From the IMG/VR virus record IMGVR_UViG_3300044846_005435, positions 1 to 49,981 of that record: a DNA stretch of 49,981 bases; one strand, written 5' to 3'. Made by a program: the position numbers and the translations under genes. Positions within the stretch are counted from its first letter, which is position 1. Each line of letters begins with the position of its first letter. The DNA is from a virus. Positions 1 through 49,981 of this stretch are shown one piece after another. The notes beneath the pieces are model-generated. The model was not told where the DNA came from and did not search any database. It worked only from the letters and a program-made list of their open reading frames with translations.

Positions 1-1110
1 TGGTGGCAGGTACCTGGCAGAGACGATGAATGGAAGAAGATGACAATTGCCAACTTAGGATCTGAAGAAGATTTCAATCAGGAATATGGACTACAGTTCT
101 TCTCATCAGATAAGTTACTACTTCCGTCAAAAGATCTAAAGAAAATATTCACGCTACAAACGTCATACGTCACCCCAGAATGGGCGCAAACCCCAGATCA
201 TTTAGACATATTAGATGGCTTCTCGGTTCACCCTAACTTTAGTAAGTTTACACCAGATGATATTCGAAATGATGGTAATACATACATATTCTCAGTCGAT
301 ACTGCTTCTGGAGTAGGTCGTGACTATTCAGTAATTAATATCTTTAAGTTAACGGCTTTGCCATTTAAGTTGCTAGATCAAGTCAAGGATTTTATCAAGA
401 ACGAAGGCGATTTCTTTGGACTTGTGCAAATTGCAACATTTCGATCTAATAAGAAAGAAATTAATGAATTTACTAATGTACTTGAATACTTAACGTATAA
501 TATATTCAATCATGAAAAGGTTAGACTCTTAATTGAGCTTGATCATAAAGGCGATTATGTAATGGATAAGCTTGAGCAGAACGAGGAATTTTGGCCTGGT
601 CAGTTAATACATTCTAAACACACAATTTCGTCTACCACTTGGAAACCAGGTCTAAAGATGACTGAAACTAATAAAACTAAATACTGCGAACGATTTAAGT
701 ACTTAACTGCAGTTAATAAGATTTTGCCAAATGAGTTCAAGACAATTCATGAGCTTGGCGCATTCGGTAAATCATCAAATGGTACATATAGAAGTCAAAA
801 TGGAAACGACGACTTGGCTATGACATGCGTATCAACATCAGCATTCTTTGAATCCCCTAATTTCTGGGAACTTGTGAATGAGGAGCTTGACCGCTTGCCT
901 GGCGATTACCTTGAAAAGGCATACGCTACTTACTTAGGTGAAGCCTATTTGGGAAATACCCAAACATACGATCACGGAATTCTTAGAGAATTAAATGCAA
1001 CTCCGGAAATTAAAAAACCTGGAGCAACAAAGAGGTTTGATGATAGTACAGTTGACAAATACAAGCAGGCAATGTCTGCTTTCTATGGAAATAATTCAAA
1101 AAGAGAATGA
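1..1110 (+). CDS. terL: Terminase large subunit (gp17-like), 5'-truncated by window
   Basis: This is the C-terminal part of the T4-type large terminase, the motor that pumps DNA into the prohead and cuts the concatemer. The frame is open from base 1, so the ATG at 40 is internal and the ATPase domain lies upstream of the window. The stretch reading GSEEDFNQEYGLQF is typical of gp17 at the end of the ATPase domain. The RNase-H-fold nuclease follows: FSVDTASGVGRDYS supplies the first catalytic Asp, LLIELDHKGDYV the second acidic site, and NGNDDLAMTC the final Asp. It overlaps the next start by four bases (ATGA), which indicates translational coupling. The family call is secure. Confidence 0.95.
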   Translation, partial: WWQVPGRDDEWKKMTIANLGSEEDFNQEYGLQFFSSDKLLLPSKDLKKIFTLQTSYVTPEWAQTPDHLDILDGFSVHPNFSKFTPDDIRNDGNTYIFSVDTASGVGRDYSVINIFKLTALPFKLLDQVKDFIKNEGDFFGLVQIATFRSNKKEINEFTNVLEYLTYNIFNHEKVRLLIELDHKGDYVMDKLEQNEEFWPGQLIHSKHTISSTTWKPGLKMTETNKTKYCERFKYLTAVNKILPNEFKTIHELGAFGKSSNGTYRSQNGNDDLAMTCVSTSAFFESPNFWELVNEELDRLPGDYLEKAYATYLGEAYLGNTQTYDHGILRELNATPEIKKPGATKRFDDSTVDKYKQAMSAFYGNNSKRE

Positions 1111-1403
1111 GATACGACAAGTTATTAGACTTCGATTATGAAGATAATAAAAAACAAATATTCGACCAGATTGTATCTCACATTGAGGCGGCAACCAAAG
1201 AAAAACGCCCACAGATTTACATCAAAAAATTAATGATAGTTGACGATGAGGTAGACGTCATTGCTGAACGTAGAGATTGGCCTGACTGTTTAACTAAAGC
1301 CCTAACCTTTTACAAACAACTTGAGGACTATGAGTCTTGTGCAAAGTGTCAAAAACTACTCGATAAGATAGTTTCCTCAAATAAAAAATCCAAAACTAAA
1401 TAA
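1107..1403 (+). CDS. Small charged protein of unknown function
   Basis: This 98-residue soluble protein lies between terminase and PhoH in an overlapping run (ATGA with terL, TAATG with the next gene), so it is almost certainly translated. I do not recognise a family. Its C-terminal half (a pattern like ALTFYKQLEDYESCAKCQ) resembles the protein at 39546-39737 (IIKYLERTEEYEKCQDLW), suggesting a shared helical motif. It ends in a Lys-rich tail. The position next to terminase may hint at a head or packaging accessory role, but that is inference only. Confidence 0.8.
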   Translation: MRYDKLLDFDYEDNKKQIFDQIVSHIEAATKEKRPQIYIKKLMIVDDEVDVIAERRDWPDCLTKALTFYKQLEDYESCAKCQKLLDKIVSSNKKSKTK

Positions 1404-2119
1404 TGGCAGAAAGATTAACTAAGAGAAAGACCCAGTCTCAGAAGCTTGAACTATCTGAAAAGGACTTACGCCAAATTACACTAAAGCCTTCTCAGCAGGA
1501 GTACTTACAAAAGATTATGACAAATGACATTACCTTTTGTTATGGCCCTGCTGGTACAAGTAAAACGTTTACTGCAGGTTTAGCCGCTTTACAATTATAC
1601 CTAGCCGGTAAAATTAAAAAGATCATTCTAACCAAACCTATCCAAGAGTCCGGAGAGAAGCTAGGGTTTCTTCCTGGTGAAATTAAGGATAAAATTGATC
1701 CATTTATGGAAAGTTATCGTTCAAATTTGGTAAAATTATTACATGATCCAAATTGTGTTGGTTGGCTTGAATCTACCGGAGTTATTGAATTTAGACCATT
1801 GGCTTATATGAGAGGCGCAACCTTTGATAATTGCTTAATGATTCTAGATGAGGCTCAGAATGCTGACTTTAAACAACTTATGCTGTTCATTACAAGAATG
1901 GGTAAAGACTCTAAAGTACTTATATGCGGTGACGTAAGCCAATACGATATTGCAAAGAGTAAAGTAGCTTTACCAGAATTTATTTCTTTGCTTGAGGGCA
2001 TTAACAATTTGGGAATACATAAGTTTGAGGATAGTGATATTGTTCGTAACAAGATACTAATTCAAATAACCGAAAGATATGAGAAATGGAAAGCAAATAA
2101 CCCGAAACACTTCAATTAA
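1403..2119 (+). CDS. PhoH-like P-loop ATPase
   Basis: This 238-residue protein matches the PhoH family of RNA-associated ATPases/helicase-like proteins, which are widespread in phages. The Walker A motif YGPAGTSKT is near residues 47-55, and KPIQESGEKLGFLPG is the conserved PhoH segment near 79-93. Walker B LMILDEAQN is near 145-153, and LICGDVSQYD is a sensor-like segment. Its start overlaps the stop of the previous gene. The family is clear from motifs, but the role in phage infection is unknown. It sits directly upstream of a sigma factor. Confidence 0.92.
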   Translation: MAERLTKRKTQSQKLELSEKDLRQITLKPSQQEYLQKIMTNDITFCYGPAGTSKTFTAGLAALQLYLAGKIKKIILTKPIQESGEKLGFLPGEIKDKIDPFMESYRSNLVKLLHDPNCVGWLESTGVIEFRPLAYMRGATFDNCLMILDEAQNADFKQLMLFITRMGKDSKVLICGDVSQYDIAKSKVALPEFISLLEGINNLGIHKFEDSDIVRNKILIQITERYEKWKANNPKHFN

Positions 2120-2128
2120 AACCAGTAA

Positions 2129-2755
2129 ATGAGCGCTTACGACCTAATTAATAAACAATTAAATGACGAAATGCAGAGCCTTGCCGAGCTCATTAAAACT
2201 GGGAACTACACCGAACGAGACCGAAATAGATTAGCCTCAATCATGTATCCTAAATTAAAGTATTTCATTTGGAAATTCTTTAATGACCACGATGAGACTG
2301 AGGAGGTTTTGCACAATACCTTATTTAAAATATTTAAAGGCATTGCGTCCTATAGCGACGGATACCGATTCACAACTTGGATCTATACGATTGCAAAGAA
2401 CGAGTCATTATTACACCAGCATAAATTAAAGGTACAATTTGCAACAAGTTTAGACAATCTATCAAAGCCATTAAACATACCAGATGATTCTCTTTATAAT
2501 TTTGAAAAGGAGATTTACTTTGATAACCTCTATAATTTGACACAAGCTGAACTCACCGGTTTACCTGAATGTATTGAAAAATCAATTCTAATTGACAAGG
2601 AAATTAATCGAATGCGAGGTAATGAAATTGCTGAGAAATACGAGATGAATCTAAACACAGTTAAAACCAAAATACGAAAGGCTCGTAAAATGTTAAGAGA
2701 AGCCGTTTTATCCAAAAATCCAGAAATGGCTGATCGATTAAAAGAATACTTCTAA
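2129..2755 (+). CDS. Sigma-70 family (ECF-like) sigma factor
   Basis: This 208-residue protein has the two-domain layout of an ECF-type sigma factor. The region 2 helix YRFTTWIYTIAKNES (about residues 72-86) corresponds to the -10 recognition/core-binding segment. The region 4 helix-turn-helix GNEIAEKYEMNLNTVKTKIR (about 164-183) is followed by a basic helix. It should bind host RNA polymerase and redirect it to phage promoters. The window has two promoter classes, and the late AATAAATAAC class has no host equivalent, so this protein is my candidate for the late sigma (the role of T4 gp55). That assignment is inference; the sigma family call is from motifs. Confidence 0.88.
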   Translation: MSAYDLINKQLNDEMQSLAELIKTGNYTERDRNRLASIMYPKLKYFIWKFFNDHDETEEVLHNTLFKIFKGIASYSDGYRFTTWIYTIAKNESLLHQHKLKVQFATSLDNLSKPLNIPDDSLYNFEKEIYFDNLYNLTQAELTGLPECIEKSILIDKEINRMRGNEIAEKYEMNLNTVKTKIRKARKMLREAVLSKNPEMADRLKEYF

Positions 2756-2756
2756 T

Positions 2757-3263
2757 ATGGGACTACTATCTTACTTAAATCCAGGCAAAGCCTATCAATC
2801 TGTGTCATCTCTAGTTAAAGATGTACGAAATTACCTGTACTATAAAAATAAAGTACAGACAATGGTAGACCAAGGTCTGCTTAGCCAACTTAAGGCAAGA
2901 ACTGACTGGTTTAACCGAATTTATTATGTAATAAACTTAGAACCTGAAACACTATTAGCAACCGGTGACCTAACCGATCTTGAAAAGAGTCGAGTATTTG
3001 ATTCTGTTGCAAAAATACAAGGTCGATTTGCTGACAATAACTTGGTTGAAATAGTCGAGATTACTACTAAACGAATAAAAAACGATGAGTACTATGCGTA
3101 TTTAGTCGTAATTAAGTATCGAATTATATCAGAATTAACCGATTTAATTAGACTTGGCGTTTGGATAGCAATTTTGTACTATGGAGCATCATATTTGCAC
3201 CACATAATACAGAATTTTGACCTGCTGCAAGCCTGGGTTATAAAAGTATTGACCAACAAGTAA
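2757..3263 (+). CDS. Unknown protein with C-terminal membrane segment
   Basis: This 168-residue protein begins two bases after the sigma factor stop. The N-terminal part is soluble and mixed helical. A hydrophobic stretch around residues 132-150 (LGVWIAILYYGASYLHH) is a probable membrane helix. No family is recognised. It is followed at once by a late promoter, so it probably ends a transcription unit that includes terL, phoH and the sigma gene. Confidence 0.75.
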   Translation: MGLLSYLNPGKAYQSVSSLVKDVRNYLYYKNKVQTMVDQGLLSQLKARTDWFNRIYYVINLEPETLLATGDLTDLEKSRVFDSVAKIQGRFADNNLVEIVEITTKRIKNDEYYAYLVVIKYRIISELTDLIRLGVWIAILYYGASYLHHIIQNFDLLQAWVIKVLTNK

Positions 3264-3272
3264 ATAAATAAC
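3262..3272 (+). promoter_or_regulatory. Late promoter element
   Basis: AAATAAATAAC overlaps the preceding stop codon and lies 20 bases before the ATG at 3293. It matches the T4-late-like consensus found before many genes in this window. Confidence 0.6.
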
Positions 3273-3292
3273 CAAAAAAGAATAAGTTTCTT

Positions 3293-3592
3293 ATGAACTA
3301 CATTAAACTACACTTTGAGAAAATTGTATTAGCTTTACTATTAATCATTTTTGTTCAACAGTGCAACAACTCAAGTAAAATTGGCAAAGTTGAAAAACAG
3401 GCAAAAGTCATGAATCAGCGAATTGATTCAGTGTACACTTCTGATCTAAAGAAAATGATTGAAGTGGAAGGACTAAGAGCCTCTAAACGTACTCTTTATG
3501 ACTGGAATGCAGTAATTAGAACAACTGTTCGACCAGATGATCGTATGAATCAATACGATGAGGAAATCTTAAAAATTCAAAAAAGTAAATAA
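3293..3592 (+). CDS. Small membrane-anchored or lipoprotein-like coiled-coil protein
   Basis: This 99-residue protein has one N-terminal hydrophobic segment (about residues 11-22, IVLALLLIIFVQQC) that ends in a Cys. It could be a signal anchor or a poor lipobox. The rest is charged and heptad-like (about 30-60). A late promoter lies upstream. It may belong to the lysis or envelope-interaction group, but there is no specific family match. Confidence 0.7.
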   Translation: MNYIKLHFEKIVLALLLIIFVQQCNNSSKIGKVEKQAKVMNQRIDSVYTSDLKKMIEVEGLRASKRTLYDWNAVIRTTVRPDDRMNQYDEEILKIQKSK

Positions 3593-3595
3593 TCA

Positions 3596-4348
3596 ATGAC
3601 TAAGAGAGCAACTCAATTTTTTATAATTGGGACGTTTGTAACTCTATACTTGTTAGTGTCGATTATCTCGACGATTCACGTAATTGACTTTTTTAGCATG
3701 TCTAATCCCGAGTGGTTGGCCATTAGTTTAGCAATTGCATTTGAAGTAGGAGCAGCAGCGTCATTAGCTTCAATCATTACTCTCGATAAAATGAATAAGG
3801 GTATTGTTTGGGGACTTTTTATCCTATTGACCTTGATGCAGGCAATGGGAAATACGTATTATACATACGTTCATCTTAAAGATTTTAACGGTTGGGTAGA
3901 ATTATTCGGCCTAGTTGAAGAAGAACTAATATATCAAAAAAGAGTTCTTTCTATTGTCAGTGGAGCAATCCTACCAATTGTTGCATTAGGTTTCATTAAA
4001 TCACTAGTTGACTATATTAAACCAGCAGCTGACACTGTAAATGACACTGTAAATGATACTGTAGATGATACTGTAAATAACATCGTAATTGAACCAGTAC
4101 TCACTGAACCTTCACCGATTAAAGAAGAGAAAATACCATACGTTAGTGATGACTTTCAAATTGGGCCGGATGGAGCTTATGAACATTCTGAAGAATCTGA
4201 ACTTATTAAACCCGTTATAGAAGAACCAACGGAAACTACCACTCAAGCTAAGGTAGATAATAAAGAAGCTAAAATGAAAAGATTAGACGAAGATTTAGCT
4301 AGAGGTCGTACCTCTGGTCTTGGTGTAAGATTTACTGACAAGCTCTAA
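3596..4348 (+). CDS. Multi-pass membrane protein with DTVN repeats
   Basis: This 250-residue protein has about four predicted membrane helices in residues 8-140 (for example FFIIGTFVTLYLLVSIIST and ALFILLTLMQ-like stretches). A repetitive hydrophilic linker of DTVN units (residues 146-161) follows, then an acidic, Lys-rich tail. It begins three bases after the preceding stop. The tail is probably cytoplasmic. No family is recognised. It could alter the host inner membrane during infection or take part in lysis (speculative). Confidence 0.72.
   Translation: MTKRATQFFIIGTFVTLYLLVSIISTIHVIDFFSMSNPEWLAISLAIAFEVGAAASLASIITLDKMNKGIVWGLFILLTLMQAMGNTYYTYVHLKDFNGWVELFGLVEEELIYQKRVLSIVSGAILPIVALGFIKSLVDYIKPAADTVNDTVNDTVDDTVNNIVIEPVLTEPSPIKEEKIPYVSDDFQIGPDGAYEHSEESELIKPVIEEPTETTTQAKVDNKEAKMKRLDEDLARGRTSGLGVRFTDKL
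4031..4078 (+). repeat. Four 12-bp tandem repeats inside a coding region
   Basis: Four head-to-tail copies of GA(C/T)ACTGTA(A/G)AT encode the repeated tetrapeptide DTVN/DTVD in the membrane protein at 3596-4348. Copies differ by one or two bases. The unit keeps frame, so copy number can vary without breaking the protein. Confidence 0.9.
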
Positions 4349-4364
4349 AAATAGTTACCGATGA

Positions 4365-5051
4365 ATGGCATATATTAATTTCCAAGAAGATCCAATAGCT
4401 AAGAGATTTAATAACTCTTTTGCTGCACTATGTTCAAGCGATCCTACTAAAAAGATTTTACGCTTAGTAGACAAGTGTTTTACGATCTTTAGCAAGTCTA
4501 AATCAGAGACCAGTTTTTGTTCATTTGAGAATATCTACTATCCAGTAGACGGAAGTCAATCAATTGATTTTGAAGTATGTTCACAAAGTAATTTAACGCT
4601 ATTTGATAATAACTTAACGTCAGTTGGAACAACCTTTGTTAGTCTAACCTCCCAACAGATTAATTATCCGATAGATGGAAGTACTGAATACTTTACCGTT
4701 GAAGATACAGATACAAATAGTGATCCAGGTTATTATATTTTACCTAATGATACTAGTTATGCTAGGGGAATATTACTCTATATTGAGTATCCTAAAATAG
4801 ATAAGGACGGTGCAGATATTTCGCCGGCTCAAATGTCATGTGATTTACTGTTAACTGACTATGCTGGTGCAGTCTCAACCTTTCCAATTTCTCAGCCATT
4901 CTCGCATTTCAGTAATCCTGAGACCCGTAACGCAACCAAGCTGATAAATAAGATAGAGATATACAATCCAAACTTAACATTTAGTGTTAAGTTAAGAGGA
5001 TTAGTAATCTACGTAAAAAGTAATAGCAATCCAATTGATTGCGCTTGCTAA
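4365..5051 (+). CDS. Putative virion structural protein, unknown family
   Basis: This 228-residue, beta-strand-rich, Thr/Ser/Asn-rich protein has no signal peptide or membrane helix. Two segments look like an internal repeat: IYYPVDGSQSIDFEV (about residue 57) and INYPIDGSTEYFTV (about 99). It ends in CAC. Its position in the collinear virion block and the beta-rich composition suggest a structural or decoration protein. No homologue is recognised from sequence alone. Confidence 0.72.
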   Translation: MAYINFQEDPIAKRFNNSFAALCSSDPTKKILRLVDKCFTIFSKSKSETSFCSFENIYYPVDGSQSIDFEVCSQSNLTLFDNNLTSVGTTFVSLTSQQINYPIDGSTEYFTVEDTDTNSDPGYYILPNDTSYARGILLYIEYPKIDKDGADISPAQMSCDLLLTDYAGAVSTFPISQPFSHFSNPETRNATKLINKIEIYNPNLTFSVKLRGLVIYVKSNSNPIDCAC

Positions 5052-5066
5052 AAATACTAAAATAAA

Positions 5067-5399
5067 ATGAACACTATTGTTGCTAAGATTTTAAAAACTC
5101 ACACTGACTCAAATAATTCAATTGATTACACACCAGTCTTTGTTAACCAAGGAGCTAGAGACATTACTGCAAACGACACCGGCGTTGGTTATTTTACTGA
5201 CACCTTTTTTGGAATTCATAATCCGAGTGGATCAGCAATTACGGTAACTGTAAAAACTGCTGCTCAGGGAATCACCGGAGATGGAGTAACTGTCCGAATT
5301 AATGCAGGCGAAACCTTTTACTCGATAATTTCAAAAATAACAGTTGGATCGGAAGTTACTGTAGTATTACTAGGAATTCCATCTACTTTCAGCAGATAA
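5067..5399 (+). CDS. Small beta-rich structural-type protein
   Basis: This 110-residue protein has alternating hydrophobic strands and Gly/Thr turns (GITGDGVTVRINAGETFYSI near residues 72-91), a pattern common in phage decoration or tail-completion proteins. The next gene starts on its stop codon (TAATG), so the two are coupled. No specific family is recognised. Confidence 0.72.
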   Translation: MNTIVAKILKTHTDSNNSIDYTPVFVNQGARDITANDTGVGYFTDTFFGIHNPSGSAITVTVKTAAQGITGDGVTVRINAGETFYSIISKITVGSEVTVVLLGIPSTFSR

Positions 5400-5851
5400 T
5401 GATTCCAGTTTTAACATTTGGGCAAAGACAACAGGCAATGAAAGGCCTACCTTTTTACGGAAAGGGCGACTTTAATTTCATTGTATCAAGAAGCCAGTTT
5501 TCACCAGGTATCGCAATTAGCGTACTACCTCTTTCTGACTTATCTAGACCCCAAATAGTTGACATTAACGGTTTTGACCAAGATATTAAAGCACTAAATA
5601 ATGCATTCCGTAAAGGTTCAAGACTTTCTGGAGTTAAAGTTAATTCTACTTTTACCAATAAGAAACACGAGCCTGAGCAAGTTATCGGAAAATTTGAAAG
5701 CTTCAAAATAGACCAGAAGCAAAAAACCATTAGAGCCTTCATTAGAGATCCAAAAACAATGGAGGTTGTTGAAGTTTATCCTGAAACTTTATCTAGACTT
5801 ACTGAGTCTAAATCACATCTAGCGAAAACCTTCCTAGATTTCGTGATATAA
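5399..5851 (+). CDS. Unknown protein, probable virion or tail assembly component
   Basis: This 150-residue soluble protein overlaps the previous stop by one base. It opens with MIPVLTFGQRQQAMKGLPFYGKGD and ends with TFLDFVI. Context is the baseplate block just upstream of the gp26-like gene, so a tail or baseplate assembly role is likely. No motif pins down a function. Confidence 0.7.
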   Translation: MIPVLTFGQRQQAMKGLPFYGKGDFNFIVSRSQFSPGIAISVLPLSDLSRPQIVDINGFDQDIKALNNAFRKGSRLSGVKVNSTFTNKKHEPEQVIGKFESFKIDQKQKTIRAFIRDPKTMEVVEVYPETLSRLTESKSHLAKTFLDFVI

Positions 5852-5870
5852 TTTAAAAAACTACGAGTGT

Positions 5871-6905
5871 ATGCCAAAAGAGTCCAATAAACCTCCAGTT
5901 CAGGAGGAGGAAATTCTGTCATTCTTGGAAAAGGAAGACGAAAAGTACGGAAAGAATTCAAATCAACCGGCTACCCCGATTGAACCTAGAAGAGAAGAGC
6001 CTGCCATTAATAGTCTAGGCCAAGCAATATCAACCCAATTTCAATCAACTGTTGCTGGTGCAAATGACAATTACTGGAAGAATATTCCACTTGAAAATTT
6101 GCCATCGGCTGGAATGTTTTATGCAGACGGCTCAGAATTAACAATTAGGGCAGCAACCGTTGCCGAGATAAGACACTGGTCAACAATTGATGAGGGCGAT
6201 GTGCTAGATATTGACGATCAATTAAATTTTATTATTGAAAAATGTGTAAGGTTTAAAGTCAATGGCGGTCAATCTTGGTTAAGTTGGAGAGATATTGTTG
6301 AAATTGATAGACTGTACATAGTCTTTCTAATTCACGAAATTACTTTTCCAGAAGGCCAAAATGAACTATTTACTAAATTTGAGTGTACTGGTACTTGCAG
6401 CGAAGACGGTCGATTTAACGATGACGTTAAAGTAAATAGCTCAATGCTTCAACTATTTGAAATGCCACAGGAGCTTATGCAGTGGTATTCTCCTCAATAT
6501 AAATGTTTTGAAGTAGTTTCGTCAAAGTTAAACGAAACTTTCTACTTGTACATGCCTACGATTGGAGTAATTGAAAGACTTAGAAAAAGAATTGCTGAAT
6601 CGCGTTACTCAGGTCAACAACCTGATAAAGCTTTTATTAAAATGGCGCCTTATTTAATTCAGGACTGGAGTAAATTCAATGCTGAGCAATACGGAGCCCT
6701 AGCAAATAACTCATACGGCTGGCACGTAAACAAGTTCACTTTCTTTACTAAATTTGTTGAACAGATGCAAGAGGCTAGAGATAATGTTGTTTCAACTGGC
6801 TGTCCAAAATGTGGTGCTAAATTAACAACTACCATTTTTTCGCGAGCCAGCTTCACTATCAAAGATCTTTTCCTTATTTCAGGTAGACTTGATCAACTTG
6901 TTTGA
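5871..6905 (+). CDS. T4 gp26-like baseplate hub protein
   Basis: This 344-residue protein contains ENLPSAGMFYADGSELTIRA (about residues 75-94), then ATVAEIRHWSTIDEGD and LDIDDQLNFIIEKCV. I recognise this as the T4-type baseplate hub protein family (gp26/PF12322-like). A CTGTC pair near residue 170 and a later CPKC pair near 316 could form a zinc site. The first ~70 residues are acidic and disordered. Its 3' end is overlapped in the +1 frame by a small open frame (6889-7062), like the gp26-gp51 neighbourhood in T4. Family call moderate to good; detailed hub role by analogy. Confidence 0.68.
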   Translation: MPKESNKPPVQEEEILSFLEKEDEKYGKNSNQPATPIEPRREEPAINSLGQAISTQFQSTVAGANDNYWKNIPLENLPSAGMFYADGSELTIRAATVAEIRHWSTIDEGDVLDIDDQLNFIIEKCVRFKVNGGQSWLSWRDIVEIDRLYIVFLIHEITFPEGQNELFTKFECTGTCSEDGRFNDDVKVNSSMLQLFEMPQELMQWYSPQYKCFEVVSSKLNETFYLYMPTIGVIERLRKRIAESRYSGQQPDKAFIKMAPYLIQDWSKFNAEQYGALANNSYGWHVNKFTFFTKFVEQMQEARDNVVSTGCPKCGAKLTTTIFSRASFTIKDLFLISGRLDQLV

Positions 6906-7062
6906 GACTAATCGTCTGCTGGCAGTGAAGCTGAACCAATCGATCAATGAGTTATACTCATTACCCCTTTATGAATATTTAAGTTATGTCAAGTTCCTAA
7001 TTGACGAGTCTGACTCTAACTTGCAGGAGACCTTTGCAATTCAGCCTGGGTTAAACGGCTAA
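6889..7062 (+). CDS. Small overlapping protein with non-ATG start or frameshift expression
   Basis: An open frame of about 57 codons overlaps the end of the gp26-like gene in the +1 frame and stops at TAA 7060-7062. From the first possible TTG (6889) it reads LINLFETNRLLAVKLNQSIN and continues with a Tyr/Leu-rich helix and an acidic end. It has no ATG; TTG 6889 or GTG 6925 are possible starts, or the upstream gene could shift frame, because the +1 frame is also open further 5'. The helical, protein-like composition and the otherwise empty 200-bp gap argue that it is real. It sits where T4 encodes gp51. Function unknown. Confidence 0.5.
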   Translation: MINLFETNRLLAVKLNQSINELYSLPLYEYLSYVKFLIDESDSNLQETFAIQPGLNG

Positions 7063-7086
7063 AATGATCAAGCCTGCAGCTTTTTT

Positions 7087-7096
7087 AATAAATAAC
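7087..7096 (+). promoter_or_regulatory. Late promoter element
   Basis: AATAAATAAC lies 17 bases before the TTG start at 7114 and gives a predicted leader of roughly ten bases. This supports the unusual TTG start. Confidence 0.65.
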
Positions 7097-7113
7097 AAAA
7101 AGAACTTCTACAA

Positions 7114-8274
7114 TTGAGAGCAGATCAACTACCATTCGATGAATTTAATGTTCCTGACATGAACTCGGTTCTTGAGGCAGCAATCGAAAAACCTGTTGCA
7201 AAGACCGTTATTCCAAGTGGAGCTGCAGTAATTGCAGCAGAAGCCGCAAAGAATCCATTGTCATTGAGCTCAGCTCTATCGATAAAGTCAAATCAAATAA
7301 ACCAGCCTGGGCCTGAAGCTGAGAAAGCAACAACCGGCAAAGTTATAGAGTCGGCAGTAACTTCTCAACCTGCAGTTACCGGTCCAGTAACAAATGTTAC
7401 TAACACCACCATTAATAATATATCAAATACAAATTCTACTGATAATTCAAGTAAAGTATCAAATGCTAAGTCAGTTGATAATTCAAATGTTAATGCAACG
7501 GCTGGGGAATCCAAAATTTTAGAAAAGGTCTCTAACCAATTAACCGAAAACTCAGAAAATACAACAAAGGTAATTAGTAAAAGTTCTGAAATAGTTAAGA
7601 ATCAGAGCGCGGTTTTAGAAAAAGTTTCTAACACAGCTAATTCAATCAAGGAGTCAAGTTCAACTAATAATGTAACTAAGATTGACTATAAGGAATTAAC
7701 TAAAGCTCTTGAAACACCTAAACCTGATGCAAATAAGGGCGATGCTGCCGCGACTGCAGTAAAGAGCCCACTAAGCAAAATCATGGATTTTGCAAAAGAC
7801 TTTGCTGGAGCAACTGGTCAAACTGAGTCTCTTGGATTCAACTTAGATTCAAAAGATAAAAAGTCAACCTCGAAACCTGATGCGCCAACTTCAAATAACG
7901 TAACCGTTAAGAGCAATAAAATGGTTGAGTCTAATTCAGTAAAGCAGATTCTTGCGCCGGACAAAACTCTACAAAATACAGTTACTGAGTTAACTAAAAC
8001 CTTACCGGAAGCAGTAAACAACTTAAGTACTTCAGTAACCTCGATTAATCCACAAAATTCATCAGTTAGTTCGGTGAATAATGAAGGTAATCAGATTTAC
8101 CAAAACTCAAACACTACAATTAATCAACCTGCTCAATTATCACAAGTACCTAGCACTGAAACTCCTGGTGCTAATAAAATGGAAATGCCTCATGCAAATA
8201 ATGATTTCTACCTACAAGCAATCTATTCAGCATTAATGTCTGGCAAAGTAAAGGTAAAACTAGAACATCAATAA
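7114..8274 (+). CDS. Low-complexity Asn/Ser/Thr-rich virion-type protein, TTG start
   Basis: This 386-residue protein starts at TTG, placed correctly behind a late promoter. The middle (about residues 90-200) is an Asn/Ser/Thr/Val repeat-like region with segments such as VTNVTNTTINNISN and two related EKVSN modules. The end, NNDFYLQAIYSALMSGKVKVKLEH, is compact and helical. The composition suggests an extended, flexible virion protein such as a tail-tube or baseplate accessory. It has no enzymatic motif and the family is unknown. Confidence 0.72.
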   Translation: MRADQLPFDEFNVPDMNSVLEAAIEKPVAKTVIPSGAAVIAAEAAKNPLSLSSALSIKSNQINQPGPEAEKATTGKVIESAVTSQPAVTGPVTNVTNTTINNISNTNSTDNSSKVSNAKSVDNSNVNATAGESKILEKVSNQLTENSENTTKVISKSSEIVKNQSAVLEKVSNTANSIKESSSTNNVTKIDYKELTKALETPKPDANKGDAAATAVKSPLSKIMDFAKDFAGATGQTESLGFNLDSKDKKSTSKPDAPTSNNVTVKSNKMVESNSVKQILAPDKTLQNTVTELTKTLPEAVNNLSTSVTSINPQNSSVSSVNNEGNQIYQNSNTTINQPAQLSQVPSTETPGANKMEMPHANNDFYLQAIYSALMSGKVKVKLEHQ

Positions 8275-8275
8275 T

Positions 8276-8509
8276 ATGAAATACATAAATGAAATTAGAC
8301 AAGTTGTGTCAGAGTACGATAAGATCACGGCTGGACTAAACGAACTTGAAGAAATGACTAAACTCCTTGAGCTTAGAAAGAACGAGCTTGAACATGCACT
8401 AGATTCAAATAAGGAGAGGGAGAAGATCCTAATAGATAAAATAGTACAGGAGACTGGCCAGGTTCCTGATTACTACAAAATTATGACCCAATTGAATGAA
8501 ACTGCTTGA
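8276..8509 (+). CDS. Small coiled-coil protein
   Basis: This 77-residue, highly charged helical protein has heptad-like Leu/Ile spacing (about residues 15-60, LNELEEMTKLLELRKNELEH). It starts two bases after the previous stop and overlaps the next gene by 14 bases, so it is in a coupled cluster. It may be an assembly chaperone or adaptor (inference). No named family. Confidence 0.75.
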   Translation: MKYINEIRQVVSEYDKITAGLNELEEMTKLLELRKNELEHALDSNKEREKILIDKIVQETGQVPDYYKIMTQLNETA

Positions 8510-9113
8510 TTTTAAATCTTTAATTATCCTTGGACTAGTTTGCGTGCTTGTCTTTACTAGAGCATGTCAAGGTGGAGGAGACAAACCTGGAGAGACTATT
8601 AATATTGATGGTAAAAAGTACGAAGTGCTAAAACATGATATTGATACCTTAATAGTACCTCACAATACAATTGTTTACAAAAAAGGTAAAGACATCTATC
8701 ATGATACTACTATTTACATGGCAGTTCCTGTGTCGGTTGATACCTTGGCTATATTAAATGATTATTACGCTAAGCGAGTTTATATTGATACTTTAAAATT
8801 AGCAGATTCATTAGGCTATATTGTAGTTAACGATACGGTTTCTCAAAATTCGCTATTGGGAAGATTATGGAATGCTCAAGTTAATAAAATACAAATAAAG
8901 GAAACACTAATTGTCAAGGATTTACCAAAAAACCAAGTTTACATTGGCTTGATTGGTGGATTTGACAAAGTAAACATAGTTAATTTTGTAGGACCTTCAC
9001 TATTATTGAAAACCAAATCTGATAAGATTTACAGTTTAGGTGTTGGATATTCAGCAACAAAAACAGTTTCAATACAAGGCGGAATCTACTGGAAAATTAG
9101 ATTAAAGAAATAA
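8496..9113 (+). CDS. Membrane-anchored or lipoprotein-like protein, possible unimolecular spanin
   Basis: This 205-residue protein has an N-terminal hydrophobic segment (residues 7-22, SLIILGLVCVLVFTRAC) ending in a Cys that could be lipidated, though the lipobox is poor. The middle is charged and extended. The last ~60 residues are alternating strands with Gly and aromatics (VYIGLIGGFDKVN and YSLGVGYSATKTV), like part of an outer-membrane barrel. One anchor plus a membrane-like C-terminus would fit a u-spanin or envelope adaptor, but this is speculative. Confidence 0.68.
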   Translation: MKLLDFKSLIILGLVCVLVFTRACQGGGDKPGETINIDGKKYEVLKHDIDTLIVPHNTIVYKKGKDIYHDTTIYMAVPVSVDTLAILNDYYAKRVYIDTLKLADSLGYIVVNDTVSQNSLLGRLWNAQVNKIQIKETLIVKDLPKNQVYIGLIGGFDKVNIVNFVGPSLLLKTKSDKIYSLGVGYSATKTVSIQGGIYWKIRLKK

Positions 9114-9122
9114 CAATTACAC

Positions 9123-11075
9123 ATGACATCTAGGTTTGTAACATTATCGGATTATTGCATATTGGAGTACATGTTAACTCCACTTGGTGATGCTAGTCCG
9201 CAAATTCTAAACACCAATTATTACTCGGTTACGAATGCGCACGTAGACCTATTCCAGATCTACAACACTGATGCCTACACCGCAGTTACTAAAAACGCTA
9301 GAGGTCTAAGTGTTGTACCCATTGGAGGTTCTAAATTAGTTAGAGTTGATTTAACCGATATTCCAATCTACACCGATTATGATCCATTAATTACTGAGGT
9401 TGCTCTAAGTAATAGTTATACAAATGCTCTAGTAATGGATACTATGAGATTCCATTTTGCATCAGGTTTTAACTTTACTGAAGTTGAAAATATAGTATTG
9501 GGAGCTCGTCAGAAACTTAATAACTTGCAACAAATTCAGTTAGTAAATATTTTGATGACTGCTGCAACGGCTCAAGATCTTTTAACCTTTAATCCAAGAC
9601 CTCTATTCTTAGCTAATACAATTTACGATAAGTACATTGATATTAAAGTCCCAGCTCCAGCTTACATGGACGAAGATTTTACTCAATTTGGAACGTCTTC
9701 ATTTGAATCAGTAATTACTGACAATATTGGATTTATAAAAGGAGCACCAATAACCGTATCATTAAGCGAAGCAACCTATGAGGATTTGTATGCTGACAAT
9801 AATCAAAAATACGAAGTATACCGAGTAGTTAATTATTACGAAGGTTCAGTTCCTCAAATCAATGAATTTGATAGTTTAGGAGCAATCATTCAAGAATCAA
9901 CAGCCGGCGACTATATAGAATTTTTTGCTACATGGAACAGTGCTTTTCCAGAAGATCTTATTGCAATGTTAAATGCAAAAGGAGTAGACAATGACTGGAT
10001 TATAATTCACCAACTTCAAGTTTACGAACAGATTGGAAGTTCAATAGTTCCATCTGGTAATTTTGTAGTTTATCAGGAAGATAATTTTGATGCACCATTA
10101 AAGTACCGCCCAATATTAAATGATGCAGGTTTTGCAGTATCAATGTCAATTGACTATACTGCCAGATTACTAAATAAGAAAACCGGTGATCAAGTAATCA
10201 GAACTGGGTCAATGACCTTATTTAATCCTAATAAGTACGGCAGATACCTTGCAAAATTAGAATTAGCAAATAAACCCCAGTCAATGAAGGTTTATAATAA
10301 GATTGTCCAAAAGAATCTTGAAATAACTAATCTATTTACTGGAGCAAAACAGGCTACTCAAACCGAGACGGCTAGATCAACTAAAATTGTCTACCGTGAC
10401 CGACCTGTAAGATACGCGGTACTGGCTTATCAAAAACAGGCAAATATCAGATTAAGCCAAAAGAATGCACTATTGACAACAACTGACGGTTCAACTGATC
10501 TAGTGTTTGGTCAAGGCGAATTAACTCTGCCGATTGACCCAACTGATAACTTCATTAAGTTCACAGTCTACTCAGCTGACTTAAATAATCCGTCTAACCA
10601 AAAGACCTCAAACTTAAATGCTGGATCAAAGTATGCCCTAAATTTTGGAAAGGATGCAACCTATTCATACGAGTCAATTAATGACCCGGCTAAGGAGAAC
10701 CCTAGTGTTGGACAGATTGCATTTAGAATACCTAAAGACCAAGCTAAAAAGATACTGGACACAGCAGATTCACTATTCTACATATCAGTTATTGCTGAGG
10801 ATGGTATTGAGACACTAATGTACACTGGCAAATGGATGTCATCTAGCGAATATGCTACAATTCTTAGAGCAAATGAAGCAGCTAAGACTACGCTGATCAA
10901 CGATCCACAGGCCCAATTAAACGATCTTAAGTCTAAATATGATGCCTTGGCTGCAGAAAATGAAGGTTTAAAGAAAAGGATTAAGTCGCAAAAGTTTACA
11001 AGTGTTTCGCAAACTTCCGAAAATACTAAAAACATAAATACGGCAGCAAGTTTTAACGGGCTAGCCAATAATTAA
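9123..11075 (+). CDS. Large virion structural protein, unknown family
   Basis: This 650-residue protein has no signal peptide or membrane segment. It opens with MTSRFVTLSDYCILEYML, continues as a mostly beta-rich body, and has a C-terminal coiled coil (about residues 600-630, LNDLKSKYDALAAENEGLKK) followed by a Ser/Asn-rich tail. Its size and place between the hub region and a strongly promoted late gene suggest a baseplate, neck or tail component. I cannot assign it to a named T4 gene. Confidence 0.75.
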   Translation: MTSRFVTLSDYCILEYMLTPLGDASPQILNTNYYSVTNAHVDLFQIYNTDAYTAVTKNARGLSVVPIGGSKLVRVDLTDIPIYTDYDPLITEVALSNSYTNALVMDTMRFHFASGFNFTEVENIVLGARQKLNNLQQIQLVNILMTAATAQDLLTFNPRPLFLANTIYDKYIDIKVPAPAYMDEDFTQFGTSSFESVITDNIGFIKGAPITVSLSEATYEDLYADNNQKYEVYRVVNYYEGSVPQINEFDSLGAIIQESTAGDYIEFFATWNSAFPEDLIAMLNAKGVDNDWIIIHQLQVYEQIGSSIVPSGNFVVYQEDNFDAPLKYRPILNDAGFAVSMSIDYTARLLNKKTGDQVIRTGSMTLFNPNKYGRYLAKLELANKPQSMKVYNKIVQKNLEITNLFTGAKQATQTETARSTKIVYRDRPVRYAVLAYQKQANIRLSQKNALLTTTDGSTDLVFGQGELTLPIDPTDNFIKFTVYSADLNNPSNQKTSNLNAGSKYALNFGKDATYSYESINDPAKENPSVGQIAFRIPKDQAKKILDTADSLFYISVIAEDGIETLMYTGKWMSSSEYATILRANEAAKTTLINDPQAQLNDLKSKYDALAAENEGLKKRIKSQKFTSVSQTSENTKNINTAASFNGLANN

Positions 11076-11094
11076 TTTGCAGGAACTGGTTATG

Positions 11095-11104
11095 AATAAA
11101 TAAC
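11095..11104 (+). promoter_or_regulatory. Late promoter element (first of three)
   Basis: AATAAATAAC is 68 bases upstream of the ATG at 11173, the first of three similar elements in a 60-bp leader. Confidence 0.55.
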
Positions 11105-11117
11105 ACAATTAGCAGCA

Positions 11118-11127
11118 GATAAATAAA
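11118..11127 (+). promoter_or_regulatory. Late promoter element (second of three)
   Basis: GATAAATAAA is the second in the tandem array ahead of 11173-12711, with the weakest match at the last base. Confidence 0.45.
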
Positions 11128-11143
11128 CTTAGCAACAAAAGCT

Positions 11144-11153
11144 GATAAATAAT
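11144..11153 (+). promoter_or_regulatory. Late promoter element (third of three)
   Basis: GATAAATAAT ends 19 bases before the ATG at 11173, the spacing seen at other late genes, so it is the most likely active copy. Confidence 0.6.
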
Positions 11154-11172
11154 AAAAAAGACAAACGTTTAA

Positions 11173-12711
11173 ATGAACGGTCTCATACAAGAACTAACTA
11201 ACGAGCTCAAAAATAATTTGAGCATAAATTCTAGCATTGCATCAAAGGTTGTACTAGAATCAATCAATAATTCTCTAATGTTGGGTGTTTCACCTGAACT
11301 AGTATTTGAGAATTCTTTAACTACTCTAGAGCAATTTGCTACTGAGTTAGTAAATGAGAATATCAAAGAAGTAGTTGCAAAATTCAGAAAGATGGCAGAT
11401 AAGCCAACTAAACGTCTTCAGGACATGGCTAAGGAAGCTGGTCTTTCTATGAAATTACAGGCTATTAAAGAAGGCGAAATTTACGCAGATCCAGTAGTTA
11501 AGCACACAATTGCTAGATTAGCTGAAGCTGTTAGTAGCATGCCAGAACACAGAGCAATCCACCTTTTCTTTGAAGGTCTTGGTAAATTTTCGTATGACAA
11601 AACTGTTGCTAGTGTATTAGAATCATTAGCTACTTATGTAAACGAAAATATTGTAAAATTAGAAATCCTAAACTCAATTTTCGAAATGAGAGTAACTGGT
11701 GCAGTTCTTTACAAAGATGCTTGCGCTCTATTAGAAGAAGCCTTATTAGAAAACGTTCAAACTTCAGATTCTTTAAGAATGAAGCTTCGTTCTTATTCTA
11801 ACTTACCGGTAGTTAATCAACTAATCAATAAGATCAGCATGCACGAATCTAAAACTACTGGAACCTTTAATTTAGGTATCGGTAACGGAGACTCTAACGT
11901 TAAACCAATTATTGCTCCTTTTTACAAAGTTACAGAAAACACTGCAATCGTATTTGTTGATAATAAATTTATCAAAATTACAGAAGATACTGACCCTTCT
12001 CAAATGACTGCTGAAGAAGTTGCTGAATTTCCAGATTTCTTTGAAACTTGCGAAGCATTCAGTGCACTAAACTTTAAAGAGCACAGTACTGAACTTATTT
12101 CAACTGGTAGAAACCTAAAAGTTTCTTTTGGAATCAATGAAAACGGTACCTTAAATTTAAAGATTAATGGTGCAGTTATTGAGAACATCAACTCTATCAA
12201 ATTATCAGAGGTTTTCTTAATGGAATCTCTTAATACTCGTAATGCTTTATCTAAAGTATTTGATAACTTAGACCTAATCGTTAATCTTGAATTCGGTAAA
12301 ACTATCGTTAATGAAAGATTAGGAAAAGATTCTATTGTATTTAATTTCGGAGAAAACATTTATGTTTTTGAAAAACTTGGAGAAACTAGACTTCTTAAGA
12401 AAATGAAAGGTCTAACTTTCCACAATTACGTTCTTGAAAACTTCAAGTATGACGTAAGCGAAATGTACTCTATCCAATTAGAGGAAAGAGAAACTAATCT
12501 TAGAGCACTAGATGCTGAGAAAGTAACTATTGAGCAAAACCTTGCTAAATTAGAAACTTCAATTTCTCAAATCGAAGAAGCTTTAAAAGATAAATCTCTT
12601 TCAGCTGAATACCAAGAGAAATTAAACGAACTTAAGATGTCAATCGAAAAGAACGTTAATGCTCTTAAGAATCAGTACATTGTTGTAGATCAATCCAAAA
12701 AAAAAGCCTAA
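11173..12711 (+). CDS. Abundant late structural or scaffold-type protein, unknown family
   Basis: This 512-residue protein lies behind three tandem late promoter elements, which predicts very high late expression. Its codon choice looks more uniform and highly expressed (many CTT, GTT, GAA and AAA) than its neighbours'. The first 200 residues are helical (MNGLIQELTNELKNNLSINS), a central region (about 230-430) is strand-rich, and residues 440-505 form a coiled coil (ERETNLRALDAEKVTIEQNL). It resembles an assembly or core protein more than an enzyme. I do not recognise it; the major capsid and prohead protease genes are not otherwise visible in the window. Confidence 0.75.
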   Translation: MNGLIQELTNELKNNLSINSSIASKVVLESINNSLMLGVSPELVFENSLTTLEQFATELVNENIKEVVAKFRKMADKPTKRLQDMAKEAGLSMKLQAIKEGEIYADPVVKHTIARLAEAVSSMPEHRAIHLFFEGLGKFSYDKTVASVLESLATYVNENIVKLEILNSIFEMRVTGAVLYKDACALLEEALLENVQTSDSLRMKLRSYSNLPVVNQLINKISMHESKTTGTFNLGIGNGDSNVKPIIAPFYKVTENTAIVFVDNKFIKITEDTDPSQMTAEEVAEFPDFFETCEAFSALNFKEHSTELISTGRNLKVSFGINENGTLNLKINGAVIENINSIKLSEVFLMESLNTRNALSKVFDNLDLIVNLEFGKTIVNERLGKDSIVFNFGENIYVFEKLGETRLLKKMKGLTFHNYVLENFKYDVSEMYSIQLEERETNLRALDAEKVTIEQNLAKLETSISQIEEALKDKSLSAEYQEKLNELKMSIEKNVNALKNQYIVVDQSKKKA

Positions 12712-12734
12712 CTGAGTCAGAGGACATTACTTTA

Positions 12735-13001
12735 GTGTCCGCAACTTCAGCTAAGTATTTAACAGGTCAATCAGTTAAACTGAAATCTGGTGAAACCGTT
12801 ACGATTGTAGGAATAGACCCAGTCGGTCAAACTTACAAAGTTATGGGTACAGATAATAAGTATAGCTCAATTAAACCTGATGAGATTGAGAAGACCGCTC
12901 CGTCTAAATATGCTGATTACCAGCAGTCTGGTCCAAATCCAGAGAATCCTGAAGAACTTTCAATTAAAACAAAAGACGTAACAGTAGACCAAAACGTATA
13001 G
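12735..13001 (+). CDS. Small SH3/KOW-like protein, GTG start
   Basis: This 88-residue protein is read from a GTG 24 bases after the previous stop. Residues 8-50 (SVKLKSGETVTIVGID, then YKVMGTD) look like a small beta barrel of the KOW/SH3 type. The C-terminal third is Pro/Asn-rich and disordered. Function unknown. It may be co-transcribed with the abundant late gene before it. Confidence 0.65.
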   Translation: MSATSAKYLTGQSVKLKSGETVTIVGIDPVGQTYKVMGTDNKYSSIKPDEIEKTAPSKYADYQQSGPNPENPEELSIKTKDVTVDQNV

Positions 13002-13006
13002 TTCAT

Positions 13007-13014
13007 AGTATAAT
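13007..13014 (+). promoter_or_regulatory. Early/middle promoter -10 element
   Basis: AGTATAAT lies 21 bases before the ATG at 13036. It matches the (A/G)GTATAAT class seen before many non-virion genes here. Confidence 0.55.
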
Positions 13015-13035
13015 TACTTAAAGAACTATACATAA

Positions 13036-13851
13036 ATGGCAGACGTACTATGCTCAATTGAAGAGGCTAGAGAAAATGGCACACTTCAGGTATTCGAAAA
13101 GAAGACCAAATATCACGATTATCAATTTCTGGTAAGATCAGAAGAAGAGATTAAGTTTAACGTATCTCAAAACATCTCAACTAAACCTACTGGCGGTGAA
13201 TATTTTAAACCGCTATTCATTCCTCACTATGCTCAAAACGGCTCGCCGATGGTATTAGAAGATCTAGACCACGAAGACGTTTGGTTAGATGCAGGAGGCC
13301 ACATTGGTATTTTCGCAACTAGACTACTTACTCAATTCCCAAAAATTAAAAAGGTTTATTCTTACGAGCCATTCCACAACAATGTTGAATTTGCTGAGCA
13401 GAATATTCAAATGAATGGAGTTCAGGATCGTTGTGAAATTATTGAAAAAGCAATCGTTGCTGACGATTTAACTGAAGTAGAATTCTTTCTATCTCAAGAT
13501 TCAGGAAAACACAGTGTCCATCCAATTAGAGGTCGCCAGGTAACTAGGGTACCTGCTGAGAATATTAACACAATTATCAAAGAAAAAGGAATCACCTGTA
13601 TTAAGATGGATATTGAAGGTCTTGAATACGATATGATTCGTGCTCTAAACCAGGAAAGTTTAGATCAAATCCGATTGTTTATAGTTGAATACCATTTCCA
13701 TTACAGTTGGTTACTTGAAAATCGCTCGGCAAAATTCAATGAAGTGCTTGATATTTTCAGAGCAAACTTTGATCAACTATACGTTAATCCACGTACTGCT
13801 ACTGGTAAACATTTTATCACGCATTTCGCAGGTTTTAAATCAACCAAGTAA
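13036..13851 (+). CDS. FkbM-family SAM-dependent methyltransferase
   Basis: This 271-residue protein has the class I methyltransferase core. LDAGGHIGIFA (about residues 87-97) is the SAM-binding loop, and KVYSYEPFHNNVEFAEQNI (about 112-130) contains the acidic ribose-binding Glu. CIKMDIEGLEYDMIRAL (about 195-211) is the signature FkbM motif. FkbM enzymes O-methylate sugars and polyketides. It is followed three bases later by a glycosyltransferase-like gene, so the pair could glycosylate and methylate a virion or host-surface glycan (inference). The family call is firm. Confidence 0.85.
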   Translation: MADVLCSIEEARENGTLQVFEKKTKYHDYQFLVRSEEEIKFNVSQNISTKPTGGEYFKPLFIPHYAQNGSPMVLEDLDHEDVWLDAGGHIGIFATRLLTQFPKIKKVYSYEPFHNNVEFAEQNIQMNGVQDRCEIIEKAIVADDLTEVEFFLSQDSGKHSVHPIRGRQVTRVPAENINTIIKEKGITCIKMDIEGLEYDMIRALNQESLDQIRLFIVEYHFHYSWLLENRSAKFNEVLDIFRANFDQLYVNPRTATGKHFITHFAGFKSTK

Positions 13852-13853
13852 CA

Positions 13854-14918
13854 ATGGAAAAAAACAAATCACTTTACGCATATTTCGGAGAATTAGGGAT
13901 ATTTGATACAAATATCCCAGGTCATACATTCTATCAAATTGGACTGCTTGATTCATTATCTGAAAAGTTTAAAGTTGAAAAGTTTGACTTTTTAAATTAC
14001 ATCAGTGATACTGAAACTGCTAATTTAATTGAGCCCAAATTTCCATATCCTGATGAGATTGGCGTACTTATGGCAACTTACTCAAATTCGCTGATTGATA
14101 CTTATCAAATTAGTTATACTACAGTAATCGAAAAAATTAAGAATCGAGAGTACGATAGAATTTTCCTAAAGGCTCGATTCAGAAATTTATCAACTCTACA
14201 AAAGAAATTAAAAGATTCTCTAAAGTTTGAGAACATTATAACTATTGCATTGGCTGCTGGATATGATCCGGCAAATATTGTGATAGTTGATACTGATCTT
14301 TCCCTAAGTGAGTCATTCTTGGAAACAATCGCGGCGCTTGGATTAAGCCGTGAGATTCCATCAATTACATTACCTGGCATGAGCAAACGTTTTATTGAGG
14401 CATGTCTGGAAATTCATGAGAAAAATCAGGACAGCCGGCCTACTAATCTAATGTATTACGGTAACCTTGCATTTGATAATTACAAAGACGGTCATTCCAA
14501 GAATCCAATCATAACTGATATTATTCAGTCAATTGACTCTACTCAAATGTTTGACGGTCGACCATTTACAATGTCGATTGCTGCAAAAAAGGATTTGACT
14601 CTTGAGAACTGGATAGGCAGCATGAAGTTGGCTACTCTAATTTCAAGAGAGGATCGCGAGCTTATTTGGGAGCATTTCCAAATGTCTATGGTATCAGTAA
14701 ATGTAAGTAAGGATCTATACATTAGAGAAAAATTCATTCCAGCCAGAGTCTACGAATCTATCATATTTGGAGTGATTCCAGTTTCTTATAAATGGGGACA
14801 ACATCAAGCAATGACATTTGAAACAGTTGAAGACTTCTGGGAAATCTGTAAGTTTTTAGCCGAGTGCTCCAGAAAGGATTATTTAAAAATCTTAAGAAAC
14901 TGCGCTGATTCGCTTTAG
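13854..14918 (+). CDS. Putative GT-B-type glycosyltransferase
   Basis: This 354-residue protein starts three bases after the FkbM gene. It has no signal peptide. The C-terminal segment RVYESIIFGVIPVSYKWG (about residues 299-316) is typical of the nucleotide-sugar-binding half of GT-B glycosyltransferases, where a conserved Glu precedes a Gly-x-(I/V)-P-(V/I) turn. The N-terminal half has Rossmann-like strands. The donor and acceptor cannot be read; virion protein, phage DNA and host glycan are all possible. The call rests on the C-terminal motif and pairing with FkbM. Confidence 0.6.
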   Translation: MEKNKSLYAYFGELGIFDTNIPGHTFYQIGLLDSLSEKFKVEKFDFLNYISDTETANLIEPKFPYPDEIGVLMATYSNSLIDTYQISYTTVIEKIKNREYDRIFLKARFRNLSTLQKKLKDSLKFENIITIALAAGYDPANIVIVDTDLSLSESFLETIAALGLSREIPSITLPGMSKRFIEACLEIHEKNQDSRPTNLMYYGNLAFDNYKDGHSKNPIITDIIQSIDSTQMFDGRPFTMSIAAKKDLTLENWIGSMKLATLISREDRELIWEHFQMSMVSVNVSKDLYIREKFIPARVYESIIFGVIPVSYKWGQHQAMTFETVEDFWEICKFLAECSRKDYLKILRNCADSL

Positions 14919-14930
14919 CCTCAGGCTCTC

Positions 14931-14941
14931 GAATAAATAAT
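14931..14941 (+). promoter_or_regulatory. Late promoter element
   Basis: GAATAAATAAT is 23 bases before the ATG at 14965, in the spacer after the glycosyltransferase gene. Confidence 0.6.
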
Positions 14942-14964
14942 AAGAAATTACCATTTTTTATATA

Positions 14965-17343
14965 ATGAGTTACGTAATTTCTGCAGAAGAATACTTTGGA
15001 CAACTTAATGAAAGCGAACGCTCTCAGAATTTAATAATAGAATACTTTAAGCAGGTACCTGAAGCATTCTGGGCTAGCCTGGACGCTTTTAATCCAGAAG
15101 ACTTAATAACATGTGATCCAGTTAGAGAAGCTAGCAGCTATTCAGAGGATCAACTAGAGGAATCTAGTCAATATCTATTTTCAAACTACCAAGATCTTTC
15201 AAGATTACAAAGAGACCAGGTATTCCTAGAAGGAGCCGGGTATGATGTAGTTGAACTAACTTTAACCAAAACTTATTTTGAAAAACTATCAGCTCTTGAT
15301 GAGAGCGTGCTTAGTACAACCGGTAGTGTTATAACGTCAGTTGGCAAGTTTCTTAAGAGTATGGTCGTTGGAGATTCTCCAATGGATACAGCAGTTAATG
15401 TTATTCGTTTATTACTTGACCTAGCTGGTGCTTTACCGACTGTCCTATGGGCATCAATTGGTTTACCTGGAGCAGATATTGCAGCTAACTTGCTTTCTGC
15501 CCTACTATCACTATTCGCGAAAAAGGAACCTGATTACCTATCTGCAGTTCTATCAATACTTGCAATGCTTCCAGGTGGAGCAGTAATGAAGTTACTTGGT
15601 CCATTAGGCAAAATATTAAATCCATTAATTAAAATTTTATGTAGACCATCTTCACTGCCAGCCGAACGAGCTGCTGCTGCAATGCTTGCTAAGTCTAGTA
15701 TTATTAAATCTGGCCAAAAGGGCTTAATGCCGATGGTTGAACAATTTTTCATTAAAGCAGGAGATGCCCTAGCTGGATTCATACCTAACCTTGTTACTAA
15801 AATGGTTAAGGCAATTGGTAAGATTCTTGAATATGTACCTTTCCTAGGTGGAGCAGGCGCTAAACTTATAAAATGGGCAGATGCAATGGCTCTAACCGTT
15901 GCAAGTTGGGGTAAGAATTTTAAAGAGATTGGAGAAGAAATTGCAAAAACTGGAGAAGGTGCTCTTAAACAGTCAGCTGATTCAGCAACTAGTGCCGCCA
16001 TATCCAATGCAGAAAAACAATTAGCAGCGACTGCTCCAGGTTTGGCTAATGTCAAACTATCAGACACTATTAAAAAACAAATTGGCGATAAATTTCAAGG
16101 AGCTGATGAGGTTATCAAGGATCTAACAAAGGAAATTCAATCTGACGAAGTATACAAAAAAATTGCTGACTTGGTAGGAACCGGTAAATTAGGACAAGAT
16201 GTTTTAGACAAAGTAACCAATGCTGCGATTGTTAATAAGCTAGCAGTAAGTTCAATTGAAACTGCTACTAAGAATAAAGCAATTCAAGCCCTATTAAAAA
16301 CGTCAGGCCGATCAAGCAATCAATTAGTTAAACTTGCAAAAGCCGGCGATGTAAGCTCAGTTAAAGCCCTATTCACTGAAATATTAAGTGATCCAACTAC
16401 TCTAAAGAGTCTTTCTAAAAATGAGGTAAAAGCGCTTAACGTATTTAAAGCAAATCCTGAGTTATTTACAAAGGGCGTTAAGACTATGGCTGCAACGGAT
16501 GTCTTCATTAAGAAGGTATTAGCTAAAGCTGCACCAACTATTGCTAAACGTGTTCCAGTATTCAAAAGAATGATTGCATTTATAACTGCAATGTATTGGA
16601 AAAAATTAGGATCGTTAGACTGTATAGTTAAAGCCGGAATGGCAAAAGCTTCAAATTTATCAACAGTGGTTAGTGCAACTAACCTACTATCTACTGGAGC
16701 ACCAGCTCCAGCAAATGAAGCAATGATAGCTGAAGAAGCTACTCAAGCTAACTTAGACTCTCTAAAAACTATAAATCCAGAATTATATGATCAAGTTCAA
16801 GCTGAGCTAGCTAAAGCTGATTCAGCAACTAAAAACTATCAAGCAACCGCTAGTAAAGATGGAAAAGCTGAAGAAGCTGATCCATGTCAACAAAAAGCAA
16901 CCCTAGTTCAAGCACTTGGAGGAAACCACGTTTCTAGCACTGGAAGTTTAGGCGGTACTGCACTAATGGGAAATGATCCAAATAAATCAAAAGAATTCTT
17001 AGATAAATCAACTGACTATAGCAAAGGCGCTCTAGAAATAGTTGGAGGAGATACGGCAATTGATGTTCAACACGCTCTTGACCAGGCTGACCCAGTTACT
17101 CAAGCATATTTTTCAGATGCATGGGATTCAAAAACCGGTACAGTTAGTTTAAATACTGAAGATAAATCAAGAATGGATGATTATGTACAAGATATGGTTA
17201 AGAAAGGTATTATTAAACCTGAAGAAGCCGAAGGAATAAAAGCAAAAGCTAGAGCACTAATTGATAATGGCCAAGAGCCAAAAATTAATGTTCCGACTAA
17301 TGAAAGTTTATTTGCAATTAAACCATTTTCATTCATTAAATAA
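14965..17343 (+). CDS. Large tagged internal virion protein with hydrophobic core (possible pore/ejection protein)
   Basis: This 792-residue late protein begins with a tag ending EEYFGQLNE at residue 16, so predicted capsid-targeting cleavage is before Ser17. Residues 128-230 are strongly hydrophobic and Gly/Ala-rich (for example LLLDLAGALPTVLWASIGLP and AVLSILAMLPGGAVMKLLG), like a membrane-inserting hairpin or pre-toxin domain. The remainder is Ala/Lys-rich and helical, ending LFAIKPFSFIK. I infer an internal protein delivered with the DNA that may insert into the host membrane. It shows no clear catalytic domain. Alternative: a tail or head structural protein. Confidence 0.72.
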   Translation: MSYVISAEEYFGQLNESERSQNLIIEYFKQVPEAFWASLDAFNPEDLITCDPVREASSYSEDQLEESSQYLFSNYQDLSRLQRDQVFLEGAGYDVVELTLTKTYFEKLSALDESVLSTTGSVITSVGKFLKSMVVGDSPMDTAVNVIRLLLDLAGALPTVLWASIGLPGADIAANLLSALLSLFAKKEPDYLSAVLSILAMLPGGAVMKLLGPLGKILNPLIKILCRPSSLPAERAAAAMLAKSSIIKSGQKGLMPMVEQFFIKAGDALAGFIPNLVTKMVKAIGKILEYVPFLGGAGAKLIKWADAMALTVASWGKNFKEIGEEIAKTGEGALKQSADSATSAAISNAEKQLAATAPGLANVKLSDTIKKQIGDKFQGADEVIKDLTKEIQSDEVYKKIADLVGTGKLGQDVLDKVTNAAIVNKLAVSSIETATKNKAIQALLKTSGRSSNQLVKLAKAGDVSSVKALFTEILSDPTTLKSLSKNEVKALNVFKANPELFTKGVKTMAATDVFIKKVLAKAAPTIAKRVPVFKRMIAFITAMYWKKLGSLDCIVKAGMAKASNLSTVVSATNLLSTGAPAPANEAMIAEEATQANLDSLKTINPELYDQVQAELAKADSATKNYQATASKDGKAEEADPCQQKATLVQALGGNHVSSTGSLGGTALMGNDPNKSKEFLDKSTDYSKGALEIVGGDTAIDVQHALDQADPVTQAYFSDAWDSKTGTVSLNTEDKSRMDDYVQDMVKKGIIKPEEAEGIKAKARALIDNGQEPKINVPTNESLFAIKPFSFIK

Positions 17344-17347
17344 ATTA
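17336..17347 (+). promoter_or_regulatory. Weak late promoter-like element
   Basis: TTAAATAAATTA overlaps the preceding stop and lies 19 bases before the ATG at 17367. It departs from the consensus at the last A-A-C positions, so it is less certain than the others. Confidence 0.35.
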
Positions 17348-17366
17348 AAATAATATTACACAGATA

Positions 17367-18425
17367 ATGACATTTGTTAAAACATTTGAAGAATTTAAAA
17401 CCGTAGAAGTTACGGAAGCTCGAGATACTCCAAACATTAAGAAAATCGATCCACAATCAGGTGAGACTGCTAGATGGAGCATTGTTCTAAAGAGCGGAGA
17501 CGAGCAAACGATTAGTAATGCAAATCCAACTCAATCTCTACTTAATTACTTAGTGTTAAATGGCGAGTTTAAGACATGGTATTCAAGTAAAATAAACGGT
17601 ATCCCTGCTACTCACCTACTTGGTGTGGTTTATAGCGGTGTATCTAATAAAACTAATCTAGTTGGCAAAGAAGTTGCAAAAGCTGAAATTGCATTTATTC
17701 CATACGCTAAACAAGCAACTAGCGGACTTGATTCTAAGAAAACCAGCCCTACTGATACGTATGCTGAAGTTATGTATGATCTTTCTAAATCTCCAGCTAG
17801 AGCAACTGCTACAGTTGACGGCGCTGGCAAATTAATGGTATGGAATTCGGAAGATCTTCCTAAGATTAAGATTGAAACTCCAAAGATTGCACTAAACAAG
17901 AATGGCAGCTACAAATTATTCGATGACGTAACTCCTTCAACTATGGTAGACGCTGGAACAATTACTGCGCCGGCTGCCCAAGCTGCAACAACTACTGATA
18001 CTACAACGGTTGCTCCAACTACTAATAAAACCGCAACTACTGGTTCTACTGCAATTACTGGCATTAAAAGAACTTCTACGTTTGATCAAAAGATTCAAGA
18101 CTTACAAAAGAAAATTATTGCAAAAGGCGGACCGGCTGCCGATTCGATTAATGCAAAAGGTGGTGCCGTTGGAAAATACGGATCAGGTACAGCAAACGCG
18201 ATTGGTATCCTAGTTGGTACAAATAAAGAAGAAAATGAAATTACTGCAGACTTAGCTACAAAGATTGATGCTGCATTAAAAGATGTTACACCAGAAATGA
18301 TAGCTAAAGTTAAGGTACCAGCTGCACCTGCAGCGGGAACGTCGGCTGCTAAACCTGCAGCAGCGGCCGCTACTGCAACCGCGTTAAAAGTAAAAACAGC
18401 TAAGGGCGATCTAGATTTCAGCTAA
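17367..18425 (+). CDS. Tagged internal virion protein, Ala/Thr-rich, unknown
   Basis: This 352-residue protein starts MTFVKTFEEFKTVEVTEA. The tag pattern (aromatic helix, then VTE) predicts prohead-protease cleavage before Ala18. The middle is beta-rich, residues ~195-230 are a Thr/Ala-rich low-complexity linker, and the end is Ala/Pro-rich. No enzyme motif is seen. It sits between two other tagged proteins and probably belongs to the same late operon. Function inside the head or after injection is unknown. Confidence 0.72.
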   Translation: MTFVKTFEEFKTVEVTEARDTPNIKKIDPQSGETARWSIVLKSGDEQTISNANPTQSLLNYLVLNGEFKTWYSSKINGIPATHLLGVVYSGVSNKTNLVGKEVAKAEIAFIPYAKQATSGLDSKKTSPTDTYAEVMYDLSKSPARATATVDGAGKLMVWNSEDLPKIKIETPKIALNKNGSYKLFDDVTPSTMVDAGTITAPAAQAATTTDTTTVAPTTNKTATTGSTAITGIKRTSTFDQKIQDLQKKIIAKGGPAADSINAKGGAVGKYGSGTANAIGILVGTNKEENEITADLATKIDAALKDVTPEMIAKVKVPAAPAAGTSAAKPAAAAATATALKVKTAKGDLDFS

Positions 18426-18441
18426 AAAATAAAATCCATAT

Positions 18442-19440
18442 ATGAATATTTTAAATTACGCAAGACAATTAGAACTTGTTAACTACTCAAAAGTTAATGA
18501 GAATACATTAAACGAAGCTGATGCCGATCCAGCAAAAGCCCTAGAACAAGTAAAATCAGGTAAGGTTGCAGGATCAACGTATGCTCCTCAATGGAAGCAG
18601 GTACAGGATGCTGTAGTTAAAGGCCATGAAGCTGGTCAGGTTACCGGTACTGTAAAAGTACTTCACGATAACCAATCTGAAATGGTTACAGTTACTTGGA
18701 CCATTGCTAATGGTAAAGTTACCGTGTCTCTGGTAGCTGCGCCAGCCGCTACAATTGGTCAAAATATTAGCATTGACAAGCTTGCAACATACGATCCAAA
18801 GGGTAAAATGAATGAATTTGTTGCTGCTCTAATAACTGTATCAATTGAAAAGATTGGAACAGCTTGGACTAAGGCTCACATTGATTGGGTTACCAGTCAA
18901 ATTAATAAGTGTAAAGCATTAGGGGGTTTCTATGGAACTATTGCAAACCGTGCAACTGGTAAATTTTTAGTCGGCGATGGAGATGTTTTTACAACATGGG
19001 TAAGTCCTTTACGTGGAGGTGATCGGCCAACTCAAATAGACTCAATTTCTAAGACTAACAAAAATGCTGGATCTGCTGCAACCGATCAGCAAGTTACCAT
19101 GATTTTGCAGACAATAAACACAAAACTACAGGAGGATTTTATTGGTGAGACTGATGAAAATGCAATTCATGGACTTTTTATGCTAATTTCCCCAAAATAC
19201 ACAACTGGTCAGTTAACTAGAATGTACGAAGCAATTAGAGGAACTACTGGCGGCGTATTAAGCGATATGAGCACTCGCGGCGCAACCGACGATATTAATA
19301 CCACGTATAAGCAACCTTTCATACAATGGTGTGTTGGAGTTAGAGGAAACACTTACGAGTCTGGAATTTACACCAGATATGGATTTGATATAAATTCATA
19401 CACAGCAAGTGTAGCTGCAATCAAAACAGCTTTAGTATAA
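18442..19440 (+). CDS. Tagged internal virion protein with annexin-like helical segment
   Basis: This 332-residue protein has a longer N-terminal leader with two possible cleavage sites, KVNE (residue 22) and TLNE (residue 26), the second before ADADP. The C-terminal half (about 225-275, GETDENAIHGLFMLISPKYT and onward) resembles an annexin-type helical repeat (TDE, then Leu/Ile spacing), but the calcium loop is not convincing. No catalytic motif is assigned. Its stop codon overlaps the promoter for the bS21 gene. Confidence 0.7.
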   Translation: MNILNYARQLELVNYSKVNENTLNEADADPAKALEQVKSGKVAGSTYAPQWKQVQDAVVKGHEAGQVTGTVKVLHDNQSEMVTVTWTIANGKVTVSLVAAPAATIGQNISIDKLATYDPKGKMNEFVAALITVSIEKIGTAWTKAHIDWVTSQINKCKALGGFYGTIANRATGKFLVGDGDVFTTWVSPLRGGDRPTQIDSISKTNKNAGSAATDQQVTMILQTINTKLQEDFIGETDENAIHGLFMLISPKYTTGQLTRMYEAIRGTTGGVLSDMSTRGATDDINTTYKQPFIQWCVGVRGNTYESGIYTRYGFDINSYTASVAAIKTALV

Positions 19441-19441
19441 T
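19434..19441 (+). promoter_or_regulatory. Early promoter -10 for leaderless bS21 gene
   Basis: AGTATAAT is formed over the stop codon of the preceding gene, and TATAAT ends seven bases before the bS21 ATG. The predicted transcription start therefore falls at or next to the start codon. Confidence 0.65.
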
Positions 19442-19448
19442 ATTCACG

Positions 19449-19634
19449 ATGTTAATAGTAAACGTAAAAGACCATGGATCGTTAGACCGAGCTCTAAAGG
19501 TACTAAAAAGAAAATTTGAAAAAACTGGTACGGTTCGCGAACTTCGTGAACGTAAGGAATTTGTTAAGAAAAGTGTTAAGCGCAGAACTGACGTGCTTGA
19601 TGCAAAGTATCGTCAATCACTAAATAATGATTAA
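19449..19634 (+). CDS. rpsU: Phage-encoded ribosomal protein bS21
   Basis: This 61-residue basic protein matches bS21 over its full length. SLDRALKVLKRKFEKTGTVR (residues 11-30), then ELRERKEFVKKSVKRR, follow the Bacteroidota bS21 pattern closely. bS21 is the last small-subunit protein to join and contacts the 3' end of 16S rRNA near the anti-Shine-Dalgarno. In Bacteroidota it helps hide that sequence. The phage copy has no Shine-Dalgarno and its own -10 seven bases upstream. It overlaps the Nudix gene by eight bases. It probably replaces host bS21 on ribosomes to favour phage mRNAs (inference). Confidence 0.9.
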   Translation: MLIVNVKDHGSLDRALKVLKRKFEKTGTVRELRERKEFVKKSVKRRTDVLDAKYRQSLNND

Positions 19635-20091
19635 AACATTTTCAGATTTTATGAATGAATCAAAGTCTCATGATGCAGCTGGTATTGCAATTGTGTACGA
19701 TGGAAAAATACTCTTAGTTCATCCAGCCAACGGCAGTTGGGTCAAACCTATCATGGGAATCCCAAAAGGAGGAATTGAACCGGGCGAAGACATATTGGAA
19801 GCTGCGCTTAGAGAACTTAATGAAGAGACTGGAATCTCATTAAGTGCAGATAAATTAGACCTTGACATTCAGACAGTTCATGTATTTGACAAGAATGGCA
19901 ATCCAAAACATGCACTGCACTATTTCGTGTGCAAAATCAAAGATCTTTCAGAAATTGGGCTAGACTCGCTTGCTGTACCAAAGACTCAGCTTCAAAAGGA
20001 AGAGGTTGACTGGGCAGGTTTTGTCAATATTAAAGAAGCCTATGGCAAAGTTTCTAAAGCACAATTAATTATTTTAGATAGACTTTCCTAA
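19627..20091 (+). CDS. Nudix hydrolase with capsid-targeting-like N-terminus
   Basis: This 154-residue protein has a perfect Nudix box: Gly48, then Glu54, Arg62-Glu63, Glu66-Glu67 and Gly69 (GX5EX7REUXEEXGU). It should hydrolyse a nucleoside diphosphate linked to another moiety, using divalent metal. The substrate is unknown: capped RNA, ADP-ribose, Ap4A and dNTPs are all possible. The N-terminus MIKTFSDFMNES is the same kind of tag as on the late internal proteins, predicting cleavage before Ser12 and packaging in the head. It overlaps bS21 by eight bases, so it can also be made early. Confidence 0.9.
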   Translation: MIKTFSDFMNESKSHDAAGIAIVYDGKILLVHPANGSWVKPIMGIPKGGIEPGEDILEAALRELNEETGISLSADKLDLDIQTVHVFDKNGNPKHALHYFVCKIKDLSEIGLDSLAVPKTQLQKEEVDWAGFVNIKEAYGKVSKAQLIILDRLS

Positions 20092-20110
20092 AACCCATTA
20101 ACTATTTTGA

Positions 20111-20117
20111 GTAAAAT
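20111..20117 (+). promoter_or_regulatory. Possible early promoter -10 element
   Basis: GTAAAAT within TTGAGTAAAATTA lies 28 bases before the ATG at 20146 and is followed by an A/T-rich leader. It is a weaker match to (A/G)GTATAAT. Confidence 0.4.
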
Positions 20118-20145
20118 TATCTAAACAACAAAATTTTTACTTAAA

Positions 20146-20739
20146 ATGGAAAACTCACAAGAATTATTAACTGACACATTAGTTGAAGAAGTTATTGAAG
20201 AAACTGTAACTGAGGCAACTGAATCTCAAGACATGGAACCTGCTCAAGACATGGAACCTACTCAAGAAGAACCAGACTTTCAAGAACCTACTCAAACAAT
20301 GTCAGCTCTTGATCAATTGATCAATCGCAGAACAGGATTCTTTTCAATCACATTAGACCTAACCGATCTAAAATGGATAAAGAATGCTTGCGGTAGCAAT
20401 AAATTTACTTTCACTGGTCCAAATGAAGCTTTCATGGTAATGAATTGTTTCCTTGGTTTCTCATCAGCTATTGCTCGTTTTGAGCAAGAACAAGCTGAGA
20501 ATTCTGAATCAAACGGTTCTATTCAAGTACAGGCATCTGCAATTGAAGCAGCTGCAATCTTACTTAACAAGTACCAAAGCTCAGGCTTAGAATCAGCTCA
20601 GCGCGTTTTCAGAATTGCGGTTGCCTTAAATCAATCAGTAATGGAAATGAAACAGCTTGATCAAATTATTAACCAACTTAAGGTTGAAGAAGCTAAACAA
20701 GCAGAGCTTGCAAAAGAAGCAGTAGTTAACCCTAGCTAA
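20146..20739 (+). CDS. Acidic-leader protein of unknown function
   Basis: This 197-residue protein has a disordered, Glu/Gln-rich first 50 residues with a repeated QDMEP(A/T)Q unit. A folded helical body follows, rich in Ala and Gln (QASAIEAAAILLNKYQSSGL near 127-146). No signal or membrane segment. It has its own promoter and a strong terminator, so it is a separate unit between the tagged late genes and the replication genes. Family not recognised. Confidence 0.72.
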   Translation: MENSQELLTDTLVEEVIEETVTEATESQDMEPAQDMEPTQEEPDFQEPTQTMSALDQLINRRTGFFSITLDLTDLKWIKNACGSNKFTFTGPNEAFMVMNCFLGFSSAIARFEQEQAENSESNGSIQVQASAIEAAAILLNKYQSSGLESAQRVFRIAVALNQSVMEMKQLDQIINQLKVEEAKQAELAKEAVVNPS

Positions 20740-20760
20740 TTAAATACCAAATTATTTCTA

Positions 20761-20784
20761 AAAGCCGCGTCAGCGGCTTTTTTT
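20761..20784 (+). terminator. Rho-independent terminator
   Basis: The stem AAAGCCGC / GCGGCTTT has a GTCA loop and is followed by a T run. It ends the 20146-20739 unit immediately before the ligase promoter. Confidence 0.88.
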
Positions 20785-20788
20785 GTTT

Positions 20789-20796
20789 AGTATAAT
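20789..20796 (+). promoter_or_regulatory. Early promoter -10 (leaderless ligase)
   Basis: AGTATAAT ends exactly six bases before the ligase ATG at 20803. Its upstream half abuts the terminator T-tract. A transcript would start at or beside the start codon. Confidence 0.65.
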
Positions 20797-20802
20797 AACC
20801 GT

Positions 20803-22092
20803 ATGACAAACCAAGATTTTAAAGCAGTTGCACAATTCATTGAAGAAATGAAAGCAACTTCTTCAACTAATGATAAAAAGGAGATACTTAAAAAATATGA
20901 TACCCCGGTATTACGCAAGCTATTTGAATATGTATACTCTCCATTCAAGCAGTATTATGTTACTTCGGATAATCTAAAGAAGCGTCAGGATCTAAGTTTC
21001 GATAGTTACGATGACTTGTTTCAATTACTTGATGATCTGAATGAACGCTGTATCACAGGTCACAATGCAATACAGGTGGTTAATGGTTTTATTGCCAAGA
21101 ATCAAGAGTTCGCAGATGTGATCTATGATGTGATAGACCGTAACTTAAAGACCAGAGCAACCACTACCTTAATTAATTCAGTAATGCCGGGTACGGTGCC
21201 CACCTTTGATGTTGCCCTAGCTGAGAAGTTTGACGGTAATGAGAAAAAGGTAAACTTTGACTCTGGTGAATGGTGGGCCAGTCGTAAGCTTGATGGAGTT
21301 AGATGTATTACAATAATTGACGAGCACGGAGAACCTAAGTTCTATTCCAGAGCAGGTAATGAGTTCTTAACTCTTTCTGTGTTGGCTGACGATATTAAAC
21401 GCCTTGGCTTAAGGAATAAGATTTTAGATGGCGAAGTTTGTATTATGAAAGATGGCGGTCTTGAAGATTTTCAAGGTATCATCAAGGAAATCGGCCGTAA
21501 AGAGCATGTCATTCAGTCTCCGAAATATTACATATTTGACTTCTTGGAAATGTCTGAATTTAATAATAAAGCAGGAGACGTTTCACTATCTGCTCGATTA
21601 ATTATTTTAAATGCAATTGTTACTGGTCTAAACTATGCGGAACCATTACCTCAATTTCAAATAAAATCTCGAGAAGAATTTGAAAAGATTGCAGCTGATG
21701 CAACTGAAATGGGATACGAAGGAATTATGATACGTAAGGATGTTGGTTATGAGGGCAAGCGCTCAAAGAGCCTACTTAAGGTTAAAAAGATGCATGATGC
21801 CGAATATGTAGTAATTGATCTTGAATCTGATGTAAACAGAATTATTGAAATGGGTCGTGAGGTTGAAGAGTTAATGTTAAAAGCAGTAATTGTTGAACAC
21901 AAAGGCAATACAGTTAGAGTTGGATCGGGTTTTAATCTAGAACAAAGAAGGTTCTATCATCAAAACCCAAATGAAATTTTAGGTAAAACAATAACTGTTC
22001 AGTTCTTTGAAGAGACTACTGACCAACATGGAGAACACTCATTGAGATTTCCAGTATTCAAAGCAATTCACGGACAAAAAAGAGAATTTTAA
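20803..22092 (+). CDS. ATP-dependent DNA ligase
   Basis: This 429-residue protein has the nucleotidyltransferase motif I KLDGVR with catalytic Lys162, which becomes adenylated. DGEVCI (motif III) is near residue 210, EGIMIRKD (motif IV) near 306, and LLKVKK (motif V) near 324. A C-terminal OB-fold follows. It seals nicks in phage DNA and probably fills the role of T4 gp30. The N-terminal ~120 residues are an accessory DNA-binding region. It heads a run of DNA-metabolism genes and appears to be translated from a leaderless mRNA. Confidence 0.93.
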   Translation: MTNQDFKAVAQFIEEMKATSSTNDKKEILKKYDTPVLRKLFEYVYSPFKQYYVTSDNLKKRQDLSFDSYDDLFQLLDDLNERCITGHNAIQVVNGFIAKNQEFADVIYDVIDRNLKTRATTTLINSVMPGTVPTFDVALAEKFDGNEKKVNFDSGEWWASRKLDGVRCITIIDEHGEPKFYSRAGNEFLTLSVLADDIKRLGLRNKILDGEVCIMKDGGLEDFQGIIKEIGRKEHVIQSPKYYIFDFLEMSEFNNKAGDVSLSARLIILNAIVTGLNYAEPLPQFQIKSREEFEKIAADATEMGYEGIMIRKDVGYEGKRSKSLLKVKKMHDAEYVVIDLESDVNRIIEMGREVEELMLKAVIVEHKGNTVRVGSGFNLEQRRFYHQNPNEILGKTITVQFFEETTDQHGEHSLRFPVFKAIHGQKREF

Positions 22093-22098
22093 TTAGAT

Positions 22099-22578
22099 AT
22101 GCATAAAAGAATAATTCTAGTTGGCAGAGCAGCCAGTGGTAAGGACTACATTCGCAAGAAATTTGAAGCACGTGGCTTTAGATATGCAGTTAGTTACACA
22201 ACTCGTCCTCCCAGAGAAGGCGAAATAGATGGAGTTGATTACCTTTTCATTTCACAGGCAGAGGCCCAAGCAATGATTAAGAATGATGAGTTCTATGAGT
22301 ACGTTGAATTCAATGGATGGATTTACGGAACTTCAAGAGATCAATTTGATGATGATCATGTGTTCATTATGACTCCTACTGGCCTTGCACATTTGGACGA
22401 GGACTCACGTAAAAAATCATTTGTCATCTTTATTGATATTGCTGAAGAGATTAGACGCGAGCGTATGGCTCTGCGTAACATGCCCGGCGATTCAGTAGAC
22501 AGACGAATTGAAGCTGACCGACTTGATTTTGAGAATTTTACAAACTACGATATAAAAATAACAAACCCAGACTTTTAA
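22099..22578 (+). CDS. Guanylate kinase-like nucleoside monophosphate kinase
   Basis: This 159-residue protein has the P-loop GRAASGKD (residues 8-15), then YAVSYTTRPPREGEIDGVDY (about 29-48), the conserved GMP-binding segment of guanylate kinases. EFNGWIYGTS (about 72-81) is the following substrate-site element. It should phosphorylate GMP/dGMP for phage DNA synthesis. It is shorter than host guanylate kinases (about 190-205 residues), mainly in the C-terminal lid. It lies seven bases after the ligase gene. Confidence 0.87.
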   Translation: MHKRIILVGRAASGKDYIRKKFEARGFRYAVSYTTRPPREGEIDGVDYLFISQAEAQAMIKNDEFYEYVEFNGWIYGTSRDQFDDDHVFIMTPTGLAHLDEDSRKKSFVIFIDIAEEIRRERMALRNMPGDSVDRRIEADRLDFENFTNYDIKITNPDF

Positions 22579-22581
22579 TAT

Positions 22582-23007
22582 ATGGCATTTGAACTAACAG
22601 GGATAATCATTGAAGTATTTCCCGCACAAACATTTAACAAAGGCTTTCGAAAAAGAGAGTTCGTAATCGAATGTGGAGATAAGTATCCACAGAAAATAGT
22701 ATTTGGACTTGTTCAGGACAAGTGCGATATGATTGACTCATACGGAGTTGGCGATACAGTAAGCGTATCATTTGACGTAAAGGGTAGAGACTGGACAGAC
22801 AAGTCAGGTCAAACCAAGTATTTCAATACATTGGAAGCTTTCCGACTTAGTGGTCAACAACGAGCAAATATCAGCAAGGCAGCCGAGTCAAACGAAGACG
22901 AGGATGATGATATTTTTCGCAGCTTAGGCCTTGACACTGGTCCTAAAAAATCGACAACCGTTGCTAAGAGCGATTGGTCTGACGATGATTTACCTTTTGA
23001 CCTATAA
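22582..23007 (+). CDS. DUF3127 OB-fold protein, probable ssDNA-binding protein
   Basis: This 141-residue protein has an N-terminal OB-fold-like domain of the DUF3127 type, found mostly in Bacteroidota (FRKREFVIECGDKYPQKIVF near residues 22-41). An acidic disordered linker follows, and it ends DDDLPFDL, which resembles the acidic SSB C-terminal tip (DDDIPF) that recruits replication proteins. I infer the phage single-stranded DNA-binding protein, taking the place of T4 gp32. The neighbours are DNA ligase, guanylate kinase and an exonuclease. Confidence 0.75.
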   Translation: MAFELTGIIIEVFPAQTFNKGFRKREFVIECGDKYPQKIVFGLVQDKCDMIDSYGVGDTVSVSFDVKGRDWTDKSGQTKYFNTLEAFRLSGQQRANISKAAESNEDEDDDIFRSLGLDTGPKKSTTVAKSDWSDDDLPFDL

Positions 23008-23030
23008 CATTAAAATAACCAAAGGAACTA

Positions 23031-23660
23031 ATGAAATATGTATCTATCGATATTGAAACAACTGGGCTAGATCCAGAAAGCTGTCAAATTTTGCAAATCG
23101 GTGCAGTAATTGAAGACACTAATTACCCGGTAAGTTTAGAAGAACTTCCAAAATTCCAGTGTATTGTTGAACATGACAGATACACCGGCCAGCCAACTGC
23201 TCTAAAAATGAATTCTTGGATTTTTGAAATTCTGTCAAAGATGGAAGGCTTAAATAAGGAAGACCGTATTGCGTATCGTAAGCAGCACAATATTCTACCA
23301 GTAAATCTAGTAGCTAGATCTTTTGCAATGTGGTTATCAAGTAATGCGGTCTATGCAGACGAAGGGTCAACCGTAATTAAAATAAATGCGGCCGGTAAGA
23401 ATTTCGCAAGCTTTGATAAAGTCTTTTTGCAGAAATTACCAAGCTGGGGTTCTCAAATTCAAATGAGACAAAGAATTTTAGATCCAGCAATTTTACTAAT
23501 GGACTGGAAGAATGACGAGTCTTTACCTAATTTGCAGAAGTGTATGGATCGCTGTAAAATTAAAGGTGAAGTAACTCATGATGCTCTACAAGATGCAATT
23601 GATGTAGTTCAGGTACTTCGAGTAGTTACTGGTAATTACAATTTTGTAACTTGGATATAA
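23031..23660 (+). CDS. DnaQ-like 3'-5' exonuclease
   Basis: This 209-residue DEDD-family nuclease has Exo I SIDIETTGLDP with Asp7 and Glu9, a central AAGKNFASFDKVFL (about 119-132) for Exo II, and Exo III HDALQDAID near 185-193. It acts alone, without a polymerase domain, so it could proofread, trim RNA (oligoribonuclease-like) or degrade host DNA. A rare Shine-Dalgarno-like AAAGGA lies before its start. Its stop codon falls within the attC-like inverted repeat described separately. Confidence 0.87.
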   Translation: MKYVSIDIETTGLDPESCQILQIGAVIEDTNYPVSLEELPKFQCIVEHDRYTGQPTALKMNSWIFEILSKMEGLNKEDRIAYRKQHNILPVNLVARSFAMWLSSNAVYADEGSTVIKINAAGKNFASFDKVFLQKLPSWGSQIQMRQRILDPAILLMDWKNDESLPNLQKCMDRCKIKGEVTHDALQDAIDVVQVLRVVTGNYNFVTWI

Positions 23661-23748
23661 CGGTTTCGTGTATATTTCAGGTTTGCTTATAGAACCTTTA
23701 AATTATACACAAATGCTGATGCAAACTTGAATATACACGTTGTTATGC
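23655..23748 (+). repeat. attC-like imperfect hairpin
   Basis: Two arms, 23667-23686 and 23721-23739, pair over 19 bp with one bulged base and one G-T pair. Outer boxes ATATAAC (23655-23661) and GTTATGC (23742-23748) pair too, separated from the arms by unpaired spacers of unequal length. This is the architecture of integron attC recombination sites. Each outer box departs from RYYYAAC/GTTRRRY at one and the same position, so the assignment is tentative. A plain transcription-terminating or protein-binding hairpin is the alternative. Confidence 0.5.
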
Positions 23749-24051
23749 TCTCGTTTTGCGTGGGTGGTATTAACGAAATTATTAAATTAAAATAAACAAA
23801 AATGGAATTTGAAGGACAAGTAACAGACGTAAAATTGGTTATAGATACAAAGCCAAGAGTTTATGTAAAATGGACAAATAACGAAGAAGGTAGAGATAAA
23901 AATGATTGCTACGAAAGAGTGGATATTGTTGGAACGATTATTTACATAAACACTTACAATAGAAATTCATCTGTTATTAAAGGACATCCATTTTGGGATA
24001 AACTCGAAACTATGTATAACGGTGCGTTGGCAAAGCAAAATGGAGCATAAC
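23742..24051 (+). mobile_element. Inverted-repeat-bounded insert carrying one small gene
   Basis: GTTATGCTCTCGTTTTGC at 23742-23759 is the inverted counterpart of GCAAAATGGAGCATAAC at 24035-24051 (one base shorter, two or three differences). They bracket exactly the 82-residue gene at 23802-24050, whose stop codon lies in the right repeat. The left repeat abuts the attC-like hairpin. I infer a small mobile cassette, either integron-type or a tiny element mobilised in trans. No transposase or integrase is present in the window. Confidence 0.45.
23802..24050 (+). CDS. Unknown small protein in a probable mobile cassette
   Basis: This 82-residue soluble, beta-rich protein (MEFEGQVTDVKLVIDTKPRV at the start) is preceded by an A-rich leader. 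It has no recognised domain. Position between inverted repeats, and a style that differs from its neighbours, suggest it was acquired with the surrounding 310-bp insert. Small cassette proteins are often toxins, antitoxins or accessory factors, but nothing here proves such a role. Confidence 0.65.
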   Translation: MEFEGQVTDVKLVIDTKPRVYVKWTNNEEGRDKNDCYERVDIVGTIIYINTYNRNSSVIKGHPFWDKLETMYNGALAKQNGA

Positions 24052-24060
24052 TATCAACCA

Positions 24061-24333
24061 ATGATAAAACTTAAAGAAGCAGCAGTCCTATTTGGGATTC
24101 AATTAATACTCTATGGATTACTATGTATTAATTTTAGAGCAGTATCAGAAGCTCACTATAACTTGGCAGCAGTCAGTGATTTTACGATTGCTTCTTTAAA
24201 TTTCTTTGTGATTCGTAAGATTGCAAAGAGCGAGGACTCTCTACACCAATGGTTGGGTTATGTTGCTGGATCAGTAGCAGGTTCGTATCTAGGTATTTGG
24301 CTATCAGTTCAGCTTGTAAATCTGACCTTTTAG
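24061..24333 (+). CDS. Small membrane protein
   Basis: This 90-residue protein has probable membrane helices around residues 6-23 (AVLFGIQLILYGLLCINF), 32-45 and 67-86 (YVAGSVAGSYLGIWLSVQL), with a short basic loop. The ATG at 24061 is preferred. Upstream in-frame starts at 24022 and 24046 would add residues that overlap the inserted cassette. No family recognised. An inner-membrane location is inferred. Confidence 0.65.
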   Translation: MIKLKEAAVLFGIQLILYGLLCINFRAVSEAHYNLAAVSDFTIASLNFFVIRKIAKSEDSLHQWLGYVAGSVAGSYLGIWLSVQLVNLTF

Positions 24334-24339
24334 TATATT
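24332..24339 (+). promoter_or_regulatory. Early promoter -10 (leaderless UvdE gene)
   Basis: AGTATATT ends six bases before the ATG at 24346, the same spacing as before the ligase, CAP and 27470 genes. It overlaps the preceding stop codon. Confidence 0.55.
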
Positions 24340-24345
24340 AATACT

Positions 24346-25308
24346 ATGATAAACGACCAAGTAAGACTTGGCTACTGTTGCATTAACTTGTCACTAGCCG
24401 ACCAACGAATAACTGCCAATCGCGGCATGATCAAACGTACCTTTCAAGAAAAGGGCCAAGCCTACTGTGGCGAGCTCGCTCATCAAAATATCAAGGACAT
24501 TCTTAAAATTCTGGAATGGAATCTAGCAAATGACATCTATGTATACCGTATGTCAAGCGATATTTTTCCATGGATGTCTGAGTATGAAATTCAATTACTG
24601 CCTAACTTTGCCGAAATTTTACCTGACATGCAGGCAATCGGCGAGTTTGTGCTCAAGCACGGTATGCGACTCTCAATGCATCCAGGCCAGTTTGATGTCC
24701 TGCCTTCTCCAACTCCAGCGGTTGTTACCAAAACAGTCAAGGATCTTGATCAGCACTGCGAAATCATGGATCTTATGGGTCTGCCAGTCGATCCAAGCTT
24801 TCCAATCAACATTCATGTTGGTGGTACATACGGTGACAAGGAGTCAGCAGCTCAGCGCTTTTGCGAAAATTTCAAGAGACTCAAGCCAAATACCCAATCA
24901 AGGCTAGTTGTCGAAAACGACGACAAAGCAACACAATACTCAGTTGCTGATCTGTATAGGTTAATCTATCTCAAAATCGGCACGCCAATTACTTTTGATT
25001 TCCATCATCATCGATTCAATACTGGCGAGCTTAGTGAGGAAGCTGCTCTACGCTTGGCTTATACTACATGGCACGGTCATACTCCACTAACTCATTATTC
25101 AAGCTCTAAGAAAACATTTGAGGATCCAAGCGTCATTGCTCGTTCCCATGCCGATCACATCTATGAGAAAATAAATAACTATAACCTCAGCTTTGATATT
25201 GAAGTAGAGGCCAAGGCCAAGGATCTGGCTGTCATTCAATACCGTAATACCTTTTCAGCTTTACTTGAAAACTATTTGGAGTTCGATGATAAAACATTTT
25301 TGAAATAA
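24346..25308 (+). CDS. uvdE: UV damage endonuclease (UvdE/UvsE)
   Basis: This 320-residue protein matches the UvdE TIM-barrel family throughout: RLGYCCINLSL at the N-terminus, YRMSSDIFPWMSE near residue 67, GMRLSMHPGQFDVLPSP near 106, VENDDKATQYSVADL near 188 and ITFDFHHHRFN near 219. The His, Glu and Asp residues in these motifs bind the metal cluster. It nicks 5' to UV photoproducts and other lesions, so it can start repair of phage DNA without nucleotide excision. It fits the phage repair set with the Fpg/Nei enzyme. Confidence 0.93.
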   Translation: MINDQVRLGYCCINLSLADQRITANRGMIKRTFQEKGQAYCGELAHQNIKDILKILEWNLANDIYVYRMSSDIFPWMSEYEIQLLPNFAEILPDMQAIGEFVLKHGMRLSMHPGQFDVLPSPTPAVVTKTVKDLDQHCEIMDLMGLPVDPSFPINIHVGGTYGDKESAAQRFCENFKRLKPNTQSRLVVENDDKATQYSVADLYRLIYLKIGTPITFDFHHHRFNTGELSEEAALRLAYTTWHGHTPLTHYSSSKKTFEDPSVIARSHADHIYEKINNYNLSFDIEVEAKAKDLAVIQYRNTFSALLENYLEFDDKTFLK

Positions 25309-25318
25309 TCTAATCATA

Positions 25319-25594
25319 ATGACTAATGAAACTAATCTAGACACAACTACTCAAGGTTGCGGATGCGGGTCAAAGCCCAAAGCTCCAGCCCCAACTGTGC
25401 TAGGTAGAATCATGGAAAAGGTATTTGTTAGTGAAGCTGAAAAGGCTCGACGACTGTCAATCTGTAAGGAGTGTCCTCACTTTGGAGAACTCTTAACCCA
25501 ATGTGGGATTTGCGGTTGCTTTCTTGAAGCAAAGACCCGACTTGTTGGATTTCACTGTGCACTAGATCAAATTGGCGAAGAACCTAAATGGTAA
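25319..25594 (+). CDS. Small zinc-ribbon-like Cys-rich protein
   Basis: This 91-residue protein contains an N-terminal GCGCGS cluster and then CKECPHFGELLTQCGICGCF (about residues 50-69), a four-Cys pattern typical of a zinc knuckle, with further Cys/His in FHC. The family is common in marine and freshwater phages as a hypothetical protein. It has no enzymatic motif, and nucleic acid or protein binding is the usual guess. It starts ten bases after the UvdE gene, so the two may be co-transcribed. Confidence 0.78.
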   Translation: MTNETNLDTTTQGCGCGSKPKAPAPTVLGRIMEKVFVSEAEKARRLSICKECPHFGELLTQCGICGCFLEAKTRLVGFHCALDQIGEEPKW

Positions 25595-25602
25595 TAAATA
25601 AG
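25592..25602 (+). promoter_or_regulatory. Late promoter element
   Basis: TAATAAATAAG overlaps the stop of the zinc-ribbon gene and is 71 bases upstream of the small membrane protein at 25674. The longer leader is unusual for the class. Confidence 0.45.
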
Positions 25603-25673
25603 TTTGAAATCAGCATTCAGATTTCCACGTTGGATACTATAACTAAACGTGAAAAATTATAAACGTATGGAAG

Positions 25674-25895
25674 GTGAGAGTCGAAACTTGGAGAAAAACC
25701 CTAATGGGCAATCTAGCAACATGGAGCATGATGGTGGCCCTATTCTTCAACCCGTTCGGGTTCGACATCGTGCAGTTTTGGCTGATACAAGTCACTGGCA
25801 CTTTGTGGAGAGCGAACTTCGTTTTGTACTGTATAGCGGGACTTTTTTTTGGGTTCTCTATCTACTTTCGCTGGCGTTATAAAAAGTTACACTGA
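25674..25895 (+). CDS. Small two-helix membrane protein, GTG start
   Basis: This 73-residue protein has two hydrophobic segments, about residues 14-28 (LATWSMMVALFFNPF) and 47-66 (FVLYCIAGLFFGFSIYF), and a basic C-terminus. A GTG at 25674 or ATG at 25704 could start it. The stop overlaps the next gene's ATG (TGATG), which favours this frame over an overlapping open frame starting at 25649. It could be a holin-like or membrane-remodelling protein, but no family proves this. Confidence 0.65.
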   Translation: MRVETWRKTLMGNLATWSMMVALFFNPFGFDIVQFWLIQVTGTLWRANFVLYCIAGLFFGFSIYFRWRYKKLH

Positions 25896-26125
25896 TGCAA
25901 GACGGCCTACCTCTTATCGGCACAATACTTGTCAAAGACTCAATTGAACATCAGATTCGTGAAGTCTATGTCACCTGCTTAAATCACACATACTTATCAG
26001 TGGTTAACCCCGAAACTGGGTGCAGCACCAATTATCCTTTTCTAAATTTTCAGGACTTCTTAAACAACAATGGATTCTCATTGAGAGAATCCACTGCTAC
26101 AAAGTATCAATTCCAAAGATTATAA
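25895..26125 (+). CDS. Small unknown protein
   Basis: This 76-residue soluble protein starts on the preceding stop (TGATG). It begins MQDGLPLIGTILVKD with beta-rich segments and a Tyr/Asn-rich centre. It is convergent with, and overlaps by six bases, the late gene on the other strand. No family recognised. Confidence 0.65.
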   Translation: MQDGLPLIGTILVKDSIEHQIREVYVTCLNHTYLSVVNPETGCSTNYPFLNFQDFLNNNGFSLRESTATKYQFQRL

Positions 26126-27400
26126 ACCATATAACGGTTGAACAATCGACCAGTTCTTGGCTGCGATTTCACCAGCTAGCGTAGCGCCAGCAGTTCTATC
26201 TTGATCAGCTGTATAAACTTTAATTGAAAAAATTGGGCCGCCTAGTGAAGTAACTCCACCAGTCTTGCTAGTTGATCCAAACTTAAAACGGTTCTCGTTA
26301 GCAGGTACGGTCCACGACATTTGTGGCGTGCCACCAAAATGAACTATAGTATTCACCGATCGCAAACTACCGTTTACCCAAAGTACACACTCGTTATAGT
26401 TGTTACCTAGTGCTGGGACATACGTGGTTGTGTAAGGGATTCTAAGCACTATATGGCGTTTACCAGCCGCGCTGTTCTGCATGATCACAGTAGTTATTCC
26501 ATTGATTGGATCGTTATAAACTAATTCAAAGTGATCACTTACATAGTTTAATTCAAAACCAAATGCTGAACCTGCCTTACGCAGTTCAAATACAGTCTCA
26601 ATTCCACTTCCAGCTATTTCAAGAACTGCTTCAAATATGAAACCTCCAAAACTTTGAAGTTGAGTTGAGGTTACAAAGCTGGTTTGATCGATTCCGCCGA
26701 ACGCGTTTACCTGGTCTGGGTATGCTTGAAATCCAGTCTCTTGTCCAATATTTTCCCAAGCTGGGCTTAGTAGAGCTGATAAACCAGCAGGATTCCAGTA
26801 AAAGTCATTTCTTGGATATGCTGGAACAGCTGATCCAGTATAACCGGCTGAATTAGTTGGATTCGCTAAATTGAATAGTTGGTAGGTAGAGTTTCCATTA
26901 TTGGTTGGCCAATAACCTAATTCAAGATTAAGCATACACTTATCTGAGTAATAGTACTCAGGGTAATCGTCCGCAATTAGGGTGTAATTATTAGTGGCTA
27001 AGAAATCTACAGCATCTGTGTAAGAGCTAAATATTTCATAATTATTCGCAGCTCTTTCAGGTAGTCTACTTGCAATCTCAATTACCTTGGCTTTAAAATC
27101 GTCAACTGTGGTACCGGTAGAATTGTCGATCCACCAGATTCTAGGAACTGAGTTTGCTTCAATGCCTATGCCTTTTGAATAAGTGTCAGAGTAGACTACG
27201 ATTCCACTGTTATATGGTGAATCAGGCCCACCGCCGACAGTAGGACCCATTCCGCCGTTTGGCGAAATTCCTATTCTCCAATTTTGAGCAGTATCTGCTC
27301 GGTAATCATGTGGTAGAGTTCCAAGTGAAAGCTTGCCGCTAATGTGAACTGCTTTTTCTGGAACGCTTAGTACGTTATAACATACTGGATTTGGTATCAT
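26120..27400 (-). CDS. Lectin-like (concanavalin-fold) late virion protein
   Basis: This 426-residue protein lies behind a late promoter. Residues ~250-426 look like a LamG/concanavalin-type beta-sandwich: FGGFIFEAVLEIAG, VFELRKAGSAFGFELNYVSD, ECVLWVNGSLRSVNTIVHFG. The N-terminal half is Gly/Asn/Tyr-rich. It has no capsid-targeting tag and no signal peptide. I infer a receptor-binding or head/tail decoration protein that binds carbohydrate on the host surface. It overlaps the end of the opposite-strand gene by six bases. Confidence 0.62.
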   Translation of the reverse strand: MIPNPVCYNVLSVPEKAVHISGKLSLGTLPHDYRADTAQNWRIGISPNGGMGPTVGGGPDSPYNSGIVVYSDTYSKGIGIEANSVPRIWWIDNSTGTTVDDFKAKVIEIASRLPERAANNYEIFSSYTDAVDFLATNNYTLIADDYPEYYYSDKCMLNLELGYWPTNNGNSTYQLFNLANPTNSAGYTGSAVPAYPRNDFYWNPAGLSALLSPAWENIGQETGFQAYPDQVNAFGGIDQTSFVTSTQLQSFGGFIFEAVLEIAGSGIETVFELRKAGSAFGFELNYVSDHFELVYNDPINGITTVIMQNSAAGKRHIVLRIPYTTTYVPALGNNYNECVLWVNGSLRSVNTIVHFGGTPQMSWTVPANENRFKFGSTSKTGGVTSLGGPIFSIKVYTADQDRTAGATLAGEIAAKNWSIVQPLYGL

Positions 27401-27420
27401 GTGTATAAAAATTATTTGAG

Positions 27421-27431
27421 ATTATTTATTT
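27421..27431 (-). promoter_or_regulatory. Late promoter element
   Basis: Read on the minus strand it is AAATAAATAAT, 20 bases before the ATG at 27400. It lies back to back with the early promoter at 27456-27463. Confidence 0.6.
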
Positions 27432-27455
27432 GACTAAAACTCCAACCATTCTAAG

Positions 27456-27463
27456 GGTATAAT
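27456..27463 (+). promoter_or_regulatory. Early promoter -10 (leaderless gene)
   Basis: GGTATAAT ends six bases before the ATG at 27470. Same spacing as at 20803, 24346 and 43411. Confidence 0.65.
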
Positions 27464-27469
27464 ACTGTC

Positions 27470-27703
27470 ATGAGCTTTAATAAGTATTTTATCCCGGACC
27501 CAATTGATTTGGCCAGTGCAGTTCAACAAAATGGTGTCAGGAATACAGTTAATCGTAAAATCGATGCAATCGTGGGAAATCCAACCAGCGTTGAGATTTT
27601 TGATTTTATGTACAATTCAGTGAAAGCTGATGTACCTGAACCGGAAATAATGGAAAAGCTCATCTTAAATTACCCAGAATACTTTAATGCCCAGTCCAAC
27701 TAG
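27470..27703 (+). CDS. Small unknown protein
   Basis: This 77-residue helical, acidic-ended protein opens MSFNKYFIPDPIDLASAV. Its 3' end overlaps the next gene by 17 bases. It is the first gene of a three-gene early unit (27470-28276) that ends at a strong terminator. Function unknown. Confidence 0.72.
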   Translation: MSFNKYFIPDPIDLASAVQQNGVRNTVNRKIDAIVGNPTSVEIFDFMYNSVKADVPEPEIMEKLILNYPEYFNAQSN

Positions 27704-27974
27704 AGCAAAAACGGTGTGTTTAATAACTAAGCGTGAAGGTGAAACCGAGACTCCAATTTGGGTGATCGGTACTTTCCGATCAGCTTTTAAACTTGTCCAA
27801 TTAGAACTTGGAATAGCTTTCCCTAATCTAGCCGAACGAGCAGCCCTTTCCGTAATGAATCGAAATGGCCGGGTCTTGATTTGGGACACCAAAAATTTTG
27901 AACATGAAGAGGAGGCCCTATGGTCTCCAATCGGTAAACTTGCAATCATTCAAAAAATACCAGTTAAGAAATAA
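27687..27974 (+). CDS. Small unknown protein
   Basis: This 95-residue protein has a compact alpha/beta pattern (TPIWVIGTFRSAFKLVQLEL near residues 22-41). It overlaps both neighbours, by 17 bases upstream and one base downstream, so translational coupling supports it. No family recognised. An opposite-strand open frame covers almost the same bases but has no promoter or coupling. Confidence 0.68.
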   Translation: MPSPTRAKTVCLITKREGETETPIWVIGTFRSAFKLVQLELGIAFPNLAERAALSVMNRNGRVLIWDTKNFEHEEEALWSPIGKLAIIQKIPVKK

Positions 27975-28276
27975 TGAAATATTCAAAACTTAATATAATC
28001 TGTGAGTGTTGGTCAATGGAACACCAGCTTCAATTCATTCATGATACAGAAGATGATGAACTGTACGTGGACGTTCACCTAATCACTCATCGAAACTTCT
28101 TTATGAGACTCTGGATCGGGTTAAGGTATGCTTTTGGTTATAAATGCATGTACGGTAATTTTGATTCAACTATTATTTCAAAGGAGGACCGTGTACTCTT
28201 ACGTGATTACTTATTAAAGGCTGAAATCGAGCCGACTGTTGATCGTAGAGATCAATCTGGTGAAATCAGTTGTTAA
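27974..28276 (+). CDS. Conserved-type small protein, unknown function
   Basis: This 100-residue protein starts MKYSKLNIICECWSMEHQLQ and continues with an acidic strand region and RNFFMRLWIGLRYAFGYKCM (about residues 41-60). I recognise this pattern as a recurrent phage hypothetical protein, but have no function for it. It is the last gene of its early unit, before a terminator. Confidence 0.72.
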   Translation: MKYSKLNIICECWSMEHQLQFIHDTEDDELYVDVHLITHRNFFMRLWIGLRYAFGYKCMYGNFDSTIISKEDRVLLRDYLLKAEIEPTVDRRDQSGEISC

Positions 28277-28295
28277 CTCTAATCTTTAAACATAA

Positions 28296-28320
28296 AAAAA
28301 GGGAGCATTGCTCCCTTTTT
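28296..28320. terminator. Bidirectional rho-independent terminator
   Basis: AAAAAGGGAGC / GCTCCCTTTTT with a three-base loop. It separates the plus-strand unit ending at 28276 from the minus-strand gene ending at 28340. Confidence 0.92.
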
Positions 28321-28339
28321 CTTTTTAATAGCAGATAAC

Positions 28340-28537
28340 TTATTCAATAAGTCCCAATATCTTTGACTCGTTAACTCCTTCTAATTGACAAGGAGAAATT
28401 CCATCTCCGAATCGCTTAAGTAGTTTTTCTTCAGCTTCTCCAATTGAACTTGCTTCAACCAGATACTGTTCACGAATCTTTTTTGTTTTGCCATTGTCGT
28501 CTTCCGACTCAAATCTTAATTTTGCTAAGTAGTACAT
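28340..28537 (-). CDS. Probable DUF4494-type small protein
   Basis: This 65-residue protein has the pattern of DUF4494, a small family I associate with Bacteroidota: a first strand YYLAKLRFESED, then EQYLVEASSIGEAEEKLLKR (about residues 24-43) and a short acidic end. It has its own early promoter. The function of the family is unknown. The match is by eye and moderate. Confidence 0.6.
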   Translation of the reverse strand: MYYLAKLRFESEDDNGKTKKIREQYLVEASSIGEAEEKLLKRFGDGISPCQLEGVNESKILGLIE

Positions 28538-28557
28538 AATTTATAAATTTATAGAGT

Positions 28558-28565
28558 GTTATACT
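28558..28565 (-). promoter_or_regulatory. Early promoter -10 element
   Basis: On the minus strand it reads AGTATAAC, 20 bases before the ATG at 28537. It lies inside a small inverted repeat (AGAGTATAACACTCT). Confidence 0.5.
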
Positions 28566-28582
28566 CTAACCAGTAGTTAGGT

Positions 28583-29056
28583 TTAGCGATTTAGCGTTTT
28601 TGTTTGGCGAGGTCTCATTGCTGCAGTTTTACCAACTTTTTCAATATTGCTCTTTACTGGAGTATCCTGTAGCAGATCGTTCTCTTCAACTGTATCATCC
28701 TTTTTAAAAATCTTTGAGCGTTTCATACTCTCATCAGTTTGAGCAGCTTTCTCAGCAATTTCGTAAGAACTTAATAGCTCGTCAGATGCTGTTGCAAAAT
28801 CCTCTGCCATTTGCTCGCCCATTGCATCGTTTACCTGAACTAATAGGTCATTTTGTAGATCCTTAATTCTGGTAGGAGTTGCATACTTGTCAGAGTGCAT
28901 GTCCATTTGAGGTTCAGTTTCCATGTATTGACCAGCTAACTCAATAAGTTCTTTTGCAATTGTATGGTAAACCTGGTCAGACTTAACATCTGGCTTTTGA
29001 TAAAAGTCATCGAATGCTTCTTCAAACTTTTCAAATAATGAAACGTAATTCTTCAT
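28583..29056 (-). CDS. Acidic helical late protein, probable tagged internal protein
   Basis: This 157-residue protein begins MKNYVSLFEKFEEAFDDFY, with possible tag cleavage after FEE (residue 13). It is mostly acidic and helical, with a Lys/Arg-rich tail. A late promoter is 24 bases upstream. It fits the internal-protein set by promoter and N-terminus, but the tag is less clean than in others. Confidence 0.68.
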   Translation of the reverse strand: MKNYVSLFEKFEEAFDDFYQKPDVKSDQVYHTIAKELIELAGQYMETEPQMDMHSDKYATPTRIKDLQNDLLVQVNDAMGEQMAEDFATASDELLSSYEIAEKAAQTDESMKRSKIFKKDDTVEENDLLQDTPVKSNIEKVGKTAAMRPRQTKTLNR

Positions 29057-29064
29057 TTGTTTTT

Positions 29065-29072
29065 GGTATAAT
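29065..29072 (+). promoter_or_regulatory. Early promoter -10 element for Fpg/Nei gene
   Basis: GGTATAAT ends 21 bases before the ATG at 29094. It overlaps the region between the late promoter of the opposite-strand gene and its start, making a divergent early/late pair. Confidence 0.6.
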
Positions 29073-29080
29073 TTTAGTAC

Positions 29081-29093
29081 TATTATTTATCTT
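29081..29093 (-). promoter_or_regulatory. Late promoter element
   Basis: On the minus strand it reads AAGATAAATAATA, 24 bases before the ATG at 29056. It lies between the plus-strand early -10 and the Fpg/Nei start codon. Confidence 0.55.
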
Positions 29094-29900
29094 ATGCCTG
29101 AAGGTCCAGAATGCAGACGAGTTTACGAAGGAATTTCGGAATTCTCACAGAATAAAACAGTTACAGATTTTGAAGTGCTAGGTGGCAGGTTCTTAAAAAG
29201 AGCGCCAGATCTAGAAGTCAAGACCTCCGTGCCAACTCGTGTGACTGGCTGCGGAGTTAAAGGCAAATTCATCTGGCTAGAATTTAGTGACGAGACGTGT
29301 CTCTGGATAACCCTGGGAATGAGCGGTTATTGGTCAACTGACTTGAAACCACATAGTCATTTCCGGATTGGTTTTAAGGATGGCTGCTCCCTGTACTTTG
29401 TTGATCAGCGCCGGTTCGGTACTCTAAAATTTACAAAGCTTGAGGAGTTACCAAAGAAACTAGCAAGCTTGGGCTTAGATATGTTAAATGATCAGACCGC
29501 TAGCATGTACGATTTTGTCAGAAAGATTGAATCGTCTAAAGCACAGAAAAAAACAGTAGCTGAAGCCCTAATGGACCAGTCGCTTTTTGCTGGGGTCGGT
29601 AACTATATTAAATGCGAAATGTTGTACCGTTGCCGAGTCTCGCCATATAGAAGAGTCAGTGACTTAACTCAGGACGAAATTTGCCAGTTATGGAACTGGG
29701 GTAAACTAATAATGAGTGCCTCATACCAACAAGGCGGTGCCAGTATCCGAAATTATCGACAGGTAAATGGTGAGGCTGGTAACTTTACATTTGAGTTTGA
29801 AGTATATGCTCAAAAGAAGGATCCGTTAGGTAATGATGTTGTTCGTGAGGAAACACCAGACGGTCGTACAACTCACTGGGTTCCAAGCCTACAATCATAG
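29094..29900 (+). CDS. Fpg/Nei-family DNA glycosylase, zincless finger
   Basis: This 268-residue protein starts MPEGPE, the family hallmark: Pro2 is the nucleophile and Glu3 the catalytic acid after Met removal. The helix-two-turn-helix DNA-binding region is at LMDQSLFAGVGNYIKCEMLY (about residues 159-178). The usual four-Cys zinc finger is replaced by GRTTHWVPSLQ at the C-terminus, as in NEIL1-like zincless enzymes, yet the Arg of the finger loop is kept. It should excise oxidised bases and nick the backbone. It belongs to the phage repair set with UvdE. Confidence 0.92.
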   Translation: MPEGPECRRVYEGISEFSQNKTVTDFEVLGGRFLKRAPDLEVKTSVPTRVTGCGVKGKFIWLEFSDETCLWITLGMSGYWSTDLKPHSHFRIGFKDGCSLYFVDQRRFGTLKFTKLEELPKKLASLGLDMLNDQTASMYDFVRKIESSKAQKKTVAEALMDQSLFAGVGNYIKCEMLYRCRVSPYRRVSDLTQDEICQLWNWGKLIMSASYQQGGASIRNYRQVNGEAGNFTFEFEVYAQKKDPLGNDVVREETPDGRTTHWVPSLQS

Positions 29901-29906
29901 TATAAG
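29899..29906 (+). promoter_or_regulatory. Possible early promoter -10 (leaderless gene)
   Basis: AGTATAAG starts inside the Fpg/Nei stop codon and ends five bases before the ATG at 29912. Confidence 0.4.
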
Positions 29907-29911
29907 ACCAA

Positions 29912-30265
29912 ATGAAAGATCTAATTGATGTTGGTAATTTAGTATTTGATCGCTTGACCCAAGCTCATGGAGAAATTGCTGAGTCACGAACCCTATTCCT
30001 ATATGGAATTACCATTGGTAATACGTGGTTTGTGTTAGAGTCAGTAAAGTGGGTCTTAATAGAACCTGCTGGCATTACTAAAAACTTTGAAGATACGGTC
30101 ATTGAACAAGTTGACGCAAAGTGGAAAGCCTTTCTTCTTGCAAAAGAACAGATAGTAGCAGATAAGGTAATTCAACAAATAAAACCAAAGGGGTCAGGAC
30201 CAAAGGACGGAGATACCTTTGAATTTTGGCAAAATGAAACTCCTTGGAGAGAAATAAACTTTTAA
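29912..30265 (+). CDS. Unknown small protein
   Basis: This 117-residue soluble protein opens MKDLIDVGNLVFDRLTQAHG. It has a mixed alpha/beta pattern with TWFVLESVKWVLIEPAG near residues 40-56 and a Lys/Gly-rich segment before an aromatic end. It is four bases before the 2OG-oxygenase gene and probably co-transcribed. No family recognised. Confidence 0.7.
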   Translation: MKDLIDVGNLVFDRLTQAHGEIAESRTLFLYGITIGNTWFVLESVKWVLIEPAGITKNFEDTVIEQVDAKWKAFLLAKEQIVADKVIQQIKPKGSGPKDGDTFEFWQNETPWREINF

Positions 30266-30269
30266 GAAA

Positions 30270-30959
30270 ATGGCAATAAACTCATTTGACGTAGAAAAAT
30301 TAAGGAACCAATGGTTAACCAAGAACTTTATTTCGTTCGAGGACTTCATGGTACCGCAGGATGCTGAGAGGATTCAAGAGTATTACTTTAATAAACCAGC
30401 AGAGTATTGGGATCTCGCAATATTTCCTGATCAATATAACTTGTCCGCCGCTTATCCAATGTATCGATGCAAGCCAGGTGATCCATCAATTCCAGAAAGA
30501 CTGCAGTACATTAGGGAACTAAATGATCAGGGCCAGTTCTCATATACCTATCGCAGAACTGAAGACTATCATCAGGACTTGGAGTTTTTCAGGTCAAAGA
30601 ATTTTATTAATGCGCTTGAATACATTACTGGTTACTCAAATCTATCGCTTGACTCAAATGATACGTTTATGAACTGTTATGAGGCAGGCCACTATAATGG
30701 ACCTCACACGGATGGAGTAAATGGAAGAATTGCTTTTGTGTATCATCTATCTAAAAATTGGAAACCGTGGAATGGCGGACTCTTTGTTAGAATGGATTGG
30801 GAATGGAAAAATGCGGATGCAATTGTTGTTCCAAGTTTTAATAAGCTTGTGATGTTTAATGTATTCGGCGATGCAAATGGTGGAGCTCCGCATTACGTTA
30901 CTGAGGTAGCTCAAGGTTGTAAAAATAAAAGAATCAGTTTTACTGGCTGGTACAAATAA
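30270..30959 (+). CDS. 2-oxoglutarate/Fe(II)-dependent oxygenase (prolyl-4-hydroxylase type)
   Basis: This 229-residue protein has the double-stranded beta-helix signature. HTD (His146, Asp148) and His208 are the iron triad, and Arg221 in RISFTGWYK binds 2-oxoglutarate. NCYEAGHYNGPHTDG and WNGGLFVR match P4H-like enzymes. It should hydroxylate a protein side chain, a nucleobase or another substrate, consuming O2. Substrate unknown. Such enzymes are frequent in large aquatic phages. The family is clear; the target is not. Confidence 0.88.
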   Translation: MAINSFDVEKLRNQWLTKNFISFEDFMVPQDAERIQEYYFNKPAEYWDLAIFPDQYNLSAAYPMYRCKPGDPSIPERLQYIRELNDQGQFSYTYRRTEDYHQDLEFFRSKNFINALEYITGYSNLSLDSNDTFMNCYEAGHYNGPHTDGVNGRIAFVYHLSKNWKPWNGGLFVRMDWEWKNADAIVVPSFNKLVMFNVFGDANGGAPHYVTEVAQGCKNKRISFTGWYK

Positions 30960-30967
30960 CTATAAAT

Positions 30968-31189
30968 ATGGCAGATCTAGATATACAATTAGAACAATTT
31001 AAAACAGTTAGCTACCGAATGAGAGCTGAAGGCATGCACTATTGCTTTGAGAGCTATTCAAGTTTTGAAGAGATAGTGGATCCTAAATTCCATGAAATTA
31101 GGGAGGCTTACTTAAAAGCGGCTAGTGAATTAACGAGTTACGTCGATACTCGAATCCAAGAATTAAACGATGTAATCAATGAATTTTAA
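30968..31189 (+). CDS. Small helical protein of unknown function
   Basis: This 73-residue acidic, mostly helical protein (MADLDIQLEQFKTVSYRM at the start) lies eight bases after the oxygenase gene and 20 before thyA. No motif beyond amphipathic helices. It is probably co-transcribed with the oxygenase. Confidence 0.68.
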   Translation: MADLDIQLEQFKTVSYRMRAEGMHYCFESYSSFEEIVDPKFHEIREAYLKAASELTSYVDTRIQELNDVINEF

Positions 31190-31209
31190 TTTAAAAACAT
31201 AAAACAGAA

Positions 31210-32385
31210 ATGAACCGACTTGATAAACAATACATAGAATTACTTCAATCCATTTTAGATTATGGAGTGGAGAAAAACGACCGCACAGGAACAGGAACCA
31301 AATCAATCTTTGGTTACACAATCCGACATAAAATGTCAGAAGGCTTTCCATTACTTACAACTAAAAAAATGGCTTGGAAAACTATGGTAACCGAATTATT
31401 ATGGTTCTTGCGTGGTGATACAAACATCAAATACCTTGTTGACAATAACTGTCATATTTGGGATGGTGATGCTTACCAAGCCTATATTAAAAGATATAAT
31501 AAAGGTGAATATGTTGGTAAAACCAAATTATTAGAGAATTCTAAGAAAAATAGAACATTAACTGAACCATTTACAATAGAAGAATTCATTGACAAAATCA
31601 AAACCGATGATGAGTTTGCTAATAAGTGGGGTGAACTCGGACCGATCTATGGCAAGCAATGGAGAAGTTGGGGAAAGCATAAGTGGGATAAACTAGATTT
31701 TGAGTTCCGTATAGAATATATTGATCAAATCCAAAATCTAATCAACGAACTTAAAACAAACCCAGACTCAAGACGATTAATGGTTTCAGCTTGGAATGTT
31801 GGAGAATTAGACCAAATGGTTCTCCCTCCTTGTCATTATGGATTTCAAGTTTATACACGTCCAACTACAAGAGATGAAAAGATAGTAAATCCTGGTAAGT
31901 ATAGAGCAATCTCTTTAATGTGGAATCAACGTTCAGTAGATACGTTTTTAGGTTTACCATTCAACATTGCATCTTATGGATTGTTGTTAGAGATAATTGC
32001 TAAAGAAGTTAATATGGTTCCTGATGAATTGATTGGTAACTTAGGTGATGTACATTTATATTCAAACCATATTGAACAAGCAAAAGAACAGATTGGTAGA
32101 AAATATACTTCTGAAGAACGTCACGAAATGTTAAAGACCGCAATGGGTGATTTTTACCAAACTGCAGTTGAAGAACAAGTTCCATTCGGTGGAGGCTTAA
32201 GTGAATACTACAGTGCACATAAAATACCGCACCACACGAGAGAACCTTTTGAGTTACCTAAGTGCAATATCAAATTGCATTTTAAAAACGAACCATCATT
32301 CACGCCAGAACATTGGTTAATTGATGATTTTGAATTAGTCGATTATCAATCACACCCAAATATTAAAGCGACTTTAAGTAATTAA
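31210..32385 (+). CDS. thyA: Thymidylate synthase
   Basis: This 391-residue protein carries the conserved ThyA motifs: GTGTKSIFGYTIRHKMSEGF near residues 30-49, TELLWFLRGDTNIKYL near 64-79, LGPIYGKQWRSW near 143-154 and the catalytic PCHYGFQVY (Cys near 202). It makes dTMP from dUMP with methylene-tetrahydrofolate. The protein is longer than E. coli ThyA (264 residues), with inserts near 90-140 and 290-360 that look like family variation, not an intein. The gene is strongly AT-rich and pairs with a membrane protein four bases downstream. Confidence 0.95.
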   Translation: MNRLDKQYIELLQSILDYGVEKNDRTGTGTKSIFGYTIRHKMSEGFPLLTTKKMAWKTMVTELLWFLRGDTNIKYLVDNNCHIWDGDAYQAYIKRYNKGEYVGKTKLLENSKKNRTLTEPFTIEEFIDKIKTDDEFANKWGELGPIYGKQWRSWGKHKWDKLDFEFRIEYIDQIQNLINELKTNPDSRRLMVSAWNVGELDQMVLPPCHYGFQVYTRPTTRDEKIVNPGKYRAISLMWNQRSVDTFLGLPFNIASYGLLLEIIAKEVNMVPDELIGNLGDVHLYSNHIEQAKEQIGRKYTSEERHEMLKTAMGDFYQTAVEEQVPFGGGLSEYYSAHKIPHHTREPFELPKCNIKLHFKNEPSFTPEHWLIDDFELVDYQSHPNIKATLSN

Positions 32386-32388
32386 ACT

Positions 32389-33213
32389 ATGTATAAACTC
32401 ATTGAGATATTTAAACAATACAAAACCCAATTAACATGGATATATGTATTTATGTTACTCACTGAACTTTCCATTTTATCAACACCTTTCTTATTGGGAA
32501 AGAGTATTGATGGATTAATTAGTGGTAATTGGTGTTGGATTGTACTTTTAGGTATTTCATATTTCTTATCAAACTTTTTCAATTACAAACGAATGGTTTA
32601 TGACACAAAAGTCTACACTATCATTTATAATAATATAGCATTAAAATTTCTTAAAAAGGATGAAGTTGATGTTTCGACTAAGATAGCCAGAACAGATATG
32701 GCTCATGAAATTGTTAATGTCTTAGAAGGTTATGTACACTATTATATTGCAACAATTGTAACTATAATTGGATCACTTATTTTTATCTTTTCTGAGAATT
32801 GGCAAGTTGGCATACTAGTTAGTGTCTCAATTATTTTTATTGTAAGTTCAGTATTTATACTTTATAAAAAAATAAGACAGGGAATTATTGTAGCAAATAA
32901 TCATTACGAAACAAAAGCAAAATCAATTGAATGTGGATATGTAAGCTCTGAGTCGTTCTTTAACCGAAGACGAAAGATTGAAATATGTCAATCAACAATA
33001 CAAGGTAAAAATTGGTTTTTAATAAATAGTATTAAGTATGTATTTTTAATTTTATCAATTATACTGCTAATTACTACAAAAAAGGATATTACAATTGGTA
33101 GTGTGATAACTGTATACTCGTATGTAAATAACTTTCTAATAGCACTACTATCTGCGCCAGTTGCAATTGAAATGTTTTTACGTATTAGTGATGTATTAAA
33201 AAGATTAAATTAA
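32389..33213 (+). CDS. Orphan ABC-exporter transmembrane domain
   Basis: This 274-residue protein has about six membrane helices in the layout of a type IV ABC exporter. The first pair is near residues 15-65, the second near 118-165 (YYIATIVTIIGSLIFIFSEN, then VSIIFIVSSVFILY) and the last pair near 205-260. No nucleotide-binding domain follows and none is encoded nearby. It begins four bases after thyA and looks AT-rich, like thyA. It may act without ATP, for example in superinfection exclusion, or pair with a host ATPase (both speculative). Confidence 0.75.
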   Translation: MYKLIEIFKQYKTQLTWIYVFMLLTELSILSTPFLLGKSIDGLISGNWCWIVLLGISYFLSNFFNYKRMVYDTKVYTIIYNNIALKFLKKDEVDVSTKIARTDMAHEIVNVLEGYVHYYIATIVTIIGSLIFIFSENWQVGILVSVSIIFIVSSVFILYKKIRQGIIVANNHYETKAKSIECGYVSSESFFNRRRKIEICQSTIQGKNWFLINSIKYVFLILSIILLITTKKDITIGSVITVYSYVNNFLIALLSAPVAIEMFLRISDVLKRLN

Positions 33214-33235
33214 AGAACCTTTAAATAATTAATAT

Positions 33236-33589
33236 ATGATAGAAATAAGATTTAGAGATATTAATCCAGACACTGGAGGCATTTCTCAAGATACTAAAAT
33301 TGCAATGTGCGAAGTCAAGCGCCATGCCGACTGGATTAAACACGCTCTTGAAATTGGAGATGATGGTGACCAGCCCAACCGTGAGTACTACATAGTTGAC
33401 CGTGAAGATCCAGATCGTGAGCTTACTTACGAGGAGAGAATTGCATGGTTCGTTGCAAATTACTATGAGACTGGAATGGAATATGAAAATTTACTACACG
33501 CAATGAAGACTACTAATCTTGACAGTTTTGAATGGATTGATGAAACGGTTAGTGTTCCTAAAAGGATTAGTGAATTAAAATTAGCTTAA
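33236..33589 (+). CDS. Unknown soluble protein
   Basis: This 117-residue acidic protein is rich in Asp/Glu/Arg. Notable segments are MCEVKRHADWIKHALEIGDD (about residues 24-43) and ERIAWFVANYYETGMEYENL (about 66-85). It converges with the minus-strand peptidase gene, overlapping by four bases. It has no signal or membrane part. No family recognised. Confidence 0.72.
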   Translation: MIEIRFRDINPDTGGISQDTKIAMCEVKRHADWIKHALEIGDDGDQPNREYYIVDREDPDRELTYEERIAWFVANYYETGMEYENLLHAMKTTNLDSFEWIDETVSVPKRISELKLA

Positions 33590-34563
33590 GCAATTGATGG
33601 CGGATTAACTCTACCTCCAGCTAAAACCTTTCTTACCATTGGGCCTGTTCCCCAAGTATCTAAATCCTTGGCTTTAGATAACTCATCCGCTGTGATATCA
33701 TCTTTCTGTAACATAGCTACCAGATTTTTATAGTATGGAAGCTTTAGAGTAGCAAGAGTTGCGTCTAATCCAGCTTGACGATCTGGATAATTTCTAACCC
33801 CAACTGAATTGTATTTAGTGTCAGCATCTCCTGGAATATCTTTGGTTGTATTAAATGGATTGTTCTTTGCAGAACCACCCTCACCTTGTCTCCAAGCTTT
33901 TAGAAATTTAATTTTCTCAGGAGTTTCGTTTGCTCCAAGTCCAGTTAATATTGCTTTATAAAAGTCTTCATCTTCTTGACTGCTTAGTGAAACTTTCTGA
34001 TCAGTTTTTGAGAATTTAACTAGATCCTTTTCCGAAAAACCTTTTTCCTTTAACTTATTAATAATTCTAGTAATTAAATCTGAATCTATTAATACAGCAG
34101 AAGTATCTGAAGTTTCTTTTCCAGTTTTAGCAGATTGTACACTTGTAGTATGCTCCCAATGCCAAGGTTCTCTTGGAATTGTTTTAAATCCGTAAGTTGC
34201 AGCATTTGCCTGTAACCAAGCTTGAGAGTCAGCGTCTAATTTTAAGTCAACTGCACTGCCCCATCCATGATTTGATGTTCCTGGAACAGCAGCCAAGCCG
34301 CCTTGTTTATAAAGACCTTTTCGTGCAGCTACATCTACTTGCGAGTCATAGTCTCTATATGAGTCAGTAATTGACCATTTGATTCCGTCTGCCTCTGCTG
34401 CTTTTTTCATTTCTTCGTAGGCCTTTGCCGCAACGTCATTTAACTTATGCTGAGAACTTGTTTCGCCAGCGCCAGCAATTGAGGTTAATTCGCTGGTATC
34501 GAGCTTGCCATTGGCTGCCTCATTTATAAAAAATTGATCAAAAGATACTAATTTACTTTGCAT
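33586..34563 (-). CDS. Tagged bifunctional cell-wall hydrolase: M15 peptidase plus lysozyme-like domain
   Basis: This 325-residue protein has a textbook tag, SFDQFFINE then Ala16, predicting capsid targeting and cleavage. Residues ~35-140 are an M15 (VanY/endolysin) zinc peptidase: SNHGWGSAVD gives His99 and Asp106, and EPWHWEH gives Glu132 and His135. Residues ~205-310 resemble a phage lysozyme-like domain (FLKAWRQGEGG, NPFNTT, YNSVGVRNYPDRQAGLDATL) with a candidate catalytic Glu. It should cut both peptide and glycan bonds of peptidoglycan. It overlaps its upstream partner by 11 bases. I infer a head-packaged lysin that opens the wall at entry. Confidence 0.82.
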   Translation of the reverse strand: MQSKLVSFDQFFINEAANGKLDTSELTSIAGAGETSSQHKLNDVAAKAYEEMKKAAEADGIKWSITDSYRDYDSQVDVAARKGLYKQGGLAAVPGTSNHGWGSAVDLKLDADSQAWLQANAATYGFKTIPREPWHWEHTTSVQSAKTGKETSDTSAVLIDSDLITRIINKLKEKGFSEKDLVKFSKTDQKVSLSSQEDEDFYKAILTGLGANETPEKIKFLKAWRQGEGGSAKNNPFNTTKDIPGDADTKYNSVGVRNYPDRQAGLDATLATLKLPYYKNLVAMLQKDDITADELSKAKDLDTWGTGPMVRKVLAGGRVNPPSIA

Positions 34564-34918
34564 CGTCTACTGTGTTAATTTTAACGGTGTCAGCATTAAA
34601 TGCTTGAATAGCAGATGCAGTCTCCGGTCCAAAATAGCCGTCTACTCCATGAGCTGGTAATTTATAACCTAAAAATACTAGGGCAGCTTGAATATCCTCA
34701 ACTAGTTTAGAGTATTGATAGTTAGTCTTATTCTGGATAGTAGCAACCTTTCCGCTTTCAGCAAAGGCTCGTAGAGTCAAATAGAATGCTTCAACTTGTT
34801 TATCGAGAATACCAGCAGATGAATCCTTCTTACTGGGATTAGTTTCCTCCTTTTTACCGGTCAACCAATCGAAAAATCCTTCATTGGTTTGGCTAAATTG
34901 TTCAAAATTCTTAATCAT
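34553..34918 (-). CDS. Tagged peptidoglycan-binding domain protein
   Basis: This 121-residue protein starts MIKNFEQFSQTNEGFF, a capsid-targeting-like tag with a cleavage site before Gly15. Residues ~67-112 match the PG_binding_1 helical domain (VEDIQAALVFLGYKLPAHGV and DGYFGPETASAIQAF). It therefore binds cell wall but has no catalytic part. The next gene, overlapping by 11 bases, supplies hydrolase domains, so the two behave like a split endolysin in which both halves carry head-targeting tags. Confidence 0.82.
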   Translation of the reverse strand: MIKNFEQFSQTNEGFFDWLTGKKEETNPSKKDSSAGILDKQVEAFYLTLRAFAESGKVATIQNKTNYQYSKLVEDIQAALVFLGYKLPAHGVDGYFGPETASAIQAFNADTVKINTVDDAK

Positions 34919-34955
34919 GCTAAACTTTACGTGTTTATTTTGTAATAGATACTAA

Positions 34956-34965
34956 ATTATTTATC
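34956..34965 (-). promoter_or_regulatory. Late promoter element
   Basis: GATAAATAAT on the minus strand, 37 bases before the ATG at 34918. It drives the peptidoglycan-binding/hydrolase pair. Confidence 0.55.
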
Positions 34966-34968
34966 CTA

Positions 34969-35724
34969 ATGAGCGAGAAAATACAGAGAGTTGTGTTAAA
35001 TGGTTTCAGATATTATGAAGTATCTGATTCATCTGGGGTGATTGGAACTTATCCAAGTGTGACCTCGATATTAGGTTCAACGTCTGACCAGACTGGTTTG
35101 GATGCTTGGAGGAATCGAATTGGTCACACCAAGGCTGAACAGATAGGTAAGGATGCAACTAGTCGTGGAACGGTAATGCATAAACTATGCGAACTCTATC
35201 TTAATTTGCCAGCATCAATGTCAGAAAAGGACAGATTGGAAGAAACCCTTTCACTAGCTAGACTAGACGATGAAATTGATCAGTTTGATAGTCGGGCAAA
35301 AATAGTCGGCGGCATGCTCTTTTATAATTATATCAAATCCGGCAGCTTCACTGAAATTAAAAAGGTAATAGCTCAGGAGAAATTCTTATGGACTTCAAGA
35401 GACGGTGGATTTGCTGGAACTCTAGATAACTTGTCTGTATTGATGTCAGAAGATACGGCAATTGTCGATTTTAAAACTGCTAGAAAACCCAAGGAAGAAA
35501 AATGGATTGAGGACTATAAATTGCAAGTATCTGCGTATGCTGTGGCAGTTTGGGACAGGCTAAATATTAAAGTAAGTACTTGCAGAATTTGGATTTCAAA
35601 CGAACAAAGTATTGCACCTCAGCATTTTAGACTTTCATCAAGTGAAATGCGTGAGTATTATGGAAAGTTCAGAGAGAGACTCGCTGACTTCTATTTAAAG
35701 AATCCGCCTATTATAATTCAATAG
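34969..35724 (+). CDS. PD-(D/E)XK nuclease, RecB/Cas4-like
   Basis: This 251-residue protein has the nuclease core of the RecB family: His71 in SRGTVMHKL, Asp143 in AGTLDNL, Asp157-x-Lys159 in AIVDFKTA, and Gln186 in YKLQVSAYA. These coordinate metal and cut DNA. It could process recombination intermediates or host DNA, as the T4 exonucleases do. It is transcribed divergently from the tagged lysin pair and overlaps the opposite-strand gene by 14 bases at its 3' end. Confidence 0.87.
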   Translation: MSEKIQRVVLNGFRYYEVSDSSGVIGTYPSVTSILGSTSDQTGLDAWRNRIGHTKAEQIGKDATSRGTVMHKLCELYLNLPASMSEKDRLEETLSLARLDDEIDQFDSRAKIVGGMLFYNYIKSGSFTEIKKVIAQEKFLWTSRDGGFAGTLDNLSVLMSEDTAIVDFKTARKPKEEKWIEDYKLQVSAYAVAVWDRLNIKVSTCRIWISNEQSIAPQHFRLSSSEMREYYGKFRERLADFYLKNPPIIIQ

Positions 35725-37678
35725 GAGCTCCAACAATCTTACGCAATAAATCCAATCTTACTGGAGTAGAACGTTCAGCTCCACCAAATGTACGTAAGTA
35801 GATAAATGGTTGATTTGCAGTATTTCTGGTTGTATAATCGCATTTAGCAAAAATACCCCAATTATTCATGTGATTTGCAATATAGTAGTGATCACCTGCT
35901 CTAGTCGATAGCTTATCAGTTTCTGAAACTGGGCCTAAGGTATAGGCAGTTAGTCCCAATCCAGTAAAAGGACCTTGAATAACTTCGCCAGTTACTACGT
36001 TAATTAAAGAAATTCCTCTTGGTGAACTAATTAATTCTTGTGGATTTTCAACTGATCTAATTGCTCTGCCGATTTTTTCTATTGCAGCATAAACTGGAAC
36101 TCCCCATGCGTTTCTTAATGCATCTTTTTGTGATGGATCAAGAACTATGAATTTGGCAAAATCGCCAGTTCTGATTTTCTTCAATGTGTCAAGCGCTGCA
36201 AGACCAGGTCGTGCTACTACCATTTGTTTAAGTTGAGAACCATTTTGTGGAAGCTCTGCATAGGTTCCAGGATCAACTGCTCGACCCGCATTTGCTGCAC
36301 GGTCAGCGTCTACTTGTTCTCTATTTCGAGTTTCAGCCTCTGCTCTACGTCTTTCGATTTCCGCAGGGTTAAGTTGAGTTTCAACATATATCTTTTCATC
36401 TCTAGTTAAGTTAACATTATTCAGATCAGGTATTTGTTCAAGATTTACTTTAACCCAATTTGATTTATCTGAGGTTGTTCGGTTATCGTTTGCCTGACTT
36501 GGTGTAATTTCGCCAGCATCAATTCTGATTGCATCTGATATTTTTACAGCAATGTAAGTACCATTACGATTTTCAACAACTCTTCTAATTGGCAGACTGT
36601 CATACGATGCATCGTATAGGTAAGATTTTACAACAATGAAGTCTCCAACATTCCAATCTGCATCAGGGTCAGCACCAAATCTCTGAATTTTATCAGCAAG
36701 ACGTTGGCGAGTTTCTGCCTCTTGACGAGCTGCTCGTTCTCTTCGTTCAGTCGCTTCTCTTTCAGCACGTTCTTCTTCTCTACGTTGAACATCTGAAACA
36801 GCTGCCATTATTTGCTGTAATCTCTCTTGCGGAATTCGATTGCTTTCAACTAGTGAATTTAAGTAGTCTCTATTTAGTTTAGCTAAAATATCGTTTGGCA
36901 TGATTGCAAGTAATTCATCGTCCATATCAAATCGGTCAGGTTGTGTATTACGTGGGCCAATTACCCGATCAATAAAATTATTAACTAGTTCAATTTTAAC
37001 TTGGTCAGATAGACTCTTTTCCATTGCCATCCAGTTACCTGGTCCAATTACTGCGTTAGCATCGTCATCAGATGGAGTACCGTCTGGATTTGATTTGTAA
37101 GATAACATTGACCCCCAAGCTTTATCCTTTTCAGTAGTACCAGATGGGTTAGACGAAATATAAGTAGCTTCTTTAAGTAGAGTTCGGTATAGCTTAAAAC
37201 CCAAACCTGCTCCTCTAAGGGCAGGTGGAATTCCACCATTTGGAAAGTGACTTCTTTGAAAATCAGAAGGTCCCTCAGTTCTAAAGTGAATGGCCTCATC
37301 GTCTCCAGGATAAACATCTCTCCATCTACCAAAGTCGCTTCTAAAACGGCTATTATCTAGTGATTTCAATTCTGTCATTAAGTCAACAATAGGTTGTGGA
37401 AATTTAGGATAATAGTATCTAGAGTTGTTTGGCCTTTCCATTATAATATCAAGTCGGCGAACCGCCTTTAGTGCTCTAGTAAGATCGGCTGCCACTTCAG
37501 GGTATGACCTAAGTTGAGGTCGTCCGGCTAATTCAGCTTGGCGAGCTACAGTTTCTTGTCTGGAACGACCGATGTGGCTACCGCTAAGTCTTTCGGGTTT
37601 CTTAACTCCCATTTCATCAACTAGCCCATCCTGATTTAAAATGGACTCGTTAACTAAATCTTTTAAGGAATTTATCAT
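35711..37678 (-). CDS. Large tagged internal protein with Arg/Glu coiled coil
   Basis: This 655-residue late protein begins MINSLKDLVNESILNQDG, with a tag cleavage site VNE before Ser13. Residues ~295-330 are a highly charged coiled coil (REEERAEREATERRERAARQ). The rest is mixed, with Arg-rich N-terminal segments. Residues ~500-640 include strand-rich stretches (GISLINVVTGEVIQGPFTGL). No catalytic motif is recognised. Late promoter 21 bases upstream. Its size suggests a major internal protein, possibly with enzymatic activity I cannot identify. Confidence 0.75.
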   Translation of the reverse strand: MINSLKDLVNESILNQDGLVDEMGVKKPERLSGSHIGRSRQETVARQAELAGRPQLRSYPEVAADLTRALKAVRRLDIIMERPNNSRYYYPKFPQPIVDLMTELKSLDNSRFRSDFGRWRDVYPGDDEAIHFRTEGPSDFQRSHFPNGGIPPALRGAGLGFKLYRTLLKEATYISSNPSGTTEKDKAWGSMLSYKSNPDGTPSDDDANAVIGPGNWMAMEKSLSDQVKIELVNNFIDRVIGPRNTQPDRFDMDDELLAIMPNDILAKLNRDYLNSLVESNRIPQERLQQIMAAVSDVQRREEERAEREATERRERAARQEAETRQRLADKIQRFGADPDADWNVGDFIVVKSYLYDASYDSLPIRRVVENRNGTYIAVKISDAIRIDAGEITPSQANDNRTTSDKSNWVKVNLEQIPDLNNVNLTRDEKIYVETQLNPAEIERRRAEAETRNREQVDADRAANAGRAVDPGTYAELPQNGSQLKQMVVARPGLAALDTLKKIRTGDFAKFIVLDPSQKDALRNAWGVPVYAAIEKIGRAIRSVENPQELISSPRGISLINVVTGEVIQGPFTGLGLTAYTLGPVSETDKLSTRAGDHYYIANHMNNWGIFAKCDYTTRNTANQPFIYLRTFGGAERSTPVRLDLLRKIVGAPIEL

Positions 37679-37699
37679 AGTGTATAAAAATTACTTTGA

Positions 37700-37710
37700 G
37701 TTATTTATTC
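37700..37710 (-). promoter_or_regulatory. Late promoter element
   Basis: GAATAAATAAC on the minus strand, a full-length consensus match, 21 bases before the ATG at 37678. Confidence 0.65.
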
Positions 37711-37732
37711 CTGAATCCGGTGTCATTGTTAT

Positions 37733-37740
37733 AGTAAAAT
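37733..37740 (+). promoter_or_regulatory. Early promoter -10 element
   Basis: AGTAAAAT lies 20 bases before the ATG at 37761. It supports that start over an upstream in-frame ATG at 37641, which lies inside the opposite-strand gene. Confidence 0.5.
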
Positions 37741-37760
37741 ACCTAAAGAACAAAAAACAA

Positions 37761-38477
37761 ATGCAAAAGATCACCTTTACTAAAAAATCCATTCAATTTT
37801 CACTTTGGGATGAATCTGCTGAATCTTGGCAAAACCGAGATATTGCTGAGTCAGACTTGCCAATCACATGGTTCCTACCGTATGAAGTTTATGTGGAAGA
37901 TGGAGTTACCTTAAGGCACATACTTAATCACCTAACACCTTATTCGGGCCAATTAAATTTCATATTTGTTAACTATCTTACCGGATTACCGTTTGAAGAA
38001 TTGTTAATTTCGCTTGACGAATCTAGTGACATGGAAGAAATAGTTAAAACTGATGCAGTTTGTCTACTTTGGGTCGGTCAAGTAAGACCAATTGAAGAGG
38101 AAGATGATAATGAGCTTGCCGTATTTCCAAGCATTATGGCGCTTGAATTAATAGGAGATGATGAGGATAGTGAAGACGAATTTCATAACATTCACGAAAT
38201 GACCGTTAAACAATTATTGGACGGACCTTTTATCCTTGATGATTTATTGGAATATTATGATGAAGATTCAATTGATGAAACTCTATTTAGCGGAGTTACT
38301 AGCTGGAAGTTATTTGACTTCATTAGTGGAATTTTAAAGGAATTAACCATCTTTGCTTTTGCAAATGGAATATTTACAAAGTCATCCGACAAATTACCTC
38401 CATTAAGTTCAAAGGAGTTATTTGAACACCTCTCTGATCTTGATAAATTTTTCAAGAATAATTCTGGCCAATCTTAA
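37761..38477 (+). CDS. Acidic protein of unknown function
   Basis: This 238-residue protein is very acidic (many Asp/Glu, for example LIGDDEDSEDEFHNIHEM near residues 130-147). It starts MQKITFTKKSIQFSLWDE after a promoter and short leader. An upstream in-frame ATG at 37641 was not used because it overlaps the 5' end of the opposite gene and precedes the promoter. The acidity suggests a DNA mimic or a binding partner for a basic protein (speculative). No family recognised. Confidence 0.7.
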   Translation: MQKITFTKKSIQFSLWDESAESWQNRDIAESDLPITWFLPYEVYVEDGVTLRHILNHLTPYSGQLNFIFVNYLTGLPFEELLISLDESSDMEEIVKTDAVCLLWVGQVRPIEEEDDNELAVFPSIMALELIGDDEDSEDEFHNIHEMTVKQLLDGPFILDDLLEYYDEDSIDETLFSGVTSWKLFDFISGILKELTIFAFANGIFTKSSDKLPPLSSKELFEHLSDLDKFFKNNSGQS

Positions 38478-38486
38478 CCAGTTAAT

Positions 38487-38525
38487 GGTACTATAGAATT
38501 TCGTAGAGGTTAAAAACCTCTGATT
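38487..38525 (+). other. Putative promoter and hairpin of a short noncoding transcript
   Basis: GGTACTAT at 38487-38494 resembles the early -10. Just downstream, AGAGGTT / AACCTCT (38505-38521) forms a perfect 7-bp hairpin with an AAA loop. The terminator at 38530-38559 follows. Together they could give an RNA of about 60 bases, or simply be a double terminator for the upstream gene. Confidence 0.4.
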
Positions 38526-38529
38526 AATC

Positions 38530-38559
38530 GCCCAGACCAGCAAAGGTTTGGGCTTTTTT
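38530..38559 (+). terminator. Rho-independent terminator
   Basis: GCCCAGACC / GGTTTGGGC pairs with one G-T pair, a six-base loop and six Ts. It ends transcription before the deacetylase promoter. Confidence 0.85.
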
Positions 38560-38567
38560 GGTATATT
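38560..38567 (+). promoter_or_regulatory. Early promoter -10 element
   Basis: GGTATATT directly after the terminator T run, 20 bases before the ATG at 38588. Confidence 0.5.
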
Positions 38568-38587
38568 AATTATCTAAAGCATTAACT

Positions 38588-39586
38588 ATGAGAACACCCA
38601 TCATTAAAACATTCTATACCGAAAAACAGGTACTAACGAAGGGTGCTTACTCAAATTACAGTAAGTCACCGCTAAAGCCAAAATTATTATTAGAATATCT
38701 AGCAGATAATGGTCTTATTAATAACTTTGAAATATCTGGAGATTTTAGTCCATTTAAAAAGACTGACTTTGTAATTGCTCATGAATCAAGATATGTTGAC
38801 GAATTTTTTGCAGGAAAAGGTAGATATCGTTCAAATTCGCTTGACTGGTCAAAGCCATTTGCTGAAACAGTTAAATATACAAACGCCTCATTATACGAAG
38901 CAATTAAAAATTCAATTGATAATCCAAGCGAAGTAAGTTTTAGTCCAACTAGCGGATTCCATCATGCAAGACCAGATGGAGGTAGTGGATTCTGTACTTT
39001 TAGTGGACAGGTAATTGCATCATTAAAAATATACAATCAATATGGAGTCAGTGGAGCATATTTTGATTTGGACGGCCACTTTGGAAATTCAATAGAGGAT
39101 AGCCGTAAGTTTTGTCCTGACTTAAATAAAGCAGTACCCCAAGATTTTAATATTAATCCAATTGGTTACGATGATGATTATTTGGAAAATTTAGCACTAT
39201 GGTTAGAGCGTACAAAGCATGCAATCTTAGATAATAAAATTCATTATGTAGTTTGGTGTCATGGAGCGGATTCACATGAACACGATCAATTAGGTAGCCA
39301 GTGTTCAACTGAGCATTGGGTTGCATGTTCTACTCTTTTTTGGAGATGGGTTAAGGAGATAGATTCTTTGTTAGGCAGACCTCTTCCAGTATCATGTGCA
39401 CTATTTGGCGGATATAGAGATGATGATTATACGTCAGTCTTAAGTTTACATACATCAGACCTAGTTGAGTGCTTTAAGGAATTACTTGAAGTCGACGTTA
39501 AATATACTAGAGAGGTGTTACCTCGTCAAAAATTAGAATATAATTATGGCGGTCGATCAAGAAATTCACGAAAGAGAATGGGTTAA
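38588..39586 (+). CDS. Histone-deacetylase-fold (AcuC/HDAC superfamily) enzyme
   Basis: This 332-residue protein shows the arginase-deacetylase signature in order: SGFHHARPDGGSGFCTFSG with His125-His126 as catalytic pair, YFDLDGHFGN with Asp162 and His164 as zinc ligands, HGADSHEHD with Asp228 as third ligand, and FGGY with Tyr276 as transition-state Tyr. It should remove acyl groups from amines, such as acetyl-lysine, acetyl-polyamines or acylated small molecules. The substrate is unknown. The active site looks intact. A phage copy could reverse host protein acetylation or modify a metabolite or nucleobase (inference). Confidence 0.87.
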   Translation: MRTPIIKTFYTEKQVLTKGAYSNYSKSPLKPKLLLEYLADNGLINNFEISGDFSPFKKTDFVIAHESRYVDEFFAGKGRYRSNSLDWSKPFAETVKYTNASLYEAIKNSIDNPSEVSFSPTSGFHHARPDGGSGFCTFSGQVIASLKIYNQYGVSGAYFDLDGHFGNSIEDSRKFCPDLNKAVPQDFNINPIGYDDDYLENLALWLERTKHAILDNKIHYVVWCHGADSHEHDQLGSQCSTEHWVACSTLFWRWVKEIDSLLGRPLPVSCALFGGYRDDDYTSVLSLHTSDLVECFKELLEVDVKYTREVLPRQKLEYNYGGRSRNSRKRMG

Positions 39587-39737
39587 GAAGTATAAAGACG
39601 TTGACAAAAAAGGAGTCACCTCAGTCTACTGGAAAGAAATACTTGAAATTATTAAGTATTTAGAAAGGACGGAGGAGTACGAAAAGTGTCAGGATCTATG
39701 GGACTACTACAAATCAATGTCTGGAAAAATTCAATAA
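39546..39737 (+). CDS. Small helical protein overlapping the deacetylase gene
   Basis: This 63-residue charged helical protein starts inside the deacetylase gene (41-base overlap) and ends just before a terminator. Its IIKYLERTEEYEKCQDLW segment resembles the C-terminus of the protein at 1107-1403, which supports it being real. Function unknown. Confidence 0.65.
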   Translation: MAVDQEIHEREWVKKYKDVDKKGVTSVYWKEILEIIKYLERTEEYEKCQDLWDYYKSMSGKIQ

Positions 39738-39742
39738 TAAAA

Positions 39743-39769
39743 AAAATCGCCCGTATTACGGGCGATTTT
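39743..39769. terminator. Bidirectional rho-independent terminator
   Basis: ATCGCCCGT / ACGGGCGAT with a three-base loop and A/T flanks serves both the plus-strand deacetylase unit and the minus-strand genes ending at 39777. Confidence 0.92.
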
Positions 39770-39776
39770 AGTTTTT

Positions 39777-40085
39777 TTAAGAATTTAGTTGGGTAGGTGA
39801 AGCCTCATCAGATTTTTCTGATGTAGTTTTCTTACCTGCAACAATGTTCTTAACTCCAAGTAGAGCTGCTCCAATCGTTGTGAACATCACAGATTGATTA
39901 ATGATGTCAATCGATTTATCTAGGAACATCTTATCGATGCATCCAAGAAAGAAGCAAAGTCCACCAATGAAAATAATGTAAAGTCCAGCACTTGATGTTC
40001 CGGAGGTTTTACCATTGTCATTAGAGGTCATTTCGCCGAAGGAGAATTTTTTAATGTCTCCAAATTTAGGAAGTGTCATAGCCAT
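39777..40085 (-). CDS. Small two-helix membrane protein, holin candidate
   Basis: This 102-residue protein has two hydrophobic helices, about residues 33-49 (AGLYIIFIGGLCFFLGC) and 65-82 (VMFTTIGAALLGVKNIVA), with a soluble N-terminus and a Ser/Lys/Glu-rich tail. The size and topology fit a class II holin, but there is no specific motif. It lies downstream of the tagged metalloprotease gene and probably shares its late promoter. Confidence 0.62.
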   Translation of the reverse strand: MAMTLPKFGDIKKFSFGEMTSNDNGKTSGTSSAGLYIIFIGGLCFFLGCIDKMFLDKSIDIINQSVMFTTIGAALLGVKNIVAGKKTTSEKSDEASPTQLNS

Positions 40086-40094
40086 CTAATTTTT

Positions 40095-40892
40095 TTATTT
40101 GACGTACTCTTCGAGAGATCTCTCAAGTTGGTCAGTGTTCTCAAGTTCTGACGATGATTCGTCATAATAGTTTTGGTAGCGGTCTTCAAGAATCGCGGCA
40201 GCCTTACCGTGGCCGATTCTATCAAGTAGTCTAATTGCAAACCAGTCGGCTTCTCTTTCTTGACGTTCGTCATATTGAGAGGCTCCTCTATCAGATTCGC
40301 CATGTAATAATACTGAATGCGCAATTTCGTGAGCCTCAATTGCAAGCAAATGGTCTTCTCCTAAATTTTGAGATTTTACCTGCTCACCATCAATAAAGAT
40401 AGTCTTTGACTTAAGATCAGCAAACGCGGTTCCTAGTGAATCAAAGATTCCAGAAACTTTATCGTAAAGCTCATCATTTGAAAAAACCACAAGCACTGTC
40501 CAGGCCGGATCAATTTCGCTTGCCCAAACTGAGTCTTCTAAACTTTCAGTTAAGTTATATTTCTTCATCTTTGATGCTCTTTGACCAGTTAAGTCCCTCC
40601 ATAGTTCCCTAACGTCAGGTTGAGCTAATGTATCAGCTTGTACCATGGAATAGAATTGATTATCTGAGTTCTGCATCATTGCAAACCATTCTTCGAGAGT
40701 TGGTTTCTTTGATAGAGCATCAATTCTTGGCTTTAACCTTCTAAACATTGGGAAAAGTTCAGTTTCGTACTTATCACCTGTGTGTGGGTTTCTTCCAAAT
40801 TTACGGTTAATATCTAAGTCAGAGATCTGTTTAAGAGGTCTTGGCGTATGATTTTCTGTTAACCATTCACTATATTTTAAAAATACTGTCAT
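40095..40892 (-). CDS. Tagged zinc metalloprotease (IrrE/ImmA-like)
   Basis: This 265-residue protein begins MTVFLKYSEWLTEN, with tag cleavage LTE before Asn14. The active site is EAHEIAHSVLLHG: His188, Glu189 and His192, followed by EREADWFAIRLL in which Glu214 can be the third ligand. This HExxH plus E-x-D-x-F-A layout is that of M78/IrrE-ImmA-type proteases, which cleave repressors. I infer a head-packaged protease delivered with the DNA to cut a host regulator or defence protein. The target is unknown. Late promoter directly upstream, with the start about eight bases from the element. Confidence 0.85.
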   Translation of the reverse strand: MTVFLKYSEWLTENHTPRPLKQISDLDINRKFGRNPHTGDKYETELFPMFRRLKPRIDALSKKPTLEEWFAMMQNSDNQFYSMVQADTLAQPDVRELWRDLTGQRASKMKKYNLTESLEDSVWASEIDPAWTVLVVFSNDELYDKVSGIFDSLGTAFADLKSKTIFIDGEQVKSQNLGEDHLLAIEAHEIAHSVLLHGESDRGASQYDERQEREADWFAIRLLDRIGHGKAAAILEDRYQNYYDESSSELENTDQLERSLEEYVK

Positions 40893-40898
40893 TGCTTA

Positions 40899-40909
40899 GT
40901 TATTTATTC
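40899..40909 (-). promoter_or_regulatory. Late promoter element
   Basis: GAATAAATAAC on the minus strand, only six bases from the ATG at 40892. It is back to back with the plus-strand late element at 40918-40927. Confidence 0.65.
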
Positions 40910-40917
40910 GAGTATAA

Positions 40918-40927
40918 GATAAATAAC
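40918..40927 (+). promoter_or_regulatory. Late promoter element
   Basis: GATAAATAAC, 16 bases before the ATG at 40944. Confidence 0.62.
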
Positions 40928-40943
40928 AAAAAAATCATAGACA

Positions 40944-41402
40944 ATGATTCATAAATACAAACAATGGCTTGAAGAATCAGAAAAGATGGAAGCTGCTGAT
41001 ACAGCAACTACTGAAACTCCAGCGACTGATGTTCCAGCTACTGAAACCCCTGCTGAAACCCCAGCAGCTATTGAGACACCTGCTGAGGAAACTCCAGCAA
41101 CTGAGACTCCAGCCGAAGACGCTTCAGCTGAATCTGAAATTGAACAATTTCACACATTAGATACAACTAGAAGAGATGCGATTAAGGCCTTCAAGCAGAA
41201 ACAAGAAGAATTCTTGGAAATTCCTGATGACATTCGTAAGAATCCAGTTGAGGAAGCTGATAAAACCAAGGTTGAAACTTTAAAAACTGAGCTTATTACA
41301 CTTAATCAAACAATGAAAGATGCGATTAAAGCATGGGACTCATTTAACTCTAAGGCACTAGGCCTTGAAGAAGACGAAGATTCTGAAGAGGTAGAACCAT
41401 AA
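40944..41402 (+). CDS. Tagged internal protein with ATETPAE repeats
   Basis: This 152-residue late protein begins MIHKYKQWLEESEK with a tag site LEE before Ser12. Residues ~16-60 are a repetitive Ala/Thr/Glu/Pro stretch (ATETPAET units), probably disordered. The remainder is an acidic helical region with Lys. Low-complexity acidic, proline-rich internal proteins are typical of T4-type head cores. No enzyme motif. Confidence 0.75.
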   Translation: MIHKYKQWLEESEKMEAADTATTETPATDVPATETPAETPAAIETPAEETPATETPAEDASAESEIEQFHTLDTTRRDAIKAFKQKQEEFLEIPDDIRKNPVEEADKTKVETLKTELITLNQTMKDAIKAWDSFNSKALGLEEDEDSEEVEP

Positions 41403-41424
41403 AAACCTTAAATACATTAACTAA

Positions 41425-42252
41425 ATGGTATACTTATTAGAATATAGCGACTGGGTTGCACAACGTGAACAGGAACTCAATGAAGATTGGGGTCTTGGAG
41501 ATTGGGTGCATTTAGGTGCAGATGTGCTTAGTGCGGTCGCTGATTCAGTTGTTCCAGGTTCAGGAATGATACTTGACTTAATTCACTCAATTAGTTATTG
41601 GGTTCAGTCAGGCTTAACACAAAACCCAGTTGAAAAACTTTCTCTAGATTTACAGGGAGTTGTCACGCTTGGCTCGGTTGTTGCAATTGGTGCTTTTCAA
41701 ACGGCAGCTATCTCGTTTAAATTAGAAATTAAAGCCATAATTGAGGCCTTTAAGAAGGGTGCTAATCCAGCAACAATTAGTCTTGCTAAAAAGTCGGCAA
41801 CTGCTGCAGCCAGTCATGCTCAAACAATCCTAAACTTAATTACGAGCATTTCTAAGTGGGTAGGCAGTCAACTTGCAAAACTTAAAAATTCAGCACTAGG
41901 CACTTGGTTAATCGAGCACTTTGGGTCTTTCACCGCAGGCGTCAATAAGGTCCTTAACTTCTTAGCTGTGCAAGTACCAGCATCAATCAGACAGTTTCTA
42001 GCTCTATTGGCTAAATTAAATCCAGCTAAAATTGGAGCACAGGCAGCCAGCGGAGAAGCTAGCGAACTTGCTTTAAAACAAGTAGCAAAGACCTATGCAG
42101 CAAACAAGGGCGCAAGCACAGCAGTTAATGCGATTGCACAAACTACTCAGAAAACTAATCAACAAATAGCTGCAGTGCAACAGAAAAAACCGGCAGCTCA
42201 ACCAATTGCTAGCGCACAACCTGCTAAACCTGTAGCTAAACCAATCGTATAA
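41425..42252 (+). CDS. Tagged late protein with hydrophobic amphipathic domain (pore candidate)
   Basis: This 275-residue protein starts MVYLLEYSDWVAQREQELNE with a tag site LNE before Asp21. Residues ~28-105 are Gly/Val/Ala-rich and amphipathic (VHLGADVLSAVADSVVPGSG), resembling pre-toxin or colicin-like leader domains. The rest is Ala/Lys-rich with an Ala/Gln/Pro-rich tail. It could insert into membranes after injection. The general build is like that of the 792-residue protein at 14965. No catalytic residues recognised. Confidence 0.72.
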   Translation: MVYLLEYSDWVAQREQELNEDWGLGDWVHLGADVLSAVADSVVPGSGMILDLIHSISYWVQSGLTQNPVEKLSLDLQGVVTLGSVVAIGAFQTAAISFKLEIKAIIEAFKKGANPATISLAKKSATAAASHAQTILNLITSISKWVGSQLAKLKNSALGTWLIEHFGSFTAGVNKVLNFLAVQVPASIRQFLALLAKLNPAKIGAQAASGEASELALKQVAKTYAANKGASTAVNAIAQTTQKTNQQIAAVQQKKPAAQPIASAQPAKPVAKPIV

Positions 42253-42253
42253 C

Positions 42254-42538
42254 ATGGCTGAAAATCAAAACCAACTTGCAGGATTCACTGATACATTTTT
42301 ATCTAAATTAAAGGAACAATCCTTTACTATTCTTATTATGGTTGGAGTAATTTACTATCAAGGAAGAATGATGGAAGAGCGCGTTGCCTATTGGCAAAAA
42401 CTATACGAAGAAAAGGAAGCCTATATTGAACAGACAACTATTGCGGATAAACAGATTATGTTAGACCGAATAAAATATTTACAAGATCAAAGAGATAAGT
42501 ACGTTGATGATGCAATTAACGAATTAATAAAGAAATAA
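42254..42538 (+). CDS. Single-pass membrane coiled-coil protein (i-spanin-like candidate)
   Basis: This 94-residue protein has one membrane helix (about residues 23-37, SFTILIMVGVIYYQG) and then a long charged helix with heptad spacing (about 40-94). N-in topology with a periplasmic coiled coil matches an i-spanin such as Rz, but no partner o-spanin is obvious next to it. It follows the tagged protein by one base and is followed by a structured RNA region and terminator. Confidence 0.68.
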   Translation: MAENQNQLAGFTDTFLSKLKEQSFTILIMVGVIYYQGRMMEERVAYWQKLYEEKEAYIEQTTIADKQIMLDRIKYLQDQRDKYVDDAINELIKK

Positions 42539-42573
42539 CACGGCTTAGGACCGTGACAGTTACGCAAGTAACT
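42539..42573 (+). other. Two consecutive RNA hairpins
   Basis: CACGG / CCGTG (42539-42555) with a seven-base loop, then AGTTAC / GTAACT (42558-42573) closed by a GCAA tetraloop, precede the terminator. The GNRA-type loop and tight packing suggest a structured 3' end or small RNA. No known riboswitch family recognised. Confidence 0.45.
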
Positions 42574-42615
42574 AAAAATCCGAACGAAGTATCGCTACCA
42601 AGTTCGGATTTTTTT
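42574..42615 (+). terminator. Rho-independent terminator with long stem
   Basis: The stem AAAAATCCGAAC pairs with GTTCGGATTTTT around a 16-base loop and is followed by Ts. It ends the late plus-strand unit 40944-42538. No gene was seen in 42616-42705. Confidence 0.88.
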
Positions 42616-42705
42616 ATGTGATCTAGGACGATCTATTTTTTAAGTTAGGTTACTATTGATTGACTGATTAAAGTGTGGCCAGTGTGATCTAATAAGTGGC
42701 TCTAA

Positions 42706-43359
42706 TTATTTAATTGTGAACTTATATCCTGTTAATTTCTCAACTGCTTCTTTCTTAACTTGCCATTTATCAAGGCCGATTGGTTTGTCTGGTGTATTAT
42801 TAAAAATATAGGCTTCCCAATGCTTGGTCTTCTTAACGAAGATAACTTTCCAGCACTTAGTTGGAACTGACGTGGTTCCGATTTTCTTAGAAACTCCAAC
42901 TGAACCACACCATACCATTACTGAATCAAATTCAGTTGCTAGAGTGCGAGTTCTTACCTCAAGTTTTTTCCAGTCTCCAGCGTTTAATGAATGATATTGT
43001 GGAGTCATGTTTGAGAAATAGAAGCACTCCTTTTGCAATTCAGCACTACACTGATTGTCAGCAGCTGGACACATGTGACCACGGTCAGTGCCTGAACCAA
43101 CATAATCTTTCATAAGGTTAGTTTCAGCCGGTAACAATGGATCTGGCGCAAACTCGTCCTTACGTGCAACTTTTGATTCTGGGCAAACAAGACGGGCTTT
43201 AGTGTCCCACCATTCAACCTTTACTGGATAGTGTAATTCTTTGCTATAATAAGTGGTATAGCCTTTGTGTTCCAACTTAACAGCAGTTGGCGCTGGAGCA
43301 AAGCTTAGACTGATTAGGATCAAGACTAGTGCTACTAAAGAGATTTTAAAAGTTTTCAT
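42706..43359 (-). CDS. Secreted DNA/RNA non-specific endonuclease (NucA/EndoG family)
   Basis: This 217-residue protein has a clear signal peptide (residues 1-20, hydrophobic LVALVLILISLSF). The active site is TDRGHMCPAAD with His95. Asn117 in FSNMTP, with Asn126 and Glu134 in the next segment, completes the metal site of the beta-beta-alpha-metal family. It should cut DNA and RNA in the periplasm or outside the cell. The late promoter and secretion suggest attack on incoming foreign DNA or on DNA released at lysis. It is not tagged for the head. Confidence 0.92.
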   Translation of the reverse strand: MKTFKISLVALVLILISLSFAPAPTAVKLEHKGYTTYYSKELHYPVKVEWWDTKARLVCPESKVARKDEFAPDPLLPAETNLMKDYVGSGTDRGHMCPAADNQCSAELQKECFYFSNMTPQYHSLNAGDWKKLEVRTRTLATEFDSVMVWCGSVGVSKKIGTTSVPTKCWKVIFVKKTKHWEAYIFNNTPDKPIGLDKWQVKKEAVEKLTGYKFTIK

Positions 43360-43364
43360 ATTTT

Positions 43365-43375
43365 TTATTTATTTT
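43365..43375 (-). promoter_or_regulatory. Late promoter element
   Basis: AAATAAATAAA on the minus strand, five bases from the ATG at 43359. The final base differs from the usual C/T. Confidence 0.5.
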
Positions 43376-43396
43376 TGTAATAAGTATCGGAAAGAT

Positions 43397-43404
43397 AGTA
43401 TAAT
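43397..43404 (+). promoter_or_regulatory. Early promoter -10 (leaderless CAP gene)
   Basis: AGTATAAT ends exactly six bases before the ATG at 43411. Divergent from the late promoter of the nuclease. Confidence 0.65.
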
Positions 43405-43410
43405 AACTAT

Positions 43411-43944
43411 ATGAAAAAGTTAATCACAATCATCATTTTAGCCTTGACAATCGGAGCCCAAGCTCAGGATGTAGCTGACAAGCTCTATTTGAAATTGGTT
43501 AATGAGTATCGTGCAAAAAATGGATTAGCGGCAGTCCAATACGATGCTACTCTAGATTCTGCCTCTGCTCTACACGCTGACTGGATGTTCAGAGCCAATG
43601 AGTTAACTCATGTTGAGATACCCAAACCAGGTTTACCAATTTACGGAGTACTTGATAATTCTAGGTTGACCAGAGTTGACTCTACTTGGACTAACCGGTT
43701 TGACGTACAGCGAGTTAGAGAAAACGCAGTTAATTATCAAGTAACTGGTTACTATCGTCCAGCTTTTACGGTTGAGCAAGTAATCAAGGAAATGTTTGCA
43801 AGTTGGATCTATTCTCCAGCCCACAGAGCAGCAATACTTGACCCAACTGTAACTCACACAGGTTTTGGAATTAGAGTTGAGGACTTGGATTCAGCAAAGG
43901 AAACTAGGGGATATGCATGCAGCTTATTTGCAGTAAAAAATTAA
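43411..43944 (+). CDS. Secreted CAP (SCP/PR-1-like) domain protein
   Basis: This 177-residue protein has a signal peptide (residues 1-18, cut near AQA). The CAP fold follows: LVNEYRAKNGLAAVQYD at the N-terminus, LHADWMF (His55), LTHVE (His67), RENA (Glu104) and SPAHRAAIL (His138). The His/Glu tetrad of CAP proteins appears present. The biochemical role of bacterial CAP proteins is poorly known; peptidase-like or lipid-binding functions have been proposed. It has an early-type promoter and no Shine-Dalgarno, so it acts in the envelope early. It may be a surface-modifying or exclusion factor. Confidence 0.87.
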   Translation: MKKLITIIILALTIGAQAQDVADKLYLKLVNEYRAKNGLAAVQYDATLDSASALHADWMFRANELTHVEIPKPGLPIYGVLDNSRLTRVDSTWTNRFDVQRVRENAVNYQVTGYYRPAFTVEQVIKEMFASWIYSPAHRAAILDPTVTHTGFGIRVEDLDSAKETRGYACSLFAVKN

Positions 43945-43965
43945 TATTCGCCCACATCACATAAA

Positions 43966-43989
43966 AAAAGCCGGAGAGATCCGGCTTTT
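43966..43989. terminator. Bidirectional rho-independent terminator
   Basis: AAAAGCCGG / CCGGCTTTT with loop AGAGAT, between the CAP gene and the end of the minus-strand tagged gene. Confidence 0.92.
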
Positions 43990-44008
43990 CTAATTTAGTT
44001 AGTATTGA

Positions 44009-45616
44009 TTAAAATTCTGGGCACTTCATCTTATTGCCGATATTTCCAATTTTAGGCGCTGAACTGTGGAATCCTCCAAATCTAAGAGTTGGTGGGGTTA
44101 TTGTAATACTTTCGCCTATCCAGTTCATGTATACTTTCCAAGTTCCGCTCGCGGTTGCAGTGGCAGCCGGTGGAAGCTTTTTGTCTGGAGATACAGTAAA
44201 TGTAAGTTCCATAAAAGCAATTGAGAAACGATAAGGGCCGTATGTCTTATTGTATTCCTCTGTTCTGGCGCCAGGCGTTCCGTATTTAGCAGAGTTTGCC
44301 TTGTCCGCATCAGTCCATTCAGGACCTTGATTTGGATTTGCTTTATTACGAGTAGGGTCAATAGCTGGTGCAACAGTAACTCCATTTGCAGTTAGAGCAG
44401 CGGCTAAGGTTTTATTAATTGCAGCTAAACGGTCAGTTGCCAAGGCTGGATTACCAGTACCGGTTGCTGACGTATAATTAGTTCCAACTTTACTTGTACC
44501 TGAATAACCCCAAGTTTTAATACCAGTGATTGTACCACCAGCTGTCTTAACTGCATCAACCGCAGCTTTAACCACTTCATTAAGCTCAGTACTTGCTTGT
44601 GGAGTAACAGTAATACCATTATCTGGAAAAAGGCTTTGGCCTTTCTTCGAGTTTAGGTCATCATCACTCTTTGGAGCACCTGGATAAGAAACTGTGATTG
44701 GCTTTGGAAGTTCAGGAGTTGGAGCCTCAGTAACCGTAACTTTAATCTCTTCTGCTTTTGGTGCAATATAAAGGTCAGCCGCAATTGAGATGGCCTTCAC
44801 CATGTCAACTTCCTTGTGTTTTAGGACGTATGCATCAGCTTTCGCCTGAATTGTATTTAGGATTTCAAGTTTCTGAGCATTGCTTAAGCTTATACCACTT
44901 TTCCAAAAATCATTACTCTTAGCTGGGTCAGCTTGGTAAGCTTTTAGGGTTTGATAAGAAGAGGCTGGGTCCTTTGCAAGTTCAGGGGTACCATAGTATC
45001 CAATTTTCCAAGCCTTTAACATATTAACCAGTTTTGGATTTGGAGTTTCTGATGTGATTCCAGCAATAACGTCAACTTCTTTGCCGTCAATTGAGGTTGT
45101 TCCATCTATTAGATTTAGCGGTAGGATTGCTCCCAACACTTCTCTACGTTTAGGTAAGAAACCTTTTTGCTGGTCTACTTTAAGACCTGCAACCGCAGCC
45201 TTAAGACCTTCGATCTTAGCAGGGTCAACTCCAAGCTTTGCACCATTTGCAATGATTGAGTCAGCTACTTTATAGAAGGTGCCAAGCGTTGTTCCCATTG
45301 TAACATTTGAACTTGAACCTGCCCAGTAGTATGCTGATTTTAGCGAGGCCATTTGGTCAGCTCTGCGTTCAGAACCCTTTTTAAGTAGGCTCTTGAAAAG
45401 ATTAAGGTCAGCACCTCCACGTTTCCACCATTCCATTGTTGTAGCATAGGCTGGATGAGCCTTTACCTCTGGTGAGTCAACTGCCATTGCAGCCTCTATC
45501 AGCTTGGCACGGTCGCCGGCTTTATAAAGAGCATTGACATCAACACCATCAGCCTCAGCAATGAGTAGGTTCTCGTTGAGCCAACTTGCATAAGATTTGA
45601 TAATTGAATTCTTCAT
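44009..45616 (-). CDS. Tagged internal protein with OmpA-like C-terminal domain
   Basis: This 535-residue late protein begins MKNSIIKSYASWLNENLLI with two possible cleavage sites: LNE before Asn16 and, a few residues later, LIAE before Ala. Residues ~20-290 are helical. Residues ~320-470 resemble an OmpA-type peptidoglycan-binding domain (SLFPDNGITVTPQASTELNE, and ATDRLAAINKTLAAALTANG for the NXXL/R region). It would let an injected protein grip the cell wall. The OmpA match is moderate. A TATAAATA late promoter is 24 bases upstream. Confidence 0.75.
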   Translation of the reverse strand: MKNSIIKSYASWLNENLLIAEADGVDVNALYKAGDRAKLIEAAMAVDSPEVKAHPAYATTMEWWKRGGADLNLFKSLLKKGSERRADQMASLKSAYYWAGSSSNVTMGTTLGTFYKVADSIIANGAKLGVDPAKIEGLKAAVAGLKVDQQKGFLPKRREVLGAILPLNLIDGTTSIDGKEVDVIAGITSETPNPKLVNMLKAWKIGYYGTPELAKDPASSYQTLKAYQADPAKSNDFWKSGISLSNAQKLEILNTIQAKADAYVLKHKEVDMVKAISIAADLYIAPKAEEIKVTVTEAPTPELPKPITVSYPGAPKSDDDLNSKKGQSLFPDNGITVTPQASTELNEVVKAAVDAVKTAGGTITGIKTWGYSGTSKVGTNYTSATGTGNPALATDRLAAINKTLAAALTANGVTVAPAIDPTRNKANPNQGPEWTDADKANSAKYGTPGARTEEYNKTYGPYRFSIAFMELTFTVSPDKKLPPAATATASGTWKVYMNWIGESITITPPTLRFGGFHSSAPKIGNIGNKMKCPEF

Positions 45617-45640
45617 GTATTAGTTTTTATATTTTATCTA

Positions 45641-45650
45641 GTTATTTATA
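45641..45650 (-). promoter_or_regulatory. Late promoter element, exact T4-type match
   Basis: TATAAATAAC on the minus strand contains TATAAATA, the T4 late consensus itself, 24 bases before the ATG at 45616. Confidence 0.7.
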
Positions 45651-45669
45651 CTTCGGGATTACTCTAGGT

Positions 45670-45993
45670 TTACCAGCGCTCAACGATTAGGGCGTATTCT
45701 AACCAGCCTAGATCGTCGACTGCCTGTTCATACCACCATTCCAGTTTTCGGCTGTATTCTGCGTCTTCTTCAGGCTCTTCCAAATTGAGCCACTTGTCCC
45801 TAAGGGCAACAGTGCGGCTCTTTAGGGTTTCGATTGCAGCCTGGATCCCAGGATCCTCTCCCCATTCCTCAATCATTGAACCCCAACGGTCCTCAAAATC
45901 AAGTTCACCAAGCCCTAGTGCATGCAGTTCCTTGTCATCGTCCGAAACCTCTGTAACGAGCCAGTCCTGAAAGTTACTTGTTTTGTGAGTCAT
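45670..45993 (-). CDS. Tagged small internal protein, LGLG family
   Basis: This 107-residue acidic protein begins MTHKTSNFQDWLVTEVSD with tag site VTE. KELHALGLGELDFEDRWGSM follows directly and shares an ELxxLGLG motif with the proteins at 46433, 47238 and 47700. It is Trp-rich and helical. Late promoter 25 bases upstream. Function unknown. Confidence 0.75.
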   Translation of the reverse strand: MTHKTSNFQDWLVTEVSDDDKELHALGLGELDFEDRWGSMIEEWGEDPGIQAAIETLKSRTVALRDKWLNLEEPEEDAEYSRKLEWWYEQAVDDLGWLEYALIVERW

Positions 45994-46018
45994 TATCTTA
46001 ATTATAATTTTATACAGA

Positions 46019-46030
46019 GTTATTTATTCC
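46019..46030 (-). promoter_or_regulatory. Late promoter element
   Basis: GGAATAAATAAC on the minus strand, 25 bases before the ATG at 45993. It is divergent from the early promoter at 46057. Confidence 0.62.
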
Positions 46031-46056
46031 AGATCGGCCAATTCTTCTGCAGATGC

Positions 46057-46064
46057 GGTATAAT
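46057..46064 (+). promoter_or_regulatory. Early promoter -10 element
   Basis: GGTATAAT lies 20 bases before the ATG at 46085. Confidence 0.6.
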
Positions 46065-46084
46065 AGCCTTAACATTTAAAAATT

Positions 46085-46357
46085 ATGTCTAAAATGAGAA
46101 AATCAAAAGTAACCGCAGCAACAGTTAGTACAACAGTTGCAACAACAAGCCGCAGAGGCAGTTATCAAAAATTATCAACTGAGCAAAAATTAGCGATTAT
46201 CGCTGATCGTAAGCGTCACGGTGATAATACAACAGTTGCAAATCGTATGGGTATCAAGCCTACTTACGTAAGTGCTGTAGTAACAGGTCGTAAGGCTGAC
46301 ACTAAGGTAATTAACAAGATGTACGATACAGTACGTGGTCGCAAGGCTACAGCTTAA
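46085..46357 (+). CDS. Small basic helix-turn-helix DNA-binding protein
   Basis: This 90-residue basic protein has an N-terminal Thr/Val-rich tail. A helix-turn-helix (about residues 35-68) follows, with DNTTVANRMGIKPTYVSAVV forming the two helices and GRK after it. It is probably a transcription regulator. It has its own early promoter and terminator, so it is an isolated one-gene unit between tagged late genes. The operator is unknown. Confidence 0.78.
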   Translation: MSKMRKSKVTAATVSTTVATTSRRGSYQKLSTEQKLAIIADRKRHGDNTTVANRMGIKPTYVSAVVTGRKADTKVINKMYDTVRGRKATA

Positions 46358-46377
46358 TCTGTATACTAAACCTAACC

Positions 46378-46405
46378 AAAAGGGCCCCAGCAATGAGGCC
46401 CTTTT
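46378..46405 (+). terminator. Rho-independent terminator
   Basis: AAAAGGGCC / GGCCCTTTT with a 10-base loop and T run, after the helix-turn-helix gene. Confidence 0.88.
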
Positions 46406-46417
46406 TTTGTGTGACCC

Positions 46418-46429
46418 GAATAAATAATC
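46418..46429 (+). promoter_or_regulatory. Late promoter element
   Basis: GAATAAATAATC ends only three bases before the ATG at 46433, predicting a leaderless late mRNA. Confidence 0.6.
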
Positions 46430-46432
46430 AAG

Positions 46433-47011
46433 ATGACAAAGTATGTTAAACTATTCGAGAACTGGAGCGAAGCTGACTCTGAACTTTTTGGGCTTGGACT
46501 TGGCAGCGGGCTTGACCAATGGCTTCAAGAAACCTTGAGTGAGAGACTCAACGGAATCAGTCCAGAAATATACATTGACCCGCTAACGAGCATGAACTCA
46601 GGTTGGCGAACTGTATGGGCCCTAAGGTTACCTAACACCGGGCCAATGACAAAAGGCCGAGATACTGGTGCCTATGTGATTGTTGAGGTTTTCAGTACCA
46701 CAACTCCAGAAAATAGCCAGTACGTCCACAATAAGGTCACTGAGGGTCCAGAGATTAGGGTTTGGGATAGTATTGATGGTTCAGGAGGCTCGCAACACAG
46801 GATCCTTAATTCAGGGGTTAATACCTCAGTGAGTTCAGAGCGGCAGAGGCTTGAGCACGGTACTGGGCCAATTCAGATTCCAGTAGACGAGTGTTCGTCA
46901 GCAGCTGAGGCACTGGACCTTGCAGTTCGGCATGCAACTCTACTTATCCAGACCCTACCACAGCGCAGTGCTCGGCAGCGCGAGATTGCAAGTCAGCAGG
47001 CAGAGGACTAA
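46433..47011 (+). CDS. Tagged internal protein, LGLG family
   Basis: This 192-residue protein begins MTKYVKLFENWSEADSELFG, with tag sites LFE and WSE. The LGLG motif (SELFGLGLGSG) is placed as in its relatives at 45670, 47238 and 47700. The rest is mixed alpha/beta with no enzyme motif. Its base composition is richer in G+C than the left half of the window, matching its neighbours. Converges with the small minus-strand gene by a four-base overlap. Confidence 0.75.
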   Translation: MTKYVKLFENWSEADSELFGLGLGSGLDQWLQETLSERLNGISPEIYIDPLTSMNSGWRTVWALRLPNTGPMTKGRDTGAYVIVEVFSTTTPENSQYVHNKVTEGPEIRVWDSIDGSGGSQHRILNSGVNTSVSSERQRLEHGTGPIQIPVDECSSAAEALDLAVRHATLLIQTLPQRSARQREIASQQAED

Positions 47012-47160
47012 CCTCGGCTCTGCAGCCAGTTGTCAGCCTCGGCAAGACTCCGGGTTTCAAACAGGATTACTTCACGCAGACCTGTACAGGTCCAGCACTC
47101 ATCAACCACCTGGTAAACCGGTTCGCCCGTTGAGGCCACATAGCAAGTTTGTATCCGCAT
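47008..47160 (-). CDS. Small protein with Cys pair
   Basis: This 50-residue protein is read from an ATG at 47160, preceded by an A-rich leader (TAAAAACA). A longer open frame to 47220 was rejected because of that leader. It contains DECWTCTGLREV and ends NWLQSRG. One CxxC suggests a small redox or metal-binding element. No family recognised. Nothing was seen in 47161-47237 beyond the leader. Confidence 0.62.
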   Translation of the reverse strand: MRIQTCYVASTGEPVYQVVDECWTCTGLREVILFETRSLAEADNWLQSRG

Positions 47161-47237
47161 TGTTTTTATTTTTTTAAGTATTGGCCCCGCCCAAGGGGGT
47201 TCTAGCGGCAGTGCAGGCACGCCAAAAAGTCAAGGGC

Positions 47238-47684
47238 CTAAAGTTTGGTAAGGTCAGGTAGAGCCTCGCCCGTCTCCACGAGGTACCACCGGTTGCCGTC
47301 AACAACATGGAGTACTTCAGCACCGTGTTCGCGGGCCTCACTAAAGAGGTAATCCCTAACGAGCCTTTCATTCTCGCGGTGAATCTCGCGGTCTATTGCA
47401 GCGGTTCCATAGGCACTGGTATCAAAACCTTTTACTGCACGTAGTCGGTCAGACCAGCTGTCAAGGTCAATTGGTGGAACAAAAGGCCATGAGTCAAACC
47501 AGTGCCAGTCAATAAATGTGACTGCCGTATCTACCCCAATCTCTAGTCTATCCCAATACACCTTTGCTAAAATTAATTTGATATCTGCAGTACCAAGCCC
47601 AAGCCTGGACATCTCAGTATCCTGGACAATATCCTGTACAGAACGAGACTCGAAGAGCCCATAAGATTTGATATAGTAATTCAT
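47238..47684 (-). CDS. Tagged internal protein, LGLG family (paralog 1)
   Basis: This 148-residue protein begins MNYYIKSYGLFESRSVQDIV with tag site LFE before Ser14. It is a clear paralog of the next upstream gene at 47700: both share IKSYxLFES, DxE(M/L)xxLGL, IKLI and a C-terminal (E/G)TGExLPDLxKL. The start is about five bases from a late TATAAATA element, so the mRNA is probably leaderless. Function unknown. Confidence 0.78.
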   Translation of the reverse strand: MNYYIKSYGLFESRSVQDIVQDTEMSRLGLGTADIKLILAKVYWDRLEIGVDTAVTFIDWHWFDSWPFVPPIDLDSWSDRLRAVKGFDTSAYGTAAIDREIHRENERLVRDYLFSEAREHGAEVLHVVDGNRWYLVETGEALPDLTKL

Positions 47685-47687
47685 AGA

Positions 47688-47698
47688 GTTATTTATAA
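47688..47698 (-). promoter_or_regulatory. Late promoter element, exact T4-type match
   Basis: TTATAAATAAC on the minus strand contains TATAAATA, three bases from the ATG at 47684. Confidence 0.68.
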
Positions 47699-47699
47699 T

Positions 47700-48143
47700 T
47701 TAGAGCTTGCCTAGATCAGGTAATCTCTCGCCCGTTTCAACCCCATACCACCTTTGATCAAAGTTATCAAATCTGACATGGAGGACAGCTGCCCCGTGCT
47801 GGCGGGCTCGCAAGAACAGATAATCCCAAACAGCCTGTAGGTTTCGGGTATGAGTCTCTGGGTCCGCATCACCATCGGGATCGATCCCAGGTACATTGCG
47901 AACAACATCAACCCATGAATCCCGATTATTGGGTAGTCTAGCGATCAGCGGAAACTCATCTAGCCTCCATTTGATAAAGATCTCTGCACCAGCACCAGGT
48001 GCCAAGTTATCCAATTCTACCCGGGCAGTAATGAGTTTAATCCCAGAATCAAGCAGACCAAGCTTGGCAAGTTCAATATCTGCGATAATCTCTTGAGCTG
48101 ATCCAGACTCAAAGAGCCTATATGATTTAATATATTGGTACAT
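47700..48143 (-). CDS. Tagged internal protein, LGLG family (paralog 2)
   Basis: This 147-residue protein begins MYQYIKSYRLFESGSAQEII with tag site LFE before Ser14. It is a tandem duplicate of the downstream gene at 47238 with considerable divergence in the middle, which argues for an old duplication or one under strong selection. Late promoter three bases before the ATG. No enzyme motif. Confidence 0.78.
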   Translation of the reverse strand: MYQYIKSYRLFESGSAQEIIADIELAKLGLLDSGIKLITARVELDNLAPGAGAEIFIKWRLDEFPLIARLPNNRDSWVDVVRNVPGIDPDGDADPETHTRNLQAVWDYLFLRARQHGAAVLHVRFDNFDQRWYGVETGERLPDLGKL

Positions 48144-48146
48144 GTG

Positions 48147-48158
48147 GTTATTTATATA
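48147..48158 (-). promoter_or_regulatory. Late promoter element, exact T4-type match
   Basis: TATATAAATAAC on the minus strand contains TATAAATA, three bases from the ATG at 48143. Confidence 0.68.
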
Positions 48159-48425
48159 GCCCCTACCCGGGGGAGAATTTGTTCCAGGTAGAGTGCCGAG
48201 CCCGGGGAGAATTTATAAAAAGCTATTAGGTAGACCCCGAAACCTCGAGTAGGCCTAGCCCTGGTCCTGCCTGGCCACATTGGTCCAGAAGGTACCCCCT
48301 GGCCGTGGAGAAACCGGAAAAAAGTAAAGTGCTGCGGCTGCCCTCCCGGAGTACTTTCTTTATGTCAGCAAGGTCACTCTGGGGGCACTCCTGGGGTAGC
48401 CCGGTACCACTACCGGAGTCACCTG

Positions 48426-48441
48426 GGGACCGCTCCGGGAG
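48426..48441 (+). repeat. Direct repeat, copy 1 in GC-rich island
   Basis: GGGACCGCTCCGGGAG recurs at 48461-48476 as GGGACCGCTCCAGGAG, one base different, with a 35-base offset. Confidence 0.85.
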
Positions 48442-48460
48442 TGAGCTGGCCGGCTGTACC

Positions 48461-48476
48461 GGGACCGCTCCAGGAG
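48461..48476 (+). repeat. Direct repeat, copy 2 in GC-rich island
   Basis: GGGACCGCTCCAGGAG is the second copy of the 16-base repeat at 48426-48441. Confidence 0.85.
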
Positions 48477-48619
48477 GCAGCCAGGTCAGGATCCCGGCAG
48501 TACCCGGCCTGCTGCAGCCGGTGTTCGGTTTAGTAGGCCATGGCCGGGCCGGTGGCAAAGCCAGTTAGGTTCCGCCGGGTCTGGCCGGCTTCTAGAGAAA
48601 AAAGCGCTTAATAGCGTTG

Positions 48620-48653
48620 GACGTTGCGGTTTGTCCGGTAGACGTTGCGGTTT
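48620..48653 (+). repeat. Two direct copies of GACGTTGCGGTTT
   Basis: Perfect 13-base copies at 48620-48632 and 48641-48653 have a 21-base period, about two helical turns, so both would face the same side of the DNA. They could be protein-binding sites upstream of the promoter at 48696. Confidence 0.8.
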
Positions 48654-48695
48654 AGCAGGTCTGGACAGGTCTATTAGAACTCTTGACCCAAGCAG

Positions 48696-48703
48696 AGTAT
48701 AAT
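48696..48703 (+). promoter_or_regulatory. Early promoter -10 element
   Basis: AGTATAAT in an A/T-rich patch at the end of the GC-rich island, 28 bases before the ATG at 48732. Confidence 0.5.
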
Positions 48704-48731
48704 AATCTGATCTTAACTAACTTACGGAAAC

Positions 48732-49031
48732 ATGGTATTACAAACTTTAATTCAAGAATTCTTCCGGGTTCTCGAGAGGTCTGGCCGGGACTGGCACCAG
48801 ATCCGATCCGCAATTACCGGCCTCGAAAGGGAAGTCCGAGCAAGCGCGCAGGGTTCGCCTTGGCAGCAGGAGGAAAGGGAATACTTATCCTATCGGGTTT
48901 GTGAGGCCCTGGCTTGGGCAAGAAAGGTGGCTGTAGCTAACGAAGAGTTTGAATGGGCTCATGAAATAACCCTCCGATTACAGGAACTTGGTTGGGAAGA
49001 AGTGGCAAAATTAACTGAAACAGATGTTTAA
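48732..49031 (+). CDS. Small unknown protein
   Basis: This 99-residue helical protein begins MVLQTLIQEFFRVLERSG and has several Trp residues and heptad-like charged helices. It overlaps the next gene by eight bases, which supports this frame over an alternative frame from 48683. Its 5' half still carries the CCGG-rich composition of the island. No family recognised. Confidence 0.65.
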   Translation: MVLQTLIQEFFRVLERSGRDWHQIRSAITGLEREVRASAQGSPWQQEEREYLSYRVCEALAWARKVAVANEEFEWAHEITLRLQELGWEEVAKLTETDV

Positions 49032-49209
49032 AGAAAGAGATATAATAGACCTTGTTCTCGAGAGAGCAGTACAGAAACCCGGTCTAATTGACTGGAGTTG
49101 GATAGATGCAGAATTTGTAAAGCTACACTTAACAGTTGAACGCAAGGTTTTGCATAAAAGGCTAAAGCAGATTCTAGAGAAAAGAGCCAAAGAACCCTGG
49201 TCTAGGTAA
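49024..49209 (+). CDS. Small basic helical protein
   Basis: This 61-residue protein begins MFKERDIIDLVLERAVQK and has a basic helix near the end (HKRLKQILEKRAKE). It overlaps the previous gene by eight bases. Helix-turn-helix-like but too short to prove. Function unknown. Confidence 0.62.
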   Translation: MFKERDIIDLVLERAVQKPGLIDWSWIDAEFVKLHLTVERKVLHKRLKQILEKRAKEPWSR

Positions 49210-49267
49210 GATAGACAAAACAATATTCGCAATATTCTAACAATTTAAAAAATAAAAAAGGATTCAC

Positions 49268-49570
49268 ATGAAAAAAGTATCAAAGATTATCTATGCTGTA
49301 ATGGTCGCAATCTGCGCCTTGACAATCTCCACAAGTCTGATCATTAAGGAATATCATGACACCTTACAAGCTCTTGCCTTGCTGACATGGGTTGGCTCAG
49401 CCTACTTCGCAGAACTTAGATGTAACCAACTACAACAAGAAATAGACCAGCTAAAGAGCGCACTGGCAGCAAAGATTGAAACTGCTGAACCAGCCAAGTC
49501 TCGCAAGCCTCGCAAGCCTAAAACCGGCTCCACTACTGACATAACAACACCCACTACCGATGCAAAATAG
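49268..49570 (+). CDS. Small membrane protein with coiled coil and basic tail
   Basis: This 100-residue protein has hydrophobic segments near residues 7-26 (IIYAVMVAICALTISTSLII) and 33-47. A coiled coil (about 50-70, RCNQLQQEIDQLKSALAAKI) follows, then a Lys/Arg/Pro/Thr-rich tail. It has a rare Shine-Dalgarno-like AAGGA before the ATG. It overlaps the next gene by 11 bases. Family unknown. Confidence 0.7.
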   Translation: MKKVSKIIYAVMVAICALTISTSLIIKEYHDTLQALALLTWVGSAYFAELRCNQLQQEIDQLKSALAAKIETAEPAKSRKPRKPKTGSTTDITTPTTDAK

Positions 49571-49790
49571 ACAACAACAAATAGGTGCAATTATTGGAGC
49601 TCTAGTAATTGGGCTCATTGCTTCGGCCTTAATGGCTTTCCCAGTTAAATGGCTCTGGAACTGGTTGCTACCCGAAATTTTCGGATTCAAGCAGATCAGT
49701 GCTTCGCAAGCTTGGGGATTAGTATTCATGCTTCAGCTGATGCTACCAAAGACGGCAATCAAGTCAGATAATAATAATAATACTAAATAA
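49560..49790 (+). CDS. Small membrane protein
   Basis: This 76-residue protein has a membrane helix near residues 8-27 (IGAIIGALVIGLIASALMAF) and a second hydrophobic stretch near 48-62, with an Asn-rich tail. It overlaps the previous gene by 11 bases, and the next gene follows at once. Perhaps part of a membrane module with its neighbour. Function unknown. Confidence 0.68.
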   Translation: MQNRQQQIGAIIGALVIGLIASALMAFPVKWLWNWLLPEIFGFKQISASQAWGLVFMLQLMLPKTAIKSDNNNNTK

Positions 49791-49791
49791 T

Positions 49792-49981
49792 ATGGGTAGA
49801 GGAAGTCGCAAAGGCGGAACCGAAGACAAGGCGATGGACCGGATTGACCGGAACCTTGGTCAATCACCTGATTCAGGTAGAGAATTTTGGGCATACCTAA
49901 AAATGGTAGAAGAATGGGCCGCTCGACACGGCTTTAACTATACTGAAGCCGAGGTCAACAAGGCCTGGTCAAGCGGTCAAG
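49792..49981 (+). CDS. Unknown protein, truncated by window end
   Basis: The ATG at 49792 follows the previous gene by one base, and the frame stays open to the last base (63 codons). It reads MGRGSRKGGTEDKAMDRIDR, then FWAYLKMVEEWAARHGFNYT. The basic N-terminus and helical body do not identify a family. Confidence 0.6.
   Translation, partial: MGRGSRKGGTEDKAMDRIDRNLGQSPDSGREFWAYLKMVEEWAARHGFNYTEAEVNKAWSSGQ

Follow-up and report, generated by a model that had tools for sequence, protein, structure and literature searches.

Architecture of the island locus

The record IMGVR_UViG_3300044846_005435 is a viral sequence of 49,981 bases, classed as linear and with a G+C content of 38%, and its entire length constitutes the window analysed here. 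An intergenic gap of roughly 590 bases (48144..48731, not assigned to a strand) with about 57% G+C separates two outward-facing genes and forms a non-coding island, which lies upstream of the right-hand gene in every relative found to cover this position. The leftward gene (47700..48143, minus strand) is a paralogue of the gene at 47238-47684 (50% identical). The rightward gene (48732..49031, plus strand) encodes a 99-aa protein that is predicted to be all-helical and has no confident family assignment, and it is overlapped by a 61-aa gene (49024..49209, plus strand) with three predicted helices and no confident fold match. Structure prediction gave no informative fold match for either small product, while searches of cultured phages returned only a chance-level match for the 99-aa protein and none for a membrane-protein gene near the island. 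Genes to the right of the island are mostly on the plus strand for tens of kilobases; topoisomerase II genes and two sigma-factor-like genes are among them in a related 271-kb phage.

Several proteins of the window (44009-45616, 45670-45993, 46433-47011, 47238-47684 and 47700-48143) start with a similar leader, and the leaders YIKSYxLFES, YVKLFENW and IIKSYASWLNE resemble the capsid-targeting leaders of T4. Elsewhere in the window, the thymidylate synthase (31210-32385) seems to carry an insert of about 110 aa, because its 391 aa align over only 279 positions of the family profile; a synthase of this insert-bearing type is also present in the 271-kb relative.

The initial annotation had marked 48159-48840 as a CCGG-saturated, G+C-rich stretch. 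The enrichment is real (57% G+C against 38% for the record), but the boundaries are not, since this stretch enters the gene at 48732-49031 and the natural unit is the gap. Its count of 18 CCGG tetramers in 48301-48840 is correct and compares with a mean of 4.2 (sd 1.7, maximum 11) in 1,000 dinucleotide-preserving shuffles of the same segment; 15 of these tetramers fall within the gap and three inside the 99-aa gene. The 60-mer given as 44/60 G+C is indeed G+C-rich, although the richest 60-mer reaches 45/60, at 48422.

The left part of the island contains box A1 (CCCGGGGGAGAATTTGTTCCAGGTA, 48166..48190, plus strand), which is kept in relatives, and a second copy, box A2 (CCCGGGGAGAATTT, 48201..48214, plus strand), together accounting for the duplicated CCCGGGG(G)AGAATTT noted earlier, which lies at 48166 and 48201. 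The direct repeats of 16 bases reported at 48426 and 48461 are present, although they are not exact, being identical at 15 of 16 positions (GGGACCGCTCC[G/A]GGAG). Towards the right end, the 13-base repeat GACGTTGCGGTTT recurs exactly at 48620 and 48641 with the 21-base spacing originally described, as part of two iteron-like 21-nt direct repeats (48615..48656, plus strand), and relatives have GTTGCGRTTT or ACCCCGCCGAAA here, mostly in 20-21-nt steps.

Predicted promoters face outward at both edges, both being consensus matches found by eye and pattern, from which their function, like that of the repeats, is surmised. The T4-late-promoter-like TATAAATA (48149..48156, minus strand) precedes the ATG of the left-hand gene by 5 nt and recurs before the leftward ATG at the island's left edge in most relatives, whereas L016 and L017 have a predicted left-facing promoter of the TATAAT type. 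On the right, the predicted promoter TAGAAC-N17-TATAAT (48675..48703, plus strand) has an AAC-N17-TATA layout that is kept in relatives, all five lineages inspected having it ahead of the rightward gene. Neither a shared inward promoter nor a shared terminator was seen across the islands of the relatives.

Distribution and conservation of the island

Relatives were gathered with a pattern derived from the best-conserved core of the island, then with the downstream protein and finally with a looser core pattern, an initial search with the protein at 46433-47008 having recovered none. In all, 10 distinct island sequences were obtained from relatives in independent metagenomes, with the same genes alongside; these relatives are few and mutually related. 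One source, a 271-kb phage, is represented by four near-complete records, and contigs reached through relatives of the neighbouring gene measure 252,618, 253,137 and about 271,000 bases, placing the island-bearing phages at about 250-271 kb. A single island locus was present in each record searched. Three of these contigs contain a T4-type gp23 major capsid protein. Compared with phage records, one of these three gave its best matches, at 31-38% identity, to the Prevotella Lak phages and to an uncultured phage of 462 kb, on which account a member of the Bacteroidota can be guessed as the host.

Prokaryote genomes yielded five pattern matches of chance-like appearance, and no cultured phage matched the island. 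When the shared NUC endonuclease was used as an anchor, 79 new loci were found, and flanks of up to 9 kb contained the island only in the island-bearing phages already known. As the other phages sharing this endonuclease lack the island in these flanks, it looks to be specific to one lineage.

In pairs from different lineages, no other part of the neighbourhood is as well conserved as the core (CGTGGAGAAACCGGAAAAAAGTAAAGTGCTGCGGC...CTCCNGGAGTACTTT...GTCAGCAAGGTCACTC, 48302..48383, plus strand). Between the window and L002, from another metagenome, 136 bp of the non-coding gap are 84% identical, as against mostly 66-75% in the neighbouring coding sequence, and over 100 bases from GGAAAAAAG onward the window shares 77-82% identity with three other lineages, as opposed to mostly 40-65% in the flanks. 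In close pairs the core is among the best-conserved stretches, not always the single best. The island, with the same genes adjoining, is thus retained in independent metagenomes, as the initial annotation had proposed to check, and the 99-aa gene stands to its right in all relatives. The left-hand gene is different in L009 and in L016/L017, the island being retained. Moreover, L009 and L010 differ in the left flank up to the core and are 89-99% identical for about 700 bases on the right side, so that the island marks an exchange junction as well.

The contigs L004 and L008/L092, which belong to two phages, break off in the core of the island at nearly the same spot (within about 50 bases), perhaps a consequence of co-occurring relatives that have this near-identical stretch in common. 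A second conserved G+C-rich gap lies about 14 kb to the right of the island (L085:1753-2900 and L062:13738-14900, matching a stretch of L049). It contains several copies of TACTCCCTAGTCC, adjoins an IS607-TnpA-like gene with HTH and resolvase domains, and has tRNA genes alongside in two of three genomes. Two tRNA-family matches, at L085:3336-3441 (106 nt) and L062:15054-15179 (126 nt), are longer than a normal tRNA and possibly contain inserts.

A periodic lattice of CCNGG dyads

The abundance of CCGG follows from that of a broader palindromic motif, CCNGG, which occurs 10-18 times per 220 bp in the ten sequences, in comparison with 0-4 for GGNCC, 1-4 for CCNCC and 0-4 for GGNGG. In four relatives, CC(N)GG reaches its highest density in the genome at the island. 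The motifs are arranged as a lattice with a pitch of about 11.4 nt (48345..48508, on neither strand in particular), with unit centres in the window near 48347, 48392, 48402, 48414, 48424, 48437, 48461, 48472, 48483, 48495 and 48505. Relative to the anchor GGAGTACTTT, CCNGG or CCGG is found at offsets of about -1, 33, 45, 54-56, 66-68, 76-78, 89, 100, 112, 124, 136, 147, 158, 169 and 181, not every sequence having all of them.

Nine of the ten sequences have their best period at 11.3-11.5; in L027, where the lattice is weak, it is 11.1. Against random placement with a period scan, each sequence taken singly, the period is clearly significant in L016/L017 (p below 0.0005), the window (0.0005) and L011 (0.0015), while p is 0.03-0.10 in five further sequences and 0.27 in L027; the sequences are homologous and their sites not independent, so that these values cannot be multiplied, and with several group comparisons and period scans tried the single modest ones call for caution. 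When the period is fixed at 11.4, a value picked from the data on which it was tested, the power reaches 12.4-12.7 in L016/L017 and 4-7 in most of the other sequences; at 10.5 it is small. Pairs of the form CCNGG-N6-CCNGG, spaced by 11, are found mainly within the island, which in one 253-kb genome, for example, contains six of the seven. The alignment of L016 with L017 contains 11-nt indels, which fits the gain and loss of whole lattice units. A pitch of 11.4 is nearer to the A-form helical repeat of double-stranded RNA than to that of B-DNA.

Nature of the island

The island does not behave as a gene. The initial annotation had found that no gene fits it well, and this was upheld by the relatives: substitutions are spread evenly over the codon positions (110:87:118), stops occur in some relatives, and indels of 1 and 11 nt are present. 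A protein-coding island was rejected on these grounds, and no reading frame conserved among relatives was found. The high G+C content often leaves frames through the core open, and such long open frames, arising by chance, together with the two contigs that end within the island, are all that speaks for an artefact, foreign DNA or a hidden gene; with the substitution pattern above and the same arrangement of island and genes repeated in independent metagenomes, which excludes both an assembly chimera and recent foreign DNA, an explanation of this kind is extremely improbable. A fixed packaging end, along the lines of the packaging or cutting site suggested earlier, finds no support, in that the distance from the island to the record ends differs among all four near-complete records of the 271-kb phage, although the cutting of circular assemblies could mimic such offsets. 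A methylation-sensitive switch fares no better, as no C5-methyltransferase was found in the phage by a search that detected 10 of 14 controls, although a host enzyme is possible. The readings from the initial annotation that still stand are an origin-like DNA element and a structured RNA.

In our preferred reading, with a probability of about 0.48, the island is a DNA platform of the origin, partition or control type, present in single copy and serving a repeating protein assembly. Under this proposal it would be a cis-acting element of an uncultured T4-like jumbo-phage lineage, in which the CC-N-GG dyad would be recognised by a phage or host protein, and this protein would assemble along a series of roughly 12-17 dyads about 11.4 bp apart. 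The assembly would adjoin the highly conserved core, with the box-A copies and the 20-21-bp repeats on its flanks, and the resulting nucleoprotein platform would form between the two outward promoters. Its anatomy suggests a role in replication initiation, DNA partition or the switching of gene blocks; what is observed is the conservation, synteny, single copy and non-coding nature of the island, its dyad specificity, the spacing of the lattice and the 11-nt indels, and from there binding, assembly, promoter function and role are inferred. No binding protein was identified for the island, and the neighbouring 99-aa protein, for which the structure model was of moderate confidence only, had no match to a DNA-binding fold. 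A genome search found no ParM, in the absence of a working positive control, and the flanking genes examined showed no match to an initiator family, distant homologues of which would escape detection. A skew check, as proposed by the initial annotation, gave no clear origin inflection at the island; gene strand and AT skew do switch there, but each record has 28-48 orientation switches.

The closest competitor, to which we give appreciable weight, is that transcription of the plus strand yields a large structured non-coding RNA of about 500 nt, acting like the big ornate phage RNAs, with the CCNGG units as mutually pairing parts of G+C-rich helices and the core as a functional hairpin. A G+C-rich non-coding island within an A+T-rich genome, a core more conserved across lineages than the genes, and a pitch resembling the helical repeat of double-stranded RNA are all consistent with this. 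Folding of the whole gap in the window gives a z of -3.6 relative to shuffles, and the plus strand folds better than the minus strand in every array tested, a bias explained better by an RNA than by a DNA platform. Consensus-folding z values in the array are -7.9 (plus) against -4.8 (minus), -4.2 against -2.9 and -3.7 against -1.5 in three lineages. However, dense repeated palindromes fold on both strands whatever their role, the lineage of L009, L010 and L011 lacks a consensus-fold signal in the array, and the predicted global folds disagree between relatives without a shared fold, a variability that favours DNA over a fixed RNA architecture. The candidate hairpin H1 (48342..48385, plus strand; arms 48342-48357 and 48370-48385), which pairs the first two CCNGG units, is paired in nearly all sequences (123 of 135 cells of a hand alignment), with 15 G-U cells that suit the plus strand only and one A-U to U-A exchange, but its covariation is not significant, the score being reached in 33 of 500 shuffles. 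The missing inward promoter and terminator also count against an RNA, as does the result with Rfam covariance models (including GOLLD, ROOL and OLE), none of which matched the island at the gathering threshold, weak matches being at chance level. No tRNA or tmRNA was detected in the window or nearby loci. A model of hairpins between neighbouring units throughout the array was not supported, in that neighbour pairing does not exceed expectation and self-dyads do so slightly, and an AAAGTA/TACTTT pseudoknot seen by eye was dropped because its pairing is lost in L010/L011.

A third explanation would reduce the island to an operator or enhancer array that regulates the two divergent promoters, with no part in replication or partition. 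The predicted promoters on both sides, the 20-21-nt repeats adjoining the right-hand one and the downstream sigma-factor-like genes are compatible with it. Nevertheless, the left-hand gene varies in L009 and L016/L017 while the island stays, and a long, near-invariant core with at least twelve sites in about 170 bp goes beyond what is usual for phage operators, so that this is unlikely to be the whole explanation. The DNA platform is ranked somewhat above the structured RNA because of the outward promoters and the regular spacing, and the sigma-factor-like genes about 2.6 and 7 kb to the right are also in its favour.

Comparison with known elements and implications

No described element matches the island. 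Iteron-type origins and ParR/parC-type centromeres are a class of multi-site DNA elements, and the island resembles them in having many short putative protein sites at a spacing of one or two helical turns, near promoters and in single copy. Its 20-21-nt repeats fall within the range of about 17-22 bp for the direct repeats of iteron origins, and the lattice of about 11.4 nt is comparable to the arrays of about 10-12-bp repeats in parC, though with a dyad rather than a longer direct repeat as the unit. It differs from both in this CCNGG unit, in its pitch and G+C-rich setting, and in that no initiator, ParM or ParR gene was recognised in the island phages. Phage pac and cos sites are likewise conserved non-coding sites with repeats, as is the island; however, one phage is represented by records that are permuted with respect to the island, and the capsid gene is far away.

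Among phage RNAs, the most abundant transcript of another phage, ICP1, is an undescribed ncRNA beside the lysis genes (PMC7567579). The island shares with this RNA and with GOLLD, ROOL and OLE (PMC12286853) a long orf-less stretch of comparable size and a small membrane-protein gene nearby. In contrast to them, it has no Rfam match, is not beside tRNAs, has no established conserved fold and contains the periodic CCNGG lattice.

To our knowledge, the start of replication, partition and the control of gene blocks in T4-type jumbo phages are largely unknown outside a few models. A more ambitious view, which we regard as tentative and rather doubtful, is that the island represents a kind of phage element not described before, whose lattice of CCNGG dyads, with an A-form-like pitch of 11.4 nt, would carry a protein filament or a rod-like RNA and provide this T4-like jumbo-phage lineage with its origin, centromere or master control. 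The island is one defined element, present in single copy, that is strongly conserved and clearly regular in physical terms, and therefore tests of binding, replication start and transcription can be directed at a few hundred bases. Should it prove to be an RNA, it would represent a large class of phage RNA missing from Rfam.
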